A DNA stretch of 64,000 nt from Thalassomonas sp. RHCl1. Its GTDB lineage: Bacteria > Pseudomonadota > Gammaproteobacteria > Enterobacterales > Alteromonadaceae. This document shows, in pieces, positions 1-64,000 of the stretch. Where the stretch lies: the NCBI RefSeq assembly GCF_947387555.1, contig NZ_CANDNZ010000002.1, forward strand, positions 62,001 through 126,000, read 5' to 3'. The notes beneath the pieces are model-generated. The model searched no databases. It saw nothing but the letters and a program-made list of their open reading frames with translations, and was not told the origin of the DNA. A program made the translations under genes and the position numbers. Each line of letters opens with the position of its first letter. The first letter of the stretch is position 1.

Positions 1-1
1 G

Positions 2-712
2 CTGGCAAGCTCCGGGTATTATACCGTACCCGGCATAACTAGTGAGCAAGTGATATTGTTTGAAGATCATTTTGATGGCATTGCCAGGCCAAGCGCAAGA
101 GACATTGGCTGGGCATCAGCCGCCAATGATGCTTACAGCGATCCTAAAATTGTTGAAACCGGCAGCGGGCAGTTAAAAACCAATCCCCATATTTATGCGG
201 TGCCTAACCATGACTTTTCCAATATTTTTGATGCACTGCATCCCGATACCAGTGAGCTGAGATTAAAAGTAAACCTGTCGGGATACAACCGCGCTTTCTC
301 TTACTATTTTGGCCTGGGCGCCCCTATTGCAGATGACCCTGATGATTATCAGGGTTACGCTGCAAATATCCAATTAACCGTTGATGCACAGCAGGCAGTA
401 TTAACTCTCAGGGGCCGAAACCGTAGCCATCTTGCCGGTGCTAATATGGGGGATCCTAAACATCTCAATTTAACGACGGTAGAGCTGAGAATAGCTGGTG
501 ACTTTTCACTGAACCAGACGACAATGTTAGCGTCTGTCTATATCAGCGACCAGTTGCTCATGTCTGATATTCCATTTACCTGGTACCAGGGGCAAAATCA
601 TTTATTTCTGTATGCTGATAATTGGTTTTCTAATAATGACCCCTTACCTGTGCGCTTTGATTCGGTAAGATTAACGGCCGGTAGAGGTAGTCAAAGCTGC
701 CCGGCTAATTGA
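2..712 (+). CDS. Partial secreted-type protein, C-terminal part (5' end outside window)
   Basis: The reading frame is open from base 2, so the GTG at 50 is only an internal codon and the gene starts left of the window. The visible 236 residues are rich in aromatic, Asp and Asn residues and alternate short hydrophobic strands. They read like a concanavalin/LamG-type beta-sandwich (for example the strands around SYYFGLGAP and VYISDQLLM). The phrase ILFEDHFDG near the left edge resembles the start of such sandwich domains in exported proteins. The only cysteine is four residues from the end. No catalytic motif is visible and the family is not recognised. A hairpin at 772-792 follows the stop and probably ends the transcript. 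Confidence 0.7.
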   Translation: MASSGYYTVPGITSEQVILFEDHFDGIARPSARDIGWASAANDAYSDPKIVETGSGQLKTNPHIYAVPNHDFSNIFDALHPDTSELRLKVNLSGYNRAFSYYFGLGAPIADDPDDYQGYAANIQLTVDAQQAVLTLRGRNRSHLAGANMGDPKHLNLTTVELRIAGDFSLNQTTMLASVYISDQLLMSDIPFTWYQGQNHLFLYADNWFSNNDPLPVRFDSVRLTAGRGSQSCPAN

Positions 713-771
713 GTTGAAGTATAACAAGCGAGGACATCTATAAGCTTATTCTTATGTGATGACTTCTTGGG

Positions 772-800
772 ACAGCCATCATTTATGGCTGTTCTACTTT
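772..800 (+). terminator. Rho-independent terminator after the first gene
   Basis: A perfect 8-bp stem (ACAGCCAT at 772-779, ATGGCTGT at 785-792) encloses a 5-nt loop and is followed by a T-rich tract. It sits 60 nt past the stop at 712. The right arm also carries the stop codon of a tiny minus-strand ORF. Confidence 0.6.
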
Positions 801-890
801 GTTTTCCTTGCTCACTTTAAGAGATGTAAATGCCGCTACAGCGGCAGCCATACCAGTCACCGCAGACATTATTGCAGGAATTGCTTCCAT
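783..890 (-). CDS. Possible 35-residue hydrophobic small protein
   Basis: A short ORF begins at ATG 890 on the minus strand and stops at 783, inside the terminator hairpin. It encodes a peptide with an Ala/Val/Met-rich hydrophobic stretch (residues 3-22, including GMAAAVAAF) and a charged lysine/glutamate tail, the layout of a single-pass small membrane protein. No good Shine-Dalgarno precedes the start. It is the only coding-looking element in the 713-1033 gap. It could equally be chance; conservation in relatives would decide. Confidence 0.25.
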   Translation of the reverse strand: MEAIPAIMSAVTGMAAAVAAFTSLKVSKENKVEQP

Positions 891-1033
891 TAAACAACTT
901 TTAAGCAAATATTAAATAATTAAAAGCTCTTATAATATCAACTCATTAAGTAGCTTTTAAAAGGGAAGAAATGTGACATTTTACCGTCTAACCAAATCCT
1001 TTTCTTATACCTTATGTAACCTGTGAGAAATTC

Positions 1034-1681
1034 CTAGATGCCGGTTAATACGGCTACATGGCGCTTCAACACATGTTGAATATTTTTATATTCTTCAACC
1101 CGTGCCTCTTTATCAAGCAACATCATCGCCTTCTTTTCCAGCTGTAACATCAGGGCAAAGGTGATTTCAGCATCCTGTGCAGGAGCGCTTGAACCCAGGG
1201 TTTGGTATAGCCGGGTTAAGAGGGTAGTTTCCTGTTGCCAGGACTTTAATACCAGGGCATTTAGCTTAGGATTTTGCAGCGCTTCATGATGAAAGGCCAG
1301 CTCGATACGCCTGTCATCAATATGTTCTATGATTTGATCTTTGAGGAACTCATCAGCGGCCTGAAACAATAATTCGGCATTTTGCTCTTTATGGGCTTGC
1401 TCGCTGAGTTCAGTTTTTGCCATGTGTTCAATGTTTTCTGCAATAGCTAAAAAATAGGGATTTTTACTGACATCATTTTGCCGGTGCCAGTATTCAAAGG
1501 CTGAGCTGATCAGGTCATCTATGCTGCTGAAATGATAAGTGGTGGAACCCAAAGGAACGCCTGCTTCTGTTGCCACCGCCCTGTGGCGCACTGCGCGCAT
1601 GCCCTGGGTCTTAATGATTTCCAAGGTGGCGGTCAGAATCTTATTTTTGGTGTCTTCACCGCGGGAATGTTTTGCCTTCAT
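1034..1681 (-). CDS. TetR-family transcriptional regulator
   Basis: The N-terminal helix-turn-helix has the TetR signature: KNKILTATLEIIKTQGMRAV, then RAVATEAGVPLGSTTYHF. The C-terminal two thirds are helical, as expected for a ligand-binding/dimerisation domain. I chose ATG 1681 (215 residues) because the frame extending to 1768 adds a poor, non-conserved leader. The gene is transcribed away from the FAD-oxidase gene at 1891. A palindrome overlapping that gene's promoter (1818-1835) is the likely operator, so it probably represses the two-gene oxidase/PLP unit and perhaps itself. The ligand is unknown. Confidence 0.85.
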   Translation of the reverse strand: MKAKHSRGEDTKNKILTATLEIIKTQGMRAVRHRAVATEAGVPLGSTTYHFSSIDDLISSAFEYWHRQNDVSKNPYFLAIAENIEHMAKTELSEQAHKEQNAELLFQAADEFLKDQIIEHIDDRRIELAFHHEALQNPKLNALVLKSWQQETTLLTRLYQTLGSSAPAQDAEITFALMLQLEKKAMMLLDKEARVEEYKNIQHVLKRHVAVLTGI

Positions 1682-1817
1682 GACCTGGTTTGTGATCTCC
1701 GTATTTATAATTAACGCTGCGGCTAAAGGTGTGCTTAAGCGTTTGGCTAATAGCGGGCATGATACCAAGTTTATCGATAAAACATGCGCTTATATACTGA
1801 TTTAATTCTAATTAAAA

Positions 1818-1848
1818 CTTGTACCATCGTACAGGTATATTTTATAGT
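1818..1848 (+). promoter_or_regulatory. Promoter and palindromic operator for the FAD-oxidase operon
   Basis: An inverted repeat CTTGTAC-CATC-GTACAGG (one mismatch, 1818-1835) overlaps a -35 like TTGTAC (1819-1824). A -10 like TATAGT (1843-1848) follows at 18-bp spacing. An operator overlapping the -35 between a TetR gene and its divergent neighbour is the normal arrangement for repression. The assignment to this TetR is inferred from position only. Confidence 0.5.
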
Positions 1849-1890
1849 GGTCAAAAATAAGCCAGAAAAAGCCAAAGGAATTGCCTGCCA

Positions 1891-3324
1891 ATGAAAATTG
1901 AACGTCTTAATCTTAACCGCCGGGAAGTACTGAAAGCGGCTGCTGCCGTAGGGGTTACCAGCTCGTTGGGGCTCAGTGGCTGCAGTGAAGCCGAACAAGC
2001 ACAGCAAGCACCTGTATTGCAGGGAGCGATAGGCAAAGACGGGCAAAGGGTGCCGCCGTGGAGTAACTGGTCCGGCAATCAGGTGAGCGAGCCTAATGAA
2101 CGCCTGGTACCCAGAGATACCGATGAGTTATCCACCATGATCGCTAAAGCCAAACAGGGGATCCGCCTGGTGGGGGCAGGGCATAGCTTTTCGCCTTTGG
2201 TGCCTACCAATGAATCTTTAATGTCGCTGGCGTATTTTAACGGCATCACTCATATCGACAAGGCGGCCAAACAGTTTGAAGTGGCTGCCAATACCTTTTT
2301 GGCCAGTGCCGGTGAGCCTCTATGGCAAGAAGGCTTTAGCCTGATTAATATGCCGGATATCAATACCCAGACTTTTGGCGGTGCTATTGCCACTTCCACC
2401 CACGGCACAGGTGCTACTTTAGGCTCTATGTCGACTAATGTTACCGGCATGTCGTTGGTGAACGGGCAGGGGGAAGTGGTGCATTGCAGTCAGGATAACA
2501 ACGCTGAGTTGTTTCAGGCGGCGCGCAACAATATTGGTGCGCTTGGGGCGGTTACCGGCATGAAGATTCAGGCGAAAGATAAGTATTATCTGCAGGAAAC
2601 CAGCTGGATGATGGATCTGCAGGAGGGGCTTGAGCAGGCGGAAGCCCTCAGAGACAAGCACAGGCATTTTGAACTCTATGCCTTGCCCCATGCCGATTAT
2701 ATTATGGGTATCACGCTGGACGAGGTTGACGAACAGGCGTTATCCCAGCCTCAAGAAAGCAGCGGCGATGCCTATGAAACTTTTAAAACCCTGTCGAAAG
2801 TTATCGACACCGTGCCTTTTATGAAGCGTTTTATCATCAATGCCGGGGCCAGCACGGTTACTAAAGAAGTGCGTAGCGGCCGCAACTATGAGGTGTTCGG
2901 TAATATCCGCGACATACGTTTTAACGAAATGGAATATTCGGTGCCGGCAGAATACGGGATGAAATGCCTGACGGAAATTTTAGATATCATTAAAAAACAA
3001 AATATTAACGTGATTTTCCCAATCGAAGTACGTTATATTAAGGGCGATGATATCTGGTTAAGCCCGTTTTATCAGCGTGACAGCTGCGCCATCAGCTGCC
3101 ACAACTTTCATGATAAAGACTATAAAAAATATTTTGCCGCTATCGAGCCGATTTTCCTCAAATACGACGGCCGGCCGCATTGGGGCAAGATACACAGCTT
3201 AACCGCCAAAGAACAAAGCGCCCGTTACCCTAAGTTCGATGAATTCCTTAAGGTGAGGGCGGCCATGGATCCCAGGGGGCTTTTTGCCAATGCGCATATT
3301 AAAAACGTCCTGGGCCTCTCATAG
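1891..3324 (+). CDS. Tat-exported FAD-linked oxidase (ALO/gulonolactone oxidase type)
   Basis: A 477-residue flavoenzyme of the vanillyl-alcohol/aldonolactone oxidase class. The N-terminus has a twin-arginine motif (NRREVLKAAAA, Arg10-Arg11), a hydrophobic stretch and a lipobox-like LSGC with Cys31, so the enzyme is probably exported folded and may be a lipoprotein. The FAD-binding PP-loop segment reads VGAGHSFSP around residues 94-102; His98 is the usual site of covalent flavin attachment. The C-terminus DPRGLFANAHIKNVLG is the typical D-arabinono-lactone oxidase ending. The gene stops 41 nt before a second Tat-signal gene, with which it probably forms an operon under the upstream TetR. The substrate (sugar lactone or other alcohol) is not deducible. 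Confidence 0.85.
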   Translation: MKIERLNLNRREVLKAAAAVGVTSSLGLSGCSEAEQAQQAPVLQGAIGKDGQRVPPWSNWSGNQVSEPNERLVPRDTDELSTMIAKAKQGIRLVGAGHSFSPLVPTNESLMSLAYFNGITHIDKAAKQFEVAANTFLASAGEPLWQEGFSLINMPDINTQTFGGAIATSTHGTGATLGSMSTNVTGMSLVNGQGEVVHCSQDNNAELFQAARNNIGALGAVTGMKIQAKDKYYLQETSWMMDLQEGLEQAEALRDKHRHFELYALPHADYIMGITLDEVDEQALSQPQESSGDAYETFKTLSKVIDTVPFMKRFIINAGASTVTKEVRSGRNYEVFGNIRDIRFNEMEYSVPAEYGMKCLTEILDIIKKQNINVIFPIEVRYIKGDDIWLSPFYQRDSCAISCHNFHDKDYKKYFAAIEPIFLKYDGRPHWGKIHSLTAKEQSARYPKFDEFLKVRAAMDPRGLFANAHIKNVLGLS

Positions 3325-3365
3325 CCAATATGCATGAAGTGCTTACAGAGAGTCAGGAGAGATAA

Positions 3366-4640
3366 ATGAACAGACGTCAATTTTTATTGGCCGGGGCTGC
3401 CGCAGGGGTGGCAGGCGCGTTAACTTTCAGGCCGGAGGATAATGGGGATGCCTACACCCCTTATTTTGACCAGCTCAACCGCAGCCTGAAACGCGACGGC
3501 AGTTATGTACCGAGTATGCTGGTAGACCTTGACGCCCTGGACGAAAATATTCAGGTATTAAAGGCTACCCTGAATCCCGAGAAAGACTTTCGTATTGTCG
3601 CTAAGTCCTTGCCCAGCCCACAGCTGCTCGGCTATATCATGGAAAAGTCGGGTACCAATAAATTGATGGTGTTCCACCAGCCGTTTTTAAGCCAAATCGC
3701 CCGGGATTATCCCGACAGCGATTTGTTGCTGGGCAAACCTATGCCGGTAAAAGCGGCACAGCGTTTCTACCAGCTGCAGGGGGAAAACCCGGCTTTTAAC
3801 CCCCAACGCCAGCTGCAGTGGCTGATCGACAGTGAACACAGGTTAAGCCAGTACCTGGCGCTGGCGAAACAGCTGTCGGTGAAAATGCGTATCAATATCG
3901 AGCTGGATGTCGGTTTGCACCGCGGCGGGGTACAGTCGCTTGGCGAGCTGAACAAGCTGCTGACCCAGATCAAGGAAAACGGCGAACACCTGATATTTGC
4001 CGGTTTTATGGGTTACGACGCCCATGTGGTGAAAGTGCCGGGGGTGCTGAAATCGCAGCAAGCGGCTTTTGAGGAATCCCAGCAGTTTTATCAGGCCAGT
4101 ATCAACTTTTTATATCATAACTTTCCCGATCTTAAGTCCGATCGCCTTTGTTTTAACGGCGCCGGTAGCCCGACCCTGGCGCTGCACAAAGAAAAGAGCG
4201 TTGCCAATGAACTCTCTGCCGGCTCCTGCCTGGTAAAACCCACGAGCTTTGATGTACCGACCCTGGCGCAGTTTAAACCGGCGGCTTATATCGCCACACC
4301 GGTACTGAAAAAAATGGCCGGCACCCGGCTGCCGTCGGCAGAGTTTGCCCGGGATCTGTTTTCGATGTGGGATAAAAACATGCAGCAAACCTTTTTTATC
4401 TACGGTGGCAACTGGCAGGCGGATTATGAATCACCGCAGGGCTTGCAGGACAACACCCTATACGGGCAAAGCACCAATCAGCAAATCGTCAACGGCTCAG
4501 ACAAGGTTAATCTGTTTGTCGACGACCATGTGTTTTTGCGTCCGGCGCAAAGTGAAGCGGTTTTTCTGCAATTTGGGCAGCTGAAAACCTTGCGGGATGG
4601 CCGCCTGCAGGGTAACTGGCCAATATTGCAGCAGGCTTAG
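3366..4640 (+). CDS. Exported PLP-dependent alanine-racemase-fold protein (D-threonine aldolase/DSD1-like)
   Basis: A 424-residue protein with a Tat-like leader (MNRRQFLLAGAAAGVAGA). A fold-type III PLP barrel follows: PSMLVDLDALDENIQVLK at 49-66 is the classic start, and Lys80 in RIVAKSLPSP is the expected Schiff-base lysine. A C-terminal metal-binding-like segment (FVDDHVFLRP) recalls D-serine dehydratase and D-threonine aldolase relatives, where His/Cys residues hold a divalent metal. Export of a PLP enzyme is unusual and fits its Tat leader. It is co-transcribed with the preceding oxidase and followed by a strong terminator. It may act on a D-amino acid or hydroxy-amino acid in the periplasm; the substrate is unknown. 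Confidence 0.75.
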   Translation: MNRRQFLLAGAAAGVAGALTFRPEDNGDAYTPYFDQLNRSLKRDGSYVPSMLVDLDALDENIQVLKATLNPEKDFRIVAKSLPSPQLLGYIMEKSGTNKLMVFHQPFLSQIARDYPDSDLLLGKPMPVKAAQRFYQLQGENPAFNPQRQLQWLIDSEHRLSQYLALAKQLSVKMRINIELDVGLHRGGVQSLGELNKLLTQIKENGEHLIFAGFMGYDAHVVKVPGVLKSQQAAFEESQQFYQASINFLYHNFPDLKSDRLCFNGAGSPTLALHKEKSVANELSAGSCLVKPTSFDVPTLAQFKPAAYIATPVLKKMAGTRLPSAEFARDLFSMWDKNMQQTFFIYGGNWQADYESPQGLQDNTLYGQSTNQQIVNGSDKVNLFVDDHVFLRPAQSEAVFLQFGQLKTLRDGRLQGNWPILQQA

Positions 4641-4664
4641 CTTACTTTATAAGTAAAGCAGTTT

Positions 4665-4701
4665 CAGGCAGTTAGATCGCTAGATTTAACTGCCTGTTTT
4701 C
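4665..4701 (+). terminator. Rho-independent terminator of the oxidase/PLP operon
   Basis: A perfect 10-bp stem (CAGGCAGTTA at 4665-4674, TAACTGCCTG at 4687-4696) with a 12-nt loop is followed by TTTTCTTTA. It lies 25 nt after the stop at 4640. Confidence 0.8.
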
Positions 4702-4802
4702 TTTATATTAGCGTTAGTGAGTTTATCCGGCAGGCACAAGATAGCGCAGCATTGCTACTGGTGTGTTTGTACGGCAATTTTAAAGTATTGGAGTCTACTC
4801 TT

Positions 4803-5450
4803 ATGGCGAATTTTTCATCCCGCTTGTTTTTCAAACCGGTATTATTAGCGGGGCTGAGCAGCCTGTTATTCGGCTGCGCGACCATGAGCAAGGAAGAATG
4901 CCTGGTGGCCGACTGGTATACCATAGGCTTAGAAGACGGCAGCGACGGCAAGGCAGCCTCTTATATCGGCAAGCACCGTAAGGCCTGTGCCGACGCCGGG
5001 GTTTCGCCGGATATCACAGCATATAGCGCCGGACGTAAAGCCGGATTAAAAGATTATTGTGTTGCTTCGCGCGGCTATCAGCTGGCGATGAGCGGGGATG
5101 AATATCACGGTGTCTGTCGCGGTCCTCAGGAGCAAGGTTTTTTAACAGGTTTCAAAAACGGCCAAATTGTCTATCAGGCGAAGGAAGTGCTGGATATGGT
5201 GCAATCCGATATCAACAGCGCCCTGAAACTGGAGAAGAAGTTACAGAAAAAAATTACCAAAAAAGAAGCGGTGATCCTTGCCGATGAATCCACATCCGAG
5301 CAGCGGGCCGATGCCCTGGAGCGGGTAAAAGAATTAACCGCCGAGCTCGAAGCGGTCTCGGCGGATATTCATGAGCTGGAGCATATTTATGAAGCCCGGT
5401 TAGTGGAATACGAAGCTAAGCTCAATAAATACCAAGTGGCCGCTTATTAA
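4803..5450 (+). CDS. DUF2799-type lipoprotein
   Basis: A 215-residue predicted lipoprotein. The leader ends in LLFGC, and the cysteine should be lipidated. The mature part begins with the DUF2799 pattern (CLVADWYTIGLEDGSDG, then HRKACADAGVSPD and EYHGVCRGPQEQGFLTGF) with paired cysteines. The last third is a Lys/Glu-rich coiled coil. I take ATG 4803, not the upstream frame extension to 4752, because it gives a correct signal peptide. Function is unknown; relatives occur as single envelope lipoproteins in many gammaproteobacteria. It is probably monocistronic, 43 nt ahead of the next gene. Confidence 0.8.
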   Translation: MANFSSRLFFKPVLLAGLSSLLFGCATMSKEECLVADWYTIGLEDGSDGKAASYIGKHRKACADAGVSPDITAYSAGRKAGLKDYCVASRGYQLAMSGDEYHGVCRGPQEQGFLTGFKNGQIVYQAKEVLDMVQSDINSALKLEKKLQKKITKKEAVILADESTSEQRADALERVKELTAELEAVSADIHELEHIYEARLVEYEAKLNKYQVAAY

Positions 5451-5493
5451 CTTGTTATCAGCCCGGGCTTAACGGCTTATCGAAGCAGCTTCT

Positions 5494-6096
5494 ATGAGGT
5501 TAACGCAAAAGGATTTTGTGCTTTCTTGCCTGTCAGCCTATGGCAATCAGGCTTTTGCTGTTGATGAAAGCCTGATTGCCTGCTTTCGCCATAAAAGGTT
5601 AGTAAAAGGTGCCACCTACCTTGAAAGCGGGCAGCGCTGGCAAAGCTTTACTGTGATTCACCAAGGCATCTTTCGCCTTTATTATCTTGACCCCAGGGGA
5701 CGGGAGCACAGCAAAGGTTTTTTCGGCGCGCAGCAAATCATGGCTCCCTGTGCCCCGGTGGCCATCAAGCAGCCGGCTAATTTCTTTATTGAAGCCCTGA
5801 CAGCGGTCAGCTGTTATCAGGCGGATTATGCCAAGGTGCGCCAGTTACTTGAATCCAGCCCATGGGGCCAGTCGGTCTTAATGAGCTTGTTGGAGCGGGT
5901 GCTGGATGAAAAAGTGCAGCGAGAATATGCCTGGCTCAATCTTGATGCCGAGGCCAGATACGTTAAATTCTTAAAGGATCATCCCGTGCTTAGCAGCCAA
6001 CTCCCCCTGTATCTTATTGCCAATTATCTGGGCATGACAGATGTTACCTTGTCCCGCATCAGAAAAAAGTTAGCCTTAACTTCCGCTGAAATCTAA
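5494..6096 (+). CDS. Crp/Fnr-superfamily regulator
   Basis: A 200-residue protein with an N-terminal cyclic-nucleotide-binding-like beta-roll (VKGATYLESGQRWQSFTVIHQGIFRLYY). A linker helix and a short C-terminal winged helix follow (LIANYLGMTDVTLSRIRKKL). The wing is truncated, as in the small Crp-type regulators often found next to single enzyme genes. No FNR-type N-terminal cysteine cluster is present, and the cAMP-binding Arg-Ser of CRP is not evident, so the signal is unknown. The cysteine hydrolase gene follows on the same strand 105 nt later. The palindrome between them may be its target. Confidence 0.75.
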   Translation: MRLTQKDFVLSCLSAYGNQAFAVDESLIACFRHKRLVKGATYLESGQRWQSFTVIHQGIFRLYYLDPRGREHSKGFFGAQQIMAPCAPVAIKQPANFFIEALTAVSCYQADYAKVRQLLESSPWGQSVLMSLLERVLDEKVQREYAWLNLDAEARYVKFLKDHPVLSSQLPLYLIANYLGMTDVTLSRIRKKLALTSAEI

Positions 6097-6127
6097 GGTA
6101 AAGCTTAACTCTCTTTTTATTTGCTTT

Positions 6128-6143
6128 CTTAACATAAGTTAAG
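6128..6143 (+). promoter_or_regulatory. Palindrome upstream of the cysteine hydrolase gene
   Basis: CTTAAC-ATAA-GTTAAG is a perfect 6-bp inverted repeat with a 4-nt centre, 58 nt ahead of the hydrolase start. It does not match the CRP or FNR consensus. It could bind the adjacent Crp/Fnr-type regulator, but that is positional inference only. Confidence 0.3.
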
Positions 6144-6201
6144 GCAAGTCCCGGGGCTGTCATTATTCTATAGCGACTGAGTTTTATCTTAAGGCGTGCA
6201 T

Positions 6202-6810
6202 ATGAATGAAAATACGATAAGTTATCCGCTAAATGCCAAGACGGCGCTGATTTTTATTGAATTTCAAAATGAATGGCTGAGCGGGCAGGGCAAGTTACGG
6301 CAAATGCTGATTGAAGATGAAATTGCTTTTGTCTCGGCAATAGCCAAGGGCAAAACCTTGCTGCAAAAAGGCCGGGAGTCGGATGCGATGATTATTCATG
6401 TTTGCTTGCGTCCGGATGCCGACTACCGGGTTTTGGGGCAGGCAGAATATGGTTTAAGGGCAGCTATCCCTAAGGCGCAAACCTGGCAGCAGGAAATGGC
6501 GGATATCCATGGCGATTTTATACCGCAGCCGGGAGAGATAGTGATCAATGAGCGCACCGGCGCCAGTGCCTTTGCCGGCAGCATGTTAGACAGTGTGCTG
6601 CGCAATAATCATATCGATACCTTGTACCTGGCGGGATTTGCCAGTCATGTTTGTGTGGAGTCGACCTTACGCCAGGGGCATGATATCGGTTATAACATCT
6701 GTGTGGTGACCGATGCGACAGCCGCTTTTAACGTACAGCAGCAGGATTATTTTGAAACACAAATTCTGCACCATTTCGGCAAAGGCATAAAAACCGCAGA
6801 CATAAGTTAG
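6202..6810 (+). CDS. Isochorismatase-family cysteine hydrolase with altered active site
   Basis: A 202-residue alpha/beta hydrolase of the isochorismatase/nicotinamidase family. ATG 6202 is chosen because AAGG lies 7 nt upstream; a GTG at 6196 is less well placed. The nucleophile region GFASHVCVESTLRQG (Cys151) and the VVTDATAAF segment are typical. The first catalytic position, normally Asp in an ID-x-Q motif, is Glu20 here (FIEFQNEW). The usual catalytic Lys before S-A-F is not obvious, since the segment reads NERTGASAF. The enzyme may therefore act on an unusual substrate or be weakened. It follows the Crp-like regulator gene and is closed by a terminator. Confidence 0.8.
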   Translation: MNENTISYPLNAKTALIFIEFQNEWLSGQGKLRQMLIEDEIAFVSAIAKGKTLLQKGRESDAMIIHVCLRPDADYRVLGQAEYGLRAAIPKAQTWQQEMADIHGDFIPQPGEIVINERTGASAFAGSMLDSVLRNNHIDTLYLAGFASHVCVESTLRQGHDIGYNICVVTDATAAFNVQQQDYFETQILHHFGKGIKTADIS

Positions 6811-6824
6811 CAGTAAAAATTTGC

Positions 6825-6855
6825 CAGGTGGAACCGGGCTGTTTCACCTGTTTTT
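6825..6855 (+). terminator. Terminator between convergent genes (possibly bidirectional)
   Basis: The stem CAGGTGGAA (6825-6833) / TTTCACCTG (6842-6850) has one G-T pair and is followed by TTTTTGG. On the minus strand the stem is followed by a short T-rich stretch, so it may also end the DUF4442 transcript that stops at 6862. Confidence 0.65.
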
Positions 6856-6861
6856 GGAGTA

Positions 6862-7419
6862 TTATTCACTTGGGCTTTGCGGGCGTTTTTTCGGCACCCA
6901 GGCCCAGAGCATTTCACAGATAATCGGCTCCCGGCCGGTACCGTCGGTCAGTGCTACCTTGACCAGGGTTTCGCCTTTTTCGCTGCCCTGGATATCGGCA
7001 ATTTGTTCGGGGGTCAGGCTGGCCTCGGCGCGCATATCGCCTTGCTGGCGTTTGGCAAAGTTAAAGGTCATGGTTTTGATCACCGCCACGCTGGTGTCGG
7101 GGACATTCATGGCTATCAGCAGCCCGGTGGCAGACTCTGCCAACAGGGCGGCGGCCACAGCATGTACCCCGCCCAGGTGGTTGCGGGATTTACGCTTGTT
7201 CTTGATGAAAAAATCTGCCCGCTGGTGGTCTAAATGTTTAATCTTGACACCTGTGGTGCTGACATAGGGCACTTTAAAGCCAACCACAAACGAGAGCAGT
7301 TTGTGGTTAAAGGGGGCGGGTAGCCTTGCCAGGCGGTTAACCAGTTTTGCCGTACTGTTGGCTTTGATGGTTTGGACCGGTTTATCCGTTACTGGCGGCT
7401 TGGCAAAGTGAGCGCTCAT
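6862..7419 (-). CDS. DUF4442 hotdog-fold thioesterase-like protein
   Basis: A 185-residue protein of the DUF4442/PaaI-like hotdog superfamily. The family signature is the segment RKSRNHLGGVHAVAAALLAE (about 77-96), where an Asn-His and a helix face the acyl-CoA pocket. Start ATG 7419 is supported by GAGGAAA upstream. The gene lies 116 nt downstream of the end of the atu-like operon but after that operon's terminator, so it is probably separately transcribed or a read-through member. A role in hydrolysing stray acyl-CoA thioesters is plausible; the substrate is unknown. Confidence 0.75.
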   Translation of the reverse strand: MSAHFAKPPVTDKPVQTIKANSTAKLVNRLARLPAPFNHKLLSFVVGFKVPYVSTTGVKIKHLDHQRADFFIKNKRKSRNHLGGVHAVAAALLAESATGLLIAMNVPDTSVAVIKTMTFNFAKRQQGDMRAEASLTPEQIADIQGSEKGETLVKVALTDGTGREPIICEMLWAWVPKKRPQSPSE

Positions 7420-7490
7420 GTGTGTTTCCTCGGTAACTCTTGGGTGAAATTTACCTGCCTCCGGGGATGTGGTTATCGCCGGAAAGCAAG

Positions 7491-7520
7491 AAAAACAGGC
7501 CGGTCTTTGCTGAACCGGCC
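7491..7520 (-). terminator. Terminator of the atu-like operon
   Basis: Read on the minus strand, GGCCGGT (7514-7520) and ACCGGCC (7498-7504) pair around a 9-nt loop and run into TGTTTTTC. It lies 16 nt past the nitronate monooxygenase stop. Confidence 0.75.
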
Positions 7521-7535
7521 CCGGTTTTACGCCTG

Positions 7536-8537
7536 TTAAAACTTAGTTTTTTCGGCTAACTTGCTTTTGGCGTTTTGGTATTCATCCTTTAGCCTTTGCA
7601 CCAGCTCGGCCATGGATGGGCTGTCATGGATAGTACTGACCCCCTGTCCGGCAGACCATACGGTTTTCCAGGCTCTTGCTTCTTCGTTTTCCGGAATGAG
7701 TTTTTCACCGTAGTTGATTTCCCCGGGTTTAGACAGGGCCGACATATCAAAGCCTGCCTGCTCCAGGCTCTGGCGCATAAAGTTTGCCGGAACCCCGGAA
7801 ACTGCCGGGGTATGGATAATGTCGTGGGCACCGGCATCAATGAGCATCTGCTGGTAACCGGCTTCGGCATTGGACTCCTGGCAGTTGATAAAGCGGGTGC
7901 CGAGATAGGCGAGATCCGCCCCCATGGCCTGGGCGGCGAGGATATCGTCTCCCCGGCTTAAACTGCCGCCGAGCAACAAGGTGCCCTGGTAAAACTCGCG
8001 GATTTCTCCCACCAGGGCAAAGGGGTTGATGGTACCGGCATGGCCGCCGGCCCCCTGTGAGACGGCAATAACGCCGTCAACGCCTGCGTCTATGGCTTTT
8101 TTGGCGTGGTAGCTGCTGGCAACGTCGTGATAGACCAGACCGCCGTAGCTGTGCACCGCATCCACCACTTCCCGCGCCGCACCGAGGGAGGAGATCACCA
8201 GCGGCACTTTGGCATTGACGCAGTGCTCCAGATCCGCCTGCCAGCGGGGGTTGGATTTATGCACCACCAGGTTGATGCCGTAGGGGGCAACATAGTCCTG
8301 CTGCTCCCTGAGTTTGGCCAGTTTCTGCTCCAGGGTATGCAGCCAGGAGGCGAAATGATCGCTGGTACGCTCGTTCAGCGCCGGGAAGGTGCCCACTATG
8401 CCTTGCCCACAGGCGGCAAGCACCAGCTTCATGTCTGAAACCAGGAACATAGGGGCACAAATTACCGGCAGGCTCAGCTGATCCACCAATGCCTTACTGG
8501 CAGCCGACGGCCCGGTTAGGGTTTTGCTATCCGACAT
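7536..8537 (-). CDS. Nitronate monooxygenase-family FMN enzyme
   Basis: A 333-residue TIM-barrel flavoprotein of the 2-nitropropane dioxygenase/nitronate monooxygenase family. Visible signatures are LPVICAPMFLVS at the N-terminus, the FMN-phosphate segment GLVYHDVASSYHAKKAIDAG, and GVDGVIAVSQGAGGHAG with the conserved His. TLLLGGSLSRGDDILAAQAMGADLAYLGTRF completes the barrel, quoted here in shortened form. ATG 8537 is chosen because AAGGAG lies 7 nt upstream. It is the last gene of the terpene-type operon. Members of this family in CoA clusters often have unproven roles, so it may oxidise an intermediate rather than a nitronate. It is not part of the described Pseudomonas atu set. Confidence 0.8.
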   Translation of the reverse strand: MSDSKTLTGPSAASKALVDQLSLPVICAPMFLVSDMKLVLAACGQGIVGTFPALNERTSDHFASWLHTLEQKLAKLREQQDYVAPYGINLVVHKSNPRWQADLEHCVNAKVPLVISSLGAAREVVDAVHSYGGLVYHDVASSYHAKKAIDAGVDGVIAVSQGAGGHAGTINPFALVGEIREFYQGTLLLGGSLSRGDDILAAQAMGADLAYLGTRFINCQESNAEAGYQQMLIDAGAHDIIHTPAVSGVPANFMRQSLEQAGFDMSALSKPGEINYGEKLIPENEEARAWKTVWSAGQGVSTIHDSPSMAELVQRLKDEYQNAKSKLAEKTKF

Positions 8538-8547
8538 CACAGGCTCC

Positions 8548-9387
8548 TTAGTCTAAATCGACGAATAAATCCGGGAACAGGCGGTCGCAGTTGGGATCTA
8601 CCTTGTAGTGGTCAAATTCCGTCTGGCCACCCGCCCTTAATACGTCTTCGTCGATCAGGGTCTGGCCTGTCATTGCCAGGTTCTTGCTGGTGAGGATCTC
8701 ATAGGCGGCATCGGCCATAATCGCCGGGGTACGGGACATAGGCAAAATTTTCGCGTCTATGGCATATTCCACCGCGGCGGTGGCAATAGCGGTTTTCGGC
8801 CACAGGGAATTAACGGCAATGTTATGCTCTCTTAGTTCTTCCGCCATGCCCATGGTCAAAAGGCTCATGCCGTATTTGGTGACTGTGTAGGCGATATGCG
8901 GCTTGAGCCATTGCTTTTTCAAACTGATCGGCGGTGACATGCTGATGATATGGCCGTTTTCCGATTTTTTCAGGTGCGGCAGGGCGGCCTGGGTGCACAG
9001 CAATACCGCACGTTCGTTGATGGCGTGCATGAGATCAAAACGTTTGATTGGGGTTTCTTCTATGCCTCTGAGGTGAATGGCGCCGGCATTGTTGATCAAG
9101 GCGTCTATGCCGCCAAAGGTGCCGACGGTTTGCTCGACCATGCCATAAATGCTTTGCTCGTCGCGGACATCGACCTTGATTGCCAGCGCCTTACCGCCTG
9201 CCGCAATCACTTCTTCGGCAACGCTGTGGATAGTGCCGGGCAGCTTATCATGCGGGGTATCTGACTTGGAGGCGATAACGATATTGGCGCCGTCGGCGGC
9301 GGCCTTAAGGGCGATTTCCCGGCCGATACCGCGGCTGCCGCCGGTGATGATGATGGTTTTGTTTTCTAACGGCTTTGCTTGTGTCAT
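8548..9387 (-). CDS. atuG: AtuG-like short-chain dehydrogenase (HSDL2-type)
   Basis: A 279-residue SDR with a Rossmann start IIITGGSRGIGREIALKAA, the NNAG motif (about 98-101) and an active-site Y-x-x-x-K (AYTVTKYGMS). The SKSDTPHDKLPGTIHSVAEE stretch is characteristic of the HSDL2/AtuG-type subgroup, distinct from ordinary FabG proteins. ATG 9387 is taken as the start; the upstream frame adds a basic, unconserved leader. In Pseudomonas atu clusters the SDR after atuF is atuG, the same position as here. It probably oxidises an alcohol or hydroxyacyl intermediate of citronellol/geraniol breakdown. The name rests on gene order plus subgroup. Confidence 0.7.
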   Translation of the reverse strand: MTQAKPLENKTIIITGGSRGIGREIALKAAADGANIVIASKSDTPHDKLPGTIHSVAEEVIAAGGKALAIKVDVRDEQSIYGMVEQTVGTFGGIDALINNAGAIHLRGIEETPIKRFDLMHAINERAVLLCTQAALPHLKKSENGHIISMSPPISLKKQWLKPHIAYTVTKYGMSLLTMGMAEELREHNIAVNSLWPKTAIATAAVEYAIDAKILPMSRTPAIMADAAYEILTSKNLAMTGQTLIDEDVLRAGGQTEFDHYKVDPNCDRLFPDLFVDLD

Positions 9388-9426
9388 TTTTCTCTTCCTT
9401 ACTTTTAAAAACGTCAACTTAGTGGG

Positions 9427-11511
9427 TTATTCTGCAATTTCATCTTCAGCTAAAATGGTGGCCAGCAGTTGCCCGCTGGCTACCTGCTGATCCTTTTCCA
9501 GGTTTAAGTGGCTGAGGGTGCCGCTGCAGTTGGCTTTTACCGGTAATTCCATTTTCATGGCTTCTATGGTGAATAAGACCTCTCCCTGCCTGATAATATC
9601 CCCGGCGGACTTTTCTACCGACACCACAGTGCCGTTCATGGGGGCAAAATGCTGGCCGCCCTTTACGCCGTCTGCTGCTGCACCAGCGCCGTGTTGACGG
9701 CCGGCATAGCTAAGATCCGTGATAGAAAAATCCTGGCTTTGCCCGCTGATGGTCAGCTGCTGTTGGTGACGGCTGAAATAATACTGTTGTCTCAGGCCGT
9801 TTATCTGGCAGATCAGCCGGTTTGTCGCCAATGTTATGGCTGTGACCTCCAGGCTTTCTTGCTCCAGCTTTACCCGGAAGCGGCCGATATGGTCCGTGTC
9901 CTGGCCGTCAGCTGTAGGGGTGATTGTGATGTTTTGCCGGCGCTGCGCCTGCGGCGCGCTATCGCAGCTTAATAACAGGTGTTTGCTCAGCGGCAGGGCC
10001 ATGGCCTGGTTTACCCGGGATAATTGCTGTGTTTTTCCCTGCAAAAGATAATTCAGTAGCGCCGCCAGTGCCCATTGCTCAGTACTAAGCGGTGTTTGGC
10101 TGCAGCTTTTCAGTGTGCTCAGGTTATCGTCGATAAAGCGGGTGTGGAACAGGTTTTCGCTGTCCTGGCCGCTAAAGGCCGGGGTTTGGATAAGTTCGAG
10201 CAAAAAGTTTTTATTGTGCCTGATGCCGTGCAGCTGGGTCTGGTGCAGGGCCTGGATCAGGCGCCTGCGGGCCTGCTCCCTGTCTTCGCCCCAGACGATG
10301 ATTTTTGCCAGCATAGGGTCATAATAACGGCTGATCTCCGCAACCTGGCTGAGCATATGATCGCAGCGGATATTGTTATCCTGAGCTTGTGTTTGCGGGT
10401 TTTGCCATAAGCTTATCCGGCCGCTTTGCGGCATAAAATCCAAAGCGGGATCTTCGCTGTATAGCCTGGCTTCCATGGCATGGCCGTTAAAACTAACTTG
10501 CTCCTGGGTGAACGGCAGGGGGGTGCCGCGTGCAATATCGATTTGCCATTTCACCAGATCGATGCCGGTGATCATTTCCGTAACCGGGTGCTCCACCTGC
10601 AAGCGGGTATTCATTTCCAGGAAATAAAAGACTTCTTCCTGCGGTGTTTGCATCAGCAGGAATTCCACCGTGCCTACCCCCAGGTAATCGCAGCTGTGGG
10701 CGACCTTGATTGCCGCCCGGCCCATTTTTTCTCTGAGTTCGTTGCTGATATTGATGCCGGGGGCTTCTTCAATCACTTTCTGGTGGCGCCTTTGCATCGA
10801 GCAGTCGCGCTCGCCCAGGTGCAGGGCATTGCCTTGCCGATCGCGGACAACCTGTATTTCGATATGGCGGGCATTGACCATGGCGCGCTCTAAAATCAGT
10901 TGCTCGCTGGCAAAGCTTGCCAGCGCTTCACTGCGGGCGCTGTTAAACAGGGTGTCGATATCGTCCAGGCCATGGGCCAGGCGCATGCCTTTGCCGCCGC
11001 CACCGGCGGCGGCTTTGATCATTAGCGGGAAGCCGATCTTTTCCGCCTCGGCCCGTAAAACCTCATTGCTCTGTCCTGTGCCCTGATAGCCGGGAATGCA
11101 GGGAATGTCGGCGGCGAGCATGGCCTGTTTGGCTTGCTGTTTATCCCCCATCAGCTCGATGGTGTCGCTGTGCGGCCCGATGAACACCAGGTTGTGCTCC
11201 TGGCAGGCGCGGGCAAAGGCGGCGTTTTCTGACAACAGGCCGTATCCCGGGTGAATGGCTTCGGCGCCGGTTTGCTTGGCGGCCTTGATGATTTTATCTA
11301 TATCCAGGTAGCTTTCGCTGACATTGGCGGCGCCGATATGCACGGCACAGTCTGCCAGCGACACATGGGGACTGTTGCTGTCGGCGTCGCTAAATACCGC
11401 CACCGTCTGATAACCCTGGGCCTTGGCAGTATTGATGATGCGCACGGCAATCTCGCCCCGGTTGGCGATCAATATTTTGTTAAAGCTGTTGTTTAAGGGA
11501 ATGTTGCTCAT
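9427..11511 (-). CDS. atuF: Geranyl-CoA carboxylase biotin-containing alpha subunit (AtuF-like)
   Basis: A 694-residue biotin-dependent carboxylase subunit. The biotin carboxylase domain fills the first two thirds: KILIANRGEIAVRI at the start, the ATP-grasp glycine loop KAAAGGGGKGMR, and EMNTRLQVEHPVTE. The C-terminal biotinyl domain carries EAMKM with the biotinylated Lys at residue 653. It catalyses ATP-dependent carboxylation of biotin for transfer by the beta subunit encoded at 13567-15183. Its start overlaps the hydratase stop (ATGA), indicating translational coupling. The paralogous possibility is the methylcrotonyl-CoA carboxylase of leucine degradation. Gene order with two SDRs favours geranyl-CoA carboxylase. 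Confidence 0.75.
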   Translation of the reverse strand: MSNIPLNNSFNKILIANRGEIAVRIINTAKAQGYQTVAVFSDADSNSPHVSLADCAVHIGAANVSESYLDIDKIIKAAKQTGAEAIHPGYGLLSENAAFARACQEHNLVFIGPHSDTIELMGDKQQAKQAMLAADIPCIPGYQGTGQSNEVLRAEAEKIGFPLMIKAAAGGGGKGMRLAHGLDDIDTLFNSARSEALASFASEQLILERAMVNARHIEIQVVRDRQGNALHLGERDCSMQRRHQKVIEEAPGINISNELREKMGRAAIKVAHSCDYLGVGTVEFLLMQTPQEEVFYFLEMNTRLQVEHPVTEMITGIDLVKWQIDIARGTPLPFTQEQVSFNGHAMEARLYSEDPALDFMPQSGRISLWQNPQTQAQDNNIRCDHMLSQVAEISRYYDPMLAKIIVWGEDREQARRRLIQALHQTQLHGIRHNKNFLLELIQTPAFSGQDSENLFHTRFIDDNLSTLKSCSQTPLSTEQWALAALLNYLLQGKTQQLSRVNQAMALPLSKHLLLSCDSAPQAQRRQNITITPTADGQDTDHIGRFRVKLEQESLEVTAITLATNRLICQINGLRQQYYFSRHQQQLTISGQSQDFSITDLSYAGRQHGAGAAADGVKGGQHFAPMNGTVVSVEKSAGDIIRQGEVLFTIEAMKMELPVKANCSGTLSHLNLEKDQQVASGQLLATILAEDEIAE

Positions 11512-12350
11512 ACTGGCTCCTGTTCAACTTCCTGTGCGGACTGTGCCCACCTTGGCGGTCGTTTTTCCATAAAGGCTTGGGTGCCTTCGAGGGCTTCGGC
11601 CCTGGCTGCGGTGAACTGCCCGGAAAACTGCGTTGCTGCCAAATCTAACAGAGCTTCCTGTGGCAAGCCCTCTTTATTGAGCAACAGGGCCTTGGTAATC
11701 GCGGTTGCCTCGGGGGCGCAGCGCATCAGCTGTTTCAGTTTATACTCCAGCACCTGTTTGCCCTGGTCGGCGTCATCTACCAGGGTATTGACTAAACCTA
11801 TGGCATGGGCGTTTTCACCTTCTAAAGTACCGGCAAACAGGGCAAGCTCACGGGTAGCGGTTAATCCCAGGCGTTTGACGACAAAAGGGGCGATTTGCGC
11901 CGGCGGCAAACCCAGGGTAGTTTCCGGCAGGGCGAAGTGTGCCTTTTGAGTGGCAATAACATAATCGCACACGCACACCAGGCCAAAACCGCCCCCCAGG
12001 GCATAACCGTCTACCAGGGCAATAATCACTTTCGGGCTTTGCTCGGTCAAAGTCAGCAGTTGCCCGAACAGGCGGTTGAAGTGGTAATAGGCATCCTGCT
12101 GTCCCGCCTGGTAGTGTTTTTGTGCCTGTGCCATGTCTTTGATATCGCCGCCGGCGCAAAAGTTGTTTCCTGCTCCGCTAAAGACGATGGCACGCACCTC
12201 TTGCGCATCGTTGGCTACAGTGAGCATCTGGATCAGCTCCTCGACCATGGCCAGGTTCATGGCGTTGTTCACCTCTGGCCGCAATAAAGTGACAGACAGG
12301 ACCCCGGAGGCAAACCGGCACGCCAGGTGGTTAAAACTTGGCAGTTTCAC
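11508..12350 (-). CDS. atuE: Enoyl-CoA hydratase, AtuE-like (isohexenylglutaconyl-CoA hydratase)
   Basis: A 280-residue crotonase. The oxyanion-hole elements are visible (NNAMNLAMVEEL, then SGAGNNFCAGGDIKDMA, then GYALGGGFGLVCVCDYVIA with the second backbone-NH loop). In the terpene route it hydrates isohexenylglutaconyl-CoA, the product of geranyl-CoA carboxylase. The methylglutaconyl-CoA hydratase of leucine degradation is the nearest alternative. It lies 4 nt after the acyl-CoA dehydrogenase gene and overlaps the next gene by 4 nt, so all three are one translational unit. Confidence 0.72.
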   Translation of the reverse strand: MKLPSFNHLACRFASGVLSVTLLRPEVNNAMNLAMVEELIQMLTVANDAQEVRAIVFSGAGNNFCAGGDIKDMAQAQKHYQAGQQDAYYHFNRLFGQLLTLTEQSPKVIIALVDGYALGGGFGLVCVCDYVIATQKAHFALPETTLGLPPAQIAPFVVKRLGLTATRELALFAGTLEGENAHAIGLVNTLVDDADQGKQVLEYKLKQLMRCAPEATAITKALLLNKEGLPQEALLDLAATQFSGQFTAARAEALEGTQAFMEKRPPRWAQSAQEVEQEPV

Positions 12351-12354
12351 GGCA

Positions 12355-13518
12355 TTAACCCCTTTTTACCGGCGTCGGCAGGATATTCATCATTTTGCAG
12401 ATGATGCCGAGCATAACTTCTTCGGCGCCGCCGGCGATGGCGGTCAGGCGGTAGTCGCGGTACAGGCGGTTAATGATGGACTCTTCAACAAAGCCCATAC
12501 CGCCCCAGAACTGCAAACAGGTATCGGGCAGGGTACGGCAGATTTTACCGCCGAGCAGCTTGGCCATGGACGCCAGTTTAGTAACATCTTTCCCCTGCAC
12601 CAGTTCTTCGGTGGCGCGGTAGATTAACGAGCGTAATGCCTCGATATCGGTTTGTGCATGGGCCATGGCAAAGTGGATCTGCTGGTTGTTGATCAGCGGC
12701 TGGCCGAAAGCCTGGCGATCGCGGGTGTAATCTATGGTGCTTTGCACGCAGTTTTCCATGCCTTTAATACACAGGGCTGCACCTGCCAGGCGCTCGAGCT
12801 GGAATTGCTGCATCTGGTAGGTAAAACCTTTGCCTTCTTCGCCGATACGGTAGCGCTGCGGCACCCGGACATTGTCAAAAAATACCGGGGCGGTGTCGGA
12901 GCAGCGCATGCCGATTTTCTTGATTTTTTCCCCGACAGAAACCCCGGGTAAATTCGACGGCACTATGATCAAAGATTTGTTGCTGTGGAACTGGCCTTCA
13001 CTGGTATTGGCCAACAGACAGAAATAATCCGCCTGGGTGGCATTGGTGATCCACATTTTTGCGCCGTTGATAATATAATCGTCGCCGTCTTTTTTTGCTG
13101 TGGTGGTGATCGCCGCCACATCAGAGCCGGCACCGGGTTCGGATACGGCAATACAGGACACCATATCGCCGCTGATGCTGGGGGCGAGAAATTCCCGGCG
13201 CAGTTCATCGCTGCCGAAGCTGGCCAGGGCAGGGGTGGCCATATCCGTTTGTACCGTTACCGATAAAGGCACGCCGCCGCAATGGGCGCCGCCAATTTCT
13301 TCTGCCAGGATTATCGCATAGCTGTAATCCAGGCCTAGGCCGCCGTATTCTACCGGCTTGTTGATGCCGAGCAGGCCGAGATCGCCCATTTTTTTAAAGA
13401 TCTTATGGGTGGGAAATTGTCCTTCTGCTTCCCATTCGTCGATATAGGGGTTGATCTCCTGCTGGACGAATTGCTGTACCGTACGTTGTAATGCCAAGTG
13501 CTCGTTTGTAAAAATCAT
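12355..13518 (-). CDS. atuD: Acyl-CoA dehydrogenase, AtuD-like (citronellyl-CoA dehydrogenase)
   Basis: A 387-residue acyl-CoA dehydrogenase. It shows the FAD/substrate signatures CIAVSEPGAGSDVAAI and MWITNATQADYF, and the C-terminal QFWGGMGFVEESIINRLYRD. In the atu pathway it converts citronellyl-CoA to geranyl-CoA in the cytoplasm. A glutamate in the C-terminal GGAEEVMLG segment is the probable catalytic base region. Position between the carboxyltransferase and hydratase genes matches atuC-D-E exactly, whereas liu leucine operons put the dehydrogenase first. Assignment is by order and family, not by substrate evidence. Confidence 0.72.
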   Translation of the reverse strand: MIFTNEHLALQRTVQQFVQQEINPYIDEWEAEGQFPTHKIFKKMGDLGLLGINKPVEYGGLGLDYSYAIILAEEIGGAHCGGVPLSVTVQTDMATPALASFGSDELRREFLAPSISGDMVSCIAVSEPGAGSDVAAITTTAKKDGDDYIINGAKMWITNATQADYFCLLANTSEGQFHSNKSLIIVPSNLPGVSVGEKIKKIGMRCSDTAPVFFDNVRVPQRYRIGEEGKGFTYQMQQFQLERLAGAALCIKGMENCVQSTIDYTRDRQAFGQPLINNQQIHFAMAHAQTDIEALRSLIYRATEELVQGKDVTKLASMAKLLGGKICRTLPDTCLQFWGGMGFVEESIINRLYRDYRLTAIAGGAEEVMLGIICKMMNILPTPVKRG

Positions 13519-13566
13519 AATATTGTCCGTAAGTGATATTCGTTCTTAAAGGTACTGTCGTGAGTG

Positions 13567-15183
13567 TTAGAAGCGGGCTACGCCAAAATGGTTCTGCGCC
13601 AGAGTTTGCTGATCCGCCTGATGACAAATGTCAAACAGTTCGATCAGCAGGGCCCGGGTATGCCTGGGGTCGATAATGCCGTCATCCCAGAGGCGGGCGC
13701 TGCAGGCCACGGCCCCGGCGCCTTGCTCTATCATGGCGCAGGTGCCCTGCTCGAGCTGGTCCAGTTTGGCAGTATCGACTTGTCCGGCCGCCTGCATTTT
13801 TGCCTCGGTGACAATTCTTAACACCTTGCCCGCCTGCTCGCCGCCCATGACCGAGGTTTTGCTGTTGGGCCAGGCAAAAATAAACCTGGGATCAAAGCCC
13901 CGGCCGCACATGGCATAATTGCCCGCGCCGTAGGAGCCGCCGACCACGATACTGATTTTCGGTACGCTGGCATTGGCCACCGCCTGGATCATTTTTGAGC
14001 CGTGTTTGATGATGCCGCTTTGCTCGGCCTCAGTGCCCACCATAAACCCTGTGGTGTTGTGCAAAAACAGCAAAGGGATCCGCCCCTGCTGGCACAGCTG
14101 GATAAACTGCGCCGCTTTGTTTGCCCCTTTGGCGGTGATCGGGCCGTTATTGGCAATCACGCCGCAGGGCAGACCGCCGAGCTTGATATGGCCGCATAAG
14201 GTTTGCTGGTCCCAGTCTGATTTAAATTCCAGGTACTCGGAGCCGTCAGCGAGCCGGGCAATGACTTCCCTGGCGTCATAAGGGGTTTTGGTTTGCGCCG
14301 GGATGATGCCCATCAGTTCGTCCGCTGAAAAAGCTGGTTCAGGGTAGGCCGCTTTTGCCTGAGATGTATTTTTATGGAAACTTTGTCCTGTCATCGCCAG
14401 GATGTCCCGCGCCAGGGCGATGGCGTCGCGGTCATTGTCCGCCAGGTACTCGCCGCTGCCGGGTTCTCTGATATGCATCTCGGCCCCGCCAAGGGCTTCT
14501 TCGGTGGCGATTTCCCCCGTGGCGGCTTTTAACAGCGGCGGCCCGGCCAGATACATGCTGGCTTGCTTTTTCACCATGATGACATAATCGGAAAGTCCCG
14601 GCTGGTAAGCACCGCCTGCGGTAGCGCTGCCGTGGACCACGGTTATCTGCGGTATGCCAAGTGCCGACATACGCGCCTGGTTGGCAAAGCTGCGCCCGCC
14701 GGGGGCAAAGATTTTTGTGGCATAGGCCAGGTTGGCGCCGCCGCTTTGCGCCAGGGTGATAAAGGGCAGTTTGTTTTCGATGGCAATTTGCTGCAGGCGC
14801 AGGTTTTTCTCCATGCCGGAGACGGAAACCGTGCCGCCTTTAACGGCGTAATTATCCACTTTCACCAGGCAGCGCACGCCGCTGACATAGCCGATACCGG
14901 CAATACAGCCGCCGCCTGCGCCGCTGCCGTCTTTATCGTCATCCATTTTATAACCGGCAAGGGAGCTGAGCTCGATAAAAGGCGCACCGGCATCGACTAA
15001 ATGCTGCAGCCGCTCGCGGGGCAATAACATGTGCTTTTTGTGGTAGCGGCCCTGTTTCTCGTTTTCGGCCGAAATACAGAAAGCTTTGATATCCCGTACC
15101 TGCTTGAGCTGGGCCAGCATCTGCTCGCGGTTGGCCTGAAAATCCTGGCCCTGGGGGTTGATATAGGAGGTGAGCTTAGTCAT
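13567..15183 (-). CDS. atuC: Geranyl-CoA carboxylase carboxyltransferase beta subunit (AtuC-like)
   Basis: A 538-residue carboxyltransferase with two crotonase-like halves. The N-half contains the segment SATAGGAYQPGLSDYVIM. Methylcrotonyl-CoA carboxylases usually read C-TAGGAY-P in this loop, while geranyl-CoA carboxylases, as I recall, have the GAYQPGLSD version, which supports the terpene assignment. The C-half has the second oxyanion loop VGGSYGAGNYAMCGRG followed by PNSKTSVMGGEQAG. It transfers CO2 from biotin (on the 9427-11511 product) to the gamma-methyl of geranyl-CoA. Its start overlaps the upstream SDR stop by 8 nt. Confidence 0.75.
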   Translation of the reverse strand: MTKLTSYINPQGQDFQANREQMLAQLKQVRDIKAFCISAENEKQGRYHKKHMLLPRERLQHLVDAGAPFIELSSLAGYKMDDDKDGSGAGGGCIAGIGYVSGVRCLVKVDNYAVKGGTVSVSGMEKNLRLQQIAIENKLPFITLAQSGGANLAYATKIFAPGGRSFANQARMSALGIPQITVVHGSATAGGAYQPGLSDYVIMVKKQASMYLAGPPLLKAATGEIATEEALGGAEMHIREPGSGEYLADNDRDAIALARDILAMTGQSFHKNTSQAKAAYPEPAFSADELMGIIPAQTKTPYDAREVIARLADGSEYLEFKSDWDQQTLCGHIKLGGLPCGVIANNGPITAKGANKAAQFIQLCQQGRIPLLFLHNTTGFMVGTEAEQSGIIKHGSKMIQAVANASVPKISIVVGGSYGAGNYAMCGRGFDPRFIFAWPNSKTSVMGGEQAGKVLRIVTEAKMQAAGQVDTAKLDQLEQGTCAMIEQGAGAVACSARLWDDGIIDPRHTRALLIELFDICHQADQQTLAQNHFGVARF

Positions 15184-16114
15184 GGTGCTGTTGTTCCGTT
15201 AATTCATCTTTCGGGGCCGTATCTTCAAGGCTTTTTTCTTCAAGACATTGAGGGGACACCGCGCGGTGGAAGCCGTTAAAAGCGGCCTGTTGAGCCTTAA
15301 CTGGTTGTTGTTCCGGCAAAGGCGCTATGGCCGCGGGGGAGGCGAGGGATGCGCCGCCGTCAACTTTTAAGGTAATGCCGTTGATAAAGGCGGCAGCGTC
15401 GCTGAGCAAAAAACAAATGGCGGCGCTGATTTCGGCTTCTGTTGCCAGGCGTTTAAGCGGCACCTGCCGGCGAATTTGCCGCAGTTTTTGCTGGAACCTT
15501 TCATCGTAACTGTCCAGGCCGCTGGAGGCGACCCAGCCGGGGGCGACATTGTTGGTGCGCACACCAAAGGGTCCCCATTCCCAGGCGGCGCTTTGGGTCA
15601 GGTTGGCCATCCCGGCGCGGGCAGCCCCGGAATGGGCCATCAGCGGCATGCCGTTGTGAAAATCTGCGGTGATATTGACGATCACCCCGCCGCCGGCTTT
15701 AAAGCAGGTTTTAAACAGCTCCCGCGCCAGCAAAAAGCCGCCGGTGAGGTTAGTATCGAGCACGGCTTTAAAGCCTTTGGCGCTGATATGCTCCAGCGGT
15801 GAAGGAAACTGGCCGCCGGCATTGTTGACCAGGGCGTGGACCTGGCCAAGCTCCCTGACAATTTGCCGTACTGTCTCTGTTACGGCCTGCTCGTCGCGGA
15901 TATCCAGAGCATAGGCAAAACCCTGAAAACCGTCCTGGTGCAATTCTGCCAGTACGGTATCGAGTTTTCCCCGGCTGCGGCCGATCAGGATCACTTTGGC
16001 CCCCAGACTGGCCAGCTCATGGGCGGTGCAGCGGCCGATGCCTGAGCCGCCGCCGGTAACGATAACGGTTTTTCCTGCGAAACTGCCGTTTTTGAAAATT
16101 GACTGGTAATGCAT
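15176..16114 (-). CDS. atuB: AtuB-like SDR lacking the canonical Y-x-x-x-K
   Basis: A 312-residue SDR with VIVTGGGSGIGRCTAHELA at 17-35 and NNAGG at 97-101. Where classical SDRs have Tyr-x-x-x-Lys this protein reads MAHSGAARAGMANLTQ (159-174). This type of substitution is seen in enoyl-CoA-reductase-like SDRs and, as I recall, in AtuB relatives. A long C-terminal tail (about 265-312) rich in Ala, Gln and Glu is predicted to be disordered. The gene leads the atuB-C-D-E-F-G series. The name rests on gene order. It may reduce or oxidise a CoA-bound intermediate rather than a free alcohol. Confidence 0.68.
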   Translation of the reverse strand: MHYQSIFKNGSFAGKTVIVTGGGSGIGRCTAHELASLGAKVILIGRSRGKLDTVLAELHQDGFQGFAYALDIRDEQAVTETVRQIVRELGQVHALVNNAGGQFPSPLEHISAKGFKAVLDTNLTGGFLLARELFKTCFKAGGGVIVNITADFHNGMPLMAHSGAARAGMANLTQSAAWEWGPFGVRTNNVAPGWVASSGLDSYDERFQQKLRQIRRQVPLKRLATEAEISAAICFLLSDAAAFINGITLKVDGGASLASPAAIAPLPEQQPVKAQQAAFNGFHRAVSPQCLEEKSLEDTAPKDELTEQQHHD

Positions 16115-16129
16115 GGTTTTTCCTACCGC

Positions 16130-16984
16130 TTACAAAACAAGCGCACGGGCTTCTTCCGGGCTGGCGATGCTGCGCCCGGCCTGCTCGGCGATTTCAACCA
16201 GGGCTTCAATCAGCTGGCCGTTGCCGCCGGCGCGCTCGCCGTTTGGCAGGTAAAAGGTATCTTCAAGGCCGGTGCGCAGGTGGCCGCCCAGCTCGGCGGT
16301 TGTCTGGTGTACCGGCCAGATTTCCTGGCGGCCGATGATAGTGGTTTGCCAGGAGGAGTTTGGCTTGATGTATTTGAGCAAAATAGGCAAAAGCTCGGCG
16401 TCGGCCGGCATGCCGGAGGCGACCCCCATCACAAAGTTGTAATCGAGTTTGTCCACCATGCCCACCTGCTGGAACATGCCGACGGAGCGCACTATGCCTA
16501 AGTCGAAACATTCAAATTCCGCGCGGGTAGCGGTTTCTTTCATCACCTGAAGTAATTCTTCGATTTTTTCTACCGGGTTTTGAAAGAGCATGGGGGGCCA
16601 GGCCCAGCTGCCGTCGGATCTGGCTTTAAGGTAATTGAGACTGCCGGCATTGCAGGCGGCGATTTCCGGCTTGCCTGCCCGGATGCAGGCGATGGGACCT
16701 GCTTGATCCCGGGTCACTGTGCCTGTGGTGTAATTTAAAATCACCCCGGGACAGCATTCGCGAATGGCATCGCTGATGGCGACAATCACTTCCGGCTCCC
16801 AGCACGGCAGGTGGCCTTTGCCGGGGCGCTGGTCGCGAAAATGGATATGCAGGATACTGGCGCCGGCATCATAGGCCTCTTTGGCTGATTGCGCCATTTC
16901 GGTAACCGTGACCGGTACCGGGTGCTGTTTCGGATCGGTAAGTACGCCGGTGAGGGCGCAGGTAATGACCGCTTTGTTGTTCAT
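16130..16984 (-). CDS. Beta-keto acid cleavage enzyme (BKACE/DUF849)
   Basis: A 284-residue zinc-dependent TIM-barrel enzyme of the 3-keto-5-aminohexanoate cleavage (Kce/BKACE) family. AVITCALTGVLTDPKQHPVP opens the protein, HIHFRDQRPGKG carries the two metal histidines, and GGHLRTGLEDTFYLPNGERA is the typical C-terminal signature. ATG 16984 is chosen: AGAGGA lies upstream with correct spacing, unlike the ATG at 17002. Family members react a beta-keto acid with acetyl-CoA to give acetoacetate plus a shorter acyl-CoA. It is the first gene of the terpene-type operon, where Pseudomonas has atuA. It may handle the beta-keto product of ring-opening/lyase steps. Confidence 0.82.
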   Translation of the reverse strand: MNNKAVITCALTGVLTDPKQHPVPVTVTEMAQSAKEAYDAGASILHIHFRDQRPGKGHLPCWEPEVIVAISDAIRECCPGVILNYTTGTVTRDQAGPIACIRAGKPEIAACNAGSLNYLKARSDGSWAWPPMLFQNPVEKIEELLQVMKETATRAEFECFDLGIVRSVGMFQQVGMVDKLDYNFVMGVASGMPADAELLPILLKYIKPNSSWQTTIIGRQEIWPVHQTTAELGGHLRTGLEDTFYLPNGERAGGNGQLIEALVEIAEQAGRSIASPEEARALVL

Positions 16985-17052
16985 GAAACTATCCTCTTTC
17001 ATGCCCGGTTAACGGTTTTTCATTAACCGGATTTGTATTTTTTATCAACAAT

Positions 17053-17070
17053 ACCAAGCAAGCGCTTGGT
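17053..17070 (-). promoter_or_regulatory. TetR-type operator between the BKACE gene and the TetR gene
   Basis: ACCAAGC-AAGC-GCTTGGT is a perfect 7-bp inverted repeat with a 4-nt centre, 69 nt upstream of the BKACE start. Palindromes with AAGCGCTT cores are common targets of acyl-CoA-responsive TetR regulators. AtuR of Pseudomonas is known to bind inverted repeats in the equivalent intergenic region. The rest of 16985-17271 shows no gene. Confidence 0.6.
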
Positions 17071-17271
17071 TTGCAATCCCTGATTTGCTAGTATGAAAAA
17101 ATCCCCGATGGCGCTACTGGCTGATTTTGCTATAAAATAGCTTCGGCAGCTTGAACTGGCCAGCTTGACCTGGGGGGCTTACAGCCAACAGCGCAGTAGC
17201 AACAGGGATAGCGGCAGATCAGGTGAAACATAGGTTTTCCCGGTCTACACAGCACCGAGTAATAAGTACGG

Positions 17272-17883
17272 ATGAAGATGAATCAAGAATTAGCACAGCT
17301 GAATGAATTGGGGCCGTTGACAGATTTAGGCTCCGCCAAAGGACGTTTGCAGCAGGCATCCGCCCGTTTGTTTAAAGAGAAGGGCTATGCCAAAACTACG
17401 GTGCGGGATATTGCCGCCGAAGTGGGCATTCAAAGCGGCAGCATTTTCCATCACTTTAAAAATAAAGAAGAAATTTTGCTGGCGATCATGTCCGATACCA
17501 TATTGCGGGTGTTGACGGATATGGTGACGGCGCTGGCATCCACCGAAGATGTGATGGAAAAGCTGCAGCACTTGATCTTACTCGAACTTAAGGCCATTCA
17601 CGGCGAGCAGTTTGTCGGCTTCAGCTTGCTGGTGTCAGAGTGGCGCGCCTTGTCCGGGGGCAACCAGCAGCAAATTTTAAAACTGCGGGATTATTATGAA
17701 AACCTGTGGCGCGAGATTTTGACCCTGGCTTATCAGCAGGGAAAAGTGAATGTCGAAGCCCTGTATCTGCGTGGTTTTATCCGCGGCGCCCTGATCGAAA
17801 CCACCAACTGGTTTAAGGTGGGCGGGGATATCTCGCTGGAGCAGCTGGCCGCTAAGCTGATGGCGACCTTTACCCGCGACTAA
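17272..17883 (+). CDS. TetR-family regulator of the terpene-type operon (AtuR-like)
   Basis: A 203-residue TetR protein. The helix-turn-helix is at about 25-70: ASARLFKEKGYAKTTVRDIA, then EVGIQSGSIFHHFKNKEEIL. The C-terminal part resembles the acyl-CoA-responsive branch (KstR/AtuR/LiuR-like), with RDYYENLWREIL and RGALIETTNWF. It is divergent from the BKACE-atuB-G operon with the palindrome at 17053-17070 between them, so local repression relieved by a CoA thioester is the likely logic. Either ATG 17272 or ATG 17278 could start it. No terminator is obvious after the stop. Confidence 0.8.
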   Translation: MKMNQELAQLNELGPLTDLGSAKGRLQQASARLFKEKGYAKTTVRDIAAEVGIQSGSIFHHFKNKEEILLAIMSDTILRVLTDMVTALASTEDVMEKLQHLILLELKAIHGEQFVGFSLLVSEWRALSGGNQQQILKLRDYYENLWREILTLAYQQGKVNVEALYLRGFIRGALIETTNWFKVGGDISLEQLAAKLMATFTRD

Positions 17884-17991
17884 AGCGCCGAGTATCATCT
17901 CTCTTTTTACGAATTCTTCTTCGGGCGAGGGGCTTGTCGGCTAAACTTGTTATTGAATTGACTGTTTGTTTTATACGCGCAGAGATTCAAG

Positions 17992-18804
17992 ATGAGAGGG
18001 TATGCCTTAAAGTCAAAGAACACTCCTGTTAAAGCGCTATGCTGGGCGCCAAGCCCAAGTTGTTGTTTGTTTTTGCTGTTTATGCTGAGTTTTTCTTCCT
18101 TTGCTCTGGCGGAGAAATTCCTCTCCATTGGCCTGCCTCAGGAAGGTTATGCCCCCTTTATTATCGTTAGCGACAATAAACCCCGGGGGATCCTGATCGA
18201 GCCGTTGCAGCTGGCGGCGGAAAAGCTGGGGCTCAGCCTGAAATACGTCTATATGCCGGAAAAACGCTCGGTAGATATGCTGAATCGCTATCAGATAGAT
18301 GCCCGGATGGAATCTGCGCTTTGGGTGAGCAATCCGGGCGATTACCTGTGGAGCGAAGCGATAACCCAGCTTGAAGATGTCCTGGTTTACCATAAAGACG
18401 CCTGGCCGGGGTTTGATCCGGATAAAAAGCTGGCCGGGGCGCATATCATTACCCACCTGGGGTACAGTTATCCGGATCTGCAACCCCTGTTTGATCAGGG
18501 AATTCTTTACCGGCAGGACTTTTCCACGGAATACGATATGCTCAGTACCCTGGTGCGGCTGGTGGAAGGGGTGAACCGTACTGCGGTCATGAACAAGCAA
18601 GTGGCGATGTGGCTGATCAAGTCGTCGCCGAAACTGCAAAACCGGTTTGAGTTTTCCCAGCGTATTGTCGGCTCGGCGCCACTGCAGTTTCAATTTGCCA
18701 AAACTGAAAGACTCGTCGGTATCATTAAAGACATCAATGTTGAACTGAAAAAATTAAAGGCCAGTGGCAGCGTGCAAGCCATTGCCGACAGGGTGTTACA
18801 ATAA
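17992..18804 (+). CDS. Periplasmic solute-binding protein (SBP_bac_3-like)
   Basis: A 270-residue protein with an N-terminal signal peptide (hydrophobic LFLLFMLSFSSFALA near residues 26-40). A type-II periplasmic binding fold follows: LSIGLPQEGYAPFIIV, GILIEPLQLAAEKLGL and QIDARMESALWVSN. No ABC permease or ATPase genes are adjacent, as is common for the many orphan solute-binding-like proteins in Alteromonadales. These may sense amino acids rather than transport them. Two similar orphan proteins occur at 54.7-56.3 kb. The ligand is unknown. Confidence 0.75.
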   Translation: MRGYALKSKNTPVKALCWAPSPSCCLFLLFMLSFSSFALAEKFLSIGLPQEGYAPFIIVSDNKPRGILIEPLQLAAEKLGLSLKYVYMPEKRSVDMLNRYQIDARMESALWVSNPGDYLWSEAITQLEDVLVYHKDAWPGFDPDKKLAGAHIITHLGYSYPDLQPLFDQGILYRQDFSTEYDMLSTLVRLVEGVNRTAVMNKQVAMWLIKSSPKLQNRFEFSQRIVGSAPLQFQFAKTERLVGIIKDINVELKKLKASGSVQAIADRVLQ

Positions 18805-18867
18805 CAGGGAGCGGGTTTGACCCCTTCTCTTACTAAAGGAAAGGTCTTGTTGTCACCGCAGTCGAAG

Positions 18868-18894
18868 AAATAAAAAAGGGCCCTGAAAGGGCCC
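18868..18894 (-). terminator. Terminator of the first S8 peptidase gene
   Basis: On the minus strand GGGCCCT-TTC-AGGGCCC (18878-18894) forms a 7-bp GC-rich stem that runs into TTTTTTATTTC. It lies 36 nt past the peptidase stop. The plus-strand solute-binding gene converges on it. Confidence 0.85.
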
Positions 18895-18929
18895 AAGCAC
18901 CAGGAGGGAACACTAGTTGAATTTGCGGC

Positions 18930-21440
18930 TTATTCCTGAACCGGGGCGACCATTAAACTCACCGGGACATAAGTCTCTTCCCAGAAAGAAGCTTCACCCC
19001 ACATGGAGCTGTCGTTCCAAATAGAACCCTCATTCCACATGGAGCCTTCATTCCACATCGAGCCTTCGTTCCAGATAGAGGCTTCATTCCACATAGAACC
19101 TTCGTTCCACATCGAACCTTCATTCCACATAGAACCTTCGTTCCACATCGAACCTTCATTCCACATAGAACCTTCGTTCCACATAGAGCCTTCGTTCCAC
19201 ATAGAGCCTTCGTTCCAGATAGAAGCTTCATTCCACATCGAGCCTTCGTTCCACATAGAACCTTCGTTCCAGATGGTGCCGTTGGGATTAAGGATATAGA
19301 ATTCATCGGTTGCAGTGCTTCTTACCGGCCCGGTGAAGTGTTTGATGTCTTGCAATTCATCCAGAATATCCTGGGTTCTGTCGGCGCATTCCGGCGTTTC
19401 AACCTGGAGCCCCTGGTCGATGTCGGCCAGGCCGAATCCCTGGCGGAACGGGCTGTAGGCATAACTGCCGTCTTCCAGCATCGCCGGGCGGGCGGTGGCG
19501 AGCAGCCGGCATTTGACTTCATCAGGCGTCAGGGTGGGGTTATCCTGCAGCATCAAGGCCACGGCGCCGCTGATCACGGCCGTAGCCTGCGAGGTGCCGG
19601 AAAACAGGAAGTATTCATCGTTTATCATGTCCTGATAATCTGACAACGCCATGCTCAGTTCGCCGTATTTATTGGTATGGCCGATCAGATGGGCACCGGG
19701 AGCCACCAGGTCGGGTTTGATAAAACCTTCTACCGTAGGTCCGGCACCGGAAAACTGGGTCATGCGGTCATCACTGGGATCCCCTAAGGTAAAGCTGTTG
19801 GTCATGGCGCCGACCGTGATCACATAGGGAATATTGCCGGGCAGGGTGATGGACATGGGATCTGGACCCGAGTTGCCGGCAGAGGTGACCACGACCACAC
19901 CTTCCGCCCACAGGCGCATCACGGCCTGGTTGACGGGATCGTTCCAGTAGTAGGAGACCGGCTCGGCCCCGAATGACAGGTTGACCACCCGGATATTATG
20001 CTCTTCCTTAACCTGTAAAATTAAATTCAGTGCTTCGAGCACCGACATATAGGTGCCGTTACCGTCTTTATCAAAGGCTTTTATTGACACCAGGTCGGCG
20101 CCCGGGGCAATGCCTGTCGGCAGGTTGCTGGCCTCACTGCAGCGGGAAGGCACCGGCAGGGTCTGGGTGGCGATACTCATTAAATGGGTGCCATGGCCGT
20201 TACCGTCATTGGTATTGCTGCCGAGCACGCTATAGTTGGCCAATAAGCGGTTGTTGCCGTTGGCTTTGGTAAAGGTTGAACTGCCGAGCCAGGCGCCGGT
20301 ATCGACAAAAGCTATGGTGACGCCACTGCCGTCTATGCCTGAGTCGTGCAGGGGGCGGGCATTGATGGTATCGGCGGCATAAGCCCCGGGGTTATCGCTG
20401 CTTTGGCTCAGGACCAGGTTGTCTATCTGGACTTCTGCCCCCTGATTTAAACCATCCTCGATTTCAAAATCAATTTTGATGTCATTATCATTGTTCCAGT
20501 TCGCCAGGCTGTAATTGCGGATAATTTTCATATTCGGCTCTAAGGATATGCTATCAAGCAGGCCGTTTTCGGCTTTTATGGTCAGGGGTTGGCCTGTCTG
20601 GGTGTTGCCATTGGTGGACAGCTCAAATGATAGATGAGCAAAATCTCTGGAGATATGGAGGTTGCGTTCAATATCATATTTGCCTGAATGGCCGCCGATG
20701 AAACGCAGCTTACCGCCGGAAATCTGGATATGGCCGCTGGTGGCGCCGTTAACGTAGCTTTCGTTGTCTTCATCGTCCTCATCGTCGTCATCACCACTAT
20801 AGTTTTCATTCTCTCGCCAGTCGCTGGTCCAGCCGATGGCAGCGCCTGAAATTTGCTGGCCGCTGAATGAATCCTGGGCAAAGTCCTCGTTTACGACAGA
20901 GCGCTCGCAGCTGCTGTTATCCCCCGTCGGCAGGGAGCCACTGGTGTTGTCTGTACCTGTATCCGAGGTATTGTCAGTGCCGCCTCCTGTATGTGAGCCG
21001 TTATTGTCGTAGTTGTTCAGGTAGTCCATCAGGTTGCCGAAGTTGAACAGGTTGCTAAAATCGCGAGAGTTGTAGTTACTGCTGTCATCATCATCATCGG
21101 CTGCGGTGATCAGCGGACGGTCGGCAAACACGGAGATGTCAGGCCAGGCCGCCAGTAGCTGGAACTGGGCCTGTGTCAGCCTGGCGCCGACAGCATTGAT
21201 AATGGCTAGTTCCTTAGTGATGTTACCGCCGACGCTTGAAACCGCCTTACGGCTGGTATTGATGTCCGGGCTGCGCACTATATAGAGTGCCCGGGTGTCA
21301 GCTGTAGCCACTGGCTTAGCGCTATAATCCGAACGGCTTACCACGGCCTGGTTGTTGATATCATTACCGGTAACGGCGCTTGCTAATAAACAGATACCGG
21401 CGATAGCCGAGCTGCCTGTAACAAGTTCTATTTTCTTCAT
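18930..21440 (-). CDS. Secreted S8 (subtilisin) peptidase A with C-terminal WNEGS repeats
   Basis: An 836-residue exported protease. Signal peptide: residues 1-25. Inhibitor I9-like propeptide: about 50-110 (ALYIVRSPDI to FADRPL). Asp/Ser/Asn/Thr linker: about 114-177. Insert beta-domain: about 178-345, containing a second acidic patch (217-226). The S8 catalytic domain (350-680) has Asp380 (VDTG), His416 (HGTH), Asn523 (SAGNSG) and Ser617 (SGTSQA), so the triad is intact. The C-terminus (723-824) is 17 tandem hexapeptides of consensus [MI]WNEGS, the last three degenerate, followed by VPVSLMVAPVQE. CAGGAG lies upstream of the start. It is a paralogue of the 22053-24524 product, same strand, with similarity over the whole length. 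It probably digests extracellular protein; the repeat may mediate surface retention or matrix binding. Confidence 0.9.
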   Translation of the reverse strand: MKKIELVTGSSAIAGICLLASAVTGNDINNQAVVSRSDYSAKPVATADTRALYIVRSPDINTSRKAVSSVGGNITKELAIINAVGARLTQAQFQLLAAWPDISVFADRPLITAADDDDDSSNYNSRDFSNLFNFGNLMDYLNNYDNNGSHTGGGTDNTSDTGTDNTSGSLPTGDNSSCERSVVNEDFAQDSFSGQQISGAAIGWTSDWRENENYSGDDDDEDDEDNESYVNGATSGHIQISGGKLRFIGGHSGKYDIERNLHISRDFAHLSFELSTNGNTQTGQPLTIKAENGLLDSISLEPNMKIIRNYSLANWNNDNDIKIDFEIEDGLNQGAEVQIDNLVLSQSSDNPGAYAADTINARPLHDSGIDGSGVTIAFVDTGAWLGSSTFTKANGNNRLLANYSVLGSNTNDGNGHGTHLMSIATQTLPVPSRCSEASNLPTGIAPGADLVSIKAFDKDGNGTYMSVLEALNLILQVKEEHNIRVVNLSFGAEPVSYYWNDPVNQAVMRLWAEGVVVVTSAGNSGPDPMSITLPGNIPYVITVGAMTNSFTLGDPSDDRMTQFSGAGPTVEGFIKPDLVAPGAHLIGHTNKYGELSMALSDYQDMINDEYFLFSGTSQATAVISGAVALMLQDNPTLTPDEVKCRLLATARPAMLEDGSYAYSPFRQGFGLADIDQGLQVETPECADRTQDILDELQDIKHFTGPVRSTATDEFYILNPNGTIWNEGSMWNEGSMWNEASIWNEGSMWNEGSMWNEGSMWNEGSMWNEGSMWNEGSMWNEGSMWNEASIWNEGSMWNEGSMWNEGSIWNDSSMWGEASFWEETYVPVSLMVAPVQE
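18969..19274 (-). repeat. 18-bp coding repeat array (17 WNEGS-type units) in peptidase A
   Basis: Seventeen consecutive 18-bp units encode residues 723-824. Units vary at the first position (Met or Ile) and occasionally Gly to Ala. The DNA units are close to identical, so slippage or unequal crossing-over can change copy number without shifting frame. Long open frames on the opposite strand here are by-products of the repeat. Confidence 0.95.
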
Positions 21441-22006
21441 AACGGCTCCTGTACTAGTTAAATCTGGATGGCTACCTGTTTGATCCCTGCATGAGTTGCT
21501 CCTTTTGGCTTTCCTGTTTTTCTCTAAATTTTTCCTTTACTTGAGTAATACAGGCTTTATGCCAAGAGCTTACAAAGTTTTATTTTGTTATGTAGCTATT
21601 TGTTTTATAGGCATTAATTTTTTTTGATGGCTGAGAGAAAGCCCTCTGGTAATCTTCTTGGCCGGAAACAAAAGCCGGTCAAATGAAATATATGGCGAGA
21701 CGATAATTTCTATGGAAAATAATGAAGAGAAATATTGACGAATTATTTTTCTGCTTTGCCATTTTATGTCTTGTTAATTCTTTCTTTAATGAAATTAGGG
21801 GACTACTGTGTTTTTGGCGTATCGCATGTTTGTGCACGGCGCACAAAAGCCTGTGCCGGTATCGGAGGTTTCTGCACTGGCAAGCTTGTGAGAGAAGAAG
21901 TTGAACTTCTCTGTACCTTTGCTTTGGCTTATGGCGGCCCGGGATATGAAAATGCCGGCGGGAGTACGCTTATTGTGCTACTACCACCGGCTGTTGCCGT
22001 TTGTGT
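21441..22006. other. Long intergenic region between the two S8 peptidase genes
   Basis: About 570 nt without a convincing gene. It should hold the promoter of peptidase A. TTGACGAATTATT (from 21734) and TGGCGAGACGA (from 21693) resemble motifs found upstream of the second peptidase gene. A 7-bp hairpin (AGAGAAG 21891-21897, CTTCTCT 21906-21912) is present. Short open frames here are Cys-rich, lack ribosome sites and are not supported. Confidence 0.5.
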
Positions 22007-22028
22007 AAAAAGGCCTTGACGGGCTTTT
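22007..22028 (-). terminator. Terminator of the second S8 peptidase gene
   Basis: AAAAGGCC (22008-22015) and GGGCTTTT (22021-22028) form an 8-bp stem with one mismatch around TTGAC. On the minus strand it is followed by a T-run. It lies 25 nt past the stop at 22053. Confidence 0.55.
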
Positions 22029-22052
22029 ATGACGGAGCTGGACTTTTGCTGT

Positions 22053-24524
22053 TTATTCCTGAACCGGGGCGACGGTCAGGGTCATGGGGACGAGTGCTTC
22101 ATTCCAGAATGAGCTGTCATTCCAGATACTGCCTTCATTCCACACTGATCCTTCGTTCCACATTGAACCTTCGTTCCAAACCGAGCCTTCATTCCATAAT
22201 GATCCTTCATTCCACAGTGAGCCCTCATTCCACATGGAGCCTTCGTTCCACAGCGAGCCTTCGTTCCACAGCGAACCTTCGTTCCACAGCGAGCCTTCGT
22301 TCCACAGCGAACCTTCGTTCCACAGTGAGCCTTCGTTCCACAGTGAGCCTTCGTTCCACACTGAGCCTTCATTCCAGACTGAGCCATTTGGTTTAAGGAT
22401 ATAAAATTGCTCTGCTGCATTCGCTCTTACCGGGCCGGTGAAATGTTTTATACCCGCTAATTCATCCAGAATATCCTGGGTTCTGTCGCTACAGCCGGGC
22501 ATTGGCGACTGCACTCCCTGATAGATTTCCGCTAAACCGAACCCTTGCCTGAAAGGACTGTAGGCGTAGCTGTTATCGGCTAACATTGCCGGGCGGGCGC
22601 TGCTAAGCAGTTTACACTTGACTTCATCCGGTGACAGGCTTGGATTGTGCTGTAACATCAGGGCGACGGCGCCGCTGATCACGGCGGTGGCCTGTGAGGT
22701 GCCGGAAAATAAAAAGTATTCGTCGTTGAGCATATCCTGATAATCATCAAGTGTTTTGCTGAGCACACCTTTTTTATCTGTGTGGCCGATAATATGGGCC
22801 CCCGGTGCGACTAAGTCCGGTTTGACAAAGCCTTCCACCGTAGGTCCTGCTCCGGAGAAACGGGTGATGCGGTCATCGCTGGTATTATCTAAGGTGAAGG
22901 CATCGGTCATAGCGCCGACAGTGATCACGTAGGGAATATTGCCGGGTAGGGTAATGGTCATGGGATCCGGGCCGGAATTGCCTGCCGAGGTCACCACCAC
23001 TAAGCCTTCTGCCCATAAGCGCATCACAGCCTGGTTTACCGGGTCATCCCAGTAATAGGAAACGGGCTCAGCACCGAAAGAGAGGTTAACGACCCGGATA
23101 TTATGTTGCTCTCTGACCTGGAGAATTAAGTCCAGCGCCGCCAGTACCGACATATAAGTGCCTTCACCATTTTTATCAAAGGCCTTTATTGAGACCAGGT
23201 CCGCTCCCGGGGCAATCCCCGATGACAGAGAACTTTCCGCTTCACACATGGAAGGCACCGGCAGGGTCTGGGTGGCGACACTCATTAAATGGGTGCCATG
23301 GCCGTTTTTATCTTTGCTATTACTGCCGATGACCGAATAGGCTGCCAATAAACGGTTACTGCCGTCTGCCTTGGTAAAGGTGGTGCTTTTGTCCCAAGCC
23401 CCGGTATCGACAAAGGCGATAGTCACCCCTGAGCCGTCTATGCCGGTATCATGTAATGCCCGGGCGTTAATCATGTCGGCGGCATAAGCTCCGGGGTTAT
23501 CACTGCTTTGACTCAGGGTGATATTATCGATTTGTACTTCAGCCCCGGTGTTCAGGCCGTAGTCAATTTCAAAATCAAGTTCGACATCCTTATTTTTGGC
23601 CCAGTTTGCCAGGCTGTAATTGCGGACGATCTTCATATTCGGTTTTAGTGATATTTTATCGATTCTTTTATCTTTGACTTCTATGGTCAGGTATCGATTC
23701 GTTTGGACATGGCTGTTGGTGGACAGTTCAAAGGATAAATAAGCGAAATTTTTGGCGATATAGAGATCCCGTTCGATATCATATTGGCCTGAATAGCCGC
23801 CGATAAAACGCAGTTTGCCGTCGCTGATCTGGATATGACCGCTATCTGGATTATTGTCATCATCTTCTTCTTTCCAGTTGCTGGTCCAGCCTATGGCTGA
23901 GCCGGTCACCTGATGGTTGTCAAAAGTGGCTTGGCTAAAAGCTTCATTGACAGTGGAGCGGGCGCAACTATTTTTGCCATTGCCATTGCCATTGCCATTG
24001 CCATTGCCATTGCCATTGCCATTGCCATTGCCGTTGTTGCCATAGCCATAATTTTCATCATCATCATCATCATCGTCATCGTCGTCGTCATCATCGTCGT
24101 CGTCATTGTTATAGCCATAACCACCATAGTTAACATAACCATAGCCAGAGTCGTCATCATCGTCGTCATCGTCATCATCGTAATATGCGGTTAATAGCGG
24201 GCGATCGGCAATCAGGGTTAAACCGGATATTGAGGATAATGATATTACCTCTGCGGTTGACAGCCGGGCGCCGATGGCATTGATAATGTCCAGTTCCTCG
24301 ACCACCTCACCGCCAACGTTTAAAACGGCGCTACGGCTGGTGTTGATATCGGGACCCCGCACGATATAAAGCGCTGAATCGTCCGATAAGGGGATTTGAT
24401 TTTTGGCATAGCTGCTAGTGCCGGCTATAGCGCTATCATCTTTACCCACATCACCGGTTAAATTTGCCAATAAACAGAGACAGGCGGCACCTGAGATACC
24501 TGCAACAAGTTTTATTTTTTTCAT
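22053..24524 (-). CDS. Secreted S8 (subtilisin) peptidase B with poly-Asp, GN and WNEGS repeats
   Basis: An 823-residue exported protease with the same order as its neighbour. It has a signal peptide (1-24), an I9-like propeptide (50-110), a low-complexity linker (116-183), an insert beta-domain (186-340) and a catalytic domain with Asp373, His409, Asn516 and Ser610. The linker is extreme: poly-Asp at 116-125, a Tyr/Gly stretch, 16 Asp at 141-156, then a run of Gly-Asn pairs (about 162-183). The C-terminus (716-811) has 16 hexapeptides of consensus [LVM]WNEGS, then VPMTLTVAPVQE, nearly identical to the end of peptidase A. The acidic tracts could bind calcium or keep the protein soluble in seawater. 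The pair is an obvious tandem duplication in which the catalytic domain is conserved and the linkers diverged. Confidence 0.9.
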   Translation of the reverse strand: MKKIKLVAGISGAACLCLLANLTGDVGKDDSAIAGTSSYAKNQIPLSDDSALYIVRGPDINTSRSAVLNVGGEVVEELDIINAIGARLSTAEVISLSSISGLTLIADRPLLTAYYDDDDDDDDDDSGYGYVNYGGYGYNNDDDDDDDDDDDDDDDDENYGYGNNGNGNGNGNGNGNGNGNGNGKNSCARSTVNEAFSQATFDNHQVTGSAIGWTSNWKEEDDDNNPDSGHIQISDGKLRFIGGYSGQYDIERDLYIAKNFAYLSFELSTNSHVQTNRYLTIEVKDKRIDKISLKPNMKIVRNYSLANWAKNKDVELDFEIDYGLNTGAEVQIDNITLSQSSDNPGAYAADMINARALHDTGIDGSGVTIAFVDTGAWDKSTTFTKADGSNRLLAAYSVIGSNSKDKNGHGTHLMSVATQTLPVPSMCEAESSLSSGIAPGADLVSIKAFDKNGEGTYMSVLAALDLILQVREQHNIRVVNLSFGAEPVSYYWDDPVNQAVMRLWAEGLVVVTSAGNSGPDPMTITLPGNIPYVITVGAMTDAFTLDNTSDDRITRFSGAGPTVEGFVKPDLVAPGAHIIGHTDKKGVLSKTLDDYQDMLNDEYFLFSGTSQATAVISGAVALMLQHNPSLSPDEVKCKLLSSARPAMLADNSYAYSPFRQGFGLAEIYQGVQSPMPGCSDRTQDILDELAGIKHFTGPVRANAAEQFYILKPNGSVWNEGSVWNEGSLWNEGSLWNEGSLWNEGSLWNEGSLWNEGSLWNEGSMWNEGSLWNEGSLWNEGSVWNEGSMWNEGSVWNEGSIWNDSSFWNEALVPMTLTVAPVQE
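22092..22379 (-). repeat. 18-bp coding repeat array (16 WNEGS-type units) in peptidase B
   Basis: Sixteen 18-bp units encode residues 716-811. Most units carry Leu or Val at the first position where the paralogue carries Met or Ile. The arrays are direct repeats about 3 kb apart, a potential substrate for deletion or gene conversion between the two protease genes. Confidence 0.95.
23976..24029 (-). repeat. Perfect hexanucleotide microsatellite (nine GCCATT units) coding Gly-Asn
   Basis: Nine uninterrupted 6-bp units, followed by a one-base variant (GCCGTT), encode the alternating Gly-Asn linker of peptidase B. A 6-bp unit can expand or shrink without breaking the frame, so linker length is expected to vary between strains. 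Confidence 0.95.
24057..24104 (-). repeat. Asp-codon trinucleotide tract (16 Asp) in peptidase B
   Basis: Sixteen consecutive aspartate codons (mixed GAT/GAC) encode residues 141-156. A second tract of ten lies at 24150-24179 (residues 116-125). Mixed codon use argues that the acidic run is selected at protein level rather than arising only by slippage. Confidence 0.9.
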
Positions 24525-25033
24525 AACTACTCCCGTACAACTTAAATCTGGATTGTTATTTCGTCATAAGTCCTTTAATGCTTATTGGTCCTTTGTTGGT
24601 TTTCCTGCACCGGTATAAACTCTTCCCTGCCTGGGGTCTTACAGGCTTTGTGCCAATATCTACAAAGTCAGTTTTTTTCTTTGTAATTTGTTGTCTTTTA
24701 AAGACTAATGGTTTTTTTCTTGTTGAAGCGCTATTACCCGGCTTTCTGGTTTAAGAAAGAAATGCCGTATAAAGGAAAAATCTGGCGAATTAAAAAAGTT
24801 GACGAGAAATAAATGGTAATAAAAGATGAAAAACTTGACGAATGAACAGCTAATTTCGTCATTTTATTTTATATTACTGGGGTTTTCCGCTGTAAAATTT
24901 GGCGAATTAAGCAGGAAGGATGACTTTAATCAGCAAAAGTGAAAATAATAGCGAGGATCCCAGTGCCCCTTGCTTATTGCTGTGCTGAGTGCGGCGATGA
25001 TGCCGCCTTTTATCTGTTAAGGGTGTACAGAAA
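24525..25033. other. Intergenic region upstream of peptidase B with repeated TGRCGA boxes
   Basis: About 510 AT-rich nucleotides with no supported gene. TGGCGAATTAA occurs twice (from 24783 and again near 24900). TTGACGA occurs twice (from 24799 and 24835). TGACGAA (24836-24842) and TTCGTCA (24855-24861) form a perfect 7-bp inverted repeat with a 12-nt spacer. These look like regulator boxes, 260-380 nt ahead of the peptidase B start. A short plus-strand open frame at 24939 has no support. Confidence 0.4.
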
Positions 25034-25063
25034 AGCGCTTGTCCTTAAACAAAGACAAGCGCT
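25034..25063 (-). terminator. Terminator of the long di-haem peroxidase gene
   Basis: A perfect 10-bp stem AGCGCTTGTC (25034-25043) / GACAAGCGCT (25054-25063) with a 10-nt loop. On the minus strand it ends in TTTTCTG. It lies 15 nt past the stop at 25078. Confidence 0.8.
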
Positions 25064-25077
25064 GATTTGCGCAACGG

Positions 25078-26466
25078 CTAGTCGGCCAGGGTCAGTCCGC
25101 TGGGCAGGTTATCCGGCACGATATCGAGTTTATTGAGGGAGTCCGGATCGGTTAGCGCCGATAGAAACGCCAGGATCTGGTTGATTTCACGTTCCGAAAG
25201 CGGGGCGCCGGATATGCTGAGTTTAGGGGACCGGGTGGTGAGCAGGGTATTGATTGTGTCGGCATCGTTGACAAACATGCCTGCCAGTTCAGGTTCTATT
25301 TGCGAGGCATCATAATTGGCCAGGCTGGCTTGCGGGTCCAGGTGGTGCCTGACGGCATCGGATAATTTTGCAAAGGCGCCGTTATGGAAATAAGGGGCTT
25401 CAAGTTCGATATTTCGCAGGGAGGGGGTACGGAATTTGAAATTATCCGCCGGATTTTCCGTGATGGCGCCCCGGCCGATATCAAGGGGGGCAGCATCTCC
25501 CCGGCCTGTGCCCACCTGGGGGGCAGCAATATTATGAAAATCAAGATCGGTTTGCAATGCGCCGCTATGGCATTTTACGCAGTTGGCCCGGCCATAAAAA
25601 AGTAAGGCTCCCCGTTTTGCCTGCCTGGACAGCGCCTTGTTATTGCCTTTAAGGTAACGGTCAAAGGGGGAGTTTAACGCCGTAAATTCATCCGTCATAA
25701 AAGCGCCGAGCGCCTCGCTGATATGGCTGATATCCAGCTCGCTTTCGGGTATGTCGGGGAAGGCGTCGGCGAGCAAGTCATTATAGCCGTCATGGTTGGT
25801 GACCCGGGCGGTGACTAAATCCCAGATTTGAATGAAATCTTCGTTGCCCAGTTCATTCATTTCATTGACCTGGCCAAAAACATCTAATTGCCCGGGAAAG
25901 CCGCGCATTTCCTCATCCGGTGTCACCGGCATAATGGCGAAAGCCGCCAGGGCGCTGGAGAAGGTTTGTGGCGTATCGGCTCCTGCCGGAGAGAAAAATC
26001 CGGTTTCAGGTGTGCCTCCCAGGCGGCCGTCCCAGAACATGGTCGTCCACTGCTTAACTCCCCGGTTCCAGAGGCTGGGAGTATTTCTGGGCAGGAACTG
26101 GAAAAATTCATCTGCTTTTTGCCGCCTGGCGGGGCCGAGGCCGATCGCCCCTTGTCCGCGGGACTGACTTTGGCCGTCGGCCGAACCCAGCATAGGGCTG
26201 TGGCAGGTGGAGCAGGACATGTTTCTGCGCCCGGAAATTTCTTTTTCAAAAAAAAGATTTCGACCCAGGGCCACTAATGCCGGTGACTGGGGAGGTGGCG
26301 GCGTCACCTGGCTGATATTATGATGAGTTAATTTCATGCGTAATTTCTGGTCCAGTGACTGGGAATTCAGCTCCGTTGCCGAGGCCGTTAAAGCACAAAG
26401 GGACAGGCCGGATAATAAGGTTAACTGACGGCGAGCCGTTTTTATCTTAGATAAGGTAAGCATCAT
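25078..26466 (-). CDS. Di-haem cytochrome c peroxidase/MauG-family protein
   Basis: A 462-residue periplasmic protein. The signal peptide is about 1-31 (cleavage near TASA-TE). Two c-type haem motifs follow, CSTCH (85-89) and CVKCH (296-300). The WDGRLGG segment after the first haem and FRTPSLRNIELEAPYFHNGA after the second are standard for the CcpA/MauG superfamily. It is longer than classical bacterial CcpA (about 320-350 residues), so it is nearer the MauG-like or longer cytochrome-peroxidase branch. It could reduce peroxide or oxidise a partner in the periplasm. GGAG sits 6 nt from ATG 26466. It is probably monocistronic. A classical-length homologue is encoded at 33074. Confidence 0.85.
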   Translation of the reverse strand: MMLTLSKIKTARRQLTLLSGLSLCALTASATELNSQSLDQKLRMKLTHHNISQVTPPPPQSPALVALGRNLFFEKEISGRRNMSCSTCHSPMLGSADGQSQSRGQGAIGLGPARRQKADEFFQFLPRNTPSLWNRGVKQWTTMFWDGRLGGTPETGFFSPAGADTPQTFSSALAAFAIMPVTPDEEMRGFPGQLDVFGQVNEMNELGNEDFIQIWDLVTARVTNHDGYNDLLADAFPDIPESELDISHISEALGAFMTDEFTALNSPFDRYLKGNNKALSRQAKRGALLFYGRANCVKCHSGALQTDLDFHNIAAPQVGTGRGDAAPLDIGRGAITENPADNFKFRTPSLRNIELEAPYFHNGAFAKLSDAVRHHLDPQASLANYDASQIEPELAGMFVNDADTINTLLTTRSPKLSISGAPLSEREINQILAFLSALTDPDSLNKLDIVPDNLPSGLTLAD

Positions 26467-26792
26467 TGCATTCTCCGTTGTTGCAAATATTGAACAATGA
26501 AAAGCATTGGTCCGTTTAAAGCCAGATAGGACAAATTTATAAGGGAGAGCACATTGGCGTTAACCGCGGGCCGGTGTGCTCATTTGATATAGATGACAGC
26601 AGTCTTGATGACTCAGGTGAAGTAATAGCTTTGATATCAATGCTTGTACATTACAAAAGATTACAGGGCAAACCGTTAAAGTCTTTATTTGTTAATGGCT
26701 GATGCCACCAGGCATGATAAAAGCAGGAAAAGCTTAAGGCTGCGCCGGATGACTCTGCCTGCTGTTGTGTATGTTTGAAGCTTGAAACAGGG
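26467..26792. other. Intergenic region upstream of the long peroxidase gene
   Basis: About 325 nt with no gene that I can support. It should contain the peroxidase promoter on the minus strand and the 3' end of the kinase transcript. One stem is visible: GAGCACA (26547-26553) / TGTGCTC (26575-26581) with a GC-rich 21-nt loop and no T-run. A single TTGATATCAA palindrome lies at about 26631-26640. Confidence 0.4.
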
Positions 26793-27845
26793 TCAGTAGC
26801 TGCTGACACCGATATTTTCTTTATTGATGATGTCCAGCGCCATCAAAGCCAGCGGCTCAACAAAAGCGCCGGCCTTGGCGGCGTCCTTGCTTGAGGCATT
26901 CCCCTGGCTTGCGCGTTTGGCGATCCCCTGGGCGATGGCTGCCAGACGGAAGAAACTAAAGGCCAGATAAAAGCTCCAGTTGTCTATTTGTCCCAGGTTC
27001 ATGCGCCGGCAGTAGGACTCGACATAGGCTTGTTCGCTGGGAATTCCCAGGCTGGCCCGGTTGATTCCCTGTAAGCCATCAATTGTGCCCATCCCCTGAG
27101 GCATGCGCAGCTGCATGCACTGGTAGGCCAGATCGGCAAACGGGTGGCCTAAGGTTGACAGCTCCCAGTCGAGCACCGCGATAATTTCTGGTTTTTGCTG
27201 GTGAAACATCATATTGTCCAGGCGAAAATCTCCGTGTACCAAACAGATACGGCCATCGTCTGCGGGCAGGTTATCCTCCAGCCAAAGATTTAATTCATCC
27301 ATGGCGGTATTTTTTTGCAGTTCAGATGCGCGGTATTGGCTGCTCCAGCGTGTAAACTGGCGCTGGAAATAATTGCCGGGTTTGGCATAATCGCTTAAAC
27401 CGCAGGTCTGAATATCCAGTTGATGTAAATCCACCAACACCCGGTTCATGGCATCATACATCTTAGTCCTGACGGTGTTGCTGTCGATTTTCTTTAAGGC
27501 TGCATCCCAATAGACCTGGCCGTCGCAAAATTCCATTAAATAGAACATGGCGCCGATAAGGGTTTTGTCTTCACATAAGTGAAAAACCTCGGGTACAGGT
27601 ACCCGGCTGTTTTTAAGGGCGTTTAATACCCGGTATTCACGGTCAACCGCATGGGCCGATTTCAGTAATTTACCTTTGGGCTGGCTGCGCAGGACATAAC
27701 AGCCGGACTTGGCGGTCACCTTATAGGTGGGATTGGACTGGCCGCCGGTGAATTTTTCCAGTTGTATCGGGCCCTGAAAACCGGTGACGTGGGCGGTTAA
27801 ATATTCGGTTAATTTTTCCAGCTCCATGGGACTTATTTGCGACAT
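26793..27845 (-). CDS. APH-type phosphotransferase (ACAD10/11 kinase domain- or LvaA-like)
   Basis: A 350-residue aminoglycoside-phosphotransferase-fold kinase. GGQSNPTYKV at 34-43 is the nucleotide loop, HGDFRLDN at 204-211 is the catalytic loop and LDWELSTLGHP at 225-235 holds the metal Asp. The GGQSNPT and LDWE-STLGHP signatures belong to the acyl-CoA branch, not to antibiotic resistance kinases. In human ACAD10/ACAD11 the same kinase is fused to an acyl-CoA dehydrogenase. In Pseudomonas putida LvaA it phosphorylates 4-hydroxyacyl-CoA. Here the dehydrogenase gene lies directly upstream. It is the last gene of a five-gene minus-strand cluster. Confidence 0.8.
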   Translation of the reverse strand: MSQISPMELEKLTEYLTAHVTGFQGPIQLEKFTGGQSNPTYKVTAKSGCYVLRSQPKGKLLKSAHAVDREYRVLNALKNSRVPVPEVFHLCEDKTLIGAMFYLMEFCDGQVYWDAALKKIDSNTVRTKMYDAMNRVLVDLHQLDIQTCGLSDYAKPGNYFQRQFTRWSSQYRASELQKNTAMDELNLWLEDNLPADDGRICLVHGDFRLDNMMFHQQKPEIIAVLDWELSTLGHPFADLAYQCMQLRMPQGMGTIDGLQGINRASLGIPSEQAYVESYCRRMNLGQIDNWSFYLAFSFFRLAAIAQGIAKRASQGNASSKDAAKAGAFVEPLALMALDIINKENIGVSSY

Positions 27846-27957
27846 TTGATGATTTCCTTGTGATGATTCGCTGACCGGGTAGTTAATTTATCTGCTGACA
27901 ATATTAAATGACAAATTATTTCCCTGCCCGGGGCTATTTGGCGTTATGTTTAATGCA

Positions 27958-29169
27958 TTATTCGGCATAGCGTTTTATTAACTCTCTACCAAGCTGCATC
28001 ATATGTACCTGATCCGGACCATCGGCTAAACGTAAGCTGCGTTGTCCGGCGTACATATGGGCCAGGAAAGTATCCTGACTGACCCCGGCGGCGCCATGGC
28101 ATTGAATGGCGCGATCTAATACCTCAAGCGCCATATTGGGGGCGATGATTTTGATCATGGCAATGAGATCTTTGGCAGCCTTATTGCCTTCGAGATCCAT
28201 TTTTTGCGCCGCTTTTAAGGTCAGCAACCTGGCCTGTTCTATCTGGCAGGCGGATTTGGCGATATCTTCACGTATCGATTGTTGCTTGGCTAACGGCTGG
28301 CCGAATACCTGCCTTTCATTGACCCGTTTGCACATCAGTTCCAGGGCGCGCTGGGCGGCGCCGACTGAGCGCATGCAGTGGTGGATCCTGCCCGGCCCCA
28401 GGCGGCCCTGGGCAATTTCGAACCCTTTGCCTTCTCCTAAAATGAGATTTTCTGCCGGTACCCGGACATTGTCAAAAATAATTTCGGCATGGCCTTCGGG
28501 GGCATCCTGGTAACCAAAGACCTGCATCGGGCGGACAATATGAACCCCTGGGCTATCTTTGGGCACCAGTATTTGTGATTGCTGGAGATAGCGGTTGGGG
28601 TTGGCTGCATCTGTTTTGCCCATGACAATGAGCAGCTGGCATTGCTGCCGGCAGGCGCCGCTGATATAGAACTTTTTGCCGTTAATGACGTATTCATCGT
28701 CATCGCGTATGATGCTGGTGGCGATATTGGTGGCGTCGCTGGAGGCAACATCCGGCTCGGTCATGGCAAATGCCGAGCGGATTTCTCCCGCCAGCAAAGG
28801 TTGTAACCAGCGCTGTTTTTGTGCCTGGCTGCCGTATTTCGCCAGCACTTCCATATTGCCGGTATCGGGGGCGGCGCAGTTAAATACTTCCGGCGCCCAC
28901 ATCACTTGTCCCATGATTTCAGCGAGCGGCGCATATTCGAGGTTGCTAAGGCCGCCGCTGTATTGGCCATAACTGAGCGGCAGAAATAAATTCCATAAGC
29001 CCTGGGCCTTGGCCCTGGCTTTTAACGTTTCCATTAACTGTGGTGTCGACCAGGGGTTTTCAGCTATCTGGCGGTGCATTTCCTGCTCTGCCGGGAAGAT
29101 ATATTCCTGCATAAAGGCCGTTAATTTTGCCCTGAGGCCGTTGACCTTGTCACTGTATTCAAAATTCAT
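27958..29169 (-). CDS. Acyl-CoA dehydrogenase (ACAD11/LvaC-like partner)
   Basis: A 403-residue acyl-CoA dehydrogenase. It has [20 protein letters not shown], the FAD/substrate loop of the ACAD10/11-type branch, where the usual G-AGSD reads [24 protein letters not shown] and the C-terminal [20 protein letters not shown] follow. ATG 29169 is preceded by CAGGAAA; the frame to 29193 is less likely. This branch acts with the phosphotransferase encoded 112 nt downstream, as in split ACAD11. The likely reaction is removal of a phosphorylated hydroxyl from 4-hydroxyacyl-CoA and isomerisation toward beta-oxidation; that is inferred from family. Confidence 0.8.
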
Positions 29170-29218
29170 AACTTTTTCCTGTATTAGCCTCATTTAGCGG
29201 CTGTCTTCTTTAACGCTT

Positions 29219-29986
29219 TTACCCGATGAGGTAGCCGCCGTCGACATTGATGCAGGTGCCTGTGGTGTAACTGGCGGCATCGGAAACCAAATAAAGCACG
29301 GTACCCGCCATTTCCTGCGGCTGGGCGACCCGTTTCATCGGCACATGGGCCATGGCCTGCTTTAAGATTGCCGGGTTATTGATCAAGGTGGCGGCAAATT
29401 TGGTATCGGTAGCACCGGGCAACAGGGCATTGACGCGTATGTTAAATTGCGCACACTCTTTGGCAAAAGCCTGGGTCATGGAGATCACCGCGGCTTTGGT
29501 GATGGAATAAACTCCCTGCATTTCCCCGGGAATGACGCCGTTGACGGAAGCGACATTGACGATGGCGCCGCCTTTTTCTTTCATCAGTTTCGCCCCGGCG
29601 CTGGACATAAAGAAGTAACCGCGGATATTGACATCCACGGTTTTTTGAAAACTGCTTAAGTCGGTTTCCAGGATATGACCGAAGTAGGGATTGGCGGCGG
29701 CATTGTTGACTAAGATATCCAGGGTGCCGTGTTGCTCGTTGATTTGCGCAAAGATCTCCTCTATCTGCGCCATATCGCCGATATGGCAGGCAATGGCCTG
29801 GGCACTGCCGCCTTCACTGATAATGTCGTCAACCACCCGCTGGCAGCCTTCAAGTTTACGGCTGGAGACGATGACATGGGCTCCGGACTGAGCCAGTAAT
29901 TTTGCTATATATTCGCCGATCCCCCGGCTGGCCCCTGTGACTAAGGCGATTTTTCCGGTTAAATCAAATAGGGTGTTGCTGGTCAT
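29219..29986 (-). CDS. Short-chain dehydrogenase/reductase of the ACAD11-like cluster
   Basis: A 255-residue classical SDR. It has IALVTGASRGIGEYIAKLL (12-30), NNAAANPYFGH (about 90-100), the Ser of NVASVNG, and an active-site Y-x-x-x-K in GVYSITKAAV. VNALLPGATDTKF is typical of 3-oxoacyl/3-hydroxyacyl-CoA-type SDRs. GGAG precedes ATG 29986 by 7-8 nt. Directly ahead of that ribosome site lies a decamer tandem repeat (30001-30090). It could oxidise or reduce the 3-hydroxyacyl-CoA made after the dehydrogenase step. It lies 49 nt upstream of the dehydrogenase gene. Confidence 0.8.
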   Translation of the reverse strand: MTSNTLFDLTGKIALVTGASRGIGEYIAKLLAQSGAHVIVSSRKLEGCQRVVDDIISEGGSAQAIACHIGDMAQIEEIFAQINEQHGTLDILVNNAAANPYFGHILETDLSSFQKTVDVNIRGYFFMSSAGAKLMKEKGGAIVNVASVNGVIPGEMQGVYSITKAAVISMTQAFAKECAQFNIRVNALLPGATDTKFAATLINNPAILKQAMAHVPMKRVAQPQEMAGTVLYLVSDAASYTTGTCINVDGGYLIG

Positions 29987-30000
29987 AATTTGCTCCGTTT

Positions 30001-30090
30001 TATTGTCTTTGCTTGTCTTTGCTTGTCTTTGCTTGTCTTTGCTTGTCTTTGCTTGTCTTTGCTTGTACTTGCTTGTACTTGCTTTGTGTA
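30001..30090 (-). repeat. 10-bp tandem repeat upstream of the SDR gene
   Basis: The unit GCTTGTCTTT is perfect five times (30011-30060), preceded by a partial unit (30001-30010) and followed by two GCTTGTACTT variants (30061-30080) and a degenerate unit. It occupies nearly the whole gap between the histidine phosphatase stop and the SDR ribosome site. On the transcribed (minus) strand it is purine-rich AAAGACAAGC. A 10-bp unit equals about one helical turn, so copy number could tune expression without changing helical phase. Confidence 0.95.
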
Positions 30091-30108
30091 TGCTGCTGTG
30101 TCCGCCTA

Positions 30109-30843
30109 TCAGCTCAGGGTGATCCAGTCCTTGCCGGCAACTTCCAGGTGGCGGTAGTTATTGACATAGTCGATATTTAAACGCCCCTGTGAAAACAGCA
30201 GTTTGGTTACTCCGGTATTGGTCAGCTGCTGGCTGATGGTAAGTGCCTGCTGATCCCCCAGCCCCAGGATATGTCCGATGATCACCGAAATCGGGCCGCC
30301 GGAGGTGAATACCAGGATATTTTTTGATTCAGTCTCCGCGGCTTTTGCCTCTGAACGCTCTGCTGCCAGAGAGGAACTCTCCCGAGCGATCACCTGTTGC
30401 AGGGCATCAAGGCAGGCTTGCTTAAATTGCGGCCAGGTTTGCCGGTAATCATCATAAGCGCCACTCATCCAGCGCTGCATCGCCTGGGTAAAGGCTTGCC
30501 GTAAAAAAGCGTGCGGATTTGCATGCCCGGCAACATCGGCGTTCATCAATTGATAATCTTGCCACCCGGGGTTATAACGGGCCAAGACTTCCTGGTGATC
30601 AAATTCATTAAACCCCGGAAGTTTCAATAGCGGCAGCTCCTTGCCCCGGTAGGCAGATAAAAAAGCATCGGCGCTTTGTCCGTGGCGTAATAGCTGGCCG
30701 CAATAACACTTGTCCGGCGCCGCTAATGCCCGCCAGTGCTCTCCCAGCAGTTGTGCCTGCTGGTATCCTTTATCGGATAATTGATCATAATCGGCTTGTC
30801 CTAATGAAGCCTGACCATGACGGATCAAATATAATGCGGCCAT
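30109..30843 (-). CDS. Histidine phosphatase-family protein (phosphoglycerate mutase-like)
   Basis: A 244-residue protein beginning MAALYLIRHGQASLGQADYD, which contains the catalytic RHG of the histidine phosphatase superfamily. The second catalytic region reads VFTSGGPISVIIG, where the usual catalytic histidine (commonly S-H-G-G) is replaced by a Ser-Gly-Gly. ATG 30843 has AAGGAT upstream; the longer frame to 30870 is not favoured. It lies inside the kinase/dehydrogenase cluster. That makes a phospho-intermediate or CoA-ester phosphate a conceivable substrate, but nothing in the sequence proves it. The upstream SDR gene is 76 nt away. Confidence 0.8.
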   Translation of the reverse strand: MAALYLIRHGQASLGQADYDQLSDKGYQQAQLLGEHWRALAAPDKCYCGQLLRHGQSADAFLSAYRGKELPLLKLPGFNEFDHQEVLARYNPGWQDYQLMNADVAGHANPHAFLRQAFTQAMQRWMSGAYDDYRQTWPQFKQACLDALQQVIARESSSLAAERSEAKAAETESKNILVFTSGGPISVIIGHILGLGDQQALTISQQLTNTGVTKLLFSQGRLNIDYVNNYRHLEVAGKDWITLS

Positions 30844-30919
30844 AGGGTATCCTTGTTCCTTTATTTTCACCTGCCGCGAAAGCAGGAAATTTCTGTCTGG
30901 GCTGATGTCTTTTGAGTGC

Positions 30920-31768
30920 TTAGCCGGGCGGTGTTGCCGCCGTTTTACTATTAGCCGGCCTTGGCGCTGTAAACAGCTTGGCGATTTTCTTTTTCATCAG
31001 CGCATCAAAAGCAAAAGGCAGGTAACGTTTAAGCAGCCATAATCTGCGTTCGGCTTTATGGGGTAACACCCAAAAGCTGCCGGTTTCAACGGCGGTGAAA
31101 ATATCATCGGCAATATCTTCAGCGCTGATGGCTGAGCGGGCCATCAAGCGGCTAAGGCGCTGTGACAAGCCGTCTATGGTGGACTTCATGGATTCGGCTA
31201 AGTTGGTCTTAAAAAAAGCAGGGCAGGTGACACTGATGCCGATATTAAAGGGGGATAATTCATGTTTCAGGGTTTCAGATAACGCAATAACACCGGCTTT
31301 AGAGACGTTATAACTGCTCATTTGCGGCGCATTCATTAACCCGGCGGCGGAGGCGATATTGACAAAATAGCCAAAGCCTTGTTGTTTAAATAATGGCGTA
31401 AAGGTTTGGCAGCCGCGTACCACCCCAAGCAGGTTGACATCTAAGACCTGCTGCCAGTCGTCGAGACCGACCTGGTCAATCGGGCCTGCGGTACCGGCGA
31501 TCCCGGCATTGTTTACCACCAGGTCCAGGCCCTGCCAGCGGCTGATGATTTGCTCTTTAACCTGAGTTAAGTCTTCAAGGCGGGTGATATCACAAGGAAC
31601 AAAAAAGGCCTCCGCTCCTGATGCCGTTAACTCTGCTATTGTCGCCAGGCCCCGTTTTTCGTTGACATCGCCAATGCAAACCCGGTAACCGGCACCGGCA
31701 TATTTACAGGCTATTGCCTTGCCCAAGCCGCTGGCGCCTCCGGTGATAAAGACCCTTTTCCCTGACAT
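30920..31768 (-). CDS. Short-chain dehydrogenase, first gene of the ACAD11-like cluster
   Basis: A 282-residue SDR with FITGGASGLGKAIACKYAGAG (residues 7-27), VNNAGIAG, and the active-site Y-x-x-x-K in SSYNVSKAGVIALSE. The C-terminal tail is hydrophobic and basic (AERRLWLLKRYLPFAF). That resembles SDRs found beside acyl-CoA genes that act on long-chain hydroxy or keto compounds. ATG 31768 follows TAGGAG; the frame up to 31801 is not needed. It is divergent from the LysR gene at 32015, with a LysR-type box between them. Confidence 0.8.
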   Translation of the reverse strand: MSGKRVFITGGASGLGKAIACKYAGAGYRVCIGDVNEKRGLATIAELTASGAEAFFVPCDITRLEDLTQVKEQIISRWQGLDLVVNNAGIAGTAGPIDQVGLDDWQQVLDVNLLGVVRGCQTFTPLFKQQGFGYFVNIASAAGLMNAPQMSSYNVSKAGVIALSETLKHELSPFNIGISVTCPAFFKTNLAESMKSTIDGLSQRLSRLMARSAISAEDIADDIFTAVETGSFWVLPHKAERRLWLLKRYLPFAFDALMKKKIAKLFTAPRPANSKTAATPPG

Positions 31769-31903
31769 AAGATCTGTGCTCCTAAAATAAAGTATCATCA
31801 TCTCTTTAGCCGATGATTTACTTAGTGCTAAAGCCTGAGTTTTGCTTGTTGACTTATGCTATGCCCGTCATCACAATTAAACAAATGAATATTCTTTATA
31901 GCT

Positions 31904-31926
31904 AACTATTCAAATTGCGAATAGTT
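31904..31926. promoter_or_regulatory. LysR-type operator (T-N11-A) between SDR and LysR genes
   Basis: AACTATTC-AAATTGC-GAATAGTT is a perfect 8-bp inverted repeat with a 7-nt centre. It contains the T-N11-A core of LysR-type binding sites. It lies 136 nt from the SDR start and 89 nt from the LysR start. Confidence 0.7.
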
Positions 31927-32014
31927 GTTTGGGCTTTCATTTATGAAGGGCTTTAAGCAGCGAATGGCATTTTAGTGTTGGCGCTTGGCTACTGGCAGAG
32001 GAAACAGGGAAAAC

Positions 32015-32917
32015 ATGGATTTAAATTTATTTACGGTTTTTGATGCCATTTATGCCCAGGGCAATATTACCAAGGCTGCCAAGGCATTGAACCTGTCACA
32101 ACCGGCGGTGAGTCACGCCCTGGCGAAATTACGGGCACATTTTGACGACCCCCTGTTTATCCGGCAGGGGAACCAGATGCGGCCAACGGCGGTGGCTAAA
32201 AATGTGATTATTGAGATCAGGCAGGCCCTGCATCAACTTCAGGTAAGCCTGTTGCAGTCGAGACAATTTGATCCCCAAACCAGCCAAAAGCACTGTAATC
32301 TTGCCCTGCATGCCTCATTGGAGGCCTTGTATTTGCCTTCCCTGATGTCGGGGCTGAGCAGGCAAGCGCCGAAAATAAACCTGACCAGTACCCGGGTGAT
32401 GCGCAGGGAAATGGAGCATCAACTTGCCAGTGGCGATATCGACCTGGCAATCGATGTACTGCTGCCGGTTGGCGATAATATCCGGCACCGGCAAATTCAA
32501 TATGATCAACTTATGGTGGTGGCCAGTGAGCATCATAGTGCCCTGACACAAGATAAGGAGCTGGATTTAGCCACCTATCTTAACCATAGCCATGTCCTGG
32601 TCTCATCCAGGGCTTCGGGCCCCGGGATTGAAGATTTTGAATTGGGGCGATTAGGCTTGCAGCGCAGGGTAGGGCTGAGGTGCCAGCAATTATTTTCTGC
32701 CTGCCAGGTGGTGGCATCAAGTGAGATGTTATTAACCTTGCCTGAAACGGCGGCGATGATTTTCTCCCGGATGTTAGGCGTTAAGGTATATCCTTTACCG
32801 GTTGAATTGCCCGGGATAGATGTACATTTGTACTGGCATGTAAATGTTGATAAAGATCCCGCCAATCTGTGGTTAAGGGAGCAGCTGTTCATCGCGGCAT
32901 CTGGAGGTGGCGTATAA
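32015..32917 (+). CDS. LysR-family regulator of the ACAD11-like cluster
   Basis: A 300-residue LysR regulator. MDLNLFTVFDAIYAQGNITK begins the winged helix, and AKALNLSQPAVSHALAKLRA is the recognition helix. A C-terminal effector domain follows, reading like the nodD/PA-type subgroup with the ending LPVELPGIDVHLYWH. ATG 32015 is preceded by AGGGA; a TTG at 31985 is disregarded. It is divergent from the SDR-phosphatase-SDR-dehydrogenase-kinase cluster and very likely controls it through the palindrome at 31904-31926. Confidence 0.85.
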   Translation: MDLNLFTVFDAIYAQGNITKAAKALNLSQPAVSHALAKLRAHFDDPLFIRQGNQMRPTAVAKNVIIEIRQALHQLQVSLLQSRQFDPQTSQKHCNLALHASLEALYLPSLMSGLSRQAPKINLTSTRVMRREMEHQLASGDIDLAIDVLLPVGDNIRHRQIQYDQLMVVASEHHSALTQDKELDLATYLNHSHVLVSSRASGPGIEDFELGRLGLQRRVGLRCQQLFSACQVVASSEMLLTLPETAAMIFSRMLGVKVYPLPVELPGIDVHLYWHVNVDKDPANLWLREQLFIAASGGGV

Positions 32918-33046
32918 ATTAAGGTTTGCCCAAGTGTCAGGCGTAAAAGCTGCTTGGCTGTTGTCGTGATAAATTTGTTATAAATTTGTGAGTTTTTAAC
33001 GGGATTTTAGTCATTAAGGGCTGTTAAACTGTTAGCTGTTTTTTAC

Positions 33047-33070
33047 AAGGAAGCTAACAAGGAAGCTAAC
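33047..33070 (+). repeat. Tandem 12-bp duplication containing two ribosome binding sites
   Basis: AAGGAAGCTAAC occurs twice in a row, the second copy ending 3 nt before ATG 33074. Each copy holds an AAGGA ribosome-site core. Only the second is at normal spacing. A recent tandem duplication is the simplest explanation. Confidence 0.9.
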
Positions 33071-33073
33071 GAT

Positions 33074-34078
33074 ATGAAATCTTTTCTTTTTTTATCTCTA
33101 CTTTTACCCGCCAGTGGTTTTACTTTATCTTCTTGGGCACAAGAGCCTATCCAGGTCATAGAGCCGGTAAGCATCAAAAATGCCGCTAAAGTTGAGCTGG
33201 GAAAAAAGTTATTTTTTGAACCCCGATTATCAAAGTCAGGGATCATCAGCTGTAATTCCTGTCATAACCTTGCCAGCAGCGGCACAGACAATCTGCCGAC
33301 ATCCATTGGTCATGGCTGGGCCGAAGGACCCATAAACTCGCCGACCGTATTTAATGCCGGTTATAACCTGGCGCAATTCTGGGACGGCCGGGCAGCTGAT
33401 TTAAAAGAGCAGGCGGCAGGCCCGATAGTGGCTGAGAAAGAAATGGCGTCGAGCCATGATATTGTGGTGAAAACCCTGGCGGGTATTCCCCAGTACCGGG
33501 CGGAGTTCATGGCGGTATATGGTGCGGGCAATATCAATATTGATAAAGTGACCGATGCTATCGCCGCTTTTGAAGACACCTTAGTGACCCCTAATTCAGA
33601 CTTCGATCTCTGGTTAAAGGGAGACGGAGAAGCCTTATCGGCACAGCAAATACGCGGCTATCAAACCTTTAAAGAGATCGGTTGTATTGCCTGCCATAAC
33701 GGACCGGCTGTCGGCGGCAACAGTTACCAGAAAATGGGGGTTGTTAAACCATACCTGACCAGCAATAGCTCGCTCGGGCGTTATCAAGTGACCTCCAGGG
33801 CGGCGGATAAACATGTCTTTAAAGTGCCGACCTTAAGGAATATCGAACTGACCGCGCCCTATTTTCATGACGGGGCGGTATGGGAGCTTAGCGAAGCGGT
33901 GAATGTGATGGCCAGCATACAGCTTGGGAAAACCTTAACGGCGCGGCAGACTTCGGATATTGTTGCCTTTTTAAAGAGCCTGACCGGAGAGCGTCCGCAA
34001 ATTGTGTTACCCCTGTTGCCGCCTTCCCCGGATATGATGTTTAAAGGCGCGGATGAGGTCCGGTTGGCCGACGAATAA
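33074..34078 (+). CDS. Di-haem cytochrome c peroxidase (classical CcpA type)
   Basis: A 334-residue periplasmic peroxidase of normal CcpA length. It has a signal peptide (1-22, cleavage near SSWA-QE) and two CXXCH haem sites, CNSCH (60-64, peroxidatic haem) and CIACH (204-208, electron-accepting haem). FWDGRAADLKEQAAGPI and FKVPTLRNIELTAPYFHDGA are the canonical flanking segments. It reduces hydrogen peroxide with electrons from cytochrome c in the periplasm. It is preceded by the duplicated ribosome-site repeat. No terminator is obvious downstream. Confidence 0.9.
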   Translation: MKSFLFLSLLLPASGFTLSSWAQEPIQVIEPVSIKNAAKVELGKKLFFEPRLSKSGIISCNSCHNLASSGTDNLPTSIGHGWAEGPINSPTVFNAGYNLAQFWDGRAADLKEQAAGPIVAEKEMASSHDIVVKTLAGIPQYRAEFMAVYGAGNINIDKVTDAIAAFEDTLVTPNSDFDLWLKGDGEALSAQQIRGYQTFKEIGCIACHNGPAVGGNSYQKMGVVKPYLTSNSSLGRYQVTSRAADKHVFKVPTLRNIELTAPYFHDGAVWELSEAVNVMASIQLGKTLTARQTSDIVAFLKSLTGERPQIVLPLLPPSPDMMFKGADEVRLADE

Positions 34079-34154
34079 TATTAAGGCTGGCACTGCGTAA
34101 AAGGCATAATAGGGCTAAAATTAAAGGTGCCATTGCTCAGAGAAGGTAAGCGTT

Positions 34155-34346
34155 ATGTACAAAGGTCGTTATGAAGTTCGCGATAATATGGAATTCAAGG
34201 ACGACAATCTCTACATGAAAGTTGGTGATAAGTTTGATCTCACCGACAACCTCAAGGATGACAGGGTTGAAATCATTGTTGATGGGAAAACCTACTATGT
34301 AGATCAGGATGTGGTCTCAACTTGTTCAAGGGCACTCAGGTATTAA
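34155..34346 (+). CDS. Small hypothetical protein (63 residues)
   Basis: A 63-residue acidic/charged protein (MYKGRYEVRDNMEFKDDN) with alternating beta-type residues and no cysteine cluster or membrane segment. One Cys lies near the end. AGAAGG lies upstream of ATG 34155 and a strong terminator follows the stop, so it is very probably a real monocistronic gene. Family not recognised. Short charged proteins of this sort are often regulatory or stress-induced, but nothing here proves that. Confidence 0.7.
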   Translation: MYKGRYEVRDNMEFKDDNLYMKVGDKFDLTDNLKDDRVEIIVDGKTYYVDQDVVSTCSRALRY

Positions 34347-34372
34347 ATATTTCCCCTTGTTGTTATTGATTC

Positions 34373-34400
34373 GGAAGCCGGTATTTACCGGCTTCCTTTA
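34373..34400 (+). terminator. Terminator after the 63-residue protein gene
   Basis: GGAAGCCGGTA (34373-34383) and TACCGGCTTCC (34386-34396) form a perfect 11-bp stem followed by TTTA. Confidence 0.8.
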
Positions 34401-34496
34401 TGAAGCTTTAATGTTAAGTGAGTAAAGCGAGTCTTTTTGCTCATACCCCCTACCAATAGTTCATTGTTTTATTCCGGCTTTGGCAGATTGCTTTTA

Positions 34497-34541
34497 TTTT
34501 ACCTTTGAATATTTTATGATATAAAAATGACAGCGCTGTCT
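34497..34541 (+). promoter_or_regulatory. Promoter with palindromic NagR-like operator ahead of nagX
   Basis: A -35 like TTTTAC (34497-34502) and a -10 TATAAA (34520-34525) are 17 bp apart. Directly after comes AATGACAGCGCTGTCTTT (from 34526), whose core GACAGCGCTGTC (34529-34540) is a perfect 12-bp palindrome overlapping the expected start of transcription. It resembles the LacI-family NagR sites described for N-acetylglucosamine genes in Alteromonadales (from memory, not checked). Confidence 0.6.
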
Positions 34542-34624
34542 TTCTGGGTGTGAAAAGCAAATGCACAGATACCGGGGAGGGCGTAAGCCATATTGGCAAG
34601 ACTCAGGTAATCGGGAAAGGGAAG

Positions 34625-35767
34625 ATGACTTACCAGGTAAAAAGTGATGCGGCAGGAAAAACTTCCCGGATATTATCCGTCGATGCCCTGCGGGGTTTTG
34701 ACATGTTCTGGATTTTGGGGGCGGAGGGGCTGTTTTCCGCCCTGTATCTGCTCACCGGCATGGCGGTATTTAATGAGCTGGCCAAGCAAATGTTACATAG
34801 TCCCTGGCATGGAGTAACCGCCTATGACGTTATTTTTCCGCTGTTTATTTTTTTATCCGGGGTGAGTATCGGCCTGGCGGCAAAACCGCTGGCGGATTAT
34901 CCGGTGCAGCAAAGGCGGGAAAAAGTTACTCATGCCTTCAGACGTCTGCTTTTATTATTGTTTTTAGGTGTGGTATACAACCATGGCTGGAGCAGCGGTA
35001 TTCCGGTAACCTTGGATGAGATACGTTTTGCCAGCGTGCTTGGCCGCATCGGCATTGCCTGGTTTGTTGCGCTCATGCTGGTGTGGTTTCTCAGTCATCG
35101 GGGACAATACCTGGTGGCGGTTATCCTCTTGCTCGGCTACTGGTTATTATTAAGCCTGGTGAGCATCGGCGGTTTTGGCGCCGGGGATTATAGCCAAACG
35201 GGGGCGCTAAATGTCTGGTTTGATCAAAATCTTCTACCGGGCACTACCTATCAAGGTCTGGCGGTAGATCCCGAAGGCATTTTATCCAATATCACCTCTG
35301 TGGTGAATGCTCTGATCGGTGTCTTTGCCGGACGGCATATCAAAACCCGGCGGGGGCAAGCGAAAAAACTGTTAACACATCTGGCCCTGGCGGCAATTTT
35401 ATTGTTGATCCTTGGTTATAGTTGGGATCTGGTTTTCCCGGTGAATAAAACCTTATGGACCAGCTCATTTGTGCTGGTGACTTCTGGCTTTAGCCTGTTA
35501 TTGCTTTGTCTGTTTTATGGGGTGATAGATGTGCTGAACATACAGAAATGGGGGAGCTTTTTTGCGGTCATCGGCGCCAATGCCTTATTGGTTTATTTAG
35601 CCACCAGCCTGGTTAACTGGCATTACAGTGTGCAAAGCCTGTTTGGTGGTATCGTCAAAGCCGCGCCATTAAGCTGGCACATGTTGCTGCAGGTTGTTTT
35701 TATGCTGTTGCTGCAGTGGTTGCTGTTGCTGTTTTTATACCGGCGGAAAATTTTTGTTAAAGTCTAA
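34625..35767 (+). CDS. nagX: NagX-like membrane protein (DUF5009/heparan acetyltransferase-like)
   Basis: A 380-residue multi-spanning membrane protein. SVDALRGFDMFWILGAEGL at the N-terminus and the later PLFIFLSGVSIGLA are the signature of the HGSNAT/NagX family (COG4299, DUF5009). About ten hydrophobic segments follow. NagX proteins accompany N-acetylglucosamine or chitin catabolism in Shewanella and relatives. ATG 34625 is chosen because AAAGGG is upstream; the GTG at 34550 would lie within the promoter's 5' region. It is isolated from other nag genes in this window, but the operator at 34526-34541 suggests it still belongs to that regulon. Confidence 0.75.
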   Translation: MTYQVKSDAAGKTSRILSVDALRGFDMFWILGAEGLFSALYLLTGMAVFNELAKQMLHSPWHGVTAYDVIFPLFIFLSGVSIGLAAKPLADYPVQQRREKVTHAFRRLLLLLFLGVVYNHGWSSGIPVTLDEIRFASVLGRIGIAWFVALMLVWFLSHRGQYLVAVILLLGYWLLLSLVSIGGFGAGDYSQTGALNVWFDQNLLPGTTYQGLAVDPEGILSNITSVVNALIGVFAGRHIKTRRGQAKKLLTHLALAAILLLILGYSWDLVFPVNKTLWTSSFVLVTSGFSLLLLCLFYGVIDVLNIQKWGSFFAVIGANALLVYLATSLVNWHYSVQSLFGGIVKAAPLSWHMLLQVVFMLLLQWLLLLFLYRRKIFVKV

Positions 35768-35822
35768 GTTTGGCGAAGGGCTTTAAAGGGACACAGTAAA
35801 TATGTCCCTAAGGGGCGCTATA

Positions 35823-36074
35823 TCAGCCCCGGCTGAAGTATGCTCCTGTTATAACGATAACAATGCTGATAAGGATACCGAAGCAGATGATTATTCCGTC
35901 ATCTGCTCTGGCTTTTTCTTCTTTAGGGTAATGGCCTAAGGTAAATATGAGTAAGCTGATCTTGCCTATCCAGTAAAAAACAAATTCGAGCAGGGCTTCG
36001 ACGATAAACCATCTGATCAGGAAAAATATTGCCCTGACTATTCCCGATAAAAAACTGCCGGTGATTTCTTCCAT
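35823..36074 (-). CDS. Small two-segment membrane protein of the SPFH operon
   Basis: An 83-residue protein with an amphipathic first third, a membrane segment at about 21-45 (WFIVEALLEFVFYWIGKISL), a charged loop (KEEKARADDG) and a second membrane segment at about 60-78. AAGGAA lies ahead of ATG 36074, 10 nt after the ribbon-helix-helix gene. Family not recognised. It is co-located with an SPFH protein and an RHH regulator, which suggests a small membrane partner of the SPFH complex. Confidence 0.65.
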   Translation of the reverse strand: MEEITGSFLSGIVRAIFFLIRWFIVEALLEFVFYWIGKISLLIFTLGHYPKEEKARADDGIIICFGILISIVIVITGAYFSRG

Positions 36075-36084
36075 ATACTTTTCC

Positions 36085-36303
36085 TTACGACTCTTGGTTT
36101 TCTTGCTTGTTCCCGGACTCTTGCTGTTCCAGCACAGTGATCACTTTCTGGGTTAATTTTACCCGGCCGCTTTTTACCAGGGCATCACGCAATACGAATT
36201 CTATCTGGGCATTAAGGCTGCGCAGATCATCGTCTGCCCAGCGTTGCATTGCCGCCAGTACTTCCGGATTGATCCTAAGCGGATAGGATTTTTTTGCTGC
36301 CAT
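36085..36303 (-). CDS. Arc-type ribbon-helix-helix DNA-binding protein
   Basis: A 72-residue protein. SYPLRINPEVLAAMQRWADD is the beta-strand plus helix A, and DLRSLNAQIEFVLRDALVK is helix B, with the S-LNAQIE pattern of Arc/Mnt RHH repressors. The C-terminal tail is glutamine/glutamate-rich. Its gene lies between the SPFH gene and a small membrane gene, all on the minus strand with 10-77 nt spacing. The paired TGATATCA sites in front of the SPFH gene, 11 bp centre to centre, fit tandem RHH dimers, so autoregulation is likely. Confidence 0.8.
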   Translation of the reverse strand: MAAKKSYPLRINPEVLAAMQRWADDDLRSLNAQIEFVLRDALVKSGRVKLTQKVITVLEQQESGNKQENQES

Positions 36304-36380
36304 CAGTTTTTACCCTAGGTTTTGCACCGTTACTTTTTACTATGCTCTTTGCCATCACCTTTTACCTTTATTCTTCACTA

Positions 36381-37235
36381 TTAGTAAAGGGTACCGGCAT
36401 TAATCACAGGTTGGGCATTTTTATCCCCGCACAGTACAACCAATAAATTGCTGACCATAGTAGCTTTTCTTTCTTCGTCTAATTCCACCACGCCATTTTC
36501 GGTGAGCTTGTCCAGCGCCATTTCCACCATGCCGACGGCGCCATCGACTATTTTACTGCGTGCGGCAATGATGGCTGCTGCTTGCTGGCGCTGCAGCATA
36601 GCATTGGCAATTTCCGGGGCATACGCCAGGTGGCTGATCCTGGCTTCATGTACCTGTATGCCGGCCTTTTTTAGCCGCTCCTGTATTTCTTCCCGCAACG
36701 AAGCCGAGATTTGCTGGCCATGGCTGCGCAGGGCTACTTCATCTTTTTGATATTGATCATAGGGGTAGCAGGTCGCCAGGGTTCTCAGTGCCGCTTCACT
36801 TTGGATGGTGACAAAACTTTCATAATCGTCTACTTCAAATAAGGCTTCTGCGGTGTCTTCTACCGACCATACTACCACAGTGGCAATTTCTATGGGGTTA
36901 CCGGCCTTGTCGTTAACCTTAAGGCGGCTGCTTTCAAAATTACGTACCCGCAATGAGATGCTCTTACGCAGGTAAAAAGGGATGGTCCAGCGCAGTCCCG
37001 GCGTCTTGTCTGTACCTGCATAGGCGCCAAAAAGGGTCATGACTTTACCCTGATTGGGTTGCACCATATAAAAGCCAATAAAGCACAACGCCAGGATAAG
37101 TGCGCCGATAAGGGTGATGCCAAAGAACAGGCCCTTGGCCTGGGTGAGCAAGGCAAAATCAAAAGCCGTCAGTGCCAGTAACACCACTAGCATAAGGTAG
37201 CCATTTTTAGAAAAACTGGTTTTATCCTGGATCAT
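36381..37235 (-). CDS. SPFH/Band 7 (stomatin/prohibitin-like) membrane protein
   Basis: A 284-residue SPFH protein. Two hydrophobic segments at the N-terminus (about 13-27 and 33-55) anchor it. The SPFH domain follows: [22 protein letters not shown], given here only in outline, then [20 protein letters not shown] and [22 protein letters not shown]-terminal helix ([18 protein letters not shown]) is likely to form oligomers. GGGAG lies ahead of ATG 37235. SPFH proteins scaffold membrane microdomains and protease complexes. It leads the operon with the RHH and small membrane genes. Confidence 0.85.
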
Positions 37236-37633
37236 ATTATTTACTCCCGTTTATTCACTCTTATACAAGGATGATATCAATTTGATATCATTATGGCGCT
37301 TTTTAATATGAGGTCAAGGATAAATTAACGGCTAGTGAAGTCATTACAAAATCAGACATAACCGGACAGAGCTGTCGGGGACAATTAAAAAATAGCTTTT
37401 AAAGCATAACGAAGAAAACCCCGTGGAGCCGGTTTTTGGTCTGTTATTGTCAGATATGATCAGGAAAAATCGCTGTAAGCCAGTGTATTTAACGAATTAT
37501 TAAGAATTTATCGTTTAAAATTAATACATTTAGCCAGCGCTAACTATAATATTGTCAATGCCGGTTATTTGGCATCTAACCCTGGTCTGCTTGTGGTGAC
37601 TATTTTAATTCGTTAACAAGAAGAATCTGGCTT
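37236..37633. other. Divergent intergenic region, SPFH operon and signalling trio
   Basis: About 400 AT-rich nucleotides. It holds the RHH-type operator at 37271-37291. The remainder should contain the promoter of the signalling operon, but no clear sigma-70 pair or gene is visible to me. Confidence 0.4.
37271..37291 (-). promoter_or_regulatory. Two-site TGATATCA operator upstream of the SPFH operon
   Basis: ATGATATCAA-T-TTGATATCAT is a perfect 10-bp inverted repeat. It also reads as two copies of the self-palindromic octamer TGATATCA (37272-37279 and 37283-37290), spaced 11 bp centre to centre, about one helical turn. Such pairs are typical targets of MetJ/Arc-type RHH proteins. The nearby RHH gene is the obvious candidate. 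Confidence 0.6.
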
Positions 37634-39346
37634 ATGGACGTGCTGATCGTTGATGATGACTCCTTTGACCGTCAACATATTAAAAGAATATTAAATCGTG
37701 GCACCGCTTGCGTTATCGATGAAGCAGAAACCGTCGATGAGGGCTTGGTAAAGATCAGGAAGAAGTTTTATGATGTCATCTTACTCGATCACACTTTCCC
37801 TCAACGCAACGGCATTGAATTACTCCTTGAATTAAAAGGCGAATCATTTTTAAACCCTATTGCCATCGTGATGATGAGTAACTCGGAAGATGAGTTGCTG
37901 GCGCTCAATTGTATCAAGGCCGGGGCGCAGGACTTTATCAGTAAAACCGAGATCACCCCTTTTCGCCTGCACCGGGCGATCATTAATGCCCAAACCCGCT
38001 TTACCCTGGAACAGCAACTTTATCAGAGCTACCAGGACGCCAAGAAATTATCCGAACACGATAGTTTAACCGGCCTGGCGAACCGTGTTCGCTTTGATGA
38101 GTCGTTAAAAGTAGACCTTAAGGCCTGTCGCAGGCGAAAAAGCCTGTTGGCGCTGATTTTAATCGATTTGGACCATTTTAAATTTATCAATGATCAATAT
38201 GGCCATGATACCGGCGATCAGTTGCTGATCAAGGTGGTTAACCGCATTCATACCTGTCTCAGGGGCAATGAGTTATTTTCCCGTCTCGGCGGCGATGAGT
38301 TTGCTATTACTTTGCCCAATATGACTAATGTCACTGAAGCCAGCCTGGTGGCGAAGCGTATCCTTAAAGTGCTGGTGAAGCCTTTTACTATCGACAATGA
38401 AACCATTAAAACCGGTGCCAGTATCGGCATTTCCATTTACCCCAGTAACGGCAACAGCGCCAAAGAGCTGTTTAAAAATGCCGATATTGCCATGTACCGG
38501 GCCAAAGGGCTGGGACGTAACCAGTTATCATTTTTTGAAAAAGAAATGCAGCGGCAGTTTTTGTTTAATTATGAAATAGAGCAAAAGCTGGCGGTAGCCT
38601 TGGAAAAAAATGAGTTTACCCTGTTATACCAACCCATCATCAATCCTGAATCAACGACCATGACAGGGGTGGAGTCTTTGATCCGCTGGGAAAGCGGCAG
38701 TGAAATCCTGTCGCCGGAGCAGTTTATTCCGGTGGCGGAGAAATCCCGCTTGATTAACGGCATAGGTCGCTGGGTAATAGCAAAAGCAATTAAACAGTTA
38801 GGTGATTGGGATGAAACCAGTGAGCAACCTATTTCTATGTCGATAAACTTATCCCCGGTACAGTTATCGGACTCAAAACTGCTGCAATGTATTGAAGATA
38901 ATTTAGCCCTGTATGATATTTTACCCGAGCGTATCGAATTTGAGTTGACGGAAACCGCCTTGCTGGCGGATGTGGCCCAGTCGAGCATGATAATCCAGGC
39001 TATTAGCGATCTCGGTTGCCGTATTGCCCTTGACGATTTCGGTACCGGTTTTTCTTCCCTTTCCCATTTAATGAAATACCCCATAGATACGGTAAAAATT
39101 GATAAATCCCTGTTATTAAATGAAACCGGCACGTCACCGAATAAACGCCTGCTGAACGGTTTAGTCTTTATGATCCGTTCATTAGGGCTGCAAACGGTAC
39201 TTGAAGGGGTTGAAATGAAAAAGCATCTGGAATTAAGCCGGGAATTGGCCGTCAACCGGATCCAGGGCTATTATTTTGAGCGGCCGATCTCAGCCGGTGA
39301 GTTTAGTCAAAAATATCTGAGTGCCAGCGATGTGACGCTAATGTAA
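37634..39346 (+). CDS. REC-GGDEF-EAL response regulator (c-di-GMP turnover)
   Basis: A 570-residue three-domain protein. Receiver: 1-120, with phospho-acceptor Asp52 and Lys104 in FISKTE. GGDEF: 139-300, motif intact (RLGGDEFA, 217-224); the RxxD inhibitory site reads RGNE, so feedback inhibition may be altered. EAL: 320-560, with ESL instead of EAL at 347-349, metal-binding DDFGTG (467-472) and EGVE (524-527) present. The Ala-to-Ser change is tolerated in many active phosphodiesterases, so both activities are possible. It heads an operon with a histidine kinase and a single REC protein and is likely their c-di-GMP output. Confidence 0.9.
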   Translation: MDVLIVDDDSFDRQHIKRILNRGTACVIDEAETVDEGLVKIRKKFYDVILLDHTFPQRNGIELLLELKGESFLNPIAIVMMSNSEDELLALNCIKAGAQDFISKTEITPFRLHRAIINAQTRFTLEQQLYQSYQDAKKLSEHDSLTGLANRVRFDESLKVDLKACRRRKSLLALILIDLDHFKFINDQYGHDTGDQLLIKVVNRIHTCLRGNELFSRLGGDEFAITLPNMTNVTEASLVAKRILKVLVKPFTIDNETIKTGASIGISIYPSNGNSAKELFKNADIAMYRAKGLGRNQLSFFEKEMQRQFLFNYEIEQKLAVALEKNEFTLLYQPIINPESTTMTGVESLIRWESGSEILSPEQFIPVAEKSRLINGIGRWVIAKAIKQLGDWDETSEQPISMSINLSPVQLSDSKLLQCIEDNLALYDILPERIEFELTETALLADVAQSSMIIQAISDLGCRIALDDFGTGFSSLSHLMKYPIDTVKIDKSLLLNETGTSPNKRLLNGLVFMIRSLGLQTVLEGVEMKKHLELSRELAVNRIQGYYFERPISAGEFSQKYLSASDVTLM

Positions 39347-39424
39347 AGCAAATTTAAGGTGAATCGTCAGATAGCAGCCGGACAAGGAAAATACCTTAGC
39401 CAGAGATAAGAGCAGGGAAAGCGT

Positions 39425-41218
39425 ATGGATAAAGCTTTGCAAGAGGTACAGTATGCTGATCATAACATCGGGTGCCAAAAGCGGCCTGACGCAATCGAAC
39501 AAAGAAAAAAGTTGGAACATGCCGGAAATTTACATTGGGTACATTACCTGGTTGTGGCACTGTCAATTTTGTTGACCTTGGGGGCCTGGTACTTTTCAAA
39601 ACAGCAGATATTGCAAAAAGTTGAGCAGCAATTTGAACGGGAGGCGGAGCAAACCATAGAATTGATTAAAGAGCGGATGGAGCTTTATGAAAATGCGCTC
39701 TGGGGAGGCGTATCCCTGATAGATTCTAACGGCAGCGACATTTCTTACCAGCAATGGGCAGCATATGCCAACAGCCTGCATATAGAGAAAACTTATCCGG
39801 GCATTAATGGTATAGGGGTTATTTTTAATATTCAGCCCCAGCAATTATCGTCCTATTTGCAAAAAATACGGCAAAATCGTCCCAATTATCAGATTTTCCC
39901 CAGGCATAATAAGCAAGAGTTTTGGCCGATCACTTATATTGAACCCGAGCAGCCGAACCGTAAAGCGGTGGGCCTGGACATGGCGTTTGAAAGAAACCGT
40001 TATGCCTCGATTATTAAAGCACGAGACAGCGGAAAAGCACAATTGACCGGGCCTATAACCCTGGTACAGGATGCAAAACAAACCCCCGGTTTTCTTTTTT
40101 ATACTCCTTTTTATCTTGACGGCAGAAAGCCGGTCACCGTCAGTGAGCGACAACACTATATCAAAGGCATGACCTATGCTCCTTTTATCATGAACAAACT
40201 GATGCAGGGCACGCTGGCGGAGCATAAACGCCATGTGGCGGTGCGTATTTCAGATAACAGCGAAGAACTTTATTATGACAGTCAAACCGATCCTGAGCCG
40301 ATGTTTAAGAAAAAAGTCACTGTGCCTATGTACGGGCGGCAGTGGCATTTTGATATCCGCTCCAATTTAGGTTTTCGCCAGGCGGTAGATAACAGCCAAC
40401 CCAACTTTATTTTAGTCGGAGGCATTATCATAGATAGCTTGTTACTGGGCTTGTTTATTTTCTTATCCCGGGCGAACCGTACGGCGTTATTTTATGCGGA
40501 CCAGATGACCGCTGAGCTGGAAAGCAAAACCCGTAACCTGGAAAAGTCCAACCGGGATCTGGAAGAGTTTTCCTATGTTGCCTCCCACGACCTTAAATCC
40601 CCGTTAAATGCCATTAAGCAGCTGGTGGGCTGGCTTGAAGAAGACTGTAGTGAATTTATCCCCGACAGCTCCAAGGGGCACCTGCAGTTACTCAAGCAAC
40701 GCAGCGAGCGCATGATGACCTTATTAAATGATCTGCTGGCCTATGCCCGTATCGGCAGCTTAGTTTATGATGATGAAGAGGTCGATCTTAAGGAGATGGC
40801 GGCTGATATTTTTGCTTTTCTTGATGCCCCTGAAGGATTTTCCTGCTCGGCTCCCGAGGTTAAGCTTAAGATTGCCCGTATTCCGTTTGATTTTGTGATG
40901 AGAAACCTGATTTCCAATGCCATTAAACATCATGACAAAAGTACCGGCAATATTACCATCAGCTACCAGCAAAAAAATGGCTTTCACCAGATCCGGGTAC
41001 AGGATGACGGCCCGGGTATTCCGCCGCAATTGCATAAAAAAGCGATGGAAATGTTTCAGACCCTCAGACCTCGGGATCAGGTGGAAGGCAGCGGTATGGG
41101 GCTGGCCATGGTCAATAAATTTACCGAGCACCAGGGGGGGAAGTTAACCATAGATTCAGACGGCAGCCGGGGCACCGGGATTATTGTGTTGTGGCCAATA
41201 GATCAGGCTGATACCTGA
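39425..41218 (+). CDS. CHASE-domain sensor histidine kinase
   Basis: A 597-residue membrane kinase. A transmembrane segment (about 39-57) precedes a periplasmic CHASE domain with YPGINGIGVIF and FPRHNKQEFWPITYIEP. A second membrane segment (about 337-355), a short coiled coil and a HisKA box SYVASHDLKSPLNAIKQ (phospho-His in the SHDLK motif) follow. The HATPase has NLISNAIKHHD (N box), DDGPGIP and GSGMGLAMVNK (G boxes). The CHASE domain senses small ligands; the cytokinin-like class is one of several. AGGGAAAG precedes the start. The SHDLKSPLNAI branch often pairs with small Rcp-type receivers, as in the next gene. Confidence 0.9.
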   Translation: MDKALQEVQYADHNIGCQKRPDAIEQRKKLEHAGNLHWVHYLVVALSILLTLGAWYFSKQQILQKVEQQFEREAEQTIELIKERMELYENALWGGVSLIDSNGSDISYQQWAAYANSLHIEKTYPGINGIGVIFNIQPQQLSSYLQKIRQNRPNYQIFPRHNKQEFWPITYIEPEQPNRKAVGLDMAFERNRYASIIKARDSGKAQLTGPITLVQDAKQTPGFLFYTPFYLDGRKPVTVSERQHYIKGMTYAPFIMNKLMQGTLAEHKRHVAVRISDNSEELYYDSQTDPEPMFKKKVTVPMYGRQWHFDIRSNLGFRQAVDNSQPNFILVGGIIIDSLLLGLFIFLSRANRTALFYADQMTAELESKTRNLEKSNRDLEEFSYVASHDLKSPLNAIKQLVGWLEEDCSEFIPDSSKGHLQLLKQRSERMMTLLNDLLAYARIGSLVYDDEEVDLKEMAADIFAFLDAPEGFSCSAPEVKLKIARIPFDFVMRNLISNAIKHHDKSTGNITISYQQKNGFHQIRVQDDGPGIPPQLHKKAMEMFQTLRPRDQVEGSGMGLAMVNKFTEHQGGKLTIDSDGSRGTGIIVLWPIDQADT

Positions 41219-41264
41219 TTTTGTTTTGAACAGGATAGTAAAGGCCGGGCATCGGGAGAAGCAG

Positions 41265-41684
41265 ATGGATGATATGAAAGAAGTGACACTATTTTTAATC
41301 GAAGATGATGATATCGATGCCATGGCGGTAGAGCGCAGCTTGAAAAAACAAAAAATTGCCAACCCGGTAAAGCGGGCTTATGACGGTGTGCAGGCACTGG
41401 AAATGTTGAGGGACGGGGTCGTCAGCAAACCTTTTACCATTTTGCTTGATATTCAAATGCCGAGAATGAATGGCTTGGAGTTTCTCACCGAACTCAGGGC
41501 AAATGAGACATTCGCCGATAGTGTTGTCTTTGTGTTGACTACTTCCAAAGCCGAGCAAGATATTATTCATAGTTATCAACATCATGTTGCCGGTTATTTT
41601 GTTAAAAATGAAGCCGGAGCAAACTTTCGCGACTGTATCAATATGTTAGACAGCTATTGGAAGATAGTTCATGCGCCTATCTAA
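41265..41684 (+). CDS. Stand-alone receiver-domain protein (Rcp1-like)
   Basis: A 139-residue single REC domain. LFLIEDDDIDAMAVERSLKK carries the acidic pocket, LLDIQMPRMNG the phospho-acceptor Asp, and VLTTSKAEQDIIHSY, then GYFVKNEAG, the conserved Thr/Ser and Lys. The family resembles cyanobacterial Rcp1-type receivers that accept phosphate from SHDLK-type kinases. ATG 41265 with GGGAGA upstream is preferred to the TTG at 41226. It closes the signalling operon, 46 nt after the kinase, and probably acts as a phosphate sink or carrier between the kinase and the REC-GGDEF-EAL protein. Confidence 0.88.
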   Translation: MDDMKEVTLFLIEDDDIDAMAVERSLKKQKIANPVKRAYDGVQALEMLRDGVVSKPFTILLDIQMPRMNGLEFLTELRANETFADSVVFVLTTSKAEQDIIHSYQHHVAGYFVKNEAGANFRDCINMLDSYWKIVHAPI

Positions 41685-41804
41685 GCAACCCGGGCAGGGA
41701 TAAGTCCGCCCGCTTTACTGAGCCATTCGGGGCAACATCCGCCCTGGTGCGGTAATTGTCGTCGCTCTCTTGATAAGTTTTCCTGCTGTCCCTATGTTTT
41801 ATTC

Positions 41805-42545
41805 ATGAAGGATGAAAAAAACATATTGCAAAAAAGCATACTCACGGGCGCCTTATTCACTTTGGTATTGTGGTGGATAAAATTGTGCGAACACTTTTTT
41901 GGCTGGAGCCTGGTTTCTCTCGGGGTCTATCCCTTATCCCTGCCTGATTTAACCGGTATTGTCTTTGCTCCGCTTATCCATGGCTCATGGGAGCACTTGA
42001 TCAGCAATACCTTACCTATCCTTATCCTGACCAGTATCTTGTGGTACGGTTACCCCAAATCCCGGCTGCGGGTATTGATTTTGATCTGGTTGCTCTCCGG
42101 GCTTGCGGTATGGTTTCTCGGTCGGCCCAGTTATCATATCGGTGCCAGTGGCATTGCCCACGGCCTGTTTTTTTACCTTTTTATCGGTGGCATCTTACGG
42201 CGGGATAAACGCTCTGTCGCTTTGTTGATGGTGGCTTTTTATATGTACGGCGGCATGATATTTACCATTTTCCCCCAGGCCCGGGAAATTTCCTTTGAAT
42301 ATCACTTTTTTGGCGCTTTATCCGGGGCCTTGTGTGCCATTGTCTTTAGGAAGGTGGATCCCAAGCCGGTAGTAGAACGTTATGACTGGCAAGATGAAGA
42401 TGAAAATACCGTTGCACCCGAAGATGACCTGATAGGAGATTTATGGCAACAAGGGCAGGGAATGGTCAATGACAGCAGCGGGGACAGGCAACCGGATGCC
42501 CATAAGGAAGAAAAGCAACATGACAGCCCGGGCAGGCCCCTTTAA
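41805..42545 (+). CDS. Rhomboid intramembrane serine protease
   Basis: A 246-residue polytopic protein with about six membrane segments. The catalytic Ser115 lies in HIGASGIAHGL and the catalytic His167 in FEYHFFGALSGAL. GSWEHLISNTLPILIL (about 60-75) is the conserved HxxxN-like segment of the family. The C-terminal 60 residues are hydrophilic, acidic and His/Gln-rich, not part of the fold. It cleaves membrane-embedded substrates; targets are unknown. It sits downstream of the signalling operon but 120 nt away and is probably separate. Confidence 0.88.
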   Translation: MKDEKNILQKSILTGALFTLVLWWIKLCEHFFGWSLVSLGVYPLSLPDLTGIVFAPLIHGSWEHLISNTLPILILTSILWYGYPKSRLRVLILIWLLSGLAVWFLGRPSYHIGASGIAHGLFFYLFIGGILRRDKRSVALLMVAFYMYGGMIFTIFPQAREISFEYHFFGALSGALCAIVFRKVDPKPVVERYDWQDEDENTVAPEDDLIGDLWQQGQGMVNDSSGDRQPDAHKEEKQHDSPGRPL

Positions 42546-42688
42546 AAAATAAACAGGCATCATGCTTTATGTGGTGATGTTGGCGGCCAGGTGATTTTAT
42601 CCGGGATTTCTGCAACAGATATTGCTAACCTTGCTGTTATCTTTTGGGCAAAATCTTTTTTAGTCAAACGGCGACGCAGGACGGTTAA

Positions 42689-43144
42689 ATGAACATACAA
42701 GCAGCATCCGCTTCCCAGTATCAGGTCCATATGGATCTGGTCAGTAAAACCTATCCCGAAGGGATAGCCCGGGCCCATAATCTTCCCCTGGAAACGGCGC
42801 GTGAGCTGGCGAGAAAACATACGGTTGATGAGTTGCCTCAAGGACAAAATACCAAGGGAAATTATTTTTATGTGCTGCTTGATGGCGAGCAGGTGCTGGG
42901 GCATCTGTGGCTGAAAGACTTTAACGCCACCTACTTATGTCTTTTTGATATTCACCTTTATGAACCCTATCGCGGCCAGGGATACGGCAGCCAGGCCATG
43001 ACCTGGATTAAAGACAAGGCCAAAGCATTAAATTGTCCTTCCGTCTGGCTGCATGTCTTTGGCTTTAATCAGGACGCGATTCGTTTTTATCAAAAAAACG
43101 GTTACGGCATTACCGAAGTCAATATGCGCCTGGATCTGCAATAG
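42689..43144 (+). CDS. GNAT-family N-acetyltransferase
   Basis: A 151-residue acetyltransferase. The acetyl-CoA pyrophosphate loop is EPYRGQGYGSQAMTWIKDKA (about 101-120), preceded by the beta-strand YLCLFDIHLY. FGFNQDAIRFYQKNGYGITE is the C-terminal signature. AGGA lies upstream of ATG 42689. The substrate is unknown. It precedes the SMC-like operon with a 200-nt gap and is not obviously linked to it. Confidence 0.85.
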   Translation: MNIQAASASQYQVHMDLVSKTYPEGIARAHNLPLETARELARKHTVDELPQGQNTKGNYFYVLLDGEQVLGHLWLKDFNATYLCLFDIHLYEPYRGQGYGSQAMTWIKDKAKALNCPSVWLHVFGFNQDAIRFYQKNGYGITEVNMRLDLQ

Positions 43145-43342
43145 TTTTACCACTAAGGCTTGACCTGTTGCGGGTGAGCCGGCTGTTTTCTCGCCTTAAT
43201 CTGGTCTTTTTTAAACGCTTGCTGCTGCTAATTAAGGCAATCGCCACGGTTGGCTAAAAAATTTTTTACGCTAGCTTGTTTTGTGTTTATTTATCTATAA
43301 GATGTGCGTTTTATTGTTTTTGCGCTTATCTTTGAGGTCTTC

Positions 43343-46300
43343 ATGGGAAGTCTACGCCGTATTATCCTTATTCATACCCACTTACCCGGAGTGGTTGAAT
43401 TAGCCCTTGATGGCCATACCAATATCTGTGGCACCAATGCCTCGGGTAAAACCACCTTGCAGCGCCTGGTGCCGGTCTTTTACGGGGAGTTGCCTTCGAA
43501 AGTGGTACCGAAAACCCGTAAGAAATTTGATGATTTTTATCTGCCTTGTGATAACAGTTACCTGGTTTACGAGTACCAGCGCGAAGAAGGCAATATCTGC
43601 CAGGTGGTATTGACCAGCAAAGCCAAGGAAGGGGTGAATTATCGCCTTATTGAAGGCGCTTTTGCTCATGAACAACTGCTCCTGAAAGATAACCAGGGTA
43701 AAGTGAATGCCCTGAGCCAGGAGTTATGGCTTAAGCAATTAAAAGCGGCAGGCATTTCCTATTCCCATAAAATCGGTGCCACCAGCGAGTACCGGGCCAT
43801 CATCCAAAATGATGTCAGCATGATCCGCGGCAACTCCAAAGACGCCTTAAAGCTGCGCCAGTTAGCGGGGCGTTATTCCCTGGTTTCTCCGCGTCACAGG
43901 GTGCGCCATATAGAAAAACTGGTCAGTGCGGTGCATGCCAAAGAAGGCAAGATGGATACCTTGAAATCCATGCTGGCGGCGATTTTTGAAGAAGACGGTT
44001 TGGTTCAGCCCACCACCCGGGTAAAAAATACCAAGGCGCGGGAATGGATCAAGCAAATTCGCCAGTCGATGCGTTTGGAAGGTTTGCAGGCGGAGCAGGA
44101 TAAAATTGAGCTTCTGGCACAAAAGCTTAATGATGTCGAACTTAAACTGTTTCAGCTGCGCCCGTTATTAACCGAAGATCTCGGGGAAAATACCACCCAA
44201 AAGGCCGACGTTGAACAAGGTTTAGCTCAGCTTAAACAAAGCTTATCCCGGATTAAAGCCGAGTTTAACGACAAGGAAAACACCTTAAACAGCCGTTTTA
44301 GTGAAGTAAATGCCGAACTGGAAGTGATAGGCACCAGGCTCGATAACATCCAGCAGCAATATGACAGTTACCTTGACGGTGATATCGACCAGCTGTCAAA
44401 AGACAGTGAAAACTTGCCGTTATGGCGGGAGAACCTGCAACAGCAGCAGGAGCAGTACCAAATCTTGCTTGAGCAATATGGCGATCTGGAAAAGCAGCTC
44501 AATCAGCAAAAAATTACCCTCAATGAATCGCTGGAACGCCTGGCCCAGAAAAACCGAAATAAAATTAAAGCGATCGAAAGTGAGCGGGAAAATGTCCGCA
44601 ACAGTCAGCTCGATAAACAGTCGGCTTTTAATGATGATTATCAAAAACGCAGTGATGAGCTCAAACTCGGTTTTGATCAACAGTTACATCAGCAGCAGGA
44701 AATTATGACCCGCTTGCTGGTACAAATCGATAATGTCGGGCCAACCAGGCAGGAACAGGAAGACAGCCAGCTCGCCGATACCCGGCTTGATTTTGCCCAG
44801 GATAAGTGGCGTGAAGCCAGTAAAAGCAAGGAAAGGGCGCAGCGGGAGTGGCAACAGGCTCGCCAGGTACAGGATAAGGCACAAACCGTGCTGGAGCAAA
44901 GCCGGACTTTCCACCATAAAGCGCGCCAGGAATTACAGCAGCTCGAGCAAATGCTAAATCCGGAGCAGGGCAGTTTGCGTCATTATTTGCGCACTCAACT
45001 GCCAGGCTGGGAAAACAGCCTGGGCAAGGTTATCGATCAGGCTTTACTTGAGCGCAGCGATTTAAATCCTCAGCTTGCCCCCGAAAGCCAAGACGGATTT
45101 TTTGGCGTTAAGTTGGCGTTAGCTGTGGTCGATGCCCCTGAATATGCCCAGGATGAAATGGCGCTGCAAGAGCGCCTGACACAGGCGCAGAACCGGGTCG
45201 AGCAGGCGAAAACCGAGCAGGAGCAGGCGGAAAAAGCCCTGACCGCCAGCCATGAGCAGGTAAAACAGTTGCAGGACATAACCCAGCAAGAGCAGCGTAA
45301 GCTTGATGATGCCGATCAGGAAGTCTCTTATGCCCGGGAAAGTAAAAGCCGGTTGGCACAAAAACATAAAGAGGCGATCAGCGCCCGGCAAAGTTTATCC
45401 CGCCAGGAATTGGCGAGTGCCAAAGAGCGGCATCAGCAAATTTGCAACCAGCAGCAAAGCAGTTTGGCCAAGCTTAAAGAAGATCACCAACAGCAATTGC
45501 TGGAATTTAAAGCGGACTGGCAGGAGCAAATCGATCTCTTTAACGAACAGATCCATGAATTAGAAACCCAGGTGGATGATAAACGCGACAGCAACCGCGC
45601 CCAGATCAAACAGCTGGAGCAGGCTTTTAACCAGGAGCTGAGTTCCAAAGAGATAGATCCCAACACCCTGAAACAGCTGCAAGAGGGAATTAAAACCTTA
45701 AAAGCGGATATCTCTCAGGTATCCGGCCGTCAGGACGAACTTCGGGAGTACCGCAACTTTATCAGCCAGGAGTGGCAAAAACAGCGTCCCGGCTATCTGG
45801 AAAAAGAAATTGCCCTGAAATCCGATGCCGAGTCATTGCGTCTTGAACTGGATCAGCATAAAGCGGCTTACCGCAGCCGGCAACGGGAAATAGAATCACA
45901 GCGCCAGCAAGCCCAGCAGTTATTGCAGGAGTACACCGGCTTTATTACCCAGTTGCAGCCCCTGGTGAATAAACTTGCCGAGCTTGATTTTACCGCGTTA
46001 GAGCAAAGCAGTGACTTAAGTGCTCTTGAAGATTGTCAGGGCGGGGATCTCAGCGAAAGGCTGAGCCGCGCCCATCAGGGACTGGAGCAAACTGTTAAGT
46101 TCTCACGCGAGTTAAAAGAGCGTCTTAATGATTTTGAAAGCCAGCTGACCCGGGATGCCCAGGGGCAGTTTCTCGGCCTGATGGAAAGCGAATTTTCACG
46201 GCTCGAGCCCGGCTGTGATGTGCGTTTAAAACTGCCGGTTTTTGACGGCTTGTTGAAAATACTGGCAGATCAGCAAAGGCAAATACTGGAGCAGGGGGAA

Positions 46301-47092
46301 ACCATAGGTGGAGATCTGCATAAGTTTTTCACTGTCTTTAGCGACATCAACCGCCGTATTGCCGGCCAGAGCCAGCGCCTGACCCAGGCGGTTGCGGATG
46401 ATTTAAACCTTGACGGTATCAAACGCTCGGAAGTGAAAATTATCTCCACCGTGGACGAGCTTAACTTCTGGCAGCCGCTGAAACGTTTTGCCGGTTTGTT
46501 CGATGACTGGTGTTTATCCGGTAAGCAGCTGCCGGGTGATGATTATATCGATGCCTTGTCGGATGTGGTGGATCTGCTGCGCAGCGATGCCAGCTATTCG
46601 ATCGAATCCCTGTTAAGGCTGGAACTGCATTTAAATGAAGCGGGCACAGACTTAGTGATCAAAAATGACCGCCAGTTGCTGGAGTCTTCCAGTCACGGTA
46701 TGGCTTACTTAATCTTATGTAAGTTCTTGCTGGCTTTTACCCGGTTATTGCGCGGCGATGCGGATATTGTCATCAACTGGCCGATAGATGAAATCGGCAC
46801 CCTGGCATACCATAATGTCGAAAAATTATTCAGCGCCTGTGACAGCAATAAAATTGCCATCGTCGGCGCCTTTCCGAACCCTGAATCCGATGTTTTGACC
46901 TTGTTTAAGCACAGGTACCTTATCGATAAACAGAAAAAACGGCTGCAACGTATTGAGCCTAAATTAAGCCGTATTGCCGAGCGCCTTTCTTCGCAAAATA
47001 AGTCACAAAGCAGCGCCGGACAATTGAGTGCAGGACAAGCGCAACAAGCACAAGAAAACTTAGAAAATACCAGCCCTGAGGTGAACGCATGA
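43343..47092 (+). CDS. SMC-like ATPase, MukB/Mks(JetC)-type
   Basis: A 1249-residue SMC-architecture protein. The N-terminal ATPase half has Walker A GTNASGKT (30-37) after the strand HTNICGTN. Two long Gln/Glu/Lys-rich coiled coils (roughly 250-550 and 600-900) flank a central non-coil region, the probable hinge. The C-terminal half has an ABC-signature-like SSHGMAYLILCKF (1116-1128) and Walker B IVINWPIDEIG (1143-1153). ATG 43343 with TGAGG upstream is chosen over the GTG at 43304. The next gene overlaps by 4 nt and a kleisin-like gene follows. This matches the MukBEF/MksBEF/Wadjet plan. It is unlike the E. coli MukB N-terminus I remember, so it is probably a separate Mks-type family. Expected role: chromosome organisation or plasmid restriction. 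Confidence 0.75.
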   Translation: MGSLRRIILIHTHLPGVVELALDGHTNICGTNASGKTTLQRLVPVFYGELPSKVVPKTRKKFDDFYLPCDNSYLVYEYQREEGNICQVVLTSKAKEGVNYRLIEGAFAHEQLLLKDNQGKVNALSQELWLKQLKAAGISYSHKIGATSEYRAIIQNDVSMIRGNSKDALKLRQLAGRYSLVSPRHRVRHIEKLVSAVHAKEGKMDTLKSMLAAIFEEDGLVQPTTRVKNTKAREWIKQIRQSMRLEGLQAEQDKIELLAQKLNDVELKLFQLRPLLTEDLGENTTQKADVEQGLAQLKQSLSRIKAEFNDKENTLNSRFSEVNAELEVIGTRLDNIQQQYDSYLDGDIDQLSKDSENLPLWRENLQQQQEQYQILLEQYGDLEKQLNQQKITLNESLERLAQKNRNKIKAIESERENVRNSQLDKQSAFNDDYQKRSDELKLGFDQQLHQQQEIMTRLLVQIDNVGPTRQEQEDSQLADTRLDFAQDKWREASKSKERAQREWQQARQVQDKAQTVLEQSRTFHHKARQELQQLEQMLNPEQGSLRHYLRTQLPGWENSLGKVIDQALLERSDLNPQLAPESQDGFFGVKLALAVVDAPEYAQDEMALQERLTQAQNRVEQAKTEQEQAEKALTASHEQVKQLQDITQQEQRKLDDADQEVSYARESKSRLAQKHKEAISARQSLSRQELASAKERHQQICNQQQSSLAKLKEDHQQQLLEFKADWQEQIDLFNEQIHELETQVDDKRDSNRAQIKQLEQAFNQELSSKEIDPNTLKQLQEGIKTLKADISQVSGRQDELREYRNFISQEWQKQRPGYLEKEIALKSDAESLRLELDQHKAAYRSRQREIESQRQQAQQLLQEYTGFITQLQPLVNKLAELDFTALEQSSDLSALEDCQGGDLSERLSRAHQGLEQTVKFSRELKERLNDFESQLTRDAQGQFLGLMESEFSRLEPGCDVRLKLPVFDGLLKILADQQRQILEQGETIGGDLHKFFTVFSDINRRIAGQSQRLTQAVADDLNLDGIKRSEVKIISTVDELNFWQPLKRFAGLFDDWCLSGKQLPGDDYIDALSDVVDLLRSDASYSIESLLRLELHLNEAGTDLVIKNDRQLLESSSHGMAYLILCKFLLAFTRLLRGDADIVINWPIDEIGTLAYHNVEKLFSACDSNKIAIVGAFPNPESDVLTLFKHRYLIDKQKKRLQRIEPKLSRIAERLSSQNKSQSSAGQLSAGQAQQAQENLENTSPEVNA

Positions 47093-47709
47093 TAGAACAC
47101 GGCCCCTTATTAGAACGTTTACTGGCGGGACAAAGCATTTGCGCGGTGACCGATGAAGAAGCCTTTCGCCGTCTTCAGGATGAAGTCACCCGGGAAGAGC
47201 TTAACCATTATCTGCGTCCCCTTAACCGCCGCCTCGCCCAGAGCCAGGATGGCAGTGTCTTTTTCCTGGCCTACCAGGAATTAACCTCGGATGCCCGGGA
47301 GCACTTAAGCCGAGAGTTTAAGCAAACGATACAGTCTTTACTGCCGCTGCTGGAATGGATGCAGCTGGTACAGGAATGCCTGGGCCGGGACAGCGCCTTA
47401 AGCGCCGGCGATACTATTAAGCTGCAGGAGTTTGTCCTTAAAACCGAAGACAACCAGTCGCTGAGGTTACGCCTGGGTCAGCTGGCCAGTGATCGTTATT
47501 TTAAATCCGGCAGCGACAACCTCGATACCCAGTTAAAACTTATCTTTAAACGGCTTAAAGAAAACGGTTATTTATTCCAGCCCCATAAAGACAGGCAATT
47601 TTATGTGGTTACCGGAAAAATAGAGCAGCTGATTGAACTGGTGCGTTTTATTAAAGACGAAGAAAGCCTGCCGCTGGAACAAGAAAGCGAGCAGGAGTCT
47701 CTGTTTTGA
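47089..47709 (+). CDS. MukE/MksE(JetB)-like small SMC subunit
   Basis: A 206-residue mostly helical protein. DEEAFRRLQDEVTREELNHY, then YLRPLNRRLAQSQDGSVFFL and a C-terminal winged-helix-like segment DTQLKLIFKRLKENGYLFQP resemble MukE/MksE/JetB-type subunits. Those bind the kleisin and help load the complex on DNA. Its ATG overlaps the SMC stop (ATGA) and its stop overlaps the next start, so the three subunits are translated as a set. The assignment rests on size, gene position and helical pattern rather than strong motif identity. Confidence 0.6.
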   Translation: MIEHGPLLERLLAGQSICAVTDEEAFRRLQDEVTREELNHYLRPLNRRLAQSQDGSVFFLAYQELTSDAREHLSREFKQTIQSLLPLLEWMQLVQECLGRDSALSAGDTIKLQEFVLKTEDNQSLRLRLGQLASDRYFKSGSDNLDTQLKLIFKRLKENGYLFQPHKDRQFYVVTGKIEQLIELVRFIKDEESLPLEQESEQESLF

Positions 47710-49007
47710 GGTCGGCAGGTTTGCAAGAAAAAAGCTTAAATAGCAAAGACAGCAAGCAGTCACCCCAGAGCCGGTTACAGGCCCTTGGGGTTGAGCGTTT
47801 ATCCCTGCTGGGCAAATATGCCCAGCCGCTGATGCAGACCTATATCAGCGGCTATTTTGATGAAACCTCAGTCTCCGAACAGGCCCTGGATAAATTGATC
47901 AAGGCCAGGTTATTATGGCGTCCGGACGAGCAGGAAGCCTTATGCCTGCGCCCCGGTGTCAATGGCTTGATTGCCAGTCTTACCGAAGATGAGCGCAAGC
48001 GGCAGATCAATGCCGATATTGCCGGTCAGCTGGATCAAATCCGCACCCGGGTGACCCATTACCAGGATGCCCAATACCGGGGGGATTATGCCGCCAGCGA
48101 ACATCATTTCCAGTTATTGACGGAAAAAGTCCATGATATGACCGGGCAGTTCAGTGATGCTATCGCCAGTTTATGGAACCGGCTTAATTCTGATTTCGGT
48201 TTTGTCAGTAACTTAGCGGATAAGATCCGTGAAAATGAACTGGCGCAAAAACAATTAAGGCGTTTGCTCGACGGTTTTGAACTGATTGATTTTAATGAAA
48301 TGATCGAGCTGGCACAAAGCAACGGCGCTTTGCGTAAACTGCTGGTGAGCCAGTTGCAGGTGAGTATCAGCGATCATGCCAGTTCCTTGCTGGAAGTGCA
48401 AAAGCGCCTGGTTGAACTGATGGCAAGGTTCCGTCAGCAGCAGGAACGGGTGCAGTTAATCGCCAGCATGAGTGCTTTTTTAAAGCAGCATCCCAACTTC
48501 AGGGTCGGCGATTATGCCAACCGCTCCAAAGTCCCCGAACTGGTGAATCAGGCCAAACCAATTATTGCCAACGCCGCCATTGGCCTGGACCGCAGCAGCG
48601 ATACCGAAGTGTTGGCGGAGCTGGTACGGGAAATTCCGATAGAGCACCAGGGACAGATACAGATACCGCAAAGCGGCGGCGAGTTTGAGTTAGTGGATGA
48701 AAGTCTGCTGCAGGCGCGCGAGCAGGCCCTCAAAGAAGATGTTGAAAACTTTTTTATCGCTATACTGGATACTGCCCCGGGAGAAGACCGGGGGCTTAGC
48801 GCTTTGGAGTATTTACAGCAGCGGCAGCTGGACTGGGATGCGGAAATCTGGTTATTCCAGGTGATCGCTGAGTTTGAAGGGCTGGCAACGGAATTTCGCT
48901 GCAGTTTTATTCTGGAAAAATGTACCCGGGAATTAGATCCTTTTAACCAGGTAGATATTATTTATGATCTAAACTTGAGGGTGAATCAGGGTCTTGTGCT
49001 CAAATAA
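47706..49007 (+). CDS. Kleisin-like subunit of the SMC complex (MukF/MksF/JetA-type)
   Basis: A 433-residue protein starting at TTG 47706 that overlaps the preceding stop (TTGA), a sign of translational coupling. The N-terminus (LQALGVERLSLLGKYAQPLM) and ALDKLIKARLLWRPDEQEAL look like a winged helix. The middle is coiled coil (about 110-290), and the acidic C-terminus includes LSALEYLQQRQLDWDAEIWL and a second winged-helix-like end. That is the kleisin layout of MukF/MksF/JetA. The order SMC, small subunit, kleisin is the reverse of mukF-E-B and of mksF-E-B. No mksG/jetD-type nuclease gene follows; the next gene encodes an EAL-like/HDOD protein. Confidence 0.6.
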   Translation: MRSAGLQEKSLNSKDSKQSPQSRLQALGVERLSLLGKYAQPLMQTYISGYFDETSVSEQALDKLIKARLLWRPDEQEALCLRPGVNGLIASLTEDERKRQINADIAGQLDQIRTRVTHYQDAQYRGDYAASEHHFQLLTEKVHDMTGQFSDAIASLWNRLNSDFGFVSNLADKIRENELAQKQLRRLLDGFELIDFNEMIELAQSNGALRKLLVSQLQVSISDHASSLLEVQKRLVELMARFRQQQERVQLIASMSAFLKQHPNFRVGDYANRSKVPELVNQAKPIIANAAIGLDRSSDTEVLAELVREIPIEHQGQIQIPQSGGEFELVDESLLQAREQALKEDVENFFIAILDTAPGEDRGLSALEYLQQRQLDWDAEIWLFQVIAEFEGLATEFRCSFILEKCTRELDPFNQVDIIYDLNLRVNQGLVLK

Positions 49008-49028
49008 ACGGTTATTTATACTAATAAT

Positions 49029-49045
49029 ATGTTAATTATTAACAT
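49029..49045. promoter_or_regulatory. 17-bp perfect palindrome between the SMC operon and the HDOD gene
   Basis: ATGTTAAT-T-ATTAACAT lies 22 nt after the kleisin stop and 74 nt before the EAL-like/HDOD start. It is AT-rich without a T-run, so an operator is more likely than a terminator. Confidence 0.45.
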
Positions 49046-49118
49046 TAAATCAGCATTTAAAGTCAGCTGATGTGTGAATAATGGTTATAAATTTTCGTTG
49101 GGACCCTAGTTTAATCAG

Positions 49119-50333
49119 ATGCAAAGTACATATATTGCCAGACAGGCTATCTTGGACAGGAAGTCCAGAACCATAGGTTATGAATTATTATTCCGGGATA
49201 GCCAGGATAATAAGTTTCCAGAAATCGACCCGGATATTGCCAGTGCGAAACTTATTATCCAGAACCATATTCATGGTGATATTGCCGCACTGACCCTGGG
49301 AAAAACGGCTTTTATTAATTTCACCGAATATTATTTGATCAATAAATTTCCCCTGCTCTTTGATAAAAAAGCCATCGTCATTGAGCTGGTGGGACATGAA
49401 TTTCCCACCGAGCGTCTGATTAAAATCATTAAATATTATCATGAAAAAGGCTACCGGATTGCGCTCACCGAATATGATCTGGCTCAGCACTGGGACGTGT
49501 TGTTGCCTTATTTGTATCTGATCAAAATCGATGTGAAAAAAATCAATGTCAAACGCCTCAGGGCCCTGATTGGCAAAGCCCGTTCACATGGGGTACTGCT
49601 GGCGGCGGAAAAAGTGGAAACCCGCTATCAGCTGCAATCCCTGGCGGAAGTAGGCTTTAACTATTTCCAGGGGTTTTTCTATCATGAGCCGGAAATTGTT
49701 ACCGGGCAGACCCTGTCGCCGATCAAGGCACAAATGCTGAAACTGATCAGCGAAACCGCGAATACCCCGCTGAACTTTGATGCCATTGCCGAAATCCTCG
49801 CCCATGATGTCAACCTCAGCATAGGTTTGCTGAAAATGGTGAATAATGTCTCCACCGGTACTAAGGTGGCGATCACCTCGATCAAGCAGGCAGCGGCTTA
49901 CCTTGGCGAAAAGAAATTAAAGCAGTTTGTTGCCATTTTAGCCTTGTCTAAATTGAGTACCGAATGCACCGATGAGATTGCCAAACAATCCTTGATCACA
50001 GCCCGTTTGATGTCGGAGCTGGCACAAAAAAGTGATTTTAAGCAGGTGAAAGATTTTGCCTTTATCACTGGTTTGTTAAGCGCCATGGAGGTGATTTTGG
50101 CGATGCCTATGGCAGATATTTTACGTACCATGCCGCTGGCAAAACCGATAGAAGAGGCGTTAATGTACCGCAGCGGTTTATTGGGTAAGCTGTTATCTAT
50201 GACCAGCCATTATATTATTGGCGATAATGGCACCTTGATGGAAAAATTCAGCGATTATTCCCTGACCGCAGAACTGATCCAGGAGGAATTTGTTTCCGCC
50301 AGCAGGTGGTGCAGTGAATTAACCCAGGCCTGA
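49119..50333 (+). CDS. Degenerate EAL plus HDOD signalling protein (YuxH/CdgJ-like)
   Basis: A 404-residue protein. EAL-like domain: 1-200, with YELLFRDS replacing the EAL signature and ALTEYDL where an active enzyme has DDFGTG, so phosphodiesterase activity is unlikely. HDOD domain: about 205-400, with LKLISETANTPLNFDAIAEI and MVNNVSTGTKVAITSIKQAA typical of the family. Such proteins (CdgJ in Vibrio) affect motility or cell envelope without hydrolysing c-di-GMP. It follows the SMC operon but is separately spaced (112 nt). Confidence 0.88.
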   Translation: MQSTYIARQAILDRKSRTIGYELLFRDSQDNKFPEIDPDIASAKLIIQNHIHGDIAALTLGKTAFINFTEYYLINKFPLLFDKKAIVIELVGHEFPTERLIKIIKYYHEKGYRIALTEYDLAQHWDVLLPYLYLIKIDVKKINVKRLRALIGKARSHGVLLAAEKVETRYQLQSLAEVGFNYFQGFFYHEPEIVTGQTLSPIKAQMLKLISETANTPLNFDAIAEILAHDVNLSIGLLKMVNNVSTGTKVAITSIKQAAAYLGEKKLKQFVAILALSKLSTECTDEIAKQSLITARLMSELAQKSDFKQVKDFAFITGLLSAMEVILAMPMADILRTMPLAKPIEEALMYRSGLLGKLLSMTSHYIIGDNGTLMEKFSDYSLTAELIQEEFVSASRWCSELTQA

Positions 50334-50718
50334 TGAAGTCAGGGGCTTATTCCGGCTGCGTGGCTAAGGTACGATTCCGGGTGTGGGCCGGGCGGGTTAA
50401 TAAAGTATCAGTTGCTTAGGCGAAATATCTGTAAATAAAAGGTTTTTTATAGTTGTAGTTTTTTTGAACTGTCAGTATAGTGGGTGTTGTTGCCATTATG
50501 TAAAGGAAAGGTAGCACTAATGATATGCTCTGATCAAAGGATTGATTAATAGCGTACCGTTATTAAAGCAGTTTACCGGGGAAGTTGCTGGCAAATATTT
50601 CCGCCTGGCGGAGATACTTTTGTCTGTACCCGGTTGAGCAAAAGGGATTTTTGCACGGTAAACTATCAGCAATCCTGGATTAGTGAAGATCACATTAAAC
50701 TAATCAAGGATGATTACA
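50334..50718. other. Intergenic region upstream of a hypothetical secreted protein
   Basis: About 385 nt with no supported gene. The stretch around 50580-50620 can fold (TTCCGCC-TGGCGGAG), but no terminator or riboswitch consensus is recognised. The ribosome site AAGGA at 50706-50710 belongs to the next gene. Confidence 0.4.
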
Positions 50719-51735
50719 ATGAAAATACCCAGTCAAGGAACCATAATTTTTATGGTTTTACTGCTGTTATCGCCGTTAAAGCTTTTTGCTTTGCCGGAGA
50801 TAGATACTTCACTCACCGCGTCACTTATCAATAACCCTTTTAGTTATCACGCCAATTATCCGGGATTTCGCATTGGCCAGCCGGTTCCCCTGGAAATTGC
50901 TTATGACAGCCAGTCGGTGAAGGTGGCTAAGAATGCCCTCGGGGTACGCGAGCTGGATATGACCAATATGTGTCATTTCAACCTGGTGAAATCTCGTCTG
51001 GATGAGGCGGATATCAGTGAGGAGGAGTTTCCCCATTTACACCGGAACATGGAATTGAAACAGCAACAGCAACAGCTGGAAAAACTCTTTCCCACCCCGA
51101 TGCAAATAGCCGCGTTGTCAGATAAAATGAAAAATGCCAGACATGTGTTCTTAGCCATGAATGTCGCCATTTCCCCGCAAGATAATAGTCCCTACCTGGT
51201 CATACACACGAAAAATTCGGTACAGGGGGGAACTTTTACTACCTATCTGGATTTGTTGCTTGAAGACAGCACTGGCAAGGCGCTGGCGCCGATGGAACAT
51301 ACCCTGGAGTTTTATGAAGGGGAAGATACCGTCACCACTGTGATTGTATCACTGGACACTTTAAAACATAATTTTCCCGGGCTGGAGACGATACATGTCA
51401 GCTCTTATGTCGAAACCCAGGCACTTGACGGCACTATCTCTTCGGCCATCAAGCATAGCCAGTATCCTTTTTCCTGGGCAGATATCGAACAGGCATTCGG
51501 CCACTTGTTAAACCACGACATTAATGCGGATAACCCGGCAGAAAAAACAACAGCGCAAACATCTGCGGGGCGCCTTTATCAATACCTCAGCCAAGGTTTC
51601 GCCGATACAGATCGCGGTGACATTATCCGGCTGTGTTTGACGCCTGGTTTGCCGGGCTGTGCTCAACAGGTGAAGGGACTAATGCCTGCAGCGCAGGGGG
51701 CAAGGGTAAACTCCCCCTTAGCGACCCGTTGGTGA
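50719..51735 (+). CDS. Hypothetical secreted protein
   Basis: A 338-residue protein with a clear signal peptide (MKIPSQGTIIFMVLLLLSPL). The mature part is mixed alpha/beta, with a Gln-rich helix (ELKQQQQQLEKLF). ATG 50719 is chosen: AAGGA ends 8 nt upstream, and the upstream ATG overlaps that site. The last 35 residues (from about CLTPGLPGC) have an odd composition. An open frame in another phase covers the same bases and continues to 51926, so a frameshift near 51620 is possible. Family not recognised. Expected location: periplasm or outside. Confidence 0.65.
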   Translation: MKIPSQGTIIFMVLLLLSPLKLFALPEIDTSLTASLINNPFSYHANYPGFRIGQPVPLEIAYDSQSVKVAKNALGVRELDMTNMCHFNLVKSRLDEADISEEEFPHLHRNMELKQQQQQLEKLFPTPMQIAALSDKMKNARHVFLAMNVAISPQDNSPYLVIHTKNSVQGGTFTTYLDLLLEDSTGKALAPMEHTLEFYEGEDTVTTVIVSLDTLKHNFPGLETIHVSSYVETQALDGTISSAIKHSQYPFSWADIEQAFGHLLNHDINADNPAEKTTAQTSAGRLYQYLSQGFADTDRGDIIRLCLTPGLPGCAQQVKGLMPAAQGARVNSPLATRW

Positions 51736-51926
51736 GCCTCTGTGAAAGTAAAGGGCTTTACTTTTCAGAGCCGCCGGCGGGGATTTTTAAAGCTGGCATT
51801 GATGAAGTCAGCAACATCGACCGCCGGGTTTTCAAGAATGGCAACATCGCCGGGCAAGAGGGGGCAGTAAGCTTGTTAAGTTTAGCCATCAACACCAAGG
51901 CCATGGGTTATGAGCTTTGTGTCTAA
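51633..51926 (+). CDS. Overlapping ORF or frameshifted continuation (uncertain)
   Basis: A 97-codon frame starting at GTG 51633 overlaps the end of the previous gene in another phase. Its latter half (VSNIDRRVFKNGNIAGQEGA) has a plausible amino-acid composition and codon choice. No ribosome site is evident. It may be the true C-terminus of the secreted protein after a frameshift, a remnant, or chance. I do not recognise a family. Confidence 0.2.
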   Translation: MFDAWFAGLCSTGEGTNACSAGGKGKLPLSDPLVSLCESKGLYFSEPPAGIFKAGIDEVSNIDRRVFKNGNIAGQEGAVSLLSLAINTKAMGYELCV

Positions 51927-51961
51927 GGCAGTCATGCCTTATTGCTGCCTGGCCGTGCGGG

Positions 51962-52948
51962 TTAATAACTTGCTTTATCGGGCATTTGCCAGCCATGTTG
52001 TTGGCAAAGCTGCTCTAATAAAGTGATGTCATGGGCCATTTCCTGTTTGAGCCAGTGAATAAAAATCTCGGCTTCCTTATCGGCGTTGCTTTGCGGCGCC
52101 AGGTAGTAATAATATTGCCACGGGCTGTGGCATAAGCTGGCATTTGCAGGCAGCAACAATTGTTGCTCTTTTAGCTGTTCTAAGATCAACATAACATCCA
52201 TCATGGCTGCGCCTTCGCCGCTGGCTGCGGCACAGACGGCAAGATCTAAGCTATTGAAGGTGATGCCTTTATCCAGGCTGTGATCGGTAATGGCGTTAAA
52301 ATGCAGCCAGCCATGCCAGTCAGCCCTGTCCTGGGTCGGGTGGATCCTGGTCAGGGATAATGTATCGGTTAACGATAAGGCTTTATTGCCTGTACTCAGG
52401 ACGGGCGCATAAACCGGCGCCATCACTTCTTTTCTTAATATATTGTTGCTGTAACGGGCATCCGGGTATTTTTCGCCGAAGATGGCGATATCATAACCGC
52501 CGCTTTCAAGATTGACATTGACGCCGTTTTGAAACCAGGCCAGGGTTAACTCCACCTGGATGTCCGGGTATTGCCGGCGAAAATTTACCATACGTCCCGC
52601 CAGCCAGCGTGAAGCCAGGCTGGTTTCCACCTTAACTTTCAACTCCCCCTGCTGTGAAGGGGCCAGCTGATAAATTGCGCGGTTTAATTCTCCGAACTGC
52701 CGGGTTAACAAGGTGGAGAGCTCCCGTCCTTCATTGGTTAGCGCCAGCGATCGGTGCAGACGAATAAACAAGGTTAAACCTAAGTTGTCTTCGAGTTGAC
52801 GGATTTGCCGACTTACAGCGCTTTGGGTGACATTGAGCTCGGTGGCGGCATCGGTAAAACTCAAATAGCGGGCGGCCGCTTCAAATACCCTTAAGCTGTT
52901 GAGGGATTGCGGCAATTTACCGTGGCGTTTTAAGACGTGTCGTTGCAT
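51962..52948 (-). CDS. LysR-family regulator (GcvA-like), divergent from a MATE gene
   Basis: A 328-residue LysR protein. SLNSLRVFEAAARYLSFTDA, then TELNVTQSAVSRQIRQLEDN, is the helix-turn-helix of the GcvA/AmpR branch. The effector domain includes the typical ASGEGAAMMDVMLILEQL. ATG 52948 with GGGGAG upstream is chosen; the frame continuing to 53053 runs into the divergent promoter. An inverted repeat at 52992-53008 lies between it and the MATE efflux gene, so it probably regulates that exporter. Confidence 0.85.
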   Translation of the reverse strand: MQRHVLKRHGKLPQSLNSLRVFEAAARYLSFTDAATELNVTQSAVSRQIRQLEDNLGLTLFIRLHRSLALTNEGRELSTLLTRQFGELNRAIYQLAPSQQGELKVKVETSLASRWLAGRMVNFRRQYPDIQVELTLAWFQNGVNVNLESGGYDIAIFGEKYPDARYSNNILRKEVMAPVYAPVLSTGNKALSLTDTLSLTRIHPTQDRADWHGWLHFNAITDHSLDKGITFNSLDLAVCAAASGEGAAMMDVMLILEQLKEQQLLLPANASLCHSPWQYYYYLAPQSNADKEAEIFIHWLKQEMAHDITLLEQLCQQHGWQMPDKASY

Positions 52949-52991
52949 TGGTTGATCTCCCCGGCAAGATGGTTTTTTAACCTTGTTTGAG

Positions 52992-53008
52992 CATGCTTTG
53001 CTTGCATG
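52992..53008. promoter_or_regulatory. LysR-type inverted repeat between LysR and MATE genes
   Basis: CATGC-TTTGCTT-GCATG is a 5-bp perfect inverted repeat with a 7-nt centre, the geometry of a T-N11-A LysR box. It lies 44 nt from the LysR start and 94 nt from the MATE start. Confidence 0.5.
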
Positions 53009-53101
53009 AGTTTTTTGCATGCCAGATTCGCATAAATGTCGTTTGAAAAGCAAGTATCTCCCGGGTATCTTGGCTGATATTCAATATAATAAGGCCTCAT
53101 C

Positions 53102-54430
53102 GTGAAAAAATTAGTAAAACTGGCAGTACCTCTGATCATTTCACAATTAGTCGCCCAGCTGATGGTGTTGTCAGATGTCTGGATGATGGCGCAGATCAGC
53201 GTCACCACCTTAGCAGCCGGAGGTTTGGCGGCCTCGGTGTATGGTTTTATTTTTATCCTGGTGCACAGTGTGATCGGCTCGTCGGCCAATTTGCTGGCGA
53301 TAGCCTGTGGCGAACAGGGGCGGGGCCGGGAAAATGACCGGGAAATTCGTAAAATCATTAAAGGCAGCCTGTTATTGTCTGTGCTGGTTTCCCTGGCGTT
53401 GCTGCCGCTGTTTTATAATCTCGAGGCTTTATTTGTTCTGGCCGGGCAGGATGAGGCAATCATCACTATCGCCATGCAATATCTGGATACGCTGAAGTGG
53501 GCCATGCTGCCGACCCTGCTGCTTTTGGTGGCGCGCAGTTTTGCTGTGGCTTTTGCTGCGGGTAAGTCGGTGCTGTGGATCACGGTGATTTCTGTGTTGT
53601 TAAATATTGTGCTGAGTTATTCACTGGCGTTTCATTTTCATCTCGGGGTCAGCGGTATAGGGGCAGGGACGACAATTGCCGCCTTTATTACGGCTGCGGG
53701 ATATCTCTTTTGGTTGTTTACCCGTCCGGCATTTTACCGCTATCGTCCCTGGTGCCTGTGGTCTGAATATCGTCTGGCGACGACTCTACCTTTGATAAAA
53801 ATTGGCAGTGCGGTCGCGCTCGCCACCTTAACCGAATACAGTTTGATTTCGGGGGCCGCCCTGATGGCGGGTACTTTAGGGGCAGTGTCACTGGCAATGC
53901 ACCAGATCGCCCTGCAAATTCTAAGCTTCTCCTGGAATATTGCCTTTGGTATTGCCCAGGCGACGTCGATGGAAGTCGGGCAGCAATTTGGCGCCGGGCA
54001 GGGTAAAACCGAGATCAAAAAGACATCGGTAAACGGTTTAGTGCTGGCGACTGTGATAAGTGCGGTGATCGGGGGAGTATTTATCTTGTACCCCAGTGGC
54101 TTAACTGCTTTATTTGCCAGTGAGCAAGACGTGCTTTTTGAAGAGCTGGTGTCGATTCTGCCGACCGTGATCCTGGTCACCGCCTGTTGCCTGGTGGTGG
54201 ATGCCTGGCAGTTAATGGCGCTTAATATCTTGCGGGGGTTAAAAATTGTTACCGTGCCGGCACTGTTAACCGCCGTCGGCTATTGTCTGGCGGGACTGCC
54301 CGCGGCCTGGCTGTTGATGGCTAATTTTCAGTTGGCGGGGATCTGGGCAGGGATAGGCCTGGGGCTGGCACTGACGGGGATATTATTGCTGCTTCAGTTG
54401 CAAGTTTCGATGAAAAAGCTGGCCGGATAA
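53102..54430 (+). CDS. MATE-family multidrug/toxin efflux transporter
   Basis: A 442-residue inner membrane transporter with 12 predicted membrane segments. LAVPLIISQLVAQLMVLSDV opens the first repeat and IGSAVALATLTEYSLISGAA the second, matching the two-fold MATE layout (NorM-like). Start is GTG 53102 with AAGG upstream. It should export cationic compounds using a sodium or proton gradient. It is divergent from the LysR gene and probably under its control. Confidence 0.88.
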   Translation: MKKLVKLAVPLIISQLVAQLMVLSDVWMMAQISVTTLAAGGLAASVYGFIFILVHSVIGSSANLLAIACGEQGRGRENDREIRKIIKGSLLLSVLVSLALLPLFYNLEALFVLAGQDEAIITIAMQYLDTLKWAMLPTLLLLVARSFAVAFAAGKSVLWITVISVLLNIVLSYSLAFHFHLGVSGIGAGTTIAAFITAAGYLFWLFTRPAFYRYRPWCLWSEYRLATTLPLIKIGSAVALATLTEYSLISGAALMAGTLGAVSLAMHQIALQILSFSWNIAFGIAQATSMEVGQQFGAGQGKTEIKKTSVNGLVLATVISAVIGGVFILYPSGLTALFASEQDVLFEELVSILPTVILVTACCLVVDAWQLMALNILRGLKIVTVPALLTAVGYCLAGLPAAWLLMANFQLAGIWAGIGLGLALTGILLLLQLQVSMKKLAG

Positions 54431-54564
54431 AAGCTTCATTGTACCGGTTATGAAAAATGGCCAGTTTCCGGGAGCAGAAAGTGAATACATGCCTCTTTGA
54501 CCATTTGATTTATGCTTTCCTCCTTAACAGGCCGAATAAGCAAGGGGGCAAGTGCAATATTCGC

Positions 54565-54578
54565 CTGTAATATTACAG
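54565..54578. promoter_or_regulatory. 14-bp palindrome upstream of a solute-binding-like gene
   Basis: CTGTAATATTACAG is perfectly self-complementary and lies about 100 nt before ATG 54677. It is the only notable element in the gap 54431-54676. The cognate regulator is unknown. Confidence 0.4.
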
Positions 54579-54676
54579 TGAAATATGGCATCGGATTTGG
54601 TGCTTATCCTCCCGAGTGGGATTGGGATGCTAAGCTTTAAAAGCGATCAGCAGAGTGGGGACTGCAGGTGGAATTG

Positions 54677-55393
54677 ATGACCAAGCGTTATATTTTTGCT
54701 CTTGCGGCGTTGCTCGGCATTTTTTGGGAAAAGGCACTGGCACTGGATATTTACAGTCATAAAATGGAATTTTTGATGCTTGAAGATGGCAGCGGCGCTT
54801 ATCAAAAGTTGTTGGCAGTGTTGAGTCAAAACGCCAAGCTGTCGTATAAAATCAATATGCTGCCTATTAACAGGGCTCAATTAGCTTTTGCGGAAAATAG
54901 TCAATCCTGCTTGTTATCAGGTGCCGGTAGTCTGGATAATATCCGGCATCAATATATTTCATCTTTACCTCTGGGGTTTATCCGCCTGCACCTTTTTAAT
55001 TTACCGGGAAAAACTAAGCTCACTTCTTTTGCTGACTTATCGGCGGACAACACCTTAGGGGGTCTTATCGGGCTTAAAAAGCTGTACGACAAGTTGCTAC
55101 CTGAAGAGCTGGAGATAGAGCTGGTGAATAACGATGAGCAAAATTTGAAAAAGTTACGCCTGGGACGTATTGATGCTGTGTTAGCCTTTTTACCTGACTT
55201 TCGCCGTTATCAGGCGCAGCTACAATATTCCCCGGAATTTGTACTTTATCAGAGCTATGACAGTGTCTTTTGTCATGATACCGCAAGTAACAGGTTATAT
55301 ATCGAAACGCTAAACCGTGCACTGGAGCAGATAACGGCAGATAACCGCTATCGGAAGATCATGGGGGAGTTGTATATGCCTCCCGGTTTTTAG
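54677..55393 (+). CDS. Periplasmic solute-binding-like protein
   Basis: A 238-residue protein with a signal peptide (YIFALAALLGIFWEKALA). A compact type-II binding-protein-like body follows (YKINMLPINRAQLAFAENSQ; LRLGRIDAVLAFLPDFRRYQ; ending ADNRYRKIMGELY). ATG 54677 with AGGTGG upstream is preferred to GTG 54668. No transporter components are nearby. Together with the next gene it is one of two adjacent orphan proteins of the same general fold, and may function as a sensor or scavenger. Confidence 0.65.
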   Translation: MTKRYIFALAALLGIFWEKALALDIYSHKMEFLMLEDGSGAYQKLLAVLSQNAKLSYKINMLPINRAQLAFAENSQSCLLSGAGSLDNIRHQYISSLPLGFIRLHLFNLPGKTKLTSFADLSADNTLGGLIGLKKLYDKLLPEELEIELVNNDEQNLKKLRLGRIDAVLAFLPDFRRYQAQLQYSPEFVLYQSYDSVFCHDTASNRLYIETLNRALEQITADNRYRKIMGELYMPPGF

Positions 55394-55499
55394 TTGTCTG
55401 TTTACTTGGTTGCCCGGTGCCTTGACTGACTTTAAGATATTTTTGCCGCTTTAGGCATAAACTTAATTTAATCTATATAAGTTATTTGAGCGGTTTTTT

Positions 55500-56267
55500 A
55501 TGCCAATCAAGCCGAGTTTGTTATGCCTGTTGATGTTTTTGTCGCAGCAAGTGCCAGCACAAGAGAATATCTGCCATAAAGTTGTGGTTGGCGGATCAAA
55601 CCGGTGGTTTCCCGTCGCTTTTGTCGCTGAAGGCACAGAGCATGCTCAAGGCATAGGTTATGATCTGATCAGGCATATCGGGGATAAAATGGCGCTTAAA
55701 CTTGAATTTAAAGCCCGGCTTCCCTGGAAAAGGGCATTGAAATATTTAGAAAACGGTCAGCTGGATATGATATCTGCCTTGTATTGGAATGAGCCCAGAG
55801 GCAGGATTTTTCACTATTCCCGGGCTTATTTTCATAATGAATCCCATATTTTTGTTTTAAATGATAAGGTTTTTCCTTATCAAGACTTTACCGACTTAAA
55901 AGGTTTAACGGGCATTTATCTTAGCGGCAGCAGCTTCGGTGAAGACTTTGATCGCTTTATCCGGGAAAAGCAGCTGCAACTGCAAGAGGTAAGCAATAAA
56001 AAGATGATGATCAGGGCATTATTTAGCGGTTTGGCAGATTACCTGATCCATGATCAAGCCGATATGTCCAGTTACCTGAAACAGCGCCAGTTGCACACCA
56101 CTATTGTTGCTTTGCCGACACCGCTTGCCGCGCTGGCGGTATACTTTGGTTTCTCGAAAAAATCTCCCTGCGCCGCTTTATTACCTGTGATTAACCGGGA
56201 GATCAAGCGGGCACAGGCTGACGGGACTGTGACCAAGTTGATTGAGAAATATAGAAAAAAAGGTTAA
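55500..56267 (+). CDS. Periplasmic solute-binding protein (SBP_bac_3-like)
   Basis: A 255-residue protein with a signal peptide (LLCLLMFLSQQVPAQ). The SBP_bac_3 pattern is clear: WFPVAFVAEGTEHAQGIGYD, LIRHIGDKMALKLEFKARLP, LENGQLDMISALYWNEPRGR. Paired Cys near both ends may form a disulfide. It is followed by a minus-strand terminator shared with the convergent nucleoside hydrolase gene. The ligand is unknown. Confidence 0.78.
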   Translation: MPIKPSLLCLLMFLSQQVPAQENICHKVVVGGSNRWFPVAFVAEGTEHAQGIGYDLIRHIGDKMALKLEFKARLPWKRALKYLENGQLDMISALYWNEPRGRIFHYSRAYFHNESHIFVLNDKVFPYQDFTDLKGLTGIYLSGSSFGEDFDRFIREKQLQLQEVSNKKMMIRALFSGLADYLIHDQADMSSYLKQRQLHTTIVALPTPLAALAVYFGFSKKSPCAALLPVINREIKRAQADGTVTKLIEKYRKKG

Positions 56268-56301
56268 AAAAAAGGCCACGAACCGGTTCCGGCATGGCCT
56301 T
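56266..56301 (-). terminator. Terminator of the nucleoside hydrolase/ribokinase operon
   Basis: AAGGCCA (56272-56278) and TGGCCTT (56295-56301) pair around an inner hairpin (ACCGG/CCGG-type). On the minus strand the stem runs into eight T. It lies 30 nt past the hydrolase stop. Confidence 0.8.
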
Positions 56302-56330
56302 GATGTGCGCTTTGATGCCGGCTTTTTGCC

Positions 56331-57281
56331 TTAAGCGGCGCCGGCAAAAGTTTCTTCTATGACGGCCAGCAGGCGCTCGCTGTCGACCCCCATGCAGATC
56401 TTGCTTTGTGGTTTATCCTGCCAGTGGGGCAACGGATAATGTTTATCCGGATGGGCGATAATGGTTTGTCCTATGGCGACTCCTTCGGTGGCGACGCGGA
56501 CAATGCCCGGCTCTGTGGTAAAGACCTCAGGCGCCATGGCGTACACTATGGTGGAAGCATCATGGACAAAGCAGCCTTCGATGCCGAAGGTTTTATTGTA
56601 AAAGTCAAAATAGAACTGGGTCGACTGATATAACAACTCTCCGGCTTTGCTGTCGGCGGCGCGGATTTTTTGCAACAAGGTTTCATCCATCATCACCTTA
56701 TGGGTGACATCCAGGCCGACCATAGTCACCGGCCAGTCGGCGGTAAAGACGATATCGGCGGCATGGGGATCGTTGATAATATTGGCTTCTGCCACCGGGG
56801 TAACATTGCCCGGCTCAACTGCGGCGCCGCCCATTAAGATCACTTCATCCACCAGGTTGACTATTTCCGGGTCCAGCTCCAGTGCTTTGGCCAGGTTACC
56901 CAGCGGCCCCAAGGCGATTAACGTCACTTCGTTGGGGTTGGCCCGTACGGTCTCGACAATAAATTCGGCGGCGCTGCGGTCATCGGCTTTGGTGGTTTCT
57001 GCCGGCCAGTTGATATTGCCAAAGCCGTCTTTGCCGTGGACAAAGTCGGGATGGGGCAGCTGAGGCGCCGCTAAAGGGGTTGCCACCCCTTCGGCCACCG
57101 GGATATCTTTTTGTGCCAGCTCCACCAGCTTCAGGGCATTGGAGGTTGCCAGGGAGACCGGGACATTACCAAAAGTTGTGGTTAGGCCCAGCACTTCAAG
57201 GGAAGGGGCATTAAATGCCAGCATGATTGCCATGGCATCATCGATGCCGGGATCTGTATCAATAATAATTTTACGTGTCAT
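56331..57281 (-). CDS. Nucleoside hydrolase (IunH family)
   Basis: A 316-residue nucleoside N-ribohydrolase. IIDTDPGIDDAMAIMLAFNA at the N-terminus holds the aspartates that bind calcium. GNVTPVAEANIINDPHAADI carries the substrate/calcium Asn and Asp, and DASTIVYAMAPEVF follows. It splits a nucleoside into base and ribose in the cytoplasm. It is followed in function, and preceded in the operon by 1 nt, by a ribokinase gene that phosphorylates the ribose. Purine versus pyrimidine preference cannot be read. Confidence 0.88.
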   Translation of the reverse strand: MTRKIIIDTDPGIDDAMAIMLAFNAPSLEVLGLTTTFGNVPVSLATSNALKLVELAQKDIPVAEGVATPLAAPQLPHPDFVHGKDGFGNINWPAETTKADDRSAAEFIVETVRANPNEVTLIALGPLGNLAKALELDPEIVNLVDEVILMGGAAVEPGNVTPVAEANIINDPHAADIVFTADWPVTMVGLDVTHKVMMDETLLQKIRAADSKAGELLYQSTQFYFDFYNKTFGIEGCFVHDASTIVYAMAPEVFTTEPGIVRVATEGVAIGQTIIAHPDKHYPLPHWQDKPQSKICMGVDSERLLAVIEETFAGAA

Positions 57282-57282
57282 C

Positions 57283-58173
57283 TTACTTCTCTTTTAAAAA
57301 CTGGCTGACTTCTTCATGGCCCGGGATCGCCGTACTGGCGCCTTCGCGGGTGACACAGATGGCAGAGGCGGCGCAGGCCTGCTTAAGCACGTTTTCTACA
57401 CTCAGATGACTGGTAAAACCTGCCAGGGCGTAACCGATAAAAGTATCTCCGGCGGCGGTGGTGTCGACGGCTTTGACTTTAAAGGCGGGTACTTGCGTGA
57501 TTTCTTGCCCGTTAAGGTAACGTACGCCTTCGGCCCCTAAGGTCATCAGGATCTGTAAGTTAGGGTGCTGTCCGACCAGGCTGGCCTGGGCAGCATCGAC
57601 ATTATCGACACCGGCTAAATCCATGGCTTCCACTTCATTGACGATTAACAGGTCGATATCGGCTAAGTGTTTTTCAACCAGGGATTTATCCATGGGAGCC
57701 GGATTATAAACCACCGTTAAACCATGCGCTTTGGCGGTGGAGATTATGGTGTCTATTTCGTTGGTTTCGTTTTGTAATAATACCCAGTCATTTTTATCGG
57801 CGTTGGCCAATACTTGCTTGATTTGCGGTGCGTTCAGGGCATGGTTGGCCCCGGCAAACAACACGATGGCATTTTCCGCTTCTTTATTCACCTGGATAAT
57901 GGCATGACCTGTGGCCAGGTCCAACGTGGCAATTTGCTCGGTATTTACCCCTTTGGCTTCAAGCTCCGCCAAAAGGTGAGTGTCTTGTTTTGAGATCGCT
58001 CCCACATGCACCACGTCACAACCTGCTTTGGCCAGGGCAACCGACTGGTTGGCGCCTTTACCGCCGAGAATTTTCTGGTAATGATCCGAAGTCATGGTTT
58101 CGCCGGGGCGAACAAAATGATCAACAGAGTAAACATGGTCGATATTGATCGAACCAAAGTTGAATATCGTCAT
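57283..58173 (-). CDS. rbsK: Ribokinase
   Basis: A 296-residue PfkB-family sugar kinase. FNFGSINIDHVYSVDHFVRP and GGKGANQSVALAKAGCDV are the ribokinase N-terminal signatures. The C-terminal active site reads VDTTAAGDTFIGYALAGF with the GAGD-like AAGD base. ATG 58173 with CAGGAT upstream is taken; a TTG at 58176 is also in frame. It converts ribose released by the adjacent nucleoside hydrolase to ribose 5-phosphate. No ribose transporter is in the window, which suggests intracellular nucleoside salvage. Confidence 0.9.
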   Translation of the reverse strand: MTIFNFGSINIDHVYSVDHFVRPGETMTSDHYQKILGGKGANQSVALAKAGCDVVHVGAISKQDTHLLAELEAKGVNTEQIATLDLATGHAIIQVNKEAENAIVLFAGANHALNAPQIKQVLANADKNDWVLLQNETNEIDTIISTAKAHGLTVVYNPAPMDKSLVEKHLADIDLLIVNEVEAMDLAGVDNVDAAQASLVGQHPNLQILMTLGAEGVRYLNGQEITQVPAFKVKAVDTTAAGDTFIGYALAGFTSHLSVENVLKQACAASAICVTREGASTAIPGHEEVSQFLKEK

Positions 58174-58564
58174 CAACGATCCTGATTATTAGTATTTAAA
58201 GAATGTGTTAAACAGAGTAACAGATCTGTGTTTTATGATGCCGGAGGGAAAATTATTTTTCATCGGCATCACTTTTATAACACAAACTTTTGTTATGTGT
58301 AAGCAGCATATGCAATTTATCGCGTTAAGTACAGCGAGGCGGGCGGTAAATAACCAGCAGAATGGGTTTTTCCTGTTATGCCGAACCCGGGATGAAAACA
58401 GGGGGAAACTGATACTAAGCTGATACTAAATTCTTACTGTTCCTTAACTAGACTCTACTTAGGCTGGGGTTAATAAATCCAGCATTATCAGAAACTTTTC
58501 ATCAATGGCTCTTGAGCTTTATTTAATCATGGATCCGCTGACAGGGAGTTTTTCATCAGTGCTT
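58174..58564. other. Intergenic region upstream of ribokinase and a flavoprotein gene
   Basis: About 390 nt with no supported gene. A perfect 10-bp palindrome ACAGATCTGT (58220-58229) lies 47 nt from the ribokinase start and may be an operator. The rest is AT-rich, with no clear promoter pair that I would defend. Confidence 0.4.
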
Positions 58565-58648
58565 ATGAGACAGAGAAGATCAACACTATATATTGTACTT
58601 AAAGCGGGTGTAAGCCTAGTGTGCCCGGTGAAGGCGGTCGGGTATTAA
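58565..58648 (+). CDS. Possible 27-residue leader peptide before the flavoprotein
   Basis: ATG 58565 opens a 27-codon frame (MRQRRSTLYIVLKAGVSLVC and seven more residues) that stops 3 nt before the flavoprotein start. The peptide is basic then hydrophobic. No ribosome site is visible ahead of it, and the flavoprotein start also lacks a good one, so coupling is conceivable. Weak evidence. Confidence 0.2.
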   Translation: MRQRRSTLYIVLKAGVSLVCPVKAVGY

Positions 58649-58651
58649 GCG

Positions 58652-59788
58652 ATGACAGATCCGCTGGAAAAAGCAGAGATAAATACCGATGTTATTATCG
58701 TCGGTGCAGGGCCTGCCGGCGCTGCGGCGGCATTGACCCTGTTAACCTACTCAGATCTCAAGGTCACTTTGGTTGAACAATCGGACTTAAATGATGTCCG
58801 GGTGGCAGAGCATGTCGGCTCAGATATCTTTGACTTACTCGGTTATTTAAAGATAACCAAATCAGCCTTTCCCGAGGACACTTTTTTACCTTGTTATAAC
58901 CAGACCAGTTATTGGGGCGGTGATGAGCCGGTGAGGGTGCAGGATCTCTTTAACATAGACAACAAGGCTTTTCGCCTGGATCGGGAGAAGTTTGACTTTG
59001 TCTTGCTTGGCTATGTTGCCGCCAGAGGCGGCCTGGTTTATTCCCGAACCCGGTGTACAGGCTTTGCCCAGGGCGCCGATCACAGCTGGCAATTGAACCT
59101 GAAAAACCGCAGTCAGGGCCGTTTTAAACTCAATGGCCGTTATTTAATTGATGCCTGCGGCCGTAAGGCCGATGTCTGCCGTCAGGTGGGAGTGCTCAGT
59201 GCCAGGCATGATAAGTTAATGGGCGTCGGGGCATTTTTTCACTTTGATAAAACCCGCAAAACCAAACAAGAACAAGTGATGGAGAGCCATGAACTTGGCT
59301 GGTGGTATTGCGCCAGACTGCCGGATCATCGCCAGGTGGTGGCTTTTTTCTCTGATGCCGATATTATCGGCCAGCACAGATTAAACCAGCCGGAGAACTG
59401 GCAGCAGTTACTCGCCCAGAGCCGGCATATTAAATTTGGTGGCAAAGGGGGGGCTGTTTTATCCGGCGCCCCCTGGGTGCGAAATGCCAGCAGCCATATC
59501 ACCCATTCGGTGTTGAAGAAAAACTTTATTGCCGTAGGGGATGCCGCGGCTTCCTTTGACCCCATCTCTGCCATAGGTTTAGGCTTTGCCATGACCTCAG
59601 CCTGCCATGGCGCCAAGGCGGTGCAAACCCAGTTAACGTCAACAGATAAACAGACCAAACAGGCACAGCTTGATGCCTATCAGCAGGAAGTTGTTGATCA
59701 TTTTGAGCACTATCTACGCTTGCGTAAAAAGTGTTATCGCCATGAGCACCGCTGGTCGGGGGCGACATTCTGGTCCCGCAGGCGCTGA
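58652..59788 (+). CDS. LodB/tryptophan-halogenase-like FAD oxidoreductase
   Basis: A 378-residue flavoprotein. The FAD dinucleotide motif is VIIVGAGPAGAAAALTLL (14-31). The second FAD site is FIAVGDAAASFDPISAIG. The C-terminus RKKCYRHEHRWSGATFWSRR matches the LodB/GoxB branch of the tryptophan-halogenase-like superfamily. LodB-type proteins mature a quinone cofactor in LodA oxidases by post-translational modification, but no LodA-like gene is in this window. The halogenase catalytic Trp-x-Trp-x-Ile-Pro motif is not seen, so a halogenase role is unlikely. Orphan maturase or independent oxidoreductase. Confidence 0.75.
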   Translation: MTDPLEKAEINTDVIIVGAGPAGAAAALTLLTYSDLKVTLVEQSDLNDVRVAEHVGSDIFDLLGYLKITKSAFPEDTFLPCYNQTSYWGGDEPVRVQDLFNIDNKAFRLDREKFDFVLLGYVAARGGLVYSRTRCTGFAQGADHSWQLNLKNRSQGRFKLNGRYLIDACGRKADVCRQVGVLSARHDKLMGVGAFFHFDKTRKTKQEQVMESHELGWWYCARLPDHRQVVAFFSDADIIGQHRLNQPENWQQLLAQSRHIKFGGKGGAVLSGAPWVRNASSHITHSVLKKNFIAVGDAAASFDPISAIGLGFAMTSACHGAKAVQTQLTSTDKQTKQAQLDAYQQEVVDHFEHYLRLRKKCYRHEHRWSGATFWSRRR

Positions 59789-59902
59789 AGATGAGCAGCT
59801 GATATTAAAAAAATGCAGTCTCAGCTATAACCTCCCGTGCCCATGAAGGACTTTATCCAGGTGAGTACCTTTCATCGCGGGGCTGCGGCTGTTTAGCCGC
59901 TA

Positions 59903-60319
59903 TCAGGTTAATTGAGCCAGTCTGGCTTTAAGGGCTTTTGGGACTTTGATGGTTTCTTTCGTTTCGGGGGATACACACACCTGGGTCAGGCGGGCGCTAA
60001 AGGCCAGGGTATCATCGGCTAAGTATCCCTCAATCAAGAAGCAAAACGCATGTACCCGAATTTCCTCAACCGATATCCTGATATCGAGCTCGTCATCCCA
60101 GGTGACCGGGTGCAAAAACTCAAATGACAAAGATCTTGCCGGCGGCAAAATACCATAACTTATCAGTGCTGAGATGCCGCCTTTACTTTCAAACAGTACT
60201 GCTAAGGCACTGTCTACTGCTTCGATGGCAAAATCGGCAAACCTGGGGGTATATACTATGCCGCCGGGATCGCAATCCCCGAACAGGACTTTTCTTTTAA
60301 TGGTAATAGCATTGGGCAT
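59903..60319 (-). CDS. Acyl-CoA thioesterase (4-hydroxybenzoyl-CoA thioesterase-like)
   Basis: A 138-residue hotdog-fold enzyme. VLFGDCDPGGIVYTPRFADF holds the catalytic Asp of the 4HBT branch, followed by EAVDSALAVLFESKGG. TWDDELDIRISVEEIRVHAF is typical of the later strands. It hydrolyses an acyl-CoA, possibly aromatic or branched. It is convergent with the flavoprotein gene and shares no operon. Confidence 0.8.
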   Translation of the reverse strand: MPNAITIKRKVLFGDCDPGGIVYTPRFADFAIEAVDSALAVLFESKGGISALISYGILPPARSLSFEFLHPVTWDDELDIRISVEEIRVHAFCFLIEGYLADDTLAFSARLTQVCVSPETKETIKVPKALKARLAQLT

Positions 60320-60590
60320 TAAATCAGGCTCTTACTGCTTGGTTGTTAGAAAAAGTGTCTATAAAGCAAAGCACTATCGTACAAAATCGTTTGAAAAAGT
60401 AAACCTCTGCCGGGGGGATTTTCATCTTCATTGGTGCGATGGCGGCTGCGGAGTCATTTGACGAACCGGCATTTTTAAATGCAGGCATTGGTGTTAATAT
60501 GCCGCGGCTAAGCACGAGTAAGGTATTGACCTGAGAAAAGGCATAAATACCTGAAATAACAATCACTAAATTATGGATGTTCATTAATAT

Positions 60591-61142
60591 ATGGTAAGTC
60601 TTGAAGCCTTGCATGCAGCCCTTGGCCGGGGTGAAAAAGTCAAATATCTTTATTTCTGGGGACATCAAAAGCCAAAGGCGGGCATTGGCAAGAGTTGTTT
60701 TAGCCAATGGTATCAGGCGCCTTTTGACGTTGACGGCAGGCACTATCCAACTGCGGAGCATTATATGATGGCCCGCAAGGCGCTGCTTTTTAAAGATCAA
60801 AGTGCGTTTGAAAAAATATTAGCGGCAGCGACCCCGGGAGAAGCTAAAAAATTAGGCCGTAATGTCATGGGGTTTGACGATAAAGTCTGGCAAAAGCAGC
60901 GTTTTGCTATTGTCGTGGAGGCTAATCTGGCTAAATTTAGCCAGCTACCAGAACTTAAAGCATTTCTACTTGATACCGGCGAGCGGGTGTTAGTGGAGGC
61001 AAGCCCGGTGGATAATATCTGGGGGGTAGGACTGGCCGCTGATGACATGGCTATTGAAGATCCCGCTAACTGGCAAGGGCTGAACCTGCTGGGATTTGCG
61101 TTAATGGCGGTGCGGGAACGGTTAAACAAAGAGCTAAGTTAA
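60591..61142 (+). CDS. NADAR/YbiA-family N-glycosidase-like protein
   Basis: A 183-residue NADAR-domain protein. CFSQWYQAPFDVDGRHYPTA and EHYMMARKALLFKDQSAFEK are the signature region, followed by KKLGRNVMGFDDKVWQKQRF and SPVDNIWGVGLAADDMAIED. Family members hydrolyse damaged riboflavin intermediates (YbiA) or remove ADP-ribose from guanine, and some accompany antiviral systems. No ribosome site is obvious before ATG 60591. It is monocistronic; the stop is about 150 nt from a strong terminator with a candidate small RNA in between. Confidence 0.82.
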   Translation: MVSLEALHAALGRGEKVKYLYFWGHQKPKAGIGKSCFSQWYQAPFDVDGRHYPTAEHYMMARKALLFKDQSAFEKILAAATPGEAKKLGRNVMGFDDKVWQKQRFAIVVEANLAKFSQLPELKAFLLDTGERVLVEASPVDNIWGVGLAADDMAIEDPANWQGLNLLGFALMAVRERLNKELS

Positions 61143-61167
61143 CCGTTTGATTTTAATGATTAAATCT

Positions 61168-61196
61168 TGCTGTAATATGCTGTAATGTGTAAATAA
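61168..61196 (+). promoter_or_regulatory. Sigma-70-like promoter inside the NADAR/helicase gap
   Basis: TTGCTG (61168-61173) and TAAATA (61191-61196) are separated by exactly 17 bp. Transcription would begin near 61203 and run into the terminator at 61291-61331. It could also be chance in AT-rich DNA. Confidence 0.4.
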
Positions 61197-61202
61197 CAGG
61201 AT

Positions 61203-61331
61203 CCGTCTACACTTGTTTTAAGTGGTCTTTATCTGCAAGTGCAGGTAAAAGCCAAAGAAAGCCACCCGCCAGGTTCAGTTACGTCAGATTCCCCGTTAGT
61301 CGGTTTTAACAACCGATTAGCGGGGTTTTTT
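61203..61331 (+). ncRNA. Candidate small RNA of about 130 nt
   Basis: Between the promoter-like pair at 61168-61196 and the terminator lies a non-coding stretch that can fold into a series of hairpins. These are CACTT-loop-AAGTG (61210-61224), CTGCA/TGCAG (near 61233-61244) and the terminator stem. No open frame with a ribosome site is present. It may be an independent small RNA or simply the 3' UTR of the NADAR gene. Confidence 0.35.
61291..61331 (+). terminator. Strong terminator between NADAR and helicase genes
   Basis: CCCCGTTAGTCGGTT (61291-61305) pairs with AACCGATTAGCGGGG (61311-61325), with one G-T pair and one mismatch, around a 5-nt loop and is followed by six T. It ends the plus-strand transcript just before the convergent helicase stop at 61334. 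Confidence 0.9.
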
Positions 61332-61333
61332 GT

Positions 61334-64000
61334 TTAAGATATCACGGTTTTTTTCGTTGCGCCTTTATGCTGTTGTTGATCTTTGCTTAATGGCTGCGGG
61401 CCATTGTTTCTGGCCTTTTCACTGTGCTCGCAATAGGGGTAATTAGAGCAGCTATAAAAGTTGCCGTATCGTCCCGATCTGGCGGTTAATGTCCCTGTTT
61501 TACAGACCCGGCAATTTCTCTGGGCTAAAGGTGACCCGTTCTGGTCTTTACTTTCGGTACTCGTTGCAGATAAGGCATCGCTATTTGGGTTTTCTTTGTT
61601 TATCGGGTATTGATCTGTGATCAACTCCCGGATAAATTCACTGGGCCTTTGTTGGTCTGCCAGCAAATAAACATGATGTTTGCCCCGGGTCAGGGCGACA
61701 TAAAATAACCGGCGTTCTTCGGCATGGGCCAGCCCTTGACTGTTATCGCCTTCGAGCGGCAACAAGGCATCTATCAGCAAAGGTTCATTTTTTTCCGCCG
61801 GGAAGCCGTGTTTTCCCTGCTGTAAGCCAAGAACCAGGACGATATCGGCTTCCATGCCTTTACTGGCATGGATACTCAGTGCCTTGATTGTCAGCGTTGG
61901 AAATTGCTGTGCCAGGGGTTTTAAAGCGCTGTTATCCGGCAGCAGGTGATGATAGCGCGCCAGCAGCAATACCGAGCATGGATTTTTTCTGTCAAGTTTT
62001 GACTGCGTTATGCTGATGTCTTTTAAGATATCGGTCAGCAGCCTTAACAGCTTGCTGTTTTGATCTTTAAGGTTTTCTCCGCCGGGAAGCCCTGTCAGCT
62101 GGGTCAGGGTGACCGCAGGCGTTGTCACCCTGTTAAAGGTCGTCAGGTTTTTCGTCAATTGCGCCGGGTTTTTGCTGACAAAGCGGCTGGCAATATCGCA
62201 GATGCTGTTATTAAAGCGGAATGTTTTATCCAGTGTGGTGGTGCAGGTGTGACCAAAATAGGCGGAAAAGTGCCGGGTTAAGCTGACGTCCGAGCCGGCA
62301 AAGCGGTATATGGCCTGCCAGTCGTCGCCGACACAAAACAAGGAAGCACCTTTGACGGCGTCGCGCAGCGCCTTGAGCAACTTGGCCCTGGGGGCTGAAA
62401 TATCCTGAAACTCATCCACCATGATATAGCGCCAGGGAGAGGTAAACTGTCCCGACTGGATATAGGCGGTGGCCTTAGTGATCATATCGTCAAAGTCTAT
62501 TTGCTGTTGCTTGGCCAGCATGGCCTGATAGGCCTGGTAAAGGGGAGCGAGTAGCTGCAAGGTTAAATCTACCTGGCAGGAGCCTCCTTTTGCTAACGCC
62601 TCGGGCTTGCCGCTGAAAAAGGCCTTTATTTGTCCTGCCAGGCTGTTTTTATCGAAGCCGCCTGCCTTATATAAGGTCAGTAGTCGGGACAATGAGCCGG
62701 CAAGGTTATCAAGGGCGCCAGTTTCTCTGAATTTTGTCAGTAGCGTTTGCTTATCTAACGGGGAAACAGGCACGGCACTTTTTTTAAGTTGTTGTTGCAG
62801 CTCGCGGGTTAATTTCCCCTCGGTTAATAAGCTTTCATCCAACTCTATTAACCGGGTATTGTCGCTCTTATGGAGTTGGCGTTGCCATAAAATATCTTGC
62901 CGATAACTTTTGTTATCAATAAAAGCCGGGGTCTCTTGTTTTTGGTTAAGGTGGCGAAATTCTATGGTGATAGCATATTCGGGTAAATAAAATGCCGGTT
63001 TATAAGGGCGAAAATCCGGTGTTTTAACAGCAGAAGCCGGGGTGCCATGGTTATTGTTAGCGCTACTTTTTGGGGAAAAGTAGGCTTGGCGGTAGTGATA
63101 GCTTATCCCCATTTTGTGTAAATAGTCGGCGATGAGCAGTTCGCCATAACTGTGAACCCTATCTCCTGCCACAGAGATAATATGATTATCCCTGAGATAG
63201 GCAATATGCCCGGCCAATGTGGTGAAATCAAAAGCACTGCACTTGGGATAGCGATAGCGTTCAAGATATCGTAATACCAGGGCCGGGTAGTCGCTATGGA
63301 GGTTTGGCTCGGTTAACATTTGATTGAGTTGCTGCTCCAGCCAAAGCTGTCTGGCGCTTTCATCCTGGGCCAATGGCGTTAACCCCGGCGCTTTTCCCTC
63401 TACTTTGGTAATAATGGTCTGGCCAAGGGCATGAAAAGTTGAACTGCTGATATCCGTTCTGCCCAGACGTTGTCTGATCCTCTCATCCATCTCTTTGGCG
63501 GCTTTATTGCCAAAAGCCAGCAATAATATTTCTGTGGCGCTGGCCTGATGACTGTTCAGTAAATAACCGGTGCGTCCCACCATCACACTGGTTTTTCCGG
63601 TCCCCGCGCCCGCCAGTACCAGGTTGTTGTGCTCATCTGAAATACAGGCAATTTGTTGCTGGGGGGTTAACGGGTTCGCTTCTATCTGTTGGAAAAAATC
63701 ACCAAAGCGACTTTGCTGCGTTTTGATATATTCTTGCCGGTATTGCTGCAAGTCTTTTTCCGACCAGCGACTGAGGTGTTGCAGGCGTTTAAAGGCCTGC
63801 TCTTGTTCAGGGGTTAAGCCGTTTTTTGGCATAGTTTCCGGCCAGGGCTTTATCGCCGCCCGGGCAAGACTTTTGATGGTTAACCAGGTTTGTTGACGCA
63901 AATAACATTTTTCTTCCCCGGGATGTAATAACCGGTAACAGGCATTGGCGGCCTCTACCAGCTGCCGGCCATGGATACGGCACCAGGCCAGGGTTGCCTG
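61334..64000 (-). CDS. helD: DNA helicase IV-like protein (HelD) with inserted degenerate nuclease-like domain and Zn finger (5' end outside window)
   Basis: The frame is open to the right edge (33 more codons beyond the TTG at 63901), so the start is missing and 888 residues are visible. It is an SF1A helicase with Walker A GAGTGKT (98-104, counted from 63901), DEFQDISAPRAKLLKALRDA (motif II) and VGDDWQAIYRFAGSDVSLTR (motif III). HASKGMEADIVLVLGLQQGK and HAEERRLFYVALTRGKHHVY (motifs V, VI) follow; all are close to E. coli HelD as I recall it. About residues 251-370 form an insert reading SYGELLIADYLHKMGISYHY, like PD-(D/E)XK nucleases, but the expected Pro-Asp is Pro-Ala (Ala303). The C-terminus adds a topoisomerase-type four-Cys zinc finger (Cys797, 800, 818, 824). 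Confidence 0.85.
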   Translation of the reverse strand, partial: QATLAWCRIHGRQLVEAANACYRLLHPGEEKCYLRQQTWLTIKSLARAAIKPWPETMPKNGLTPEQEQAFKRLQHLSRWSEKDLQQYRQEYIKTQQSRFGDFFQQIEANPLTPQQQIACISDEHNNLVLAGAGTGKTSVMVGRTGYLLNSHQASATEILLLAFGNKAAKEMDERIRQRLGRTDISSSTFHALGQTIITKVEGKAPGLTPLAQDESARQLWLEQQLNQMLTEPNLHSDYPALVLRYLERYRYPKCSAFDFTTLAGHIAYLRDNHIISVAGDRVHSYGELLIADYLHKMGISYHYRQAYFSPKSSANNNHGTPASAVKTPDFRPYKPAFYLPEYAITIEFRHLNQKQETPAFIDNKSYRQDILWQRQLHKSDNTRLIELDESLLTEGKLTRELQQQLKKSAVPVSPLDKQTLLTKFRETGALDNLAGSLSRLLTLYKAGGFDKNSLAGQIKAFFSGKPEALAKGGSCQVDLTLQLLAPLYQAYQAMLAKQQQIDFDDMITKATAYIQSGQFTSPWRYIMVDEFQDISAPRAKLLKALRDAVKGASLFCVGDDWQAIYRFAGSDVSLTRHFSAYFGHTCTTTLDKTFRFNNSICDIASRFVSKNPAQLTKNLTTFNRVTTPAVTLTQLTGLPGGENLKDQNSKLLRLLTDILKDISITQSKLDRKNPCSVLLLARYHHLLPDNSALKPLAQQFPTLTIKALSIHASKGMEADIVLVLGLQQGKHGFPAEKNEPLLIDALLPLEGDNSQGLAHAEERRLFYVALTRGKHHVYLLADQQRPSEFIRELITDQYPINKENPNSDALSATSTESKDQNGSPLAQRNCRVCKTGTLTARSGRYGNFYSCSNYPYCEHSEKARNNGPQPLSKDQQQHKGATKKTVIS
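62792..63151 (-). other. PD-(D/E)XK-like insert in the helicase, catalytic Asp apparently lost
   Basis: This segment encodes helicase residues 251-370. Conserved landmarks of the insert family are GELLIADYL, ISYHYRQAY, a strand ending YLPEYAITIEF and SYRQDILWQRQL. The position normally Pro-Asp-Phe reads KPAFYLP, with Ala303 encoded by GCA. The Glu of the IEF strand is kept. The domain assignment is from memory of related helicases. Confidence 0.5.

Follow-up and report, generated by a model that had tools for sequence, protein, structure and literature searches.

Within the 64,000-nucleotide stretch of DNA that we analyzed (the window), an open reading frame listing places three plus-strand genes at positions 43343-49007, in the order ATPase, small subunit and kleisin-like protein (C-B-A in Jet nomenclature; Table 1). 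The ATPase and small-subunit genes are joined by an ATGA overlap at 47089-47092, and the small-subunit and kleisin genes by a TTGA overlap at 47706-47709. A preliminary description of this DNA had proposed an SMC-type ATPase with Walker A, signature and Walker B motifs, coupled to two smaller genes by such overlaps. The open reading frame coordinates agree with the coupling, the three motifs could be located, and the ATPase proved to be a full-length member of DUF3584. An alternative GTG start at 43304 would make the ATPase 13 residues longer.

Table 1. Features of the three-gene operon and its downstream flank (window coordinates)
Feature	Position	Strand	Details
SMC-type ATPase, JetC/MksB position	43343..47092	+	DUF3584, 1249 aa, ATG start
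Walker A	43430..43456	+	GTNASGKTT, ATPase residues 30-38
ABC signature region	46679..46702	+	LESSSHGM, ATPase residues 1113-1120
Walker B with D-E	46778..46804	+	WPIDEIGTL, ATPase residues 1146-1154
Small subunit, KITE (JetB/MukE) position	47089..47709	+	206 aa
Kleisin-like subunit, JetA/MukF position	47706..49007	+	433 aa, TTG start
Empty site of the JetD-like (DUF7281) gene of relatives	49008..49118	.	111 bp to EAL/HDOD gene
EAL/HDOD protein gene	49119-50333		next after kleisin gene

The ATPase matched PF12128 (DUF3584), a family named as being of unknown function, over residues 8-1196 with 822 bits against a curated cut-off of 31 (E 9e-247), which is far beyond chance. NCBIfam models recognized SMC-like stretches in this protein, all below threshold. 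The PADLOC models of 2023 barely detect the core of the operon: a JetC1 match to 42 N-terminal residues of the ATPase (E 3e-4) was the sole hit, and the small subunit and kleisin-like protein matched no Jet subunit. These two proteins also lacked any family above cut-off in a Pfam scan. In profile alignments the N-head of the ATPase aligned with that of JetC at 92%, whereas its C-head showed no significant similarity to the C-head of JetC (1%) and reached 56% with that of MukB. The N-terminal domain of MukB (PF04310) had no match in the window ATPase. The small-subunit family aligned colinearly with type I JetB over 162 columns (hhalign 77%, E 2e-5), a value that drops to 40% with a narrower sequence set, and its alignment with E. 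coli MukE was not significant (1-2%). Judged by these profiles, the small subunit is a predicted KITE protein related to JetB. Profile alignment gave no sequence signal between the kleisin-like protein and JetA or MukF; the best matches of its predicted structure were MukF-containing (MukBEF/MukEF) entries, indicating a predicted kleisin-like fold. A search of PDB sequences with the small-subunit and kleisin profiles returned unrelated or coiled-coil matches. Taken together, the DUF3584 ATPase, the JetB-related small subunit and the kleisin-like model support the earlier assignment of the complex to the Muk/Mks/Wadjet group.

Gene order and strand were conserved for the three genes across all 100 loci, several of which end at contig or locus edges. 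This set includes the window itself (L001); 31 of the loci were found through the ATPase (from the host's order, the top 30 among 75 genomes with a match) and 69 through the small subunit. Because all 100 loci share it, the reversed order is a stable trait of the family, and the earlier statement that it is opposite to mukFEB/mksFEB was correct. The order is mukF-mukE-mukB in E. coli, and the available portion of PMC10123090 gives the MksB operon as mksFEBG, unlike the ATPase-first operon of the window. All 12 type I Wadjet loci whose core could be read had the order A-B-C, followed by JetD in 10, and the single type II locus read large-middle-ATPase-JetD, its first two genes being assigned by place and size alone. 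DUF3584 was present in 75 of 197 genomes of the host's order, with one match each, and in 10 of 269 genomes of a phylum-wide draw, eight from the host's order and two from one other family of the class. Strong MukB matches (E under 1e-100), found in 69 genomes of the order, coincided with a DUF3584 ATPase in one of the 69, and hence in one of the 197. We dropped a functional reading of this near-exclusion since the pattern tracks family boundaries.

The preliminary description had called for a survey of the neighbours of orthologues for a TOPRIM-type nuclease, and such a gene was found. A fourth gene encoding about 290 residues follows the kleisin gene in 59 of 89 loci, nearly always directly; one small open reading frame intervenes in L113 and several genes in L111. 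Seven of ten downstream proteins scanned exceeded the DUF7281 cut-off, two of them with an additional sub-threshold match to JetD_C. The other three were a DUF218 protein and a YkuD protein, both ordinary neighbours, and a protein of L124 that has no Pfam family and matched the fourth-gene profile weakly (E 4e-4). PADLOC JetD models recognized five of six fourth-gene proteins scanned (best E 2.8e-8), the one from L125 having no match. The fourth-gene profile aligned with the TOPRIM region of type I JetD (hhalign 95%, E 2e-8), and E-N and D-x-D were invariant in 34 fourth-gene sequences. Against PDB sequences it produced one weak match, to MksG (E 0.14). We conclude from these similarities that the fourth gene encodes a JetD-like TOPRIM protein, a predicted nuclease. 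Two Acinetobacter plasmid annotations label the gene DUF2399. A JetD3 model had no match in 289 genomes and was uninformative, as the controls likewise went unmatched.

Within the host's order, DUF7281 exceeded its cut-off in 43 genomes, 42 of which also carried the DUF3584 ATPase (Fisher 5e-21). In 40 of these 42 genomes it lay 2.2-2.7 kb downstream of the ATPase match, in the same orientation; in the remaining two it was 7.2 kb away and on another contig, respectively. Because DUF7281 typically follows the core in relatives, the full operon reads C-B-A-D, and the window copy is one without D. Thus 42 of the 75 genomes with the ATPase carry DUF7281 and 33 do not by Pfam. Among the 33, G088 has the weak L124 match beside the kleisin gene, and G104 and G017 have either a locus truncated by the contig or a partial match. 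DUF7281 was absent genome-wide by Pfam in 32 of the 33, the exception being G172, with a sub-threshold match elsewhere in the genome. As a control, we took 22 genomes that encode a full-length type I JetA, of which 19 had a strong JetD_C match (p 0.011 versus 42 of 75); one of the three exceptions had JetA at a contig edge.

The host genome (7.56 Mb in 39 contigs) contains a single DUF3584 gene and an 1171-aa frame that encodes a canonical SMC (E 1e-35 for the top match to PF02463). A search of the whole genome for MukB (PF04310), as a check for a canonical mukBEF, found none. JetD_C and DUF7281 likewise had no match anywhere in the genome, and tblastn and profile searches found no fourth-gene remnant within 3 kb downstream of the window kleisin gene. 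The earlier observation that no nuclease is adjacent therefore holds for the window copy and extends to its genome, but not to the family, in which 59 of 89 loci carry the JetD-like gene.

A FastTree phylogeny of 126 concatenated cores required fourth-gene presence to change at least 28 times. Its rows comprise 79 with the fourth gene (two showing just the start of the gene before a contig end and one being the weak L124 match), 45 without it and two that are undecided at contig ends; L036 and L119 represent one genome. If regain never happens, the tree contains 33 wholly nuclease-less clades, which we do not count as 33 losses because single lineages may have regained the gene. Fragments of the fourth gene were present just after the kleisin gene in five loci of the Rheinheimera clade (L071, L072, L077, L079 and L080), the one in L071 being detected by profile only. 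Of the 25 nuclease-less loci tested, the other 20, among them the window, had no remnant, and neither did 20 further nuclease-less genomes in which the three core genes were present. Five sibling groups have the same downstream neighbours with or without the fourth gene, the pattern expected of clean excision. General swapping of the nuclease was ruled out, as nuclease and core identity were correlated (rho 0.90 over 2850 non-independent pairs from 76 rows). We conclude from the tree, the remnants and these neighbourhoods that the fourth gene has been lost many times. Since the lineage often carries the JetD-like gene (42 of 75 genomes), its absence from the window copy appears to be secondary.

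We examined 17 pairs by the Nei-Gojobori method. The pairs are all drawn from relatives of the window copy, and part of the selection measured in close pairs predates nuclease loss. In the six pairs in which both members lack the fourth gene, core omega was 0.009-0.036 where dS was unsaturated; these values come from five of the six pairs, of which four overlap in one Rheinheimera clade and one is for the small subunit only. Nine pairs with the fourth gene in both members gave core values of 0 to 0.08 and nuclease gene values of 0.09-0.33, and two mixed pairs gave core values of 0.009-0.07. Walker A was retained, unchanged or as a G-x-x-x-x-GK-[TS] variant, in 45 of 45 nuclease-less rows, and SS-x-G and the D-E of Walker B were kept in all 45. 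Of 93 core columns conserved at 95% or more in nuclease-bearing rows, 91 retain it in 90% or more of the nuclease-less rows, and a search for core residues that mark nuclease loss yielded one column only. These comparisons indicate that related nuclease-less cores are under strong purifying selection. Loss of the nuclease in relatives that keep the motor genes intact suggests that the motor has a function in its own right.

Mobile elements carry the operon as well. Plasmid records were matched by the kleisin (9) and by the ATPase (32), and one phage record by the ATPase; 13 records (12 plasmids and 1 phage) were read in detail. In 12 of the 13 the small subunit, kleisin and fourth gene followed in order, one of these 12 having its ATPase gene split by an IS256-family insertion. 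The thirteenth, a Raoultella plasmid, held an ATPase fragment alone, and twelve further plasmid records share this short ATPase match in the search results, which indicates that decay also occurs on plasmids. The fourth gene was thus present in 12 of 12 mobile operons versus 42 of 75 genomes of the order (Fisher p 0.003), a comparison between different lineages with a small sample. At least one mobile operon sits among CBASS-like and WYL genes. Because mobile operons keep the fourth gene and because of this neighbourhood, we regard the lineage as defence-linked.

The placement of the window copy itself differs from that of its family. Seven of 14 sampled genomes of the family contain the ATPase, all without DUF7281 over the cut-off, and six of these seven copies form one clade, the older nuclease-less group. 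The window copy lies outside this clade as a lone nuclease-less tip, grouping with Psychrobium-like copies rather than with those of its own family. A tree that grouped it with six family copies was rejected (AU p 4e-39, LG+G4), the tested group having been named after an earlier tree was inspected. Lateral transfer of the window copy is the simplest reading of this placement; differential loss of old paralogues is the alternative. By eye, the window copy and its near relatives have different flanking genes.

Our preferred explanation, in which we have moderate confidence, is that the window operon encodes the nuclease-less SMC motor of a C-B-A-D Wadjet/Mks lineage and that it most likely serves as an auxiliary chromosome organizer beside SMC. 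The full operon of this lineage comprises the ATPase, KITE, kleisin and JetD-like nuclease. By homology, the kleisin would bridge two ATPase heads with a KITE dimer seated on it, and ATP hydrolysis would drive DNA entrapment and loop extrusion by the kleisin-closed ring. The complete four-subunit complex would cleave small circular DNA through its TOPRIM subunit. Lacking this subunit, the window complex would, by analogy, act as MksBEF does in Pseudomonas aeruginosa, where it works with SMC in chromosome organization and segregation, as excerpts of PMC7485682 describe. The preliminary description had offered a Mks-type condensin or a nuclease-less relative of a plasmid-defence system as alternatives. 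These are not exclusive: by descent the window operon appears to be a nuclease-less relative of the plasmid-defence type, and the evidence leans toward a condensin-like way of working.

The known systems frame this explanation. Type I Wadjet (JetABCD) has the same four parts, an SMC ATPase, a KITE, a kleisin and a TOPRIM nuclease, and at the profile level JetB and JetD are homologous to the small subunit and the fourth-gene product, respectively, of the window's lineage. It differs in its order (A-B-C-D rather than C-B-A-D), in the length of JetD (about 400 aa versus about 290 aa) and in that the window copy has no JetD-like gene. MukBEF of E. coli has the same three subunit roles and its entries match the kleisin model, but its order is reversed and the host has no PF04310 MukB. 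MksBEF of P. aeruginosa resembles the window complex in that an SMC core lacking a nuclease coexists with an ordinary SMC (excerpts of PMC7485682 and PMC10586767) and differs, when compared by description rather than by MksB sequence, in gene order and in that a nuclease gene is frequent in the window's lineage. Nuclease-less Wadjet-group complexes are already known: the available part of PMC7617805 states that several members of the group lack JetD, and that of PMC10586767 proposes the descent of MksBEF from JetABCD through JetD loss. For loss of Wadjet or JetD in the host's order, PMC10586767, as available in part, was the one relevant item found in the open-licence literature exclusive of supplements. 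In that literature we found no mention of DUF7281 or DUF2399, and DUF3584 was mentioned once in each of five papers.

It is unlikely that the window complex still restricts plasmids, with the core silencing or mis-segregating small circles without cutting them or with a host nuclease acting in trans. Retention of the fourth gene in all 12 plasmid and phage operons with a small subunit and kleisin, the CBASS-like and WYL setting of at least one of them, and the apparent movement of the window copy between lineages would fit such a role. However, no replacement gene is common to the nuclease-less loci, where we looked for a shared effector, and their downstream neighbours are those of nuclease-bearing sisters; three neighbours scanned were a DUF218 protein, a MaoC-like protein and a dicarboxylate symporter. 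By Pfam, 32 of the 33 nuclease-less genomes also had no DUF7281 at any site (G172 had a sub-threshold match elsewhere, and G088 had the weak profile match beside its kleisin gene). Somewhat more doubtful is the view that the operon is an ordinary new member of the nuclease-less MksBEF condensins that differs in gene order alone, a view that overlaps with our preferred explanation in function, not in descent. It is in keeping with reports that MksBEF typically co-occurs with SMC or MukBEF and that several distant families exist (PMC7485682, in the part available), but with a JetD-like gene present in 42 of the lineage's 75 genomes the absence is secondary, and the order differs from mksFEBG. 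The idea that the operon is a decaying remnant, the nuclease gone first and the core next, has losses spread across the tips of the tree, including the window, the Rheinheimera-clade fragments and the truncated plasmid ATPases on its side, but is improbable given the intact ATPase motifs in 45 of 45 rows, the low omega wherever calculable and the existence, within the window's family, of a six-genome clade that lacks the nuclease throughout.

A broader proposal falls a little short of probable: within one order, a plasmid-cutting SMC system became a nuclease-free, DNA-organizing motor many times, chromosomal copies repeatedly dropping the nuclease with their motor still under strong selection, and intact plasmid and phage copies keeping it. 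The step appears to be replicated, with sister species that have or lack the nuclease at the same site, remnants of the gene, and a core under purifying selection. The operon also gives a context for DUF3584 and DUF7281, two families of unknown function, and the matched pairs allow a direct look at what remains for an SMC defence motor to do after its cutting ability is gone. If true, the proposal would mean that nature has recorded, in replicate, a way in which MksBEF and similar condensins can arise from Wadjet-type defence.

Copies of the operon family were also found on mobile elements. All four genes, including the nuclease gene, are present in the 209 kb genome of Dolichospermum phage Dfl-JY45, and the phage ATPase is 27.5% identical to that of the window. 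We also observed a copy on an Enterobacter hormaechei plasmid, where the neighbors are Tn7-like, WYL and CBASS-like genes and where the ATPase gene is interrupted by an IS256-family insertion. Two adjacent ORFs share the ATPase frame in a Psychrobium MAG, where the split reflects either an assembly error or a real break.

Coordinates of the operons and genes described here.
Feature	Location	Accession	Position
Four-gene operon, Dolichospermum phage Dfl-JY45	L205:5971-12326	PP438435.1	
Operon copy, E. hormaechei plasmid	L202:236-15203		
Two ATPase ORFs, Psychrobium MAG	L032:3332-7000		
SNF2-type helicase region in type I Wadjet-like operon, genome G225	L155:10259-13300		
EAL/HDOD protein gene	window 49119-50333		Next gene, 111 bp downstream of kleisin, same strand

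In one type I Wadjet-like operon (genome G225), the end of the ATPase gene is overlapped by a SNF2-type helicase gene, which occupies the usual JetD position; JetD_C was not among the matches listed for this genome.

Among 197 sampled genomes of the window's order, strong MukB matches (E under 1e-100) were found in 69 and DUF3584 in 75. Only one genome (G114) contained both, and the split between MukB and DUF3584 runs along family boundaries.
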